Assembly: GCF_000381745.1 (NCBI RefSeq)
Contig: NZ_KB907012.1
Span: 1-39,829 of the forward strand
Direction: 5' to 3'
Length of the DNA stretch: 39,829 bases
DNA from: Psychromonas ossibalaenae ATCC BAA-1528
GTDB lineage: Bacteria > Pseudomonadota > Gammaproteobacteria > Enterobacterales > Psychromonadaceae
The position numbers were made by a program, and so were the translations under genes. Positions 1-39,829 of the stretch are shown here, piece after piece (positions within the stretch are counted from its first letter, which is position 1; the number at the start of each line of letters is the position of its first letter). Under the pieces are notes generated by a model, which had not been told where the DNA came from, made no database searches, and saw nothing but the letters and a program-made list of their open reading frames with translations.

Positions 1-239
1 AATTTGCACCTAAGTGCGACTCAATATTACTGACTAAAACTAAAGAACCTAAGTCCTTTTGTTATTCTGAATTAATGAATTAATTCGTGTGTCATTCTAT
101 TGATGTTGCCTTACAAGTAAGGTCTTTGATTTTTTGAAATCACATCAACACCCTACCGATGATTCGCAAGCGATTCATCTATCGGAGAAGCTTTGCAAGC
201 AAAGACTTCTTGAATGTCCACACAGATTGTTTGATTAAA

Positions 240-250
240 TTGTTAAAGAG
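240..250 (-). promoter_or_regulatory. rrn boxA antitermination element
   Basis: The minus strand reads CTCTTTAACAA, identical to the core of the E. coli rrn boxA where NusB/NusE (S10) bind to build the rRNA antitermination complex. It lies just downstream of P2, in the expected place in the leader. Confidence 0.85.
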
Positions 251-272
251 CGTGCCTTTCGGCGAGGTGCGT

Positions 273-300
273 ATATTACGTCACCAGCGAACTAAGTCAA
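273..300 (-). promoter_or_regulatory. rrn P2 promoter
   Basis: On the minus strand: -35 TTGACT (295-300), 16-bp spacer, -10 TAATAT (273-278), followed by ACGCACC. The -35, the spacer length and the post -10 sequence resemble E. coli rrn P2. Confidence 0.75.
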
Positions 301-449
301 GGTTTATTATTTAATATTTTATAAAGATAATTAATCCTTCTAAAATAAGAAACTTGTTTTAAACAACGTTTAACGCTTTTTAAAAACTCAACCCCTTTTA
401 TTCTCAGTCACCGGGTAACTTGCGTTGTGCCCCGTGTCTGTGGGGTCGC

Positions 450-477
450 ATTATAGGGATTAGAAGAGCATTGGCAA
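450..477 (-). promoter_or_regulatory. rrn P1 promoter
   Basis: On the minus strand: -35 TTGCCA (472-477), 16-bp spacer, perfect -10 TATAAT (450-455), followed by GCGACCCCACAGACACGG, which closely resembles the GC-rich discriminator and start region of E. coli rrn P1 promoters. Upstream (about 480-540) is AT-rich, as expected for an UP element. The 16-bp spacer and GC-rich discriminator are typical of promoters under growth-rate and ppGpp control; that regulation is inferred from the family. Confidence 0.85.
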
Positions 478-640
478 GTATTTATTCGTGTTTTTTTCGA
501 TAAATTGTCTGAACGAATAATTTTCAAACAATCTGCTGTTTTGTTCGGCAATTTCATCACCTTTCACTATTATTAGGTTACATAAATTCATTAATTGTAT
601 TTTCCCTATATAGTAGAAGTACATTTTATGGAGAAGACCA

Positions 641-1105
641 ATGAGCAATATACAAATATTAGTAGGCAGTACATTAGGCGGTGCTGAATATGTGGCAGAA
701 GCTATACAACCTTTGTTAGAAGAAGCTGGTTTTGACAGTGAACTTCATTTTGATCCGGATTTGAACAGTTTATCTTTACAACAAGATCAAATATGGCTGA
801 TTTGTATTTCTACTCATGGTGCCGGTGATTATCCGGAAAATTTCAAACCGTTTGTCGAACAACTGCAGCAGGTTAATGCACCTTTAAATGACGTTCGTTA
901 CGGTGTAGTTGGTATTGGGGATTCAAATTACGATACTTATTGTGAAGCTTCTAAAAATATTGATTTTTTATTAGAGGATATGGGAGCTGTTCGTTTAGGT
1001 GAACGTTTTGATATTGATGTTGCAGAACATCCAATACCAGAAGATCATGTTTTAGAATGGATCCCGATGTGGATTGAAGATCTAAACGATATTATTGAAG
1101 ATTAA
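641..1105 (+). CDS. mioC: MioC flavodoxin-like protein
   Basis: A 154-residue short-chain flavodoxin, close to E. coli MioC (about 147 residues). The FMN phosphate-binding loop STLGGAEYVAEA (residues 10-21) and the STHGAGDYPEN segment (about 57-67) match MioC almost residue for residue. MioC is an FMN-binding electron-transfer protein reported to support biotin synthase in vitro. The ATG at 641 follows a good GGAGAAG ribosome site. It lies directly beside oriC, the classic gammaproteobacterial position, and its transcription runs into the origin, which in E. coli can influence initiation. It is divergent from the rRNA operon on its left. Confidence 0.95.
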   Translation: MSNIQILVGSTLGGAEYVAEAIQPLLEEAGFDSELHFDPDLNSLSLQQDQIWLICISTHGAGDYPENFKPFVEQLQQVNAPLNDVRYGVVGIGDSNYDTYCEASKNIDFLLEDMGAVRLGERFDIDVAEHPIPEDHVLEWIPMWIEDLNDIIED

Positions 1106-1128
1106 TAATTTATTTACCCACAGGCTGT

Positions 1129-1137
1129 TGTGCATAA
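1129..1137 (-). promoter_or_regulatory. DnaA box (perfect)
   Basis: The minus strand reads TTATGCACA, a perfect match to TTATNCACA. It is 15 bp from the near-match TTACCCACA at 1114-1122, and the two face each other. Confidence 0.8.
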
Positions 1138-1200
1138 AGTATTTATAAGTGTTTAATTAGTTTTGTTTAAACATTGCATAAAGTTGTGGGTAATTCCTCC

Positions 1201-1209
1201 TGTGTATAA
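1201..1209 (-). promoter_or_regulatory. DnaA box (perfect)
   Basis: The minus strand reads TTATACACA, a perfect TTATNCACA box, 16 bp from the one-mismatch box TTACCCACA at 1185-1193 on the same strand. Confidence 0.8.
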
Positions 1210-1339
1210 CCCTGCAAAATATCCCAAGATTAACCCCGCTTAGATCCATTTTTGATCACACTTTAGGATCCAGGGTAAGATCCTGATCTTTAAATTAAAA
1301 AACACTTTTTACACAGAAACTCAATTACTTAATAAGTAT

Positions 1340-1440
1340 AGTAATAAAAGATCTTTAAAGATCTATATATAATACTAATACTATTGATTTGATCTTATGT
1401 GTGTCTTCTTAGCTAGGAAAAAGGTAAAATCCTTTTTTTA
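1340..1440. other. Probable DNA unwinding element of oriC
   Basis: AT-rich stretch on the mnmG side containing AGATCTTTAAAGATCT (1349-1364) and further GATCTT at 1391, resembling the E. coli 13-mers that begin with GATCT. Exact limits are inferred from position and composition. Confidence 0.6.
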
Positions 1441-1467
1441 TTTATTAACTCTAGTTTTGGAAAACGA

Positions 1468-3357
1468 ATGAATTACCACGAACATTTTGATGTAATTGTT
1501 ATTGGCGGTGGCCATGCAGGTACTGAAGCAGCCGCTTCATCTGCACGTATGGGTATGAGTACTCTGTTATTAACCCATAATATTGAAACATTAGGTCAAA
1601 TGTCATGTAACCCTGCTATTGGTGGTATAGGTAAAGGCCACCTGGTTAAAGAAATTGATGCTTTAGGCGGTTTAATGGCTAATGCTATCGACAAGGGGGG
1701 GATTCAATTCAGAACTCTTAATTCCAGTAAAGGCCCTGCAGTGAGAGCAACACGCGCTCAGGCAGATCGTCTTTTATATAAAGCTGCGATTAGAGAAAAA
1801 CTAGAAAATCAAGAAAATTTAAAAATATTCCAGCAGGAAGTTGAAGATCTTATTGTTGAAAATGACCGTGTGACAGGCGTTGTTACAAAAATGGGCGTTA
1901 ATTTTTCTGCAAAAACCGTTGTTTTAACTGTCGGCACATTTTTAAATGGTTTAATTCATATTGGTTTAAAAAATTATACTGGCGGTCGAGCTGGTGATCC
2001 GGCATCAATTGGTTTAGCTGAACGCTTAAAAGATCTTCCCTTACGTATGGATCGTTTAAAAACGGGTACTCCAGCGCGAATTGATGCGCGTAGTATTGAT
2101 TTTTCTGTTTTGGAAACGCAGCATGGAGACAATCCCACTCCTGTATTTTCATTTTTAGGAAAGCGAAGCGATCATCCTAAGCAGATTCCATGTTATATCA
2201 CCCATACTAATGAAAAAACGCACGATATAATTCGTAATAATTTAGATCGAAGCCCAATGTATTCTGGTGTAATCGAAGGGATCGGACCTCGTTACTGCCC
2301 TTCTATTGAAGATAAAATAATGCGTTTTGCGGATAAAAACTCACATCAGATATTTGTTGAACCGGAAGGGTTAACAACGCATGAAGTGTATCCTAACGGT
2401 ATATCTACGAGTTTACCGTTTGATGTTCAAGTTGATTTTATTCGTTCTATGAAAGGTTTTGAAAATGCCTTTATTACTCGTCCGGGTTACGCGATTGAGT
2501 ATGATTATTTTGATCCCCGAGATCTTAAATCAACATTAGAAAGTAAGTATATTGACGGTCTGTTCTTTGCAGGACAAATCAACGGAACTACTGGTTACGA
2601 AGAAGCAGGAGCTCAAGGTTTATTAGCTGGAATGAACGCAGGTTTGATGGCGCAAGACAAAGAAGGCTGGTGTCCTAGACGAGATCAGGCTTATCTTGGT
2701 GTTCTGGTTGATGATCTGTCAACGCTTGGCACAAAAGAACCATACCGTATGTTTACCAGCCGTGCTGAGTACCGTTTATTATTACGGGAAGATAATGCCG
2801 ATGCGCGTTTAACAGAAAAAGGCCGTGAACTTGGACTTGTCGATGATATTCGCTGGAAAGCATTTAGTGATAAACAAGAAGCAATTGAAACTGAACTGCA
2901 GCGCCTAAAAAATCAATGGGTTAACCCAACATCAGTTAATGCTGAGCAGATTAATGCTTTATTGAAAAATCCGATGCAGAGAGAAAGCACGCTTGAAGCT
3001 ATGATTCGTCGTCCAGAAGTCACTTATGATGGTTTAATGTCAGTAGACGGATTAGGGCCGGCAATAGAAAACCTGCAGGCGGCTGAGCAGGTTGAAATTA
3101 AAATTAAGTATCAAGGTTATATCGATCGTCAGTTAGATGAGATCGAAAAACTAAAACGTCATGAAGATACTCTGCTGCCGAACGATCTTGAATACTCTGA
3201 TATTAAAGGCTTATCAAATGAAGTTACTGCCAAACTAAATGACATAAAGCCTGAAAATATTGGACAAGCCTCAAGAATATCAGGTATAACTCCAGCAGCT
3301 ATATCTATCTTGTTGATTTATCTAAAAAAGAACGGTTTAAGACGTAAGGTTTTATAA
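1468..3357 (+). CDS. mnmG: tRNA U34 5-carboxymethylaminomethyl modification enzyme MnmG (GidA)
   Basis: A 629-residue FAD protein collinear with E. coli MnmG (629 residues). With MnmE it installs the cmnm5/nm5 group on wobble U34 of several tRNAs. Visible family marks are the Rossmann FAD loop GGGHAG (13-18), MSCNPAIGG with Cys47, [11 protein letters not shown] with the second catalytic cysteine near residue 277, [15 protein letters not shown] in the centre, and the conserved C-terminal tRNA/MnmE-binding end [18 protein letters not shown]. The ATG at 1468 follows the oriC unwinding element, so its promoter must overlap oriC. The stop lies one base before the rsmG start. Confidence 0.97.
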
Positions 3358-3358
3358 A

Positions 3359-3982
3359 ATGAGTTTGTTACAGCAATTACAACATATGCTTGAAAAAACT
3401 GATATTGAAGTCTCTGAATTTCAACAAAATCAGTTGGTACAATTAGTAGAATTATTGAATAAATGGAACAAAGCGTACAATCTCACTTCTGTAAGAGATC
3501 CTAAGCAAATGCTTGTCAAACATATAATGGACAGTATAGTTGTATCTCCGTACCTGCAGGGTGAACGCTTCATTGATGTTGGTACAGGCCCCGGTTTACC
3601 TGGGCTGCCTCTGGCAATTTTAAATCCAGATAAGCAGTTTGTCTTATTAGACAGCTTAGGAAAACGTCTGCGCTTTATTCGTCAGGTTCTTCTGGAGCTT
3701 GGTTTAAAAAATGTAACCGCAGTACAGAGTCGAGTTGAAGAATATCAGCCGGAACAGAAGTTTGATGTTGTTCTTAGTCGAGCATTTGCTTCACTCCAGG
3801 ATATGCTTTTCTGGTGTAAACATTTACCAAATGAAAACGGTCATTTTTTAGCACTGAAGGGACAGTTTCCTGAACAGGAAGTTGCTAATTTAGATAAAGA
3901 TTTTGAATTCATTGAATCTATCTCTTTAAACGTGCCGGATCTTGAAGGTGAGCGTTGTTTAGTTAAAGTGAAGCGTATTTAA
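3359..3982 (+). CDS. rsmG: 16S rRNA (guanine-N7)-methyltransferase RsmG (GidB)
   Basis: A 207-residue class I SAM methyltransferase, the normal length for RsmG, which makes m7G527 in 16S rRNA; loss gives low-level streptomycin resistance in known species. The SAM loop [17 protein letters not shown] (about 71-87) is nearly identical to E. coli, and LVKHIMDS before it is also conserved. It starts one base after the mnmG stop and is surely cotranscribed. Nothing unusual. Confidence 0.96.
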
Positions 3983-4021
3983 ACATTAGTATTAATAACT
4001 TAATTTATAAGTAGGTTTTTT

Positions 4022-4816
4022 GTGGGTAGAATAATTGCAATCGCGAACCAGAAAGGCGGAGTTGGCAAAACAACGACCTGTGTCAATTTAGCAGCCTCTA
4101 TGGCCGCAACAAAGCGCAAAGTGTTAGTGATTGATTTAGATCCGCAAGGTAATGCAACTATGGGCAGCGGTATTGATAAGTACGATGTTGCCCATACCGC
4201 TTACGATCTGCTTATTGAAGAGCTGCCGTTAGATAAAGTTGTCGAAACTGAAACTTCCGGCGGTTATGATCTGGTGGCTGCTAATAGTGATGTTACGGCT
4301 GCTGAAGTTAAATTAATGACCTTTTTCTCACGTGAAACGCGATTGCGCAGTGCATTAATCGATTACAAAGATAAATACGATTATATTTTCATAGACTGCC
4401 CTCCTTCATTAAATATGTTAACTGTTAATGCGATGACAGCTTCTGATTCTGTTTTAGTACCAATGCAGTGTGAATATTATGCATTGGAAGGTTTAACAGC
4501 CCTAATTGATACGATCAGTAAATTAGCTTCTGTGGTGAATTCGGATCTGAAGATAGAAGGTATTTTACGTACCATGTACGATCCCCGTAACCGCCTCTCT
4601 ACAGATGTATCGGATCAACTCAAAAAACACTTTGGTGAAAAGGTCTATAGAACCATTATTCCACGTAATATCCGGCTTGCTGAAGCTCCAAGCTTCAGTA
4701 CTCCTGTTATGTATTACGATAAATCATCAACCGGCGCTAAAGCATATTTAGCATTAGCTGGCGAGATCTTACGTCGTGAAGAGCAGCTAGAACAAACCAG
4801 CCTGGAAACAGTTTAA
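4022..4816 (+). CDS. parA: Chromosome partitioning ATPase ParA (Soj)
   Basis: A 264-residue deviant Walker ATPase. The P-loop KGGVGKTTT lies at about 10-18, the switch DLDPQGNAT at about 38-46, and the Walker B-like YIFIDCPPSLN at about 121-131. It acts on the nucleoid with ParB/parS to segregate the origin region. The start is a GTG at 4022; there is no upstream ATG in frame and the protein begins at the usual place. It lies 39 bp after rsmG and 12 bp before parB. The gene contains a parS-like sequence at 4324-4339. Confidence 0.95.
   Translation: MGRIIAIANQKGGVGKTTTCVNLAASMAATKRKVLVIDLDPQGNATMGSGIDKYDVAHTAYDLLIEELPLDKVVETETSGGYDLVAANSDVTAAEVKLMTFFSRETRLRSALIDYKDKYDYIFIDCPPSLNMLTVNAMTASDSVLVPMQCEYYALEGLTALIDTISKLASVVNSDLKIEGILRTMYDPRNRLSTDVSDQLKKHFGEKVYRTIIPRNIRLAEAPSFSTPVMYYDKSSTGAKAYLALAGEILRREEQLEQTSLETV
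4324..4339 (+). promoter_or_regulatory. Weak parS-like site inside parA
   Basis: TTTCTCACGTGAAACG matches 13 of 16 positions of the common parS sequence TGTTTCACGTGAAACA, with the right half CACGTGAAAC exact. Some bacteria carry a parS inside parA/parB. The left half is degenerate, so this could be chance within codons for FSRET. Confidence 0.35.
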
Positions 4817-4828
4817 ATAGGAATTCTC

Positions 4829-5737
4829 ATGTTAGGGAAAAAAAGAGGTTTAGGTAAAGGGCTTGATTCTTTACTTAGCAGCAGCACCGTTAACCGTAAA
4901 AAGCAGGTGTCTCATGATTTTAATGCTGAAAAAACCCAACAATTAGTTGATGATGTTAAAGGCGCGCTGACGGATCTTGGTATTGAATGTCTGCATGGTG
5001 GTAAATATCAGCCTCGACGCGATATGTCTCCGCAGGCACTTGACGAATTGGCTAATTCAATTCGTGCCCAGGGGATTATCCAGCCGATTGTGGTTAGAGA
5101 AACCGGTCATCAAAAATATGAAATAATCGCAGGTGAAAGACGCTGGCGTGCCGCGAAAATTGTCGGCCTCGAAAATGTCCCGTGTTTGATTAAAAATGTT
5201 GAAGATGATGCAGCTATTGCTATTGCATTAATTGAAAATATTCAGCGTGAAAATTTAAACGCGATGGAAGAAGCAATTGCATTAAAGCGGCTTTTAGAAG
5301 AGTTTGAATTAACTCATAGTGAGGTCGCAAAAGCGGTTGGTAAATCGCGAACAACGGTCAGTAATTTACTACGTCTAAATAATTTAAATGACGATGTAAA
5401 AGTCCTGCTGGAACATGGTGATATTGAAATGGGCCATGCTAGAGCACTACTGGGTTGTGAGGGGCCGATGCAGTCAGATCTTGCAAAGATAGTTGCCGCA
5501 AAGTCATTAACGGTTCGTGAAACAGAACGCTTGGTGAAAAATGCGTTAAACCCCAAGCCGGTTAAAGAAACTGCCTCGCCTTGTGCGAAAGAGGAGCAGA
5601 TAATTAATACCCTGCAGAATAAATTTGGATTAGCGGTAACGACTAAACCGGGTAAAAAAGGTGCCGGTAAACTGGTTATTGATTATAAAACGCTAGCTGA
5701 TTTAGATGTATTGCTGTCGATTATTGAACAAAACTGA
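4829..5737 (+). CDS. parB: Chromosome partitioning protein ParB (Spo0J), CTPase and parS-binding
   Basis: A 302-residue ParB. The basic N-terminus RGLGKGLDSLL (about 6-16) is the ParA-stimulating segment. The CTP-binding region includes the GERRWRAA box (about 105-112), followed by NIQRENLNAMEEA and the parS-binding helix-turn-helix around HSEVAKAVGKSRTTVSNLL. The C-terminal segment from about 250 is the dimerisation domain, after a short linker rich in Lys and Pro. It starts 12 bp after parA with GGAATT as a plausible ribosome site. It is the last gene of the mnmG-rsmG-parAB group. Confidence 0.95.
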   Translation: MLGKKRGLGKGLDSLLSSSTVNRKKQVSHDFNAEKTQQLVDDVKGALTDLGIECLHGGKYQPRRDMSPQALDELANSIRAQGIIQPIVVRETGHQKYEIIAGERRWRAAKIVGLENVPCLIKNVEDDAAIAIALIENIQRENLNAMEEAIALKRLLEEFELTHSEVAKAVGKSRTTVSNLLRLNNLNDDVKVLLEHGDIEMGHARALLGCEGPMQSDLAKIVAAKSLTVRETERLVKNALNPKPVKETASPCAKEEQIINTLQNKFGLAVTTKPGKKGAGKLVIDYKTLADLDVLLSIIEQN

Positions 5738-5810
5738 GCAATAATTTTAAACTCCTGCTCATACTCTGCGAAACTCTACTGTTAAATATTACCTGAAAAT
5801 GCCTTATTTA

Positions 5811-5833
5811 AGGGGAATTTAGAATATTCCCCT
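5811..5833. repeat. Perfect 8-bp inverted repeat after parB
   Basis: AGGGGAAT, a 7-nt loop, then ATTCCCCT. It lies 74 bp after the parB stop. It lacks a T tract, so it is not a standard terminator; it could slow or protect the parB transcript end, or be a protein site. Confidence 0.45.
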
Positions 5834-6186
5834 AATCCAAAACAACATATTTTGTTAACGATTTTTTACTTAATGCCTGTGATTATTATTCTATTGCTCT
5901 AGCTCACATTTTTTATTGCGCTTAATAAATAAACTCCTTTGAATTATTATCCTGGTGTCTGTAAAGACCCTTGCTGCAAAAGACCTGACAGTTTATTCTG
6001 CAGAAAATCAGCATGATAATCATTGAGTCGTTAACCTGCTAAATAAGCTCCGTTTATCAGCTTCTGGCAGCTGCTTGGTAAATATAATTGACCTTTTTAC
6101 TGTTGATAAAATGTGTAATAAATACTCGGAAAAACTGGAAATTAATTACATCTAGTTTGTGCTTTGAATTGGTTTGGTAGTGATAG

Positions 6187-6200
6187 TTAATCTAGATCAA
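6187..6200. promoter_or_regulatory. FNR/CRP-family-like dyad
   Basis: TTAATCTAGATCAA differs by one base from the FNR consensus TTGAT-N4-ATCAA. It lies about 160 bp upstream of the candidate atp promoter, which is far for a classical activator site. By eye only. Confidence 0.3.
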
Positions 6201-6331
6201 TAAAACACCCTGCTTTTCTTGTGGTTTTATTACGTGAGGTGTAATTTATTTTCATGATTGCTCAATAACAAATTAACCTTTCATAAAAACGTTATTTTGT
6301 TAACACTATAACTAACTTATCTGGTCATTTA

Positions 6332-6359
6332 TTGCATTGATCGGCTTTGTCGGTATACT
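6332..6359 (+). promoter_or_regulatory. Candidate promoter of the atp operon
   Basis: TTGCAT (6332-6337), 16-bp spacer, TATACT (6354-6359), about 88 bp before atpI. The -10 differs from consensus at one base and the position is sensible for the whole operon. A long leader would follow. Confidence 0.5.
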
Positions 6360-6446
6360 TTGCGCAATATTTTTAATCTGTGTCATAGAAGTAGTTAATA
6401 AAAAACATCTTATTTGGCGCAGGCTGAAAAATAAAAGGAAATCATA

Positions 6447-7657
<1,211 letters not shown>

Positions 7658-7673
7658 TTTTTACACTATTTAA

Positions 7674-7964
<291 letters not shown>

Positions 7965-8003
7965 CTAACAGTTCCTAATTAACTATATTATTGAGGATCG
8001 GTT

Positions 8004-8474
8004 ATGAATATAAATGCCACTCTAATAGGCCAAGCAATAGCATTTGCTTTGTTTGTTTTGTTCTGCATGAAGTACGTGTGGCCGCCATTGATTGCTGCTA
8101 TTGAAGAGCGACAAAAGAAAATTTCTGACGGTTTAACGCAAGCTGAACGTGCCGGAAAAGATCTTGAGTTAGCTCAGGCTAAATCAATCGAACGATTAAA
8201 AGAAGCAAAATCTCAAGCTGCTGAAATCGTTGAACAAGCAAACAAACGTCGTGCTCAAATCGTTGAAGAAGCGAAAATGGAAGGTGAAGCCGAGCGGTTA
8301 AAGATCGTTGCCCAGGGTGAAGCTGAAGTTGAAAGTGAACGTAGTCGTGCTCGTGAAGAGTTACGTCAACAAGTATCTGCTCTTGCGATTGCCGGTGCCG
8401 AGAAAATTATTAAACGTTCTATTGATAAAGAAGCGAACAGCGACATTATTGATAAATTGGTTGCTGAACTATAA
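8004..8474 (+). CDS. atpF: ATP synthase Fo subunit b
   Basis: A 156-residue protein, identical in length to E. coli subunit b. One N-terminal membrane helix (about 5-25) is followed by a long charged coiled-coil, rich in Ala, Glu, Lys and Arg, that forms the peripheral stalk and binds subunit delta. GAGGATCGGTT before the ATG gives a good ribosome site. Another frame that stays open inside its 3' end is a shadow. Confidence 0.95.
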
Positions 8475-8485
8475 GGAACGAGCTT

Positions 8486-9019
8486 ATGTCTGAATTGACT
8501 ACCGTAGCTCGCCCTTACGCAAGAGCTGCTTTTGAACTTGCTGTTGAAAATGACAATATTAAAGCCTGGTCTGAAATGTTGTTATTTGCTGCTGAAGTTG
8601 TTACTAACCCGACAGTTGAAGTTATATTAAGCAGCACGAAAACAGCGCAAGAGCTAGCCGATTTATTGATTAATATCTGTGATGACAAGCTTGATAAAAG
8701 TGGTCAGAACTTAATTAATCTAATGGCTGAAAATGGACGTTTGAGTGTTTTACCTCGCGTAGCTGAACTCTATGCCGACTTAGTTACTGAACATAATCAA
8801 GAAATTGACGTTATCGTTGTTTCTGCTTATGCATTAGCTAAAAAGCAAAAAGAAGAGTTGAGCAAATCGTTAGAAAAACGTCTCGCACGAAAAGTAAATC
8901 TTAATTGTAGTATTGATAAATCCCTAATTTCCGGAATGGTAATTACTGCGGGTGATTTAGTGATTGATAGCACTGCTAGCGGTCAGCTGAATCGTTTATC
9001 TGATACTTTACAATCTTAA
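8486..9019 (+). CDS. atpH: ATP synthase F1 subunit delta
   Basis: A 177-residue subunit, same length as E. coli delta, joining the b stalk to the top of the alpha/beta ring. It begins MSELTTVARPYARAAFELA, the hallmark N-terminus of the family, and has the conserved C-terminal segment LISGMVITAGDLVIDSTASGQL. It follows atpF by 11 bp with AAGGA as ribosome site. Confidence 0.95.
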   Translation: MSELTTVARPYARAAFELAVENDNIKAWSEMLLFAAEVVTNPTVEVILSSTKTAQELADLLINICDDKLDKSGQNLINLMAENGRLSVLPRVAELYADLVTEHNQEIDVIVVSAYALAKKQKEELSKSLEKRLARKVNLNCSIDKSLISGMVITAGDLVIDSTASGQLNRLSDTLQS

Positions 9020-9031
9020 TGGGAAATTGGC

Positions 9032-10573
9032 ATGCAACTGAATTCCACTGAAATTAGCGATCTTATCAAGCAGCGAATTGAAAAATTCGAAGCGGTAAGC
9101 GAAGCGCGTAATGAAGGTACAATCGTTTCTGTAAGCGATGGTATTATTCGCATCAACGGCCTTGCTGAATGTATGCAGGGTGAGATGATCGAATTACCAA
9201 ACGGCAGCTTTGCTATGGCACTTAACCTTGAGCGTGACTCGGTAGGTGCGGTAGTAATGGGGCCTTACCGTGATCTTAAAGAAGGCGAGAAAGTTAAATC
9301 AACTGGTCGTATTCTTGAAGTTCCTGTAGGTAAAGGTCTTTTAGGTCGTGTTGTAAACACTCTTGGTGAACCTATTGATGGTAAGGGCCCGATTGAAAAT
9401 GACGGTTACTCTCCAATAGAAGTAATTGCTCCGGGTGTAATCGACCGTAAATCTGTTGATCAGCCGGTTCAAACGGGCTGGAAATCAATCGATTCAATGA
9501 TTCCAATCGGTCGTGGTCAACGTGAATTAATCATCGGTGACCGTCAGGTAGGTAAAACGGCTATCGCGATTGACGCAATCATTAACCAAAAATCAACCGG
9601 TTTATACTCAATCTATGTTGCAATCGGGCAGAAAGCCTCAACTATTGCTAACGTAGTACGTAAACTTGAAGAACACGGTGCATTAGAAAATACCATCGTT
9701 GTTGTAGCATCTGCTTCTGAAGCGGCTGCTCTGCAGTACCTGGCGCCTTATGCCGGTTGTTCAATGGGTGAATACTTCCGCGACCGCGGTGAAGATGCAC
9801 TGATTGTATATGATGATCTTTCTAAACAGGCTGTTGCCTACCGTCAGATTTCACTACTGCTTAAACGTCCTCCAGGTCGTGAAGCATACCCTGGTGACGT
9901 TTTCTATCTTCATTCTCGTCTTCTTGAACGTGCATCTCGTGTAAGCGAAGTTTACGTTGAACAATTCACTAAGGGTGAAGTGAAAGGTAAAACCGGTTCA
10001 TTAACGGCATTACCAATCATCGAAACGCAGGCGGGCGATGTATCTGCATTCGTACCTACTAACGTAATCTCTATTACCGATGGTCAGATCTTCTTAACGA
10101 CTGAACTGTTTAATAGTGGTGTTCGTCCAGCGGTTGATCCGGGTATTTCTGTATCACGAGTTGGTGGTGCGGCACAGTGTAAAGTAATTAAAAAACTGTC
10201 TGGTGGTATCCGTACTGCACTAGCTCAGTACCGTGAATTAGCGGCGTTTGCACAGTTTGCATCGGATCTTGATGATGCAACACGTAAACAGCTTGATCAT
10301 GGTAAAAAAGTAACTGAATTAATGAAGCAGAAACAATATGCTCCAATGTCAGTTGTTGAACAGGCGTTATCACTATTCGCTGCAGAGAAAGGATATCTTA
10401 ACGATGTCGATGTAGAAAAAGTTTTAGACTTTGAAGCATCACTTATCTCTTATGCTAAAAATGAGCATGCTGAGTTCTATGCTCAAATTAATGAAACTGG
10501 TGATTACAGCAAAGATATTGAAGGACAGTTCAAGGCTATCTTGGAATCTTTCAAAGCGACGCAAACCTGGTAA
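9032..10573 (+). CDS. atpA: ATP synthase F1 subunit alpha
   Basis: A 513-residue subunit, same length as E. coli alpha, forming the non-catalytic nucleotide sites of F1. The P-loop GDRQVGKT lies at about 169-176, [21 protein letters not shown] in the middle, and the arginine-finger region [11 protein letters not shown] near 370. No anomalies. Codon use shifts to the highly expressed pattern compared with the upstream par genes. Confidence 0.97.
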
Positions 10574-10621
10574 TTAGTTAACGGCTCAGGTCGTTAATTA
10601 AGCATTAATTAGGAGCTAGAA

Positions 10622-11488
10622 ATGGCCGGCGATAAAGAAATTAGAAATAAGATCGCGAGTGTTAAAAACACTCAGAAGATCACTGGCGCCATGGAAATGG
10701 TTGCTGCATCAAAGATGCGGCGTGCGCAGGAGCGTATGTCTAGCACTCATGCTTATGCTGAAACTATGCGTAAAGTGATTGGTCATATCGCACTTGGTAA
10801 ACTTGAATACAAACACCCTTATGTCGAAGAAAGAGAGATAAGACGTGTTGGTTATATTGTCATTTCAAGTGATCGTGGTTTATGTGGCGGTTTAAATATT
10901 AACTTATTTAAACCGGTTATTGCCGCAATGCAGGAACACTCGCAAGCGGGTGTGGAAGTTGATTTAGCCGTTATCGGTTCTAAAGCAACCGGATTCTTCA
11001 ATGGCTTAGGCGCTAATGTAGTTGCTCAAACCTCTGGTTTGGGTGATGCACCAACCGTTAATGATTTAATCGGTTCGGTGAAAATTATGCTAGATGCTTA
11101 TGATGAAGGCAAAATCGATCGCTTATATATAGTGAACAATAAATTCATTAGTACCATGGTACAAGAACCGTCAGTTGATCAGTTATTACCTCTGCCTAAA
11201 GCAGAAGATGACGAAGAAGTGTCTACACACCTATGGGATTATATCTACGAAGGTGATGCAAAGGTTATCCTTGATGCATTATTAATTCGTTATGTTGAAT
11301 CTCAGGTTTACCAGGGTGTTGTAGAGAATTTAGCATGTGAGCAGGTAGCTCGAATGGTTGCAATGAAAGCTGCAACTGATAATGCTAATGACTTGATTGA
11401 CGAGTTACAACTTGTTGCCAATAAAGCACGTCAAGCTGCAATTACTCAGGAACTTTCTGAGATTTGCGGCGGTGCTGCTGCGGTATAA
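10622..11488 (+). CDS. atpG: ATP synthase F1 subunit gamma
   Basis: A 288-residue central stalk subunit. The N-terminal helix [28 protein letters not shown] and the C-terminal helix ending [15 protein letters not shown] are the two strands of the rotor coiled-coil and match E. coli closely. [11 protein letters not shown] in the middle is also conserved. A strong AGGAG ribosome site precedes the ATG at 10622. Confidence 0.97.
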
Positions 11489-11497
11489 GCAAATTAA

Positions 11498-12922
<1,425 letters not shown>

Positions 12923-12937
12923 TAACCGGAGGTTACT

Positions 12938-13357
12938 ATGACTAAAGCGATGACCACACATTTGGATGTTGTAAGTGCGGAAAAGTCTCTGTTTTCAGGA
13001 CGTGTTTCGCACCTGCAGGTATCTGGTCAAGAAGGTGAGTTAGGCATTATGCCTGGTCATACCCCTTTATTGACGCCGATTAAACCAGGAATGGTTAAAT
13101 TGGTTAAACAACATGGTGCTGAAGAAGTCATTTATATCTCTGGTGGTTTTCTTGAGGTTCAGCCGGGCGGTGTAACCGTACTGGCTGATACTGCTATTCG
13201 AGGTGAAGACCTGGATCTGGCAAAAGCTGAAGAAGCTAAACGTTCAGCTGAAGAGCAGATTTCAAATCCTGGTCAGGATGTAGATTACGCTCTTGTTACT
13301 GCTCAGCTTGCACAAGCTATTGCACAACTGCGTGTTATCAAGTTAATCAGAAAGTGA
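12938..13357 (+). CDS. atpC: ATP synthase F1 subunit epsilon
   Basis: A 139-residue subunit that binds gamma and can inhibit hydrolysis. The N-terminal beta-barrel includes [19 protein letters not shown], the family signature, and the C-terminal part is the usual two-helix arm. A near-perfect GGAGG ribosome site precedes the ATG. It closes the atp operon; the terminator begins 16 bp after the stop. Confidence 0.96.
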
Positions 13358-13373
13358 TTATTTAACTTTTTGC

Positions 13374-13404
13374 AAAAAGGCGCCCTGCGGGGCGCCTTTT
13401 TTTT
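13374..13404. terminator. Strong, probably bidirectional Rho-independent terminator
   Basis: AAAAAGGCGCCC (13374-13385), a TGCG loop, then GGGCGCC and eight T residues (13397-13404). The five A residues before the stem become a T tract on the minus strand, so it can end both the atp operon and the convergent methyltransferase gene. Confidence 0.93.
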
Positions 13405-13416
13405 GTCTATTTATTT

Positions 13417-14484
13417 TTATGCTGTTTTTAATTCCAGCAGTGTATGGCCAAGACCGATATCATCGGTACGTTTAGCTACCTCAAACCCAGCTGCTTCAAC
13501 AATCTCTAGAAAGTCTTCACTGCGGTAAAAGCGGCTGTTGCCGTTAGCTAAACAAGTAAAGTATAACGAGGTTGCATTAAGGCTTAGCGTGGCCGCATCA
13601 TAACGCTGCGCATCCCAGAACAATTCTAGAATATAAACACGGGCATTACTGTGCATTGCTTTACGAACACGCTGTAAAATACTTAATATTTCCATTGGCG
13701 AGAAGCAGTCTAAGAACTGACTCATCCACCAGGCGTCGGCACCTGTCGGTAATTCCAGGGTTTTATCTAACATATTGGTAGGATGGCCTTTAATACGATC
13801 AGCAACCCCCTGTTCTTTAGCGTTTTTCATTGCCATTTCGATCTGTTGAGGCAGGTCGATAATGGTCATCTCAACATCTTTATCGTAATTAACACACTGC
13901 AGAGACCATTTTCCGGTATTGCCGCCGATATCAAAAATAGACTTAGGTTTATGCTCAAATACTTTTTCTAGTAAAACGGGGAAAGAGCGGTCTGAATAGA
14001 AGTGATCGAAGTTAAACCAGCTTTCTTTAGCTTTTTCCGGTAAGCGGGACAGACCTTCATAAATAGTCGGCCAGTCACCTAACTCTTTAAGACCTGCTGG
14101 TGTCCCTTCTTCAATTGCTTCAGTTAGATGCATCATAGCTGCATAACAGACATCTGCTGTGAAATCTAAATTAGCACGCGTCATGCCGTCGTGTAATAAA
14201 AAGTAGCCTAACTTAGCGATGACATAATTTGGACTGTTCCAGGTAACAATATGGGCACTTAATGCCATATCTAATAATACTTTAACGCCATATTCAGATA
14301 CGCCGGATTTTTCACTGATTTGAACTGCATTAAGGCCTTCACTTTCAGCTTTGTCTAATACTGCTAAAATACCTAAATCACGTAACGTTCGTGCGGTATG
14401 AAAGATAATTGGAGAAAATGCCAGTTTTTGTGCTTCTGTTTTTGCTTCAAGAGCAGTAAACGGGTCGTTTGTATAATCAGTCAT
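13417..14484 (-). CDS. SAM-dependent methyltransferase (O-methyltransferase-like), probably part of the aryl polyene locus
   Basis: A 355-residue class I methyltransferase with the small-molecule O-methyltransferase layout. An N-terminal winged-helix dimerisation domain (about 20-95, with VQISEKSGVSEYGVKVLLDMA) comes before the SAM motif DIGGNTG (185-191) and a downstream VYILELFWD strand. Longer reading from 14505 is possible, but the ATG at 14484 has an upstream CAGGTT site while 14505 has none. The gene is divergent from the ape operon across a 393-bp control region. Methyltransferases are common partners of APE clusters, where aryl head groups are methylated; that role is inference, and neither substrate nor methyl acceptor can be told from the sequence. 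Confidence 0.75.
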   Translation of the reverse strand: MTDYTNDPFTALEAKTEAQKLAFSPIIFHTARTLRDLGILAVLDKAESEGLNAVQISEKSGVSEYGVKVLLDMALSAHIVTWNSPNYVIAKLGYFLLHDGMTRANLDFTADVCYAAMMHLTEAIEEGTPAGLKELGDWPTIYEGLSRLPEKAKESWFNFDHFYSDRSFPVLLEKVFEHKPKSIFDIGGNTGKWSLQCVNYDKDVEMTIIDLPQQIEMAMKNAKEQGVADRIKGHPTNMLDKTLELPTGADAWWMSQFLDCFSPMEILSILQRVRKAMHSNARVYILELFWDAQRYDAATLSLNATSLYFTCLANGNSRFYRSEDFLEIVEAAGFEVAKRTDDIGLGHTLLELKTA

Positions 14485-14877
14485 TGAGTAACCTGTTGAA
14501 TCCATATGCTAAGGGGTTATAACGTTATGTTTATAGGTGAACAATATCTAATACAGCATCATTATTCACTGTCTAGGGGAAATGTTATGATTAATTTTTG
14601 CTTTTCCTGATAGGGGAATAGGCAGCCGTATAGAAATAACATCTTTATTCCAGCGGGCAAGATTAACATCATAATATTAAAAAGGATATTATCGGCCCTG
14701 ATAACGAAACTAATAAATGTATTTGTATGATAGAAAACAATAACAAATAGTTTGCTCTTTAAATAGCTAAACAGTGATAACTGTTTAATGTTAAAATAGC
14801 ATGTAGAATTCGAAGTAAATATAGCGCATTGATTGTGTTATTCTTCTATTTAACAAAATATAATATAGTAAAAACAA
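14485..14877. promoter_or_regulatory. Divergent control region between the methyltransferase and the ape operon
   Basis: About 390 bp of AT-rich DNA without an ORF. It contains a perfect dyad at 14768-14787 and an exact TATAAT at 14859-14864, but no convincing -35 at the right distance from it. No ribosome site is evident before the apeC ATG at 14878. Confidence 0.6.
14768..14787. promoter_or_regulatory. Operator-like palindrome upstream of the ape operon
   Basis: TAAACAGT-GATA-ACTGTTTA: perfect 8-bp arms around a 4-bp centre, 90 bp before apeC. It fits a dimeric repressor or activator site. No regulator gene lies inside the cluster, so the binding protein is unknown. Confidence 0.55.
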
Positions 14878-15600
14878 ATGGATTTTATTAATTTTAATAT
14901 CACAAACTGGTTCGCGATCTGCCCTGGTATTGCAGGGCAGAAAAAATGGCATGAACAGGTAAATAAGCAGCCTTTATGCCTAGGAGTGCTTAATGAAACC
15001 CCTGTTAATCTGATTCCGGCAATGATGCGCCGACGCATGAGCTCATTAAGTAAACTGGCAGTACAGACAGCCATTCAGTTATCGCAGCACAGGCATACCG
15101 ATTATATCGTGTTCGCCAGCCGTCATGGTGAACTAACTAGAACCGTTAAATTAATTGAAGATATCCTTAGCGGTGACGATGCTTCTCCAATTATGTTCTC
15201 GCAGTCGGTACATAATACAGCTGCCGGATTATTTACTATCTCAGCCAAACAGCCCGTGCCTGTCTGCTCTCTAGCTGCTGGTGAAAATACCCTGCATAGT
15301 GCACTTCTTGAAGCCGCCTGCTATTTACAGGAACATCCGGATCATAATGTGCTCGTGGTTAATTTTGATGAACCTCTGCCTGATCCTTATCTGGCATTTG
15401 AAAAGGCTGAGCATCAGGGCTTTGCTCTGGGGGTGTTATTAAGCGGCGGCGATCAGTTCAAAATCAAAGCAGTAAAGCAGGAAACGCTTAGTGAAAGCAG
15501 CTGCCCTCAAGCTTTCAGCTGCATTGATTATTTACTGAGTCAACAGAAAAATATTTCTATCAGCGGTAAAAAAACAGCCTGGTTTTGGGAAAAAAACTGA
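14878..15600 (+). CDS. apeC: ApeC-like partial ketosynthase (chain-length-factor-type partner)
   Basis: A 240-residue protein like the N-terminal-only ketosynthase family (ketoacyl-synt_2) found as the first gene of APE and flexirubin-type clusters. It has the family features NWFAICPG near the start, MMRRRMSSLSKLAVQTA (about 49-65) and SVHNTAAGLFTISAKQ (about 113-128). It lacks the catalytic Cys-His-His set and the whole C-terminal half of a ketosynthase. ApeC is known to pair with ApeO as a KS/chain-length-factor complex, so it probably shapes polyene length rather than condensing. The ATG at 14878 has no visible ribosome site; the start is less certain than the identity. Confidence 0.8.
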   Translation: MDFINFNITNWFAICPGIAGQKKWHEQVNKQPLCLGVLNETPVNLIPAMMRRRMSSLSKLAVQTAIQLSQHRHTDYIVFASRHGELTRTVKLIEDILSGDDASPIMFSQSVHNTAAGLFTISAKQPVPVCSLAAGENTLHSALLEAACYLQEHPDHNVLVVNFDEPLPDPYLAFEKAEHQGFALGVLLSGGDQFKIKAVKQETLSESSCPQAFSCIDYLLSQQKNISISGKKTAWFWEKN

Positions 15601-16382
15601 TGAGCCTGAGTGAAAAAATCAATAAAATATGGCGAATTTTTGCAACCGGTTTTTGTTTCGTCCTGTTTGGAACAGGCGGCCTGGCTTTAACTTTTATTGT
15701 TTTTCCTTTATTAACTTTTTCATTAGAAAATAGTAAAAAGCGAGAGCTAAAAGTACAAAAAATAATTCAGCGTTCATTTTATCTGTTTTGCGAAACAATG
15801 CGTATTAGCGGCGCGATTGATTATAAATTTGCTGATGCTGAAAAGTTAAAAAATGATCAGAATTGTTTGATTGTTGCTAATCACCCTAGTTTAATTGATT
15901 ATGTATTGATTACTTCCCGATTGGGGCAGTGTGACTGCTTAGTTAAACAAGCAATCTGGCATAACCCTTTTATGAAAGGCGTTGTGAAATCTGCTGGTTA
16001 TATTCCGAATAAAGACCCTGAAAATTTACTTGAAGACTGCTCTAAACGACTTGAAGACGGCAATGTTCTGCTTATATTTCCAGAGGGAACAAGAACAACG
16101 CCGGGGAAAAAGTCAACATTACAGAGAGGTGCTGCGCAGATAGCTGTGAAAACAGAAACAGACCTTCGCATTGTACACATTAAGGTTACACCTTCATTTT
16201 TAACTAAAGAAAAAAAATGGTACCAAGTGCCTGACAGCCGACCGTTTTTTCATGTCGAAGTGAAAGATAAAATTTCAATACAGCCGTTTATTGAAGAAAG
16301 CAGTTCTCCTTCAATTGCGGTTAGAAAGTTAAATAAACATTTATATGACGTGCTTTTAGCACCGGAACAAAAAACTGAGTAG
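15600..16382 (+). CDS. apeD: ApeD-like lysophospholipid acyltransferase (PlsC family)
   Basis: A 260-residue membrane acyltransferase. A hydrophobic N-terminal segment (about 15-42) is followed by the catalytic HX4D motif at His95-Asp100 (NHPSLID) and the substrate-binding FPEGTR at 160-165. Its probable job is to acylate the glycerol-like anchor that carries the polyene; this is inferred from its constant presence in APE clusters. An in-frame TTG at 15585 would extend it, but the ATG at 15600 overlaps the apeC TGA stop by one base and is the better start. Confidence 0.85.
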   Translation: MSLSEKINKIWRIFATGFCFVLFGTGGLALTFIVFPLLTFSLENSKKRELKVQKIIQRSFYLFCETMRISGAIDYKFADAEKLKNDQNCLIVANHPSLIDYVLITSRLGQCDCLVKQAIWHNPFMKGVVKSAGYIPNKDPENLLEDCSKRLEDGNVLLIFPEGTRTTPGKKSTLQRGAAQIAVKTETDLRIVHIKVTPSFLTKEKKWYQVPDSRPFFHVEVKDKISIQPFIEESSSPSIAVRKLNKHLYDVLLAPEQKTE

Positions 16383-16388
16383 GTATTA

Positions 16389-16646
16389 ATGGAACAGTTA
16401 CACATCGAATTAAAAAAATTAATCATTGATGCGCTATATCTTGAGGATATGAGTGTTGACGATATTGAAACAGAAGCTCCACTGTTTGGTGAAGGTTTAG
16501 GGTTAGACTCAATTGATGCCCTAGAGCTGGGGTTGGCGATTAAGAAACAGTACAGTGTTGTTATTGATGCCGATGATACACAGACACGAGAGCATTTTGC
16601 ATCTGTTGCAAATTTAGCAAAATACATTTCAGCAAATAAGGCTTAA
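16389..16646 (+). CDS. apeE: Acyl carrier protein ApeE-like
   Basis: An 85-residue acyl carrier protein. The phosphopantetheine serine is Ser41 in GLDSIDALEL. ApeE is the ACP on which the polyene chain grows in characterised APE systems. It starts 6 bp after apeD and is followed 4 bp later by a second ACP. The assignment of E versus F rests on gene order. Confidence 0.88.
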   Translation: MEQLHIELKKLIIDALYLEDMSVDDIETEAPLFGEGLGLDSIDALELGLAIKKQYSVVIDADDTQTREHFASVANLAKYISANKA

Positions 16647-16650
16647 TAAC

Positions 16651-16908
16651 ATGACTGAATTAAATAAAGATGAAATCTTCAGCCAGGTCCAGGGAGCTTT
16701 AGTTGAACTGTTTGAGCTTGATGCTGCAGATATTCAGCTTGAAACTAAACTATATCAGGATCTTGATTTAGACAGTTTAGATGCTGTTGATTTAGTCGTT
16801 CATTTACAAAAGCTTACCGGTAAAAAAATCAAACCGGAAGAGTTTAAAATGGTACGTACGGTTGATGATGTAGTTAATTCTGTTGTTGAACTGCTGCAGG
16901 AAAAATAA
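16651..16908 (+). CDS. apeF: Acyl carrier protein ApeF-like
   Basis: A second 85-residue acyl carrier protein with Ser42 in DLDSLDAVDLV. Two adjacent, non-identical ACPs are a hallmark of APE clusters; in studied systems ApeF carries the aryl starter loaded by ApeH. It is more acidic in helix II than ApeE. It lies 4 bp after apeE. Confidence 0.88.
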   Translation: MTELNKDEIFSQVQGALVELFELDAADIQLETKLYQDLDLDSLDAVDLVVHLQKLTGKKIKPEEFKMVRTVDDVVNSVVELLQEK

Positions 16909-16911
16909 ATA

Positions 16912-17472
16912 GTGAAACTGCTGACGATATTGTCGGCAATTGTTTTATTGGCTTATCCATTTGCGGTTTATTACGGCTTAAATCAATGGGGAGTTGGAAC
17001 AGTTGCAGCAGTGCTCGGTGTGTTATTTATTCTGCGTATTATCGGCGGTAATAAAACCCGTTTACGTGAATTAAAATATATTGCCTGGGTAAGTGGTGCA
17101 ATGGGGCTTGTTTTAGCGCTGCTTGCAATAACCTTTAAAGATACCAGCTGGTTCACTTATTACCCTGTTATCGTCAATATGCTGATGCTTACTTTATTTG
17201 CCTCCAGTTTATGGCAGAAGGAGAGCATGGTTGAACGTTTTGCCCGTCTTCAGGAACCTGAACTGCCTGATTATGCGGTAAGTTATACCCGCACTGTCAC
17301 TAAAGTCTGGTGTCTGTTTTTTGTAATTAACGGCTCTGTTTCTTTGCTGACCAGCTTTATATCACTTGATATATGGACCCTGTATAACGGCTTAATTAGT
17401 TACCTGCTGGCTGGTTCTCTGTTTGCTTGTGAATTTCTGGTTCGTATTTATATTAAAAGAAAAAATGAATGA
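16912..17472 (+). CDS. apeG: ApeG-like integral membrane protein (COG4648 type)
   Basis: A 186-residue protein with about six hydrophobic segments and a positively charged C-terminus (RIYIKRKNE). It matches the small conserved membrane protein found between the ACPs and the acyl-CoA ligase of APE clusters; its biochemical role is not known. It starts with GTG at 16912, only 3 bp after apeF, and its TGA stop overlaps the apeH start as ATGA. Confidence 0.8.
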   Translation: MKLLTILSAIVLLAYPFAVYYGLNQWGVGTVAAVLGVLFILRIIGGNKTRLRELKYIAWVSGAMGLVLALLAITFKDTSWFTYYPVIVNMLMLTLFASSLWQKESMVERFARLQEPELPDYAVSYTRTVTKVWCLFFVINGSVSLLTSFISLDIWTLYNGLISYLLAGSLFACEFLVRIYIKRKNE

Positions 17473-18872
17473 GTTTTAGATCTCTTAAAAATGTACTGCT
17501 GAGTGGCAGATATGATCAGCAGATAGTTTCTTTTTCAGCAGAAGAAACTATCTGCTGGGCACAGTTATTATCTGACATAAAAGCATTAGCGATTAAACTT
17601 CGCCACTCTGATAAAAAAAACTGGGCTGTCTGCTGCGAGAACAGTTATCTCTTTTGTACGGCTTTTTTTGCTGCCGTTTATGCCGGTAAGAATATTATAT
17701 TACCCGGCAATCATCAGCCGGCAATGCTGCAGTCTCTGGCTGAACACTTTGACGCTATTATACATGACGGACTAGTTGCGGCTGACTTTAGCAAGCAGCA
17801 GTTAATACTGCCTTGTACAGATAAGCAGTCGAACTGCCGCCAGCCGTTTTCAGAATTAGATCTGCAGCAGGTAAAGATTACTCTGTTTACTTCCGGCTCA
17901 AGCGGTCTGCCGAAAGCGATCAATAAGTCATTATTAATGTTAGACAATGAAATAGCCCAGCTTGAACTTGTCTGGGGCGAACTGCTTGGCGGCTGCAGTA
18001 TTGTCAGTACTGTCTCTCATCAGCATATATACGGGCTGTTGTTCCGCATTTTATGGCCTTTATGTGCAGGACGGGCCTTCCAGTCTAATGATCTGGTTTA
18101 TCCCGAGCAGGTGTTAGCCGGTGCGGATAATAACTGCACCCTGATCAGCAGTCCGGCATTATTAAAACGTTTACCGCAGGATAAGCAAAGCAGTGCTTAC
18201 CGTGCTGTTTTTTCATCTGGCGGTCCGTTAAATACTGAAGCTGCAGAACAGTGTAATCACTTGTTTAGTCAGTATCCCTTTGAGGTGTTCGGCAGTACAG
18301 AAACCGGAGGAATTGGTTACCGTCAGCAGCTGCAGGCTGATACCGCCTGGCAATTTTTTCCAGGAATATCAGCCCAGCTTGTTGAAGGCGGATGTTTAAG
18401 TCTAAAGTCTCCATGGATTGATCCGCAAAGGTGGTACCAGACCAGCGATCAGTGTGAATTATTCGAAAATAATCAGTTTATTTTGAAAGGCCGCGTTGAT
18501 CGAATTGTTAAAATTGAAGAAAAACGAATTTCATTAGTTGAAGTTGAACAGCGCCTTAATCAACTTGAGTGGATTGATGAGAGTGTCGTACTGGTCGTTG
18601 ATGATATCCATCGTCTGAGTTTAGGAGCTGTTATTAAGCTTAGTGCACAGGGGAAAAACAGTATACAGGCGCTTGGAAAAGGAAAGTTCTGGATAAAGCT
18701 TCGTCAGGCTTTGCGTTTGTGGCTTGAGCCAGTCGGTATTCCTAGACACTTTCGTGTAGTGAGTGAAATACCGGTAAATAATCAAGGCAAGCGCCTGCAC
18801 AGCGAAATAGCACAATTATTTGAAAACGAACAATTCAGTCAAGAAAATGGAATAAAAAATGTCTCAACGTAA
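17469..18872 (+). CDS. apeH: ApeH-like aryl-acid:ACP ligase (AMP-binding family)
   Basis: A 467-residue adenylating ligase. The ATP loop FTSGSSGLPKAI lies near 139-151, FGSTETGGIGY near 274, and the hinge GRVDRIVKIEEKRIS near 341. In APE systems this enzyme activates an aryl acid and loads it on ACP. The protein is short for an acyl-CoA synthetase, mostly through a compact N-terminal region. It overlaps apeG by 4 bp and apeI by 14 bp. Confidence 0.87.
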   Translation: MSFRSLKNVLLSGRYDQQIVSFSAEETICWAQLLSDIKALAIKLRHSDKKNWAVCCENSYLFCTAFFAAVYAGKNIILPGNHQPAMLQSLAEHFDAIIHDGLVAADFSKQQLILPCTDKQSNCRQPFSELDLQQVKITLFTSGSSGLPKAINKSLLMLDNEIAQLELVWGELLGGCSIVSTVSHQHIYGLLFRILWPLCAGRAFQSNDLVYPEQVLAGADNNCTLISSPALLKRLPQDKQSSAYRAVFSSGGPLNTEAAEQCNHLFSQYPFEVFGSTETGGIGYRQQLQADTAWQFFPGISAQLVEGGCLSLKSPWIDPQRWYQTSDQCELFENNQFILKGRVDRIVKIEEKRISLVEVEQRLNQLEWIDESVVLVVDDIHRLSLGAVIKLSAQGKNSIQALGKGKFWIKLRQALRLWLEPVGIPRHFRVVSEIPVNNQGKRLHSEIAQLFENEQFSQENGIKNVST

Positions 18873-19212
18873 AGCGACCATTATTGATCAGCAGATTTTA
18901 GACAATAAAGTTATTTTAACCTTACACGTTGATGCTGATATTACTGATTTTGAAGGCCATTTTCCAGGCTATCCAATACTGCCCGGTGTGACGCAGATAG
19001 ACTGGGCTATTTATTACGGCAAGAAACTTCTAAACAGCGGTACTCGTTTTGCAGGTATGGAGGTGATTAAGTTCCAGGAGCCTATTCTGCCTAACAGTGT
19101 TGTTTTGTTAACGCTGACTTTGGATGCGAACAAACAAAAACTGCATTTTGCTTACAGCTCTAAAAACAGCCGGCATTCATCCGGCCGTATCAAATTACTT
19201 GCAGACGAGTAA
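18859..19212 (+). CDS. apeI: ApeI-like 3-hydroxyacyl-ACP dehydratase (FabA/FabZ hotdog)
   Basis: A 117-residue single hotdog domain with the FabZ signature EGHFPGYPILPGVTQIDWA and catalytic His34. In APE biosynthesis ApeI works with ApeP to dehydrate each 3-hydroxy intermediate, leaving conjugated double bonds. It is shorter than FabZ (about 150 residues), as usual for this subfamily. It starts inside the end of apeH. Confidence 0.88.
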   Translation: MSQRKATIIDQQILDNKVILTLHVDADITDFEGHFPGYPILPGVTQIDWAIYYGKKLLNSGTRFAGMEVIKFQEPILPNSVVLLTLTLDANKQKLHFAYSSKNSRHSSGRIKLLADE

Positions 19213-19220
19213 GGGCCGTT

Positions 19221-20915
19221 ATGACTGCTTTTAATCCATGTTTTTTGATCCCCTGCTATAACCACGGTCAGGCATTAACGGCTGTTGTTAAGGCTTTATC
19301 AGCTGATTATGATTATCCTATTTTCATTGTTGATGACGGCAGTGATCTTGTTACTAAAGAGGTGATCGGCCGGCTTTCCGATATAGCGACTGTAGTTACG
19401 CTGATTGAAAATCAGGGTAAAGGCGGCGCTGTAATTGCAGGTATTAAAACTGCATCTAAGCTCGGTTTCAGTCATGCACTGCAGATTGATGCCGACGGCC
19501 AGCATGATCTGTCTGCGCTTGCAGTTTTGCTAAATGAATCGCAGGCACATCCGGACGCATTAATATCAGGACGTCCTGTTTATGATCAAAGCGTACCTAA
19601 AGGACGCTTATACGGCCGTTATATTACTCATTTCTGGGTGTGGATAGAAACTCTGTCATTTTCAGTTAAAGACAGTATGTGCGGGTTTCGTTCCTATCCC
19701 CTGACACAATCCATGGATATTATCAGACAGGAAAAAATCGGTTTAAGAATGGATTTTGATACCGAAATAATGGTCAAGTTATTCTGGAACGATGTTGATG
19801 TGCGTTTTATCAAAACGCGGGTGATCTATCCGGAAAACGGCATCTCCCATTTTGATGCTTTCCGGGATAACGTAAAAATAAGCAAGATGCACACCTGCCT
19901 GTTTTTCGGCATGTTAAAGCGCCTGCCTAAACTACTAACCCGCTCTAAGCGAATGGCTTTAAAGAATAAGCACTGGTCAAAGCAGGAGGAACAGGGGACC
20001 TATTACGGAATGAAAATTCTGCTGAGCATCTATTCGCTGTTTGGCCGGACAGCATTCAGCATGCTGTTAAAAGTTGTAATGGCCTATTATATGCTGACGG
20101 CCAAAGAAAGCCGTTTTTCTTCGGCACAATATTTAGATAACCTGCGCAGATATGCTTCTAAAACAGGGCAGACTCTGCCTGGCAAGTTAAGTGTTTATCG
20201 ACATCTGAACTCTTTCGGGCAGACCATGCTGGATAAACTGGCTGCCTGGAAAGGTGATTTCTCAACAGATAATCTAACGGTTCATGGTATTGAACATATT
20301 GAGCCTTTGGCTAAATCAGATCGGGGCATTGTTATTATCGGTTCACACCTCGGTAATTTAGAGTTATGTCGTGCGTTGAGCGAACAATATGTTGATTTAA
20401 AAATTAATGCTCTGGTTTTTACCGAGCATGCCCCGCGCTTTAATGCGATGATCAAAGCGGTTAATCCGAAGGCTGATTTAAATATTATCCAGGTAAATAA
20501 ACTCGGTCCGGAAACGGCCATTCTGCTTGATGATAAAATTGAGCAGGGAGAATGGGTGGTGATTGTTGGTGACAGGACATCAACCAGTGTTGAACAGCGT
20601 TCAATCTGGGCTGATTTTCTGGGTAAACCCGCGCCCTTTCCGCAGGGGCCGTTTTTATTAGCATCAATTTTAAAAGCTCCGGTTTATTTGCTTTTTGGTC
20701 TGCGTAATGAATATAAAAAAGAGGCTCATTTTGATGTCTACTTTGAACCTTTCAGTGAGCAGATAAAATTACCAAGAGGCCGACGTGAGCAGGCTCTGCT
20801 GGAAGTAGTTGATTTATATGCCCGGCGTCTTGAACATTACACCATGCAGGCCCCGCTGCAGTGGTATAACTTTTTTAATTTTTGGCAGTTAAGTGGAAAG
20901 AAAAATGACAAATAA
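19221..20915 (+). CDS. apeJ: ApeJ-like fused glycosyltransferase 2 / lipid A-type acyltransferase
   Basis: A 564-residue two-domain protein. The N-terminal family 2 glycosyltransferase has PCYNHG (11-16), VDDGSD (37-42) and the metal-binding Asp90-Ala-Asp92 (DADGQHD). The C-terminal LpxL-like acyltransferase has HLGNLE near 376-381, an HX4E catalytic motif, and GDRTS near 449. It probably builds or acylates the lipid anchor of the pigment. The fusion is normal for APE clusters and not a local event. It starts 8 bp after apeI. Confidence 0.86.
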   Translation: MTAFNPCFLIPCYNHGQALTAVVKALSADYDYPIFIVDDGSDLVTKEVIGRLSDIATVVTLIENQGKGGAVIAGIKTASKLGFSHALQIDADGQHDLSALAVLLNESQAHPDALISGRPVYDQSVPKGRLYGRYITHFWVWIETLSFSVKDSMCGFRSYPLTQSMDIIRQEKIGLRMDFDTEIMVKLFWNDVDVRFIKTRVIYPENGISHFDAFRDNVKISKMHTCLFFGMLKRLPKLLTRSKRMALKNKHWSKQEEQGTYYGMKILLSIYSLFGRTAFSMLLKVVMAYYMLTAKESRFSSAQYLDNLRRYASKTGQTLPGKLSVYRHLNSFGQTMLDKLAAWKGDFSTDNLTVHGIEHIEPLAKSDRGIVIIGSHLGNLELCRALSEQYVDLKINALVFTEHAPRFNAMIKAVNPKADLNIIQVNKLGPETAILLDDKIEQGEWVVIVGDRTSTSVEQRSIWADFLGKPAPFPQGPFLLASILKAPVYLLFGLRNEYKKEAHFDVYFEPFSEQIKLPRGRREQALLEVVDLYARRLEHYTMQAPLQWYNFFNFWQLSGKKNDK

Positions 20916-22446
20916 ACAACAAAGCATCAAGTTTGGTGACGGACGTTTAAGCATTGAAGATATAGTAAGTATCTCTGACGGCGCCGGTGCAGAAATGAAT
21001 TCCAGTGCTGAATTTAACGCAAAAATCGACCGCGGTGTGGCATTTTTGGAGCGTCTGTTAAAAGAAGATGGTGTTATTTACGGGGTGACTACCGGCTACG
21101 GAGACTCCTGTACCGTTGCTATCCCGGCAGAGTTAGTTTCTGAATTACCGCTGCATTTAACCCGTTTTCACGGCTGCGGTCTGGGTGAAAACTTAACCGA
21201 GAAACAATCCAAAGCGGTTTTAGCGACCCGTTTATGTTCATTATCACAGGGCGTTTCCGGTGTGACACATGATCTGCTTAATCAGATTATCACTTTGATT
21301 AATAATGATATTTCTCCACGGATTCCGGAAGAAGGTTCCGTCGGCGCAAGTGGTGATTTAACTCCTCTGTCTTACCTGGCTGCTGTATTAATCGGTGAGC
21401 GTGAAGTTATTTATAAAGGGCAGATTTGTTCGACAGCAGAGGTTTTTGCTGATCTGAATATTAAACCTATCGTACTGCAGCCTAAAGAAGGTCTGGCATT
21501 AATGAACGGTACCGCGGTGATGACCGCCCTTGCCTGTTTAGCGTTTAAACGTGCTGAATATCTGGCAAAAGTTGCAACTAAAGTGACGGCTATGGTTTCA
21601 GTTGCGATGCACGGTAATGATTTCCACTTTGATGAAGCACTGTTTGCTGTTAAACCGCATGCCGGCCAGCAGCAGATAGCATCCTGGTTACGCTCGGATC
21701 TGCAGGCTGAACGTCCGCCGCGCAATAGCGACCGTCTACAGGATCGTTATTCGCTTCGTTGTGCGCCGCATGTTATTGGGGTTTTACAGGATACCCTGCC
21801 GTGGCTGCGTTCAATGATTGAAAATGAATTAAACAGCGCTAATGATAATCCGATTATTGATGGTGATAATGAACGAGTGTTACATGGCGGTCATTTCTAC
21901 GGCGGTCATATTGCAATGGCGATGGATACCTTAAAAGTAGCTGTGGCGAATATTGCAGACCTGTTAGACCGTCAAATGGCGCAGTTAATGGATTATAAAT
22001 TCAATAACGGTCTGCCGTTTAACTTAACCGGTGCTGAAGGTCCGCGTAAACCAATTAATCATGGTTTTAAAGCCGTACAGATTGGTGTTTCTGCCTGGAC
22101 GGCTGAGGCGTTAAAACATACTATGCCGGCAAGTGTATTCTCTCGTTCAACTGAGTGCCATAATCAGGATAAAGTCAGCATGGGCACTATTGCTTCACGT
22201 GACTGCCTGCGGGTATTGGTACTGACTGAGCAGGTTGCTTCTGCTTCATTACTGGCTGCGACGCAGGCTCTGGTTATTCGTAAACGTCATAATGAACTTG
22301 ATGAAACACATTTCAGTGAAGGTCTAAAAGCAATGACTGAAGCGGTATTGAGTGAGTTTACACCGGTTGATGAAGATCGTCCGTTAGAAACTGATTTACG
22401 TCACTTTATGCAGTTAATTCAAACTCAGCACTGGTCGTTATACTAA
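20905..22446 (+). CDS. Aromatic amino acid ammonia-lyase (HAL/TAL family, MIO enzyme)
   Basis: A 513-residue member of the histidine/tyrosine/phenylalanine ammonia-lyase family. The Ala148-Ser-Gly150 triad in GASGDL cyclises to the MIO cofactor, and IYGVTTGYGDS (58-68) and NSANDNPIID are conserved. The substrate-selecting pair is Phe88-His89, where classical HALs have Ser-His, TALs His-Leu and PALs Phe-Leu. With no hut genes nearby and a position between apeJ and apeK, it probably makes an aryl acid starter such as p-coumarate from tyrosine. A GTG at 20893 extends the frame, but GGAAAG before the ATG at 20905 favours that start. It overlaps apeJ by 11 bp. Confidence 0.85.
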   Translation: MTNKQQSIKFGDGRLSIEDIVSISDGAGAEMNSSAEFNAKIDRGVAFLERLLKEDGVIYGVTTGYGDSCTVAIPAELVSELPLHLTRFHGCGLGENLTEKQSKAVLATRLCSLSQGVSGVTHDLLNQIITLINNDISPRIPEEGSVGASGDLTPLSYLAAVLIGEREVIYKGQICSTAEVFADLNIKPIVLQPKEGLALMNGTAVMTALACLAFKRAEYLAKVATKVTAMVSVAMHGNDFHFDEALFAVKPHAGQQQIASWLRSDLQAERPPRNSDRLQDRYSLRCAPHVIGVLQDTLPWLRSMIENELNSANDNPIIDGDNERVLHGGHFYGGHIAMAMDTLKVAVANIADLLDRQMAQLMDYKFNNGLPFNLTGAEGPRKPINHGFKAVQIGVSAWTAEALKHTMPASVFSRSTECHNQDKVSMGTIASRDCLRVLVLTEQVASASLLAATQALVIRKRHNELDETHFSEGLKAMTEAVLSEFTPVDEDRPLETDLRHFMQLIQTQHWSLY

Positions 22447-22480
22447 GACAGCGCGTTACTTTAACAGTTAGGACTTATCA

Positions 22481-22912
22481 ATGGTCGAAAGAAAGATTAA
22501 CTTAAGCGCTGAAATTATGCTGGTTACAGCATTTCAAGATGCGGATCCTATGGGAGTTATCTACCATGGTAATTATTTCCGCTATTTTGAGGAAGCCCGT
22601 CGTATGTTGATGGAAAAAATCAATTACAACTACCGGGAAATGGAAGCTTCAGGTTATGCCTGGCCGATCATTGATACTCACGTAAAATATGTAAAAGCGA
22701 TTCCCTACAATCATGAAATACGAGTGACTGCTGTATTAAGTGAATGGGAAAACCGGCTGCGTGTTGATTACATAATTTTTGATGCGCAAACCGGGCAGCG
22801 TATGACCAAGGCTTATACAAGACAGGTTGCCGTTGAAATAACCAGTAAAGAGATGTGCTTTGCATCGCCTAAGGTGTTTATTGAAAAACTGGAGCCCTAT
22901 TTTGTTGATTAA
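22481..22912 (+). CDS. apeK: ApeK-like hotdog thioesterase (4HBT family)
   Basis: A 143-residue acyl-CoA/ACP thioesterase. The signature QDADPMGVIYHGNYFRYFEE (19-38) holds the catalytic Asp22 and the Tyr28-His29 pair of the YbgC-like group. It may release chains or edit misloaded ACP. A 34-bp gap from the lyase is the second largest in the operon. Its stop overlaps the probable apeL start. Confidence 0.86.
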   Translation: MVERKINLSAEIMLVTAFQDADPMGVIYHGNYFRYFEEARRMLMEKINYNYREMEASGYAWPIIDTHVKYVKAIPYNHEIRVTAVLSEWENRLRVDYIIFDAQTGQRMTKAYTRQVAVEITSKEMCFASPKVFIEKLEPYFVD

Positions 22913-23513
22913 AAAAGTTTTTTTTACTGCAGTGCTGGTGGTCTTTAGTTTTTCAGCACAGGCTGTGACGCTTGCAGATGTGCAGCAAAAACTGACAACA
23001 CACTCTCTGCTGCGCGGTGAGTTTACCCAGACAAAAACTATGCAGATGTTTAATCAGCCGCTTGTTTCAAAGGGGAAGTTCCTGCTGCAGCAGGATCAGG
23101 GACTGCTTTGGAAGCAGGTTGACCCCTTTTCAGTCTCTTTAGTTCTGGTAAAAGACAAACTTAGCCAGCAGTTTGCAGAACAAGCTCCGGAAGTGATTGC
23201 AGCAAAAGATAATCCGATGGTTTTTTACTTTAGTCATCTGTTTTTATCTTTATTCAAGGGGGATGTTGATGGTTTAACGGAGCAGTTTGAGATGAAACTC
23301 AGCGAAAAAGGAGATAACTGGCTGCTGTTATTAACTCCAAAGTCAGCGCCGTTAAATAAGGTGTTTGCTAATATTTCAATTGAAGGTTCTGAGTTTATTG
23401 ATGTTCTTGTTTTAAATGAATTAAGCGGCGATGTTTCCGAAATAAAATTTGCACAGCAGACGACGACTCCTAATACACTAAGTAAAGAAGAACAGCGTGC
23501 CTTTCAGTTTTAA
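22902..23513 (+). CDS. apeL: ApeL-like LolA-type outer-membrane lipoprotein carrier
   Basis: About 203 residues with a signal peptide (a lysine pair, a hydrophobic run VFFTAVLVVFSF and a SAQA cleavage site) followed by a LolA-like fold with a characteristic LLRGEFTQTKTMQ start and a LLWKQVDPFS segment. It probably ferries the lipidated pigment across the periplasm. The frame is open from 22860, but GGAG at 22891-22894 is correctly spaced from TTG codons at 22902 and 22905, which place the signal peptide at the N-terminus. I chose TTG 22902. It overlaps apeK by 11 bp and apeM by 17 bp. Confidence 0.8.
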   Translation: MLIKKVFFTAVLVVFSFSAQAVTLADVQQKLTTHSLLRGEFTQTKTMQMFNQPLVSKGKFLLQQDQGLLWKQVDPFSVSLVLVKDKLSQQFAEQAPEVIAAKDNPMVFYFSHLFLSLFKGDVDGLTEQFEMKLSEKGDNWLLLLTPKSAPLNKVFANISIEGSEFIDVLVLNELSGDVSEIKFAQQTTTPNTLSKEEQRAFQF

Positions 23514-25809
23514 ACCAGCAGTTTTCTGGCTGATCTTTATACTGCTGGCGGCTGTAGGTTTAGTGCGTCAGACGGTTCTGCAGCCGGACTTGCCCATTGA
23601 GACAAATATATTAGCCCTGTTACCTGAAAACCAGCAGGATCCATTTGCTCAACAGGCTTTTGAGCAGGTCAGCAGTAATCTTAGCAATAAGGTGGTATTT
23701 TTACTTTCAAGTGAAGATAAAAAGCAGCTTGCCGCCGCCGCCTCTGATTTCTCAGATAAGTTATTAACCACTAACCTGTTCTCGGGTATATCTGCACAGT
23801 TAAGCTCTCAGGAGCAGCAGGCCTGGGCTAAACTGTATTTTCCTTACCGTGCGCAGTTATTAACTGCGCAGCAGAAAGAGTCTCTGCAGCAGGATCCGCA
23901 GGCGCAGGTTACTAAGGTACTGCAGCAGGTTTATAACCCTTTTTCCGGTGTAACCGGCGGGGAACTTAAAAATGACCCCTTTTTGTTATTCAGGGACTAT
24001 ATATCCTCACGAAATAACAGCTCAGCAAACTTTACTTTATACCAGGGCTATTTAACTACTGAGTATCAGGGTAAATACCATATTATTATTCGCGCGGATC
24101 TGGCGGGTGATCCCTACGATACACAGCTGCAGAATAGACTGTCAGATTTAACTGAACTTGAAACAAGAATTAAAACAAAGTTTCACGTGGAACTGGCACA
24201 TACCGGTACTATCTTTTATGCTTCCTACGGAACGCAGAGTGCCAAAAGTGAAATCAGCACTATAGGTCTCGGCTCGCTGATTGGTGTTGTTCTTTTATTA
24301 TTGATTGTTTATCGCAGTGCTTTACCTTTAACGCTGGCATTGTTATCCATAAGCAGCGGCCTGCTGGTGGCATTTGTCGTTACTGCTGCTGTCTTCGGCA
24401 AGGTGCATCTGTTTAGTTTAGTGTTTGGTGCTAGTCTGATTGGTGTTTCAATTGACTATGCTTTTCATTATCTTACCGAGCGTCTGGTACAGAAAGATAA
24501 CTGGCATTCGCAGTCGGCGCTAAAACATATTTTTAATGCCATTACCTTAGGTTTGTTAACCAGTTTAATCGGCTATTTAGGTTTACTGATCGCCCCTTTC
24601 CCTGGTTTACAGCAGTTATCCTTATTTTCTGTAGTTGGTCTTTTAGGCGCTTACCTTACGGTTGTCTGCTGGTATCCGCTGTTAGCAAAATCAGCAAGTA
24701 CAACAGCGGTCCCTAAATTAGGTTTTATCATTTTATGGTTGAAAGCCTGGCAAAATCCTAAATTTAAAATTCTCCTGCCGAGTTTTTTACTGCTGTTTTC
24801 ATTGATAGGCGCCTTTAATGTGCATTTTGATGATGATATTCGCCAGCTGCAGGCATTGCCTGAAACTTTAAAGGCACAGGAAACATATATTAAAACGGTA
24901 AGTGGTGCTGGGCAAAGTCAGCAGCTGCTGCTGGTTAAAGCTGCCAGTGATGAAGATTTATTAATTCGTTTGAGTGACGTTGGAAAACAGTTAACTGCAT
25001 GGCAGAAACAAGACCTGCTTGTCAGCTATCAGAGCATTAGCCAGTATGTACCATCACTGCAGAGTCAAAAAGAGAATTTTGAATTAGTTAAGTCTTTATA
25101 TCAGTCACAAGCGCAGAATATCAGCAATAAACTGAACTTTTCACAAGTTGTGCATTTTGACCAGCCTTTTAAGTCTTTGTTAGTAGATGATTATTTAGCT
25201 TCGTCTGTTTCTGAGCCGTTAGGTTTTTTATGGCTGGATAAAATTAACGGTCAAAGTTCTGCAGTGATCCTGGTTAATGATATGCATGACAAACCGGTTT
25301 TCCAGTCTTATATCAATGAACATGATGATATTACCTCTCTGGATAAAGCCAATGAGGTATCTACTATTTTTGGTACTTATCGTGTTCATATCAGCAAGTT
25401 GTTAATCGGTGCATATTTATTGATAACTGTTTTAATGATCTGGCGATATGGCTTAAAACTTGGTTTTCTGGTGATAAGTCCGCCTGTTATTGCCGCCTGT
25501 GTCGGTTTAGCAGTAACCAGTGTGTCGGGTATTCCTATCACTATTTTTAATTTATTAGCGGTGATTCTTATCTTAGGTATCGGTATCGACTACACGCTGT
25601 TTTTTGCTGAACAAAAGAAGATGATTGAAGCGAAGAATACTCTGCTGGCAATAACTCTTTCTGCACTCACCACGGTATTATCATTTGGTCTGCTGGCGTT
25701 AAGTGAAACCCAGGCTATTCATGGTTTTGGTATCACTGTTTTAACGGGCATTATTGTCGCCTGGCTGCTTGCTCCTTTAGCAATGAGTGGTCGTAAGGAA
25801 AAAAGGTAA
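23497..25809 (+). CDS. apeM: ApeM-like MMPL/RND-family exporter
   Basis: A 770-residue transporter with the duplicated RND layout. One N-terminal helix, a large periplasmic loop and five or six helices (about 255-400) come first. A second periplasmic loop and another bundle (about 630-770) follow. The conserved segments FGASLIGVSIDYAFHY and LILGIGIDYTLFFAEQ are the matching proton-relay helices. It probably extracts the finished aryl polyene lipid from the inner membrane toward ApeL. The start is a GTG at 23497 inside apeL. The gene contains a near-consensus parS core at 24179-24194. Confidence 0.87.
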   Translation: MPFSFKPAVFWLIFILLAAVGLVRQTVLQPDLPIETNILALLPENQQDPFAQQAFEQVSSNLSNKVVFLLSSEDKKQLAAAASDFSDKLLTTNLFSGISAQLSSQEQQAWAKLYFPYRAQLLTAQQKESLQQDPQAQVTKVLQQVYNPFSGVTGGELKNDPFLLFRDYISSRNNSSANFTLYQGYLTTEYQGKYHIIIRADLAGDPYDTQLQNRLSDLTELETRIKTKFHVELAHTGTIFYASYGTQSAKSEISTIGLGSLIGVVLLLLIVYRSALPLTLALLSISSGLLVAFVVTAAVFGKVHLFSLVFGASLIGVSIDYAFHYLTERLVQKDNWHSQSALKHIFNAITLGLLTSLIGYLGLLIAPFPGLQQLSLFSVVGLLGAYLTVVCWYPLLAKSASTTAVPKLGFIILWLKAWQNPKFKILLPSFLLLFSLIGAFNVHFDDDIRQLQALPETLKAQETYIKTVSGAGQSQQLLLVKAASDEDLLIRLSDVGKQLTAWQKQDLLVSYQSISQYVPSLQSQKENFELVKSLYQSQAQNISNKLNFSQVVHFDQPFKSLLVDDYLASSVSEPLGFLWLDKINGQSSAVILVNDMHDKPVFQSYINEHDDITSLDKANEVSTIFGTYRVHISKLLIGAYLLITVLMIWRYGLKLGFLVISPPVIAACVGLAVTSVSGIPITIFNLLAVILILGIGIDYTLFFAEQKKMIEAKNTLLAITLSALTTVLSFGLLALSETQAIHGFGITVLTGIIVAWLLAPLAMSGRKEKR
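24179..24194. promoter_or_regulatory. parS: Candidate parS (ParB-binding) site inside apeM
   Basis: AGTTTCACGTGGAACT contains GTTTCACGTGGAAC, which fits the parS core GTTYCACGTGRAAC at all 14 positions. It lies about 23 kb from oriC, within the distance where chromosomal parS sites cluster, and parAB is in the same window. Confidence 0.6.
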
Positions 25810-25813
25810 TAAG

Positions 25814-26416
25814 ATGAAATTTAAGTGCTTATATTTTCCGATAGTGCTGATGATGCTCTGTGCGTGCTCAATGCAGCCGCAAACTCATCCGGTGCAGGTT
25901 GAAGTTAATCCAGATGTATTTGTTACTCTGCCGAAACCTGCTGAGTTGGGAAAGGAACTTAATATCAGTCAGCTTATCACCGCGCAGTGGGATCAGGAAG
26001 AAGGTAGTAAACAACAGAAACTACCGGTACAGCTGCAGGTTGATCAGCAAAGTGTCGTTTTAGCCGGTTTTTCTGCCTGGGGGGCGCGCATTATCAGCTT
26101 AAGCTATTCAGGTGAAGAGATTCAAACCTATGTGCTTAGCGGCTTAGCGGATACTTTACCAAAGCCTGAACAGGTATTGTTTAATGTGATGATTTCAATC
26201 TGGCCCGTTGAGTCATGGTCTGCCCCGCTTGCACAAATAGGCTGGTCGCTTACTGAAAGTGATTTTGAGCGTTTACTACTTGATGAAAACGGGCAGGTTG
26301 TTGCGGTTGTCACTTATCAGAAGAAACCATATATCGATGGAATTATTGTGTTTAAACATTTACAGCTTAATTACACCATCACTATCGAAACCAGCAAATC
26401 AGATACTGATAAATAG
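25814..26416 (+). CDS. apeN: ApeN-like lipoprotein (DUF3261 type)
   Basis: A 200-residue lipoprotein. A short signal peptide ends in the lipobox LCAC with the lipidated Cys18. The rest is beta-rich and lacks recognised catalytic motifs. This family sits in APE clusters next to the exporter and is probably the outer-membrane receiver of the pigment. Reading from 25787 is open, but AAGG spaced 7 bp before the ATG at 25814 and the lipobox position support this start, 4 bp after apeM. Confidence 0.8.
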   Translation: MKFKCLYFPIVLMMLCACSMQPQTHPVQVEVNPDVFVTLPKPAELGKELNISQLITAQWDQEEGSKQQKLPVQLQVDQQSVVLAGFSAWGARIISLSYSGEEIQTYVLSGLADTLPKPEQVLFNVMISIWPVESWSAPLAQIGWSLTESDFERLLLDENGQVVAVVTYQKKPYIDGIIVFKHLQLNYTITIETSKSDTDK

Positions 26417-26424
26417 AGAATTAG

Positions 26425-27636
26425 ATGAAAACTAAAACACCAAATTCCCCGGCTTTTCCTGTTTATATTCACGCCTGTGCGATGAATTCTGCATTAGGTG
26501 ATACGCAGCAGGAAAGCATAAAACGTTTGGCCCTGGGGTTTTCACCTGATATGTGCCTAGAGTCCGGCTGGTTAAACGACGGCGGTAAGACAGTTGTCGG
26601 TAAGGTAGTGAGCCCGTTACCGGAGATTGATGTCGATTTAACAGATAAAAATACACGTAATAACCGTCTGGCATTATCTGCTCTGGTGCAGATTAAACCT
26701 CAGATAGAGCAGGCAGTCAGTCAGTATGGCGCTGAGCGTATTGCGGTTATTGTTGGTACCAGTACTTCCGGTATTGCAGATGGTGAAACCGCACTGGCTG
26801 AAAAACAGAAAACCGGTCAGTTACCCGAGGGTTATCACTACCATCAGCAGGAAGTCGGTAATCTGGGCGAGTTTGTCGCTGATTATTTCAAGATAGATGG
26901 TCCGGTTTATACGATTTCTACTGCGTGTTCATCAAGCGGCCGGGTATTTTTATCGGCAAAGCGCTTATTAAAAGCGGGAATAGTTGATGCAGTCCTTGTC
27001 GGCGGCAGTGACTCTTTGTGTAAACTGACGCTGAATGGATTTCATGGTTTAGAAGCTCTCTCCAATGAACTCTGCAGTCCGTTTAGTAAAAACCGTCACG
27101 GTATCAATATTGGTGAGGCTGCCGCATTTATGCTGCTGTCCCGAGAAAAAAACAGCAGCGGCTTAGCCTTACTGGGCGCTGGAGACAGTTCTGATGCTCA
27201 CCATATTTCAGCACCTCATCCGGAAGGAAAAGGGGCGGCTGAAGCGATGCACAAAGCATTAAATGATGCGCAGCTGAGAACAGATCAGATCGGTTATATT
27301 AATGCACATGGCACAGCAACTAAGCTTAATGATGCAATGGAAGCAAAGGCCATTTATGCCCTCTTCTCAGACAAGGTGGCTGTGAGCTCAACGAAACCAT
27401 TAACCGGACATGCACTGGGGGCCGCCAGTATTTTAGAGGCTGCACTGTGCTGGTTACTTTTAGAAGAAAATCTTGATCTGCCGGTACAAATTAATGACGG
27501 AGTTTATGATCCCTCTCTTGCTCCGATACGTTTTGTGCAGGATAAAGAAAAGTTACAAAAGCGGGCTGTCTTAAGCAACTCATTTGCATTCGGCGGCAAT
27601 AATATAAGCCTGATCTTTGGATATGCAGATGAGTAA
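26425..27636 (+). CDS. apeO: ApeO-like 3-ketoacyl-ACP synthase
   Basis: A 403-residue FabF-type ketosynthase with a complete active site: Cys168 in STACSSSG, His295 in NAHGTAT, His329 in LTGHALGA, and the final glycine motif SNSFAFGGNN. In characterised systems ApeO condenses the chain with its partner ApeC. It starts 8 bp after apeN. Its C-terminal SLIFGYADE and stop region have been copied several times downstream (see the 103-bp repeat array), which separates it from apeP by 377 bp. Confidence 0.9.
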   Translation: MKTKTPNSPAFPVYIHACAMNSALGDTQQESIKRLALGFSPDMCLESGWLNDGGKTVVGKVVSPLPEIDVDLTDKNTRNNRLALSALVQIKPQIEQAVSQYGAERIAVIVGTSTSGIADGETALAEKQKTGQLPEGYHYHQQEVGNLGEFVADYFKIDGPVYTISTACSSSGRVFLSAKRLLKAGIVDAVLVGGSDSLCKLTLNGFHGLEALSNELCSPFSKNRHGINIGEAAAFMLLSREKNSSGLALLGAGDSSDAHHISAPHPEGKGAAEAMHKALNDAQLRTDQIGYINAHGTATKLNDAMEAKAIYALFSDKVAVSSTKPLTGHALGAASILEAALCWLLLEENLDLPVQINDGVYDPSLAPIRFVQDKEKLQKRAVLSNSFAFGGNNISLIFGYADE

Positions 27637-27739
27637 AGTGATATGCACTGTTTCTTTTGCAAATAAGATATTTGCATTCGGCTGCTGTTTAAAGCAACTA
27701 AAGAATATAAGCCTGATTTTTGGTTATGCAGATGAATAA
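27629..27739 (+). CDS. Mini-ORF 1 of the repeat array (36 aa)
   Basis: Open frame of 36 codons starting inside the apeO stop (ATGAGTAA). It begins MSKVICTVSFANK and ends IFAFGCCLKQLKNISLIFGY followed by ADE. The tail from FAFG onward copies the ApeO end, with five extra residues between FAFG and NISLIFGYADE. No strong ribosome site is visible, so translation would depend on coupling to apeO. Expression is unproven; it may be only a duplication relic. Confidence 0.4.
   Translation: MSKVICTVSFANKIFAFGCCLKQLKNISLIFGYADE
27658..27676. repeat. Palindrome in repeat unit 1
   Basis: TGCAAATA-AGA-TATTTGCA: perfect 8-bp arms and a 3-nt loop. In RNA it forms a short hairpin closed by an A-U pair. Confidence 0.65.
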
Positions 27740-27842
27740 AATTATAAGTGCCTGTACTTTTGCAAATGAGTCATTTGCATTCGGCGGCAGCTGTTTAAAA
27801 GAAATGAATATAAGCCTGATCTTCGGTTACGTAGATGAATAA
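27732..27842 (+). CDS. Mini-ORF 2 of the repeat array (36 aa)
   Basis: Begins MNKIISACTFANES and ends FAFGGSCLKEMNISLIFGYV followed by DE. It overlaps the stop of mini-ORF 1 by 8 bases (ATGAATAA). In its SLIFGY codons the differences from mini-ORF 3 are all silent (ATC/ATT, TTC/TTT, TAC/TAT). It is the copy closest to apeO around FAFGG. Translation is unproven. Confidence 0.4.
   Translation: MNKIISACTFANESFAFGGSCLKEMNISLIFGYVDE
27761..27779. repeat. Palindrome in repeat unit 2
   Basis: TGCAAATGA-G-TCATTTGCA: perfect 9-bp arms. The pair equivalent to A-U in unit 1 is G-C here. Confidence 0.65.
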
Positions 27843-27945
27843 AATTATAAGCAGCGGTTATTCTGCAAATGAGATATTTGCATTCGGCTGCTGTTTAAAA
27901 CAACTAAAGAATATAAGCCTGATTTTTGGTTATGCAGATGAATAA
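27835..27945 (+). CDS. Mini-ORF 3 of the repeat array (36 aa)
   Basis: Begins MNKIISSGYSANE and ends IFAFGCCLKQLKNISLIFGY followed by ADE. The last 64 bases are almost identical to unit 1. It overlaps the stop of mini-ORF 2 by ATGAATAA. Translation is unproven. Confidence 0.4.
   Translation: MNKIISSGYSANEIFAFGCCLKQLKNISLIFGYADE
27864..27882. repeat. Palindrome in repeat unit 3
   Basis: TGCAAATG-AGA-TATTTGCA: seven perfect pairs plus a G-U at the closing position, intermediate between units 1 and 2. Confidence 0.6.
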
Positions 27946-28021
27946 AATGATAAGAACTGCTTCTTTATTAAATTTAAAAGAAATATATACAAGCCTGATA
28001 TTTGGATGCACAGATGAATAA
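27938..28021 (+). CDS. Mini-ORF 4 of the repeat array (27 aa), coupled to apeP
   Basis: Begins MNKMIRTASLLNLKEIY and ends TSLIFGCTDE. It is 9 codons shorter than the others and has lost the FAFG part and the palindrome, but keeps the frame. Its TAA overlaps the apeP ATG in the same ATGAATAA arrangement (28014-28021). Confidence 0.35.
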   Translation: MNKMIRTASLLNLKEIYTSLIFGCTDE

Positions 28022-28481
28022 TATCCCCGACGCGGCCTCTTTACTGCCGCATGAAGCCCCGATGATCCTGATCGATAAACTCATCAATGTCACTGAATTA
28101 ACGGTACATTGCCAGGTTAAGATTGATTCGGACTGCCTGTTCTTTGATAAAGAGAATAATGGAGTGCCGGCATGGGTAGGCATTGAGTTTATGGCGCAGA
28201 CTATTGCCGTCTGGTCTGGATATCAAGCCTGGAGGCAGGATAAACCTTCACCAATCGGTTTTTTATTGGGCAGTCGTTCTTATACAAGTGAATGTGAAAT
28301 CTATAGAGAATCACAACTACTTGATATCTATGCGGAACAGGTGATGGAAAGTGAAGGTATGGCGGCTTTTCTGTGCCGCATTGAGTGCGATGGTATCGAG
28401 CTTGCCGCAGGGCAGTTAAATGCCTTTGTACCGACACCGGAAAAATTAGAAGAGATGTTAAAAGGGAAAGGTAATGACTAG
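28014..28481 (+). CDS. apeP: ApeP-like dehydratase (hotdog, COG4706 type)
   Basis: A 155-residue hotdog protein beginning MNNIPDAASLLPHEAPMILI, with the conserved His13 of the ApeP family, and WVGIEFMAQTIAVWSGYQA in the central helix. It is the second dehydratase of the pathway, partner of ApeI. A TTG at 28002 extends the frame, but those codons belong to the last repeat unit; the ATG at 28014, overlapping the preceding stop, is the real start. It overlaps apeQ by 8 bp (ATGACTAG). Confidence 0.87.
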   Translation: MNNIPDAASLLPHEAPMILIDKLINVTELTVHCQVKIDSDCLFFDKENNGVPAWVGIEFMAQTIAVWSGYQAWRQDKPSPIGFLLGSRSYTSECEIYRESQLLDIYAEQVMESEGMAAFLCRIECDGIELAAGQLNAFVPTPEKLEEMLKGKGND

Positions 28482-29199
28482 ACAAGTATTGGTAACTGGT
28501 GCGAGTAAAGGTATCGGCCGTGCAACTGCATTAAAACTCGCGCAGGACGGTTTTACTATTGCTGTGCATTATATGGGTGACAAAAATGGTGCATTACAGA
28601 CAGTGGCTGAAATTAATGAACTAGGCGGCAGCAGCCGTATTTTACAGTTTGATATTAGCGATCGAGAGCAGTGCCGAATAGTACTGGAAAACGATATCGC
28701 TGAGAATGGTGCTTATTACGGTGTAGTGAGTAATGCTGGTGTTACCAATGATACTGTTTTTCCGGCAATGACCGGTGAAGAGTGGGATGGTGTTGTACAT
28801 ACCAATCTTGACGGTTTTTATAATGTTTTACATCCCTGTGTTATGCCTATGGTACAGCTTCGTAAAGGCGGCCGTATTGTTACATTAGCGTCGGTCTCGG
28901 GCTTAGTGGGTAATCGCGGTCAGACAAATTACAGTGCGGCTAAAGCTGGTATTATTGGTGCAACTAAAGCGCTGGCCTTAGAAGTGGCTAAACGAAAAAT
29001 TACGGTAAACTGTGTGGCACCGGGGTTAGTTGATACCGGTATGGTTGATGAACATGTTAAAGAGCACGCCCTGCCGCTTGTGCCTTTGCGCCGTATGGGG
29101 CAGCCTGAAGAGGTTGCCGGGCTGGTAAGTTATTTAATGTCTGATGCGGCGGCTTATGTTACCCGTCAGGTTATCAGTATTAATGGAGGAATGGTTTAA
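28474..29199 (+). CDS. apeQ: ApeQ-like 3-ketoacyl-ACP reductase (FabG-type SDR)
   Basis: A 241-residue short-chain dehydrogenase. The NADPH loop is TGASKGIGR (8-16), SNAGV (86-90), with catalytic Asn111, Ser140, Tyr153 and Lys157 (YSAAK). It reduces each 3-keto intermediate during polyene growth. Length and motifs are those of FabG. Its TAA stop shares one base with the apeR ATG. Confidence 0.92.
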   Translation: MTRQVLVTGASKGIGRATALKLAQDGFTIAVHYMGDKNGALQTVAEINELGGSSRILQFDISDREQCRIVLENDIAENGAYYGVVSNAGVTNDTVFPAMTGEEWDGVVHTNLDGFYNVLHPCVMPMVQLRKGGRIVTLASVSGLVGNRGQTNYSAAKAGIIGATKALALEVAKRKITVNCVAPGLVDTGMVDEHVKEHALPLVPLRRMGQPEEVAGLVSYLMSDAAAYVTRQVISINGGMV

Positions 29200-30434
29200 T
29201 GAGTATTCGTCGAGTTGTTGTTACAGGCATGTCCGGTGTTACTGCATTTGGTAACGACTGGGAAAGTGTACAAGCTAAATTAAAAGCCTGTGAAAACGCA
29301 GTATTATATATGCCTAGTTATGAGCAGTATGACGGTTTAAATACCAAGCTGGCTGCGCCTATTGTTGATTTTGAGCTGCCTAAACATTACACCCGTAAAA
29401 AAATTCGCGGTATGGGCAGGGTTTCAAAATTAGCGACACTTGCTTCTGAAAATGCGCTGATTCAAAGTGGTCTGCTTGGTAATGAAATATTAACCAATGG
29501 CCAGACAGGTGTTGCTTACGGTTCTTCTACCGGCAGTACCGATGCGGTTGGTGCCTTTGGTGTGATGCTTAATGAAAAAAGCACCAAAGCGATCACTGCA
29601 ACAACTTATGTGCAGATGATGCCGCATACCAGTGCGGTTAATGTCGGTCTGTTTTTTGGTTTAAAAGGCCGCATTATTCCAACCAGCAGTGCGTGTACCT
29701 CAGGCAGTCAGGCAATTGGTTATGCTTATGAAGCAATCAAACATGGTTATCAGACTGTCATGGTTGCTGGTGGTGCAGAGGAATTATGTCCGACCGAATC
29801 TGCGGTATTTGATACATTGTTTGCGACCAGCCTTAAAAATGACAATCCTAAATCTACGCCGAGTCCATACGACAAAGACCGCGACGGATTAGTGATTGGT
29901 GAAGGTGCCGGTACATTAGTATTAGAAGAATATGAACACGCTAAAGCACGCGGCGCAAAGATCCATGCGGAGTTAGTGGGGTTTGCCAGTAACTGCGACG
30001 CTGCACATGTAACACAGCCTCAGCAGGAAACCATGCAGATTTGTATGGAGATGGCGCTTAAAAACGCAGACTTAAGTGCAGATAAAATCGGTTACGTTTC
30101 TGCGCATGGTACTGCAACAGAGCGTGGTGATATTGCTGAAACTAACGCTACGCAGAATGTAGTCGGCAGTAAAACACCGATCAGCTCATTAAAGAGCTAC
30201 TTTGGCCATACTTTAGGGGCATGCGGCGCTGTTGAAGCCTGGACTGCTATTGAGATGATGAACAGCGGCTGGTTTAATCCGACTTTGAATCTTAATCATG
30301 TTGATCCGTTATGTGGTGATCTGGACTACATCACCGGCACCGGTCGTGAAGTCGATTGTGAATATATTATGAGTAATAATTTTGCCTTCGGCGGCATTAA
30401 TACTTCATTAATTTTCAAACGTGTCAGAGATTAA
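29199..30434 (+). CDS. apeR: ApeR-like 3-ketoacyl-ACP synthase
   Basis: A 411-residue FabF-type ketosynthase with Cys166 in SSACTSGSQ, His303 in SAHGTAT, His337 in YFGHTLGA and the C-terminal SNNFAFGGINTSLIFKR. It is the third KS-like gene and the last gene of the cluster; it probably makes the first condensation or acts alone as a homodimer. A terminator follows 16 bp after the stop. Confidence 0.9.
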   Translation: MSIRRVVVTGMSGVTAFGNDWESVQAKLKACENAVLYMPSYEQYDGLNTKLAAPIVDFELPKHYTRKKIRGMGRVSKLATLASENALIQSGLLGNEILTNGQTGVAYGSSTGSTDAVGAFGVMLNEKSTKAITATTYVQMMPHTSAVNVGLFFGLKGRIIPTSSACTSGSQAIGYAYEAIKHGYQTVMVAGGAEELCPTESAVFDTLFATSLKNDNPKSTPSPYDKDRDGLVIGEGAGTLVLEEYEHAKARGAKIHAELVGFASNCDAAHVTQPQQETMQICMEMALKNADLSADKIGYVSAHGTATERGDIAETNATQNVVGSKTPISSLKSYFGHTLGACGAVEAWTAIEMMNSGWFNPTLNLNHVDPLCGDLDYITGTGREVDCEYIMSNNFAFGGINTSLIFKRVRD

Positions 30435-30450
30435 TTCTATGCTGAGCTGT

Positions 30451-30486
30451 CACCAGGTTACTTTTCAGTAATCTGGTGTATTTTTT
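30451..30486 (+). terminator. Terminator of the ape operon, overlapping the end of the convergent gene
   Basis: CACCAGGTTACT (30451-30462), loop TTTC, AGTAATCTGGTG (30467-30478), then TATTTTTT. One G-T pair in a 12-bp stem. Most of the hairpin lies inside the last codons of the minus-strand gene at 30458. Confidence 0.85.
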
Positions 30487-31153
30487 CCTGCCACTGCGGC
30501 AGTTCGTTTACTCCTTTCTCAGACAGTTGATAAATACCCCGCTCCACTTTGTTAAACCAGCCGTAATAATTACTGCCTAAAAACTGTGTAGCCTGCGGTT
30601 CATCAATCGCTTTTTTGATTTCAGCCCCTTTGGCTGACGGTTGTTTTGTCAGATACTCAGCAACCCGGATGCAGCGCTGCCGGTAAGCCGTTAAACCCGC
30701 TTGCCTGCGGGTTGAACCGCCCTTTTGTGTATCTCCCTGACGACTGCTGAATTCTTTCAGCAGTGCTTTTTGCCTGCGCTTATTTTTTCGCGGTCTGTAG
30801 TCTTTCGGATCGCTGATCACTTCAACATACTGCTGCTCTTTCTGCATATCTACGATAATCAGCCCCAAACCTAACCGGGCGATCAGCTTTTTGACCTGTT
30901 TAGCCTGTTTCTTATAGATGGTACATTGTTTGGGAATGGCGATATAGACGATATCTGCTAATGTGAAACGTTCAACAGCCTGCAGCAGCAGCGTTATATT
31001 GAGACTTAACTTAAGTTCGATAATCACTATGGAATCATCTTTTTTAGCAACAATATCACAGTCTTTTATCTCACCTTTTACTTCATAACCCTGGCTGCTT
31101 AAAAAGCCTTTAATCGGTAAATAGAGATCGTTTTCATTAAGTTTTGTATTCAT
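30458..31153 (-). CDS. DUF2161-like protein with a PD-(D/E)xK-like motif
   Basis: A 231-residue protein. The N-terminal part carries a restriction-nuclease-like motif, Asp33 followed by Glu46-x-Lys48 (VIIELK), typical of the DUF2161 group. A basic stretch (YRPRKNKRRQKALLKEFSSR, about 118-137) follows, and the C-terminus looks like a winged helix (FLGSNYYGWFNKVERGIYQL). Function is unknown. It stands alone, convergent to the ape operon, and may bind or cut DNA. No toxin, methylase or helicase partner is visible. Confidence 0.7.
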   Translation of the reverse strand: MNTKLNENDLYLPIKGFLSSQGYEVKGEIKDCDIVAKKDDSIVIIELKLSLNITLLLQAVERFTLADIVYIAIPKQCTIYKKQAKQVKKLIARLGLGLIIVDMQKEQQYVEVISDPKDYRPRKNKRRQKALLKEFSSRQGDTQKGGSTRRQAGLTAYRQRCIRVAEYLTKQPSAKGAEIKKAIDEPQATQFLGSNYYGWFNKVERGIYQLSEKGVNELPQWQEKIHQITEK

Positions 31154-31220
31154 CTGTTTTTCTATGGTTGAAGATCAGAGTCTTATTAGTATACCTAAGC
31201 CGCAGGTTTATTAAAATTAA

Positions 31221-31248
31221 GGAAATAAGTCGTAAAATAACTTATTCC
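31221..31248. repeat. Imperfect inverted repeat upstream of the DUF2161-like gene
   Basis: GGAAATAAGT and ACTTATTCC (one extra A in the left arm) about 70 bp upstream of the minus-strand start at 31153. It may be an operator or part of the LysR gene's 3' region. Nothing else was recognised between 31154 and 31351 apart from a GAGTATT/AATACTC stem at 31311-31336. Confidence 0.35.
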
Positions 31249-31351
31249 AATAAGCCATACAGTAGCTGGTGGGACCATTTTTTTACTGGGTTTTTACGTT
31301 TTTTACCGGCGAGTATTAGTTGTGATGTAAATACTCACTATCTAAATCCTT

Positions 31352-32254
31352 TTAGCTGCCTAATGATTTAAATGATTTTTTGAACTCTTTAATTACTGTG
31401 CTTTTTACTTTTCCGATGTTCTGCTGGGTGCGGGTTAATAAAATAAAAGCCCAGCGTCCGTCACTATTCATAAAGTCGACATTTAATTTTTTTATCTGCT
31501 GTGCATATAACGATGAACTAACCACGTGATTTGGTAATAATGCCCAGCCGCCCTCTTTTAATAATGACAAAATGATATCCATATTACTGATAACTGCCTG
31601 CTGTGAAGATATCTGCAGCATTTTACCTAAATCGACTTCCATATGATTTTCTGCGACATACTGAAGGTTTTGCTCTAAATCCGCTAAATTACAGCAGTGA
31701 CTTTTTCCTAATAGAGTGTCTTTATGTGCAAAAAATGAAAAAGGTAAATATCCAAGATTTGTAAAGGCTAGCCCTTTTTCTGGAAGTACTGCATTAACAC
31801 CGCTTAGCACTAAGGCTAAATCGGCCCTTTGCTGAGCTAAAGCTTTAATTGATTCCTCTCTTCCTCTATGTATCCAGTTTAATCGGGTGCTGGGAAACCG
31901 CCGCTGGATGCTGCTCTGCACTTCTGTGATGACTGAAATGGGCAGTGAAATATCATGATAAATGGTTAAACTTTTCTCCAGCCCGCCCGCTAAACTGTCA
32001 CCACTATTCTGCAGCAGTTGAGCCTGATACAAAATATGTTTTGCCTGAGTTAACAGGCTTCCACCCTCAAAGGTAATTTTCGGAAATTTCCCGCTTCGAT
32101 CAAATAAGGTAATACCTAAATCTATCTCTAGATTACCAACCTGCTGATGCAGGGTGGAGCGGTCTTTATGGATAGATTTAGCGGCTTTACTAAATGATCC
32201 CGTTTCGGCAACGGCGACAAATGCAGTTAACTGTTCAAAGCTGAAACGAAGCAT
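31352..32254 (-). CDS. LysR-family transcriptional regulator
   Basis: A 300-residue LysR protein. The N-terminal helix-turn-helix spans the sequence AFVAVAETGSFSKAAKS followed by STLHQQVGNLEIDLG, and a periplasmic-binding-protein-like effector domain fills the rest. A TTG at 32281 opens the frame further, but AAGGTC spaced before the ATG at 32254 decides the start. It is divergent from the Ntn hydrolase, the classic arrangement for a LysR regulator of its neighbour. The effector is unknown. Confidence 0.88.
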   Translation of the reverse strand: MLRFSFEQLTAFVAVAETGSFSKAAKSIHKDRSTLHQQVGNLEIDLGITLFDRSGKFPKITFEGGSLLTQAKHILYQAQLLQNSGDSLAGGLEKSLTIYHDISLPISVITEVQSSIQRRFPSTRLNWIHRGREESIKALAQQRADLALVLSGVNAVLPEKGLAFTNLGYLPFSFFAHKDTLLGKSHCCNLADLEQNLQYVAENHMEVDLGKMLQISSQQAVISNMDIILSLLKEGGWALLPNHVVSSSLYAQQIKKLNVDFMNSDGRWAFILLTRTQQNIGKVKSTVIKEFKKSFKSLGS

Positions 32255-32301
32255 ATAAGACCTTTTGTTGGTGATTTCCAAACATAACTGAGGTTACCTG
32301 A

Positions 32302-32335
32302 TGTTTGTATCCATTACTATAGATTCATACAAACA
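32302..32335. promoter_or_regulatory. Inverted repeat in the LysR/Ntn hydrolase promoter region
   Basis: TGTTTGTAT (32302-32310) and ATACAAACA (32327-32335), perfect 9-bp arms 16 bp apart, between the two divergent start codons. Good candidate for the LysR binding site and probably overlapping the hydrolase promoter. Confidence 0.6.
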
Positions 32336-32352
32336 CAATCGAGGTGAATATC

Positions 32353-33420
32353 ATGGCTTTACTTTATAAAAAATCAGTCGTTAATACCGTACTTGCTGCC
32401 GCGCTGACGGCGTCTGCACTATCTGCTGCTCAGGCTTGTTCCCGGGTTTTCTGGGACACACAAGATCATGGTGTATTTGTTGCCCGCACCATGGACTGGA
32501 TGGTGGAAACAGATCCGACTATTGATGTACGTGCTAAGGGAATCAGCTATCGGGGAGCTGAATCCGGTGAAAAAGTACTGGTCTGGACCTCTAAATATGC
32601 ATCAATTATAACCACATTTTACGGTAAAGCAGGTATTGATGGTTTTAATGAGAAAGGCTTAGCAGTTAACGCCTTGTATCTGGGGGAAGAAAGTCCCGGT
32701 CAATATGATAAAAGTAAACTTCAGTTAGAAAATTCACGTATTGTTCCGTATTTCTTAGATAATTTCAGTACGGTAAAAGAGGCAGCCGCCGCTATTAAAA
32801 ATATTCAGTTACAGCAGTTTGGTCCTGAAGGTGAAAAATTAAGAGGGCACTATTCGCTTCAGGATAAAAGTGGTGACTCTGCTGTATTAGAATTTGTGGA
32901 TGGAAAATGGTTTGTTTATCACGGTGCAGAATACGATGTATTAACCAACAGCCCGGTATTTTCAGAACATTTAAAATCCTGGCAGGAAAAAAAGCCCGGC
33001 AGCAGTGCTGAGATAAATGCTCAATTCCCGTTAGCGGGTAATGTTGAACCGGCTCAGCGTTTTATCTGGAACAAATATATGCTTGAGCAGCTGAAAGAAC
33101 CAAGCAGTTATTACAACGGTCTGGCAAAAATTGACAGTGTGGCCTACAAAGTGCCTTTAGATGCAGCTAATAAGATTGTTAATGGTAAAATGACCGGTTA
33201 TGCCACTCAGTACACTTTGGTATATAACCTCGAGGCGTTAGAATTAAATATGCGTTATCAGTACGGAGATGTTTATACGCAGTTTAAAGTAGACTTTAAT
33301 AAACTAAATGACGGTCGAAACTATACATTAAAAGCGGATCAACAAAGTAACAGCGGCGATATGACCAGTAGCTTTAAACAGGAAAACGGGGTGATGGCGC
33401 AGTACCGTACTGCTGAATAA
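32353..33420 (+). CDS. Exported choloylglycine hydrolase/penicillin V acylase-family Ntn hydrolase
   Basis: A 355-residue precursor. A signal peptide ends AQA, placing Cys29 (CSRVFW) at the mature N-terminus, which is exactly the nucleophile needed. Family residues follow: VARTMDW with Arg and Asp, VNALYL, and LTNSP. Substrates in the family include bile salts, penicillin V and N-acyl homoserine lactones; the specificity cannot be told. A GTG at 32344 is possible, but GAGG spaced 8 bp before the ATG at 32353 is better. It has its own LysR regulator. Confidence 0.85.
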   Translation: MALLYKKSVVNTVLAAALTASALSAAQACSRVFWDTQDHGVFVARTMDWMVETDPTIDVRAKGISYRGAESGEKVLVWTSKYASIITTFYGKAGIDGFNEKGLAVNALYLGEESPGQYDKSKLQLENSRIVPYFLDNFSTVKEAAAAIKNIQLQQFGPEGEKLRGHYSLQDKSGDSAVLEFVDGKWFVYHGAEYDVLTNSPVFSEHLKSWQEKKPGSSAEINAQFPLAGNVEPAQRFIWNKYMLEQLKEPSSYYNGLAKIDSVAYKVPLDAANKIVNGKMTGYATQYTLVYNLEALELNMRYQYGDVYTQFKVDFNKLNDGRNYTLKADQQSNSGDMTSSFKQENGVMAQYRTAE

Positions 33421-33455
33421 ACATGCCTGTTTTTCGTTTTGTAGTTATTAGTGGC

Positions 33456-33487
33456 AAACAAAAAGACCAGCACGGTGGCTGGTCTTT
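33456..33487 (-). terminator. Terminator of the amylopullulanase gene
   Basis: Perfect 10-bp stem AAAGACCAGC/GCTGGTCTTT (33462-33471 and 33478-33487) with a 6-nt loop; on the minus strand it is followed by TTTTTGTTT. It serves the minus-strand gene and might weakly stop the plus-strand hydrolase transcript. Confidence 0.85.
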
Positions 33488-33514
33488 GAGTTAACTACGA
33501 TACTATCTGCTAAA

Positions 33515-36500
33515 TTAGAAAGAGAAATATCCGGTCGAGGATGCTTCACCACTTGCTGGGGTGGTGAAGCTATTGTTACCGCCACCCGACCATTGAGCAT
33601 CACCGCCGGCTTTTTTAATACATTTCCATTCAACTACCGTATTCACAGGTATATCAACCTTACCGACCCAGTTAGGATAGGGGCTAGTCGACAAAGCCAC
33701 TGCATCATCTGCTGTCCAACCACCTAGCTCTGAAACGCTGCCTACTGCATAAACACTTTGTCCATCGTAAGTAGTTACATTTTCACAGGTCAAGGTTACT
33801 GATACAGTCGTCGGCGCATCTGGATCCGGTTCCGGCTTGACGTGACCGCCCACCCAGACGGAAACGCTGCCGCCCTTGACCTTGAAGGCAGCGCTGCCCT
33901 CGGCATCTGTACATACGGTGTCGTCAGCGTCATGATTGCCGGTGATATCGACAAAACATTCATCCGCATTCTCTGCGCCCATTGCCATCACTTTAGTGCC
34001 GCCGGCCGCATCGCTCATCAGCACCGCTAGGCCCTGAAGATGCTCAGTATTGCCTTGACGGGTCCAGCCGATCACATCCTTGTTATCCAGGTAACTGTTC
34101 TGTTTGCCGTAAGCATAATCACGACGTGCAGCCAGTAACTTATCCAGGACTGCTTTATGACTGTTCATATTGATGGTGTGATCATTCCCGTCTTTGCCTT
34201 TATCGGTATAGTCGGCACCGTAGTAATCCGCATAGAAAATATTCGGGTAACCTTCCTGACGTAACAAGATAAACGCGTAGGCCAGCGGTTTAAACCAGTC
34301 TTCTACCGGAGACTCCAGCGCCTGCAGCGACTGCGTATCATGGTTCTCAACCAGGGTCACTGCATGAGCCGGATTTGACTGCATCAATGTGCCGTTCATT
34401 ATGCCGCCCATATCATACCCCCCCCCACTCTTAGAAGCTGTATGGAAGTTATAGTGCAGCGGTGCATCAAACAGAGACATGCGGTAACCTGTATCTTTTA
34501 AGTAGCTTTTCAGTTTACCTAAATCAGGATCCCAGTATTCACCGACAGTGAATAAATCTGTATCTGTAGAGCTTTGTACCGAGTCGATCCAGGCTTTGAA
34601 GAACCCTGTTTCTATATGTTTTATTGCATCTAAACGGAAGCCGTCTAGTTCAGCAAAATCTGCATACCATTTACCCCATTTTTTCAACTCTTCAACAACA
34701 TCTGGGTGGCCCATATCTAAATCAGCGCCCATCAAATAGTCATAATTGCCGAATTCGCTGCTTACCTGGCTGTCCCATGATTTACCTGTACCGCGGAATT
34801 TATAGACAGCTTTCTGTTCTGTACGTTGATCCCAGTCTGTACCGTCAAAATGATACCAGCTCCATTTAAAGTCTGAATATTGATCTCCGCGTCCAGGAAA
34901 ATCAAATTTAGTCCAGGCATCAATCTCGAAGTTATCTCCATACTCTGCATTACGGTTGCCGTCTTCCACTTTAACCACTGTAACGACCTCTGTACTATCA
35001 GCCCCCATTTTGTGGTTTAGAACAACATCGGCATAGATTTTAACTCCCGCAGCATGAGCATTCGTGATGGCGGTCAGGTAGGCGTCCTTATCACCATATT
35101 TAGTACGCACGGTTTCCTGCTGGTTAAATTCTCCCAGGTCGTACAGATCATAAATTGAGTAACCTACTCCGAGCTTACCGTCATCACGTTTCATTGCTTT
35201 GTATGCCGGCGGCAGCCAAAGAGCGGTAATACCGGAATCTGCCAGTGCCTGCGCCTGATCCGAGACTTTATTCCAGAGGTTATCCTCCTCGCTGTTATAC
35301 CAGTGAAAGTACTGCATCATCGTTTCGTTAACTGCGCTTCCACTGTTTTCTGATTTCACTGCCAGGATTTTATGCTCAGTATCACTGGCATCCAGCTCAA
35401 AGGTATAAAGCCCGGATTCTGTTACCGTTATTTTTATCTGGGTATCGTAACCGGCATCTGCAAGTGCCAGACCATTTACGGACGCAAACAGATCTCCGTA
35501 CTGCAGTTTGACCGTACTCCAGTCTGCCGATGCTAGTTTGAACTGATACTCTCCTGGGCGAAGATAAACACTGGTGCTGTATTTTCCATCACCGATATAA
35601 GTCATCTGGCTTCCGGCATCCCAGTCTGTTAATGATCCGCGCAGATAAACTGCTTCATCTGCAAACGGCGGTGGTGTTACCGGCTTGGCATCAGGAGCGG
35701 TGATATTCAGCTTGGCGCTGCTAAGATCGCTGAGATTCAACTGGAAGAGATATTCACCTTCCGTCGTCGTTGTAATTTTCAGGTTTCCTGCATCATTTGC
35801 CCATGCCAGAGTGCCGAACACTGCGCTTAAGTTATCTGCATTGTACTGGGGATCCCAGTCGCTGCTGCCTAGCTTAAATGAATGGCTGACACCAGATGTT
35901 AATGCTGCTTTGGCTTCGTATTGTCCCTGTCCTTTGTAGCTGAATTTGAATTTCTCTAAAGTTGGCCAGCCGTCTCCACTAAAGCTGCCGCGCAGGAAGA
36001 TATCTTCGCTAAGAGGACCTACATCCATTCCCGCGCCCTGCTCTGCCGCTGATTGTTTTTTCACAAATACAACAGCCGAAAGCCCTGGAATCAGCAGCTC
36101 GCCGTTTTCAACCCGGGCTGCGGTTAAGCGCGGATCGTTACCGGCGGCTAAAACAGGATGAAGTTCAAAGTCGTCGGCACCGGGAATACTTACTCTCTGT
36201 TCCCAAATACTTGCATTAATAGCAATCGCCATCGCTTGATAAGCAGGATCTAAGTCATCACCAACAGAAACACCGTCATCAATGGTCATAACGATGGTAT
36301 TTTGTTTTCCTGACGGTCCTGCGTTATGGAAACTAACTCTGTCCTTAATCTCTTGTGTGGTGCCTAAATGCAGTAGACCGCTTTGAGAGCGAATTGTCAT
36401 CATCTCTTTGAAACGTTCATTGGTCCAGTTGATATCAGCCGCAGAAGCAACGGTATTTGGATTGGCAATGATGCCTTTAATGGTATCCCAGTTATTGCCG

Positions 36501-39500
36501 TCTTTATCCGTTCTTGGTAAACCAACATTCCAGTTGTTGCTTTGTTTACTGAAATCAACCCGGTTGTACCAGTCTCCGGAATCGTAAGAATCACGTTCCA
36601 TCGACTTAGATCGCAGCAGCTCTGTACCCATATGCAGGAACGGTACACCCTGTCCCAGCATTACCGGTGCTAAGCCGAGAATCTGCATTCTAGCCCGGTC
36701 TGCAGATGATATATCGGCCTGTGCTTTATACTGAATGATATCCCACAGCGTCTGATTATCATGTTTAGAGACATAGTTAACCGCTTCAACCGGATCGGCC
36801 GCGTAACCTGCACCTTTTCCACCGAAGTCATAATCTCTGCCCAGCACCGTTGCACCACTAGTCGTAAGTAACGGGTATTCCTGCAGGTTTCCTGTCATAC
36901 CCAGACGAATTAAATCAATTTTATCGACAGCGCGATCTGCACCATTTGCAAAACCTGGTGCGCTATTCATGGTATCGCTGCTGGCACCGCGCACGGCGTC
37001 CCGCAGTCTGTCGTTATAAGTACCGATTCCAGTAGCAGCCATATTCCATGATGATGCGTTTATTCCTCTCTTATTTTCCTGAACTTCTCCAAAGTCCCAG
37101 CCTTCGCCATAGAACCAGTTATCCTGATCCACTTTCTTCACTTCAACCAGGGCTTTTTCAATGCTTGATTTCATTAAGTGGCCCATTAGATCGAATCGGA
37201 AACCGTCAATTTTGTACTCTTGCGCCCACAGCACTAAGCTGTCCGATACAAGTTTTTCAAACATGCGGTGTTCAGATGCGGTATTGTCGCAGCAGGTAGA
37301 GCTTTCAACGTAACCGTTATCGGGATTACGTCTGTGGTAATAACCTGGTACAACTTTATCTAATACTGAACTGTTGTATAACGCGGAAGAACTCATATGG
37401 TTAAATACAACGTCCTGTACGACTCTGAAGCCCATATCATGAAGAGTTTTAACCATGATACGATATTCTTTGATCCGTACTATGCCTTCGCTTTCCACTG
37501 CATAGCTGCCTTCGGGAGCATTGTAATGGTACGGATCATAACCCCAGTTAAAGCCGTCTAAAGGTCGAATATCAGCCATTAGTGACTGCGCTTCACCTGT
37601 GGCAGGATCTAGACCTTCAAGAATACTTTGAATTGTGCCTGAAGTAGACTTTGAACAAATGGCAGCAGTTGGTTTTAAGCCGTTATCTGCATCACATAAC
37701 TTACTGATATCATCATTTAAATCAATGCGTTTAGCCGGATCTTCAATAACAGATGAAATATCAAATGTCGGTAGAAGGTGAACTGTGGTTAAACCGGCAT
37801 CTTTTAGGTCTTGTAAGTGTTTAACACTGCTTCTCTGATTTTCTGTAAAAGCTAAATATTTACCGTTGTAAGCAGCTGTGCCTTCCTGATCCGAACCGCT
37901 GAAGTCACGTACATGAAGTTCATAGATAATATTATCTTCAGGTTTGTTGATCGCGGGAATAGACTGTTCATCCCAGCCGTCCGGTTTGCTGTCTGCCTGG
38001 CTAAGATCAACCAGCTGCGAGTAACGGCTGTCGGTGCTTAGAGAAACTGAGTATGGGTCGGTGGTCATTACCCATTCAATTTTATTGGTTTTAGGATGGA
38101 ATACCTGTAAGCGGTAACGGTAGAAGCTGCCGGCCAGTGAAGCATCACCAGTATATGACCAGATGCCTGTTACTGGATCTTCTGTCATAGTTAGCGGCGA
38201 CTGTGCAAGCGGAGTTTTATCTGCATCATAAAGATAAAGTTGAACTTGTTTTGCTGTCGGCGCCCATAAGCTGAACTGTGAAGCTCCGCTTTCAATCCAT
38301 GCGCCCATGCGGGCTTCATCTGCATCGTTATCTGCAGCTGTGTAAAGGTCATCGATTACAAACGGGAACTGTACTCTGGTAGCTGCCAGCACTTTGTTTT
38401 CTGCATTAAGTGCAACAGTGATAAGCTGTTTTTTAAGCATTAACTTAGCATCGGCCGCATTTATATCTACAGAATAACGCTTGCGACCGTTAAGATGCGG
38501 GTATAGTCCGTCATTGATCGTTCCATTGTTTGTCAGGCTGATACGTGTAAATTCTTCAGCTTTATTAAGATCGCTAGAGCCGTTGATACTTGCCCATAAT
38601 TCATAATGATCTGCATTACTTGAGTCACTCCAGGCCAGTTTATCAAGCGCTAACCAGTGTGCTGAGACTCCTTCTATAGCAAGCGGCTCTTGTGAAGCTT
38701 CATTGTAATACAGGGCTGATGAGCTGTTAAAAGCGTAAACTGTATTACCCTTCATTAGTTCGATTTTCTGGTCGCCTATTAGAGAGTCCTGGTTCGCTTT
38801 GTGAATTATAAAGTTGACACATTCGCCGTGATTTTCTTTTAAAGCAATACGGAATAAAACACCGTTATTTGTGGTTGTTTCAGTAACCGTGTAAGGAGCA
38901 TCCCATTGTGTTGCTGTTTTCACTGAGTCACATGATTCATTGTTCCATACATGTAAACCCCAGCCATCGTAGTCAGCGTTATCACGTTTATAATAAATGA
39001 GCGCTTCAGTAAACTCAGGTATTTCTACAGTTTCTCCCGCTGGTGTTGAATCAATGCTGTCGGCAATGCCGTCGCCGTCATCATCACTGGATGCGAAGTC
39101 TCCCCAGCCGTCGTTATCTGTGTCACGAGTTTCAAATCTGTCCTGCGGGAAGGCGTCATCTGCATCGACTACACCGTCACCGTCTGAATCCGAAGGTTTA
39201 CTGCTGCTGTTTTTGGAATCAGTACCTAAACGGTTTTCATCTAGATCTGAAAACCCGTCATTATCATCATCAAGATCAGCATTATCACCGGTGCCGTCAT
39301 TATCTGTATCAATGCTTTCAGACGGATCCGCAGGGAATTTATCTGCATCATTGCTAATGCCGTCACCATCAATATCGCTGTCTTCACTGTCTGCAATATG
39401 GTCATTATCTAAATCAGCAGGTTTGTCGGATGCATCTTTAGGGTCAGAATTCAGTCGTTTTTCATCACTGTCACTCCAGCCGTCGTTATCATCGTCAAGG

Positions 39501-39829
39501 TCTGCATTATCGCCTGTACCGTCATTATCAGTATCCATTGTTTCAGACGGATCGGTCGGGAATTTATCAGCATCATTGTTAATGCCGTCACCGTCAATAT
39601 CACTGTCTTCGCTGTCAGCAATATGATCATTATCTAAGTCAGCAGGCCTGCTGTTTTTATCCAGCGGGTTACTGCCAAAACGCACTTCATCAGTATCGCT
39701 CCAGCTGTCATTATCATCATCTAGGTCGGCGTTATTACCTGTACCGTCGCCATCGGTATCGACTGATTCCGTTTTATCTAACGGGAAGGCATCGGCACTG
39801 TCTGCAACGCCATCGCCATCGTTGTCCGT
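33515..39829 (-). CDS. Large amylopullulanase: type I pullulanase fused to an alpha-amylase (5' end outside the window)
   Basis: At least 2104 residues; the frame is open through the right edge, so the apparent start at 39685 (a GTG codon) is not real. In protein order: aspartate-rich thrombospondin type 3 repeats (39040-39829); CBM41 pullulanase domain with YYKRDNADYDGWGLHVW (about 38650-39010); CBM48-like LWAPTAKQVQLYLYD; GH13 pullulanase with DGFNWGYDPYHYN, nucleophile Asp (37190-37192, FRFDLMGHL), acid Glu (37103-37105, YGEGWDF) and HDN Asp (36758-36760). Two similar starch-binding-like domains follow (LRGSFSGDGW; LRGSLTDWD). Then comes a GH13_5-like alpha-amylase with Asp (34628-34630), Glu (34538-34540) and Asp (34339-34341), and a C-terminal CBM20 (33515-33830). 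Both active sites look intact. It cuts alpha-1,6 and alpha-1,4 links, probably outside the cell. Confidence 0.9.
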   Translation of the reverse strand, partial: TDNDGDGVADSADAFPLDKTESVDTDGDGTGNNADLDDDNDSWSDTDEVRFGSNPLDKNSRPADLDNDHIADSEDSDIDGDGINNDADKFPTDPSETMDTDNDGTGDNADLDDDNDGWSDSDEKRLNSDPKDASDKPADLDNDHIADSEDSDIDGDGISNDADKFPADPSESIDTDNDGTGDNADLDDDNDGFSDLDENRLGTDSKNSSSKPSDSDGDGVVDADDAFPQDRFETRDTDNDGWGDFASSDDDGDGIADSIDSTPAGETVEIPEFTEALIYYKRDNADYDGWGLHVWNNESCDSVKTATQWDAPYTVTETTTNNGVLFRIALKENHGECVNFIIHKANQDSLIGDQKIELMKGNTVYAFNSSSALYYNEASQEPLAIEGVSAHWLALDKLAWSDSSNADHYELWASINGSSDLNKAEEFTRISLTNNGTINDGLYPHLNGRKRYSVDINAADAKLMLKKQLITVALNAENKVLAATRVQFPFVIDDLYTAADNDADEARMGAWIESGASQFSLWAPTAKQVQLYLYDADKTPLAQSPLTMTEDPVTGIWSYTGDASLAGSFYRYRLQVFHPKTNKIEWVMTTDPYSVSLSTDSRYSQLVDLSQADSKPDGWDEQSIPAINKPEDNIIYELHVRDFSGSDQEGTAAYNGKYLAFTENQRSSVKHLQDLKDAGLTTVHLLPTFDISSVIEDPAKRIDLNDDISKLCDADNGLKPTAAICSKSTSGTIQSILEGLDPATGEAQSLMADIRPLDGFNWGYDPYHYNAPEGSYAVESEGIVRIKEYRIMVKTLHDMGFRVVQDVVFNHMSSSALYNSSVLDKVVPGYYHRRNPDNGYVESSTCCDNTASEHRMFEKLVSDSLVLWAQEYKIDGFRFDLMGHLMKSSIEKALVEVKKVDQDNWFYGEGWDFGEVQENKRGINASSWNMAATGIGTYNDRLRDAVRGASSDTMNSAPGFANGADRAVDKIDLIRLGMTGNLQEYPLLTTSGATVLGRDYDFGGKGAGYAADPVEAVNYVSKHDNQTLWDIIQYKAQADISSADRARMQILGLAPVMLGQGVPFLHMGTELLRSKSMERDSYDSGDWYNRVDFSKQSNNWNVGLPRTDKDGNNWDTIKGIIANPNTVASAADINWTNERFKEMMTIRSQSGLLHLGTTQEIKDRVSFHNAGPSGKQNTIVMTIDDGVSVGDDLDPAYQAMAIAINASIWEQRVSIPGADDFELHPVLAAGNDPRLTAARVENGELLIPGLSAVVFVKKQSAAEQGAGMDVGPLSEDIFLRGSFSGDGWPTLEKFKFSYKGQGQYEAKAALTSGVSHSFKLGSSDWDPQYNADNLSAVFGTLAWANDAGNLKITTTTEGEYLFQLNLSDLSSAKLNITAPDAKPVTPPPFADEAVYLRGSLTDWDAGSQMTYIGDGKYSTSVYLRPGEYQFKLASADWSTVKLQYGDLFASVNGLALADAGYDTQIKITVTESGLYTFELDASDTEHKILAVKSENSGSAVNETMMQYFHWYNSEEDNLWNKVSDQAQALADSGITALWLPPAYKAMKRDDGKLGVGYSIYDLYDLGEFNQQETVRTKYGDKDAYLTAITNAHAAGVKIYADVVLNHKMGADSTEVVTVVKVEDGNRNAEYGDNFEIDAWTKFDFPGRGDQYSDFKWSWYHFDGTDWDQRTEQKAVYKFRGTGKSWDSQVSSEFGNYDYLMGADLDMGHPDVVEELKKWGKWYADFAELDGFRLDAIKHIETGFFKAWIDSVQSSTDTDLFTVGEYWDPDLGKLKSYLKDTGYRMSLFDAPLHYNFHTASKSGGGYDMGGIMNGTLMQSNPAHAVTLVENHDTQSLQALESPVEDWFKPLAYAFILLRQEGYPNIFYADYYGADYTDKGKDGNDHTINMNSHKAVLDKLLAARRDYAYGKQNSYLDNKDVIGWTRQGNTEHLQGLAVLMSDAAGGTKVMAMGAENADECFVDITGNHDADDTVCTDAEGSAAFKVKGGSVSVWVGGHVKPEPDPDAPTTVSVTLTCENVTTYDGQSVYAVGSVSELGGWTADDAVALSTSPYPNWVGKVDIPVNTVVEWKCIKKAGGDAQWSGGGNNSFTTPASGEASSTGYFSF
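34418..34426 (-). repeat. Homopolymer G9 tract inside the amylase coding sequence
   Basis: Nine C residues on the plus strand (nine G in the sense strand), coding for three glycines within KSGGGYDMGG. Runs of this length are prone to slippage; a one-base change would remove the last amylase strands and CBM20. Confidence 0.85.
39197..39421 (-). repeat. 225-bp coding repeat, copy B (thrombospondin type 3)
   Basis: The same 75-residue unit as copy A with its first 22 residues identical and most changes in the last 20. Exact spacing of 225 bp. It is a coding repeat, not a CRISPR or intergenic element. Confidence 0.8.
39422..39646 (-). repeat. 225-bp coding repeat, copy A (thrombospondin type 3)
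   Basis: Encodes 75 residues starting PADLDNDHIADSEDSDIDGD, with the DxDxDGxxD calcium-loop pattern repeated about six times. Copy B follows directly, and a third, more diverged copy begins upstream in the protein. Confidence 0.8.

Follow-up and report, generated by a model that had tools for sequence, protein, structure and literature searches.

Tandem copies of the apeO 3' end form a chain of overlapping mini-ORFs between apeO and apeP in Psychromonas ossibalaenae

Introduction

Tandem duplication with unequal exchange between the copies is a known kind of process. The locus of Psychromonas ossibalaenae described here resembles its products in having head-to-tail copies, copy numbers of four, two, and two in sibling species, and mosaic tails on the copies. 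It is unlike a plain tandem duplication in that the copied piece carries a stop/start overlap and a coding frame, so that the array reads as a series of linked ORFs.

Termination-reinitiation coupling at overlapping stop and start codons, as presented in the available parts of two articles (PMC6728339, PMC10666635), is like each unit boundary of this array and the usual apeO-apeP junction in relying on a short overlap on the same strand. However, the coupled pairs in those parts run directly from gene to gene, while here four mini-ORFs without apparent product intervene and the chain is broken in relatives. Another likeness is found in the accessible portion of an article on a synthetic ORF for a nonsense peptide, placed just ahead of a gene to increase translation of the latter (PMC13255528), as in both cases a short product-less ORF ends beside a gene start. 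The ORF in that portion is engineered and carries a strong ribosome-binding site inside, whereas the array is natural, repeated, and has at best a GGA triplet before the gene. The excerpted descriptions of quasipalindrome template-switch mutation (PMC7202029, PMC8794818) are also relevant, since a comparison of GCAACTCATTTGC in apeO with GCAAATGAGTCATTTGC in a unit looks as if an inverted arm had been copied from the other arm; unlike in those articles, the template switch suggested here is read from the sequence alone. Chained or repeated coupled mini-ORFs did not appear among the titles or abstract openings of the open-licence papers listed, from which we do not claim their absence from print.

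The window analyzed in this work, i.e., the whole stretch of 39,829 nucleotides of P. ossibalaenae DNA, contains an apeO-like ketosynthase gene and an apeP-like dehydratase gene (Table 1), followed by two genes with matches to ketoreductase and ketosynthase models. This gene order O, P, Q, R and the gene functions agree with the part of the E. coli aryl polyene cluster table that was available to us (PMC8253772), and the name apeO was assigned by its position before apeP together with analogy to this table. Elsewhere in the ape run, ORF coordinates give gaps of no more than 34 bp between genes, which bears out the limit of 35 bp given in the initial annotation, though the ORFs were called mechanically from the first start codon and the gaps may be understated. 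A separate tandem array of ca. 225 bp with 2.2 copies lies at positions 39255-39748 of the window and overlaps the start of a minus-strand ORF (33515-39685; 2056 codons).

Results

Four linked open frames between apeO and apeP

The 377-bp spacer between apeO and apeP of P. ossibalaenae contains four units of 103, 103, 103, and 76 bp, all of which are open (Table 1). Neighbouring units overlap by 8 nt (ATGARTAA), with the ATG of each unit placed five bases before the preceding stop codon, and this same-strand stop/start overlap is present at all five boundaries from apeO through apeP. Each unit terminates with a copy of the tail of ApeO, and the resulting five tail copies are spaced by 103, 103, 103, and 76 bp. 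Tandem Repeats Finder reported a period of 103 with 3.4 copies and a score of 451; together with the ORF coordinates and tail spacings, this agrees with the coordinates, lengths, and frames that the initial annotation had given for a relay of mini-ORFs. That annotation had also pointed to the change of frame at every unit. With an 8-nt overlap the length of any open unit is 3n-8 (i.e., 1 mod 3), and the frame change therefore follows without being a separate surprise.

Table 1. Features of the apeO-apeP region, in positions of the window.
Feature	Position	Strand	Remarks
apeO-like ketosynthase gene, from which the repeated tail derives	26425..27636	+	NCBIfam NF006618 (beta-ketoacyl-ACP synthase), 555 bits vs cut-off 407
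Likely duplication source, last ~100 bp of apeO	27535..27636	+	putative breakpoint, placed from unit-apeO alignments
Unit 1 mini-ORF	27629..27739	+	36 codons
Inverted repeat TGCAAATA-AGA-TATTTGCA, unit 1	27658..27676	+	8-bp stem, matched in 1.3% of 300 shuffles
Unit 2 mini-ORF	27732..27842	+	36 codons
Inverted-repeat counterpart, unit 2	27761-27779	+	8-bp stem, 1.3% of 300 shuffles
Unit 3 mini-ORF	27835..27945	+	36 codons; tail identical to unit 1 tail
Inverted-repeat counterpart, unit 3	27864-27882	+	7 bp, 10% of 300 shuffles
Unit 4 mini-ORF	27938..28021	+	27 codons; stop overlaps apeP start at 28014
GGA, weak Shine-Dalgarno-like site	28004..28006	+	seven bases before apeP ATG; in all 3 array-bearing junctions beside apeP
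apeP-like dehydratase gene	28014..28481	+	start ATGAATAA overlaps unit 4 stop; FabZ-like matches weak, below curated cut-off

Alignment of units 2 and 3 confirmed that their equal length results from a 3-bp gain and a compensating 3-bp loss and that all differences between their SLIFGY codons are silent; the Y is followed by different residues (A/V). Indels seen among the P. ossibalaenae units are all frame-keeping. The genome is a draft of 107 contigs, in which a short repeat could arise from faulty assembly. However, the copies differ at many sites and two other genomes carry arrays at the same place, leaving an assembly artefact with a practically negligible chance.

A search for a second genomic copy gave a 26-base match on another contig (C27), in DNA reading GGCAGCAGCTGTTTAAAAGAAA, and a copy of the array was absent from the 301 bases inspected there. 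Searches of a plasmid collection and of distant DNA gave no match.

Homology of the units to the apeO 3' end

Alignments of the long units to apeO begin 68-85 bases before the gene end and continue to the overlap. Local scores against the apeO 3' end were 61-68 for the three 103-bp units and for unit 1 of P. aquimarina and 50 for unit 1 of the metagenome-assembled genome (MAG) GLG-1, and for each of these five long units none of 300 shuffles aligned as well. For the short last units of the three species, the alignments to apeO are shorter or contain more gaps (0, 2, and 1 of 300 shuffles as good). The spacer of P. ossibalaenae thus holds head-to-tail copies homologous to the end of the adjoining gene, as in a gene 3'-end tandem array.

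A tandem duplication of the apeO-stop/apeP-start junction had been proposed in the initial annotation. Its duplication part stands, with long units that are copies of the apeO 3' end, but homology to the apeP start beyond the 8-nt overlap was not above chance in any of the eight units when alignments were compared with shuffles. An origin of the unit heads from the apeP start had been considered because unit 4 and the second unit of GLG-1 look apeP-like by eye (ASLL, K..AS); it was rejected when no alignment beyond the overlap beat the shuffles.

Two similar words in apeO, GTGCAG(GATAA) at 27535 and ATGCAG(ATGAGTAA) at 27623, lie 88 bp apart, a distance that is also 1 mod 3. These words plausibly formed a slippage pair, and the likely source segment is placed between them.

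Arrays in relatives and decay of the last unit

ApeO was found at E <= 1e-60 in 9 of 24 Psychromonas genomes, and spacer DNA was matched in only 3 of the 24, P. ossibalaenae included; the family-level search covered the same 24 genomes and added nothing. At order level, 138 of 394 genomes had an ApeO match, and loci were taken from the best 30 of these 138, eight of which were already in the set; this control is therefore biased to close relatives. The final set comprised 52 loci, of which 45 are distinct at the apeO-apeP junction. For apeP we used the in-frame ATG nearest to the start estimated by homology, whereas raw tblastn starts would give small positive gaps at a few loci.

With this definition, apeO and apeP overlap directly by 1-11 nt in 42 of the 45 distinct junctions examined. 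The three exceptions all belong to Psychromonas and are the arrays of four units in P. ossibalaenae, two in P. aquimarina ATCC BAA-1526, and two in GLG-1 (85% complete), with spacers of 377 bp, 161 bp, and 171 bp, respectively. ApeO identity to P. ossibalaenae is 96% for P. aquimarina and 84% for GLG-1, while the other six Psychromonas genomes with apeO, at 76% identity or less, have no array. In one of the Psychromonas genomes (G022, locus L015, 1073-2232), the match to the apeO-like gene is split between two frames (residues 11-159 and residues 158-400), so that the gene looks frameshifted, with apeP following after a short overlap.

Unit 1 is open in all three array-bearing species (36 codons in P. 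aquimarina, 35 in GLG-1), but the last unit, next to apeP, is broken in each of the two relatives, with apeP itself intact. The last unit of P. aquimarina is 10 bp shorter than its counterpart, unit 4, and out of frame, reading MNKRALF*; an eight-codon frame, MVFGYTDE, still ends at the apeP overlap and begins with an ATG where the other copies have CTG. The last unit of GLG-1 reads MLNSKFTNSASI* in the junction sequence. Frameshifts and stops in related units, which the initial annotation had named as evidence that would speak against its reading, were thus found for the last unit of both relatives and not for unit 1. Direct overlap of apeO and apeP is the widespread arrangement, but its chained version is not conserved. 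In GLG-1 (L009, reverse strand), the middle of unit 1 appears frame-shifted relative to the apeO-derived codons, and its 35-codon frame is open nonetheless.

A ribosome relay to apeP

If the array had been kept as a chain passing ribosomes, as the initial annotation inferred, ribosomes that end apeO would re-initiate at each ATGARTAA and so reach apeP, holding the proportion of the two proteins despite the insertion. The overlap chain of P. ossibalaenae is indeed perfect, apeO and apeP are usually joined by an overlap, and an open unit 1 in every array-bearing species is what a sequence-blind relay predicts. A tight chain reaches apeP in P. ossibalaenae only, and its shuffled spacers did so in just 1, 1, and 18 of 300 cases with gaps of up to 5, 10, and 20 nt, respectively. 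The chain is hence unlike a shuffled spacer, but shuffling does not provide the right null for coding DNA that has been duplicated. With none of these gap limits does the chain arrive at apeP in P. aquimarina or GLG-1. It does so when gaps of up to 30 nt are allowed, but at this limit 121 and 154 of 300 shuffled spacers, respectively, arrive there as well (55 of 300 for P. ossibalaenae).

Between P. ossibalaenae and P. aquimarina, apeP is constrained (pN 0.034, pS 0.27; apeO pN 0.02, pS 0.29). If its translation is adequate in the relatives, where the gene is intact, the full chain would not be the basis of it. We therefore did not uphold the claim that the chain is kept for passing ribosomes, and a relay under selection appears unlikely to us. 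A hand-over of ribosomes that works without being selected may operate in P. ossibalaenae and is compatible with the duplication. It is likewise rather doubtful, though conceivable, that the insertion of ca. 400 bp is tolerated because the copies carry stop/start overlaps, with a four-step hand-over in which copy number would set the apeP:apeO ratio through stepwise loss.

The distribution of GGA triplets also counts, as a trend, against a selected relay. GGA occurs seven bases before the ATG beside apeP in all three arrays and at two of eight inner boundaries, as counted from the junction sequences (Fisher p = 0.06, a trend only). Within 16 bases before apeP it is present in 24 of the 25 rows at the top of the junction table, but 15 of the 45 junctions (L014 and L046-L059) lack it and have GGT instead. 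Given this absence and the p value, we treat the Shine-Dalgarno argument as weak evidence. L014 and junctions L046-L059, the latter all from another genus of the order, indicate that even a weak Shine-Dalgarno-like triplet can be missing from a presumably coupled apeP start.

Open frames and codon pattern

Of the 300 single substitutions possible in the unit consensus, only 11 introduce a stop. When substitutions were simulated at the observed numbers of changes, units 1 and 3 both remained open in 67-76% of runs and unit 2 in 65%, and the product over units 1-3 was ca. 0.46 at half transitions. Each simulated unit thus stays open in the majority of runs under substitution-only neutrality, which speaks against the need for a selected relay. 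These simulations cover units 1-3 and substitutions only, with changes counted from the consensus, so that age is understated; indels would lower the figures.

The unit bodies, taken as the first 27 alignment columns, differ in six pairwise comparisons with pN of 0.11-0.23, pS of 0.11-0.39, and a replacement/silent ratio of 0.4 to >1, all from small counts. Two of these pairs have a pN of less than half their pS (0.11/0.26 and 0.17/0.39) and one has a pN above its pS (0.19/0.11); the differences are spread over codon positions. The bodies hence do not show the purifying selection on the peptide expected of a small-protein gene. Differences among the tails are nearly all silent (pN 0-0.04). The unit 2 tail shares the four codon variants ATC-TTC-GGT-TAC with the apeO tail of P. 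aquimarina, with differences between the two tails at AGC/AGT and GTA/GCA. Three tail sites, read by eye, show all four pairwise combinations. Exchange with the constrained apeO tail would explain these mosaic silent variants without any selection on a peptide, with recurrent mutation as an alternative.

Small functional peptides, the other role that had been suggested for the mini-ORFs, could account for their open frames and their almost silent tail differences. Tails of this kind are, however, expected from copies of a constrained apeO tail, pN in the bodies is of the order of pS, and the peptide of GLG-1 unit 1 has little in common with the others beyond its tail. We consequently regard this suggestion as very improbable.

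Several observations count against the view that the open frames are a by-product of duplication, i.e., that all four P. ossibalaenae units are open, that their indels keep the frame, that the tails are near-silent, and that two pairs have pN below half of pS. The openness of unit 1 in all three species is a weak point of the same kind, because 35% of 5000 shuffled GLG-1 unit 1 bodies were open as well.

Hairpins in the long units

Small inverted repeats in the long units (Table 1) raise the question of an RNA element, in which a hairpin in each long unit would affect mRNA decay or re-initiation between apeO and apeP; according to the available part of one article, structures after stop codons can damp re-initiation (PMC7518266). 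The stem TGCAAAT(A/G)...(T/C)ATTTGCA is perfect or contains G-U pairs in units 1-3, and one position has changed on both sides between units 1 and 2 (A-T, G-C). However, the unit 2 stem also reads as a template-switch copy of GCAACTCATTTGC in apeO, which would be a mutational route to hairpins. In GLG-1 unit 1, a 7-bp stem of different sequence (CAAAGGC/GCCTTTG) lies close to the corresponding position (4% of shuffles), but the apeO end of GLG-1 carries a 7-bp stem of its own (7% of shuffles), and P. aquimarina has no uninterrupted Watson-Crick stem longer than 4 bp, a length reached in 97% of shuffles, so that a hairpin there needs G-U pairs. The stem regions do not fold unusually well, with energies equalled or bettered by 10-31% of 300 shuffles, and neither does the whole spacer (z = -0.35). 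The spacer had no Rfam match up to E = 1, and no promoters or terminator-like sites were found in it. Altogether, a functional RNA element seems quite improbable.

Discussion

We consider it likely that the array arose by a tandem duplication of the apeO 3' end carrying the stop/start overlap, that this event is common to three sibling species, and that it was followed by expansion in P. ossibalaenae and by exchange and decay in a near-neutral manner. Copy number varies between the species (four, two, and two), the last unit is broken in two of three, and the bodies have pN of the order of pS, all of which is in line with a tandem array of a gene end. The initial annotation had mentioned a neutral recent duplication as its dull alternative. 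A neutral reading does fit best, but the duplication is probably not very recent, given that the two-unit state is apparently common to three species.

The ancestral junction would have been an apeO/apeP overlap of ca. 8 nt (ATGANTAA), as is still the case in most of the relatives examined. In the common ancestor of the three Psychromonas species, the last ~88-103 bp of apeO together with the stop/start overlap may have been duplicated in tandem to give one long and one short unit, and a later insertion of ca. 15 bp in a unit would have taken its length from 88 to 103 bp. Unequal exchange could then have grown the array to four units in P. ossibalaenae, while tails were probably shuffled between apeO and the units. 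Each mini-ORF would be the C-terminal frame of apeO itself with an ATG borrowed from the copied overlap, and its openness would be inherited. Because the copies carry both the stop/start overlap and apeO's frame, linked open frames arise without selection. In the array-bearing species, apeP might be translated from its own start site, by residual re-initiation through the array, or by both.

These observations call for caution in small-ORF annotation, as plain duplication across an overlapping stop and start can mimic a designed chain of small genes. At the same time, the natural series of junctions with zero, two, and four units could be used to measure the effects of distance and hand-over in translational coupling.
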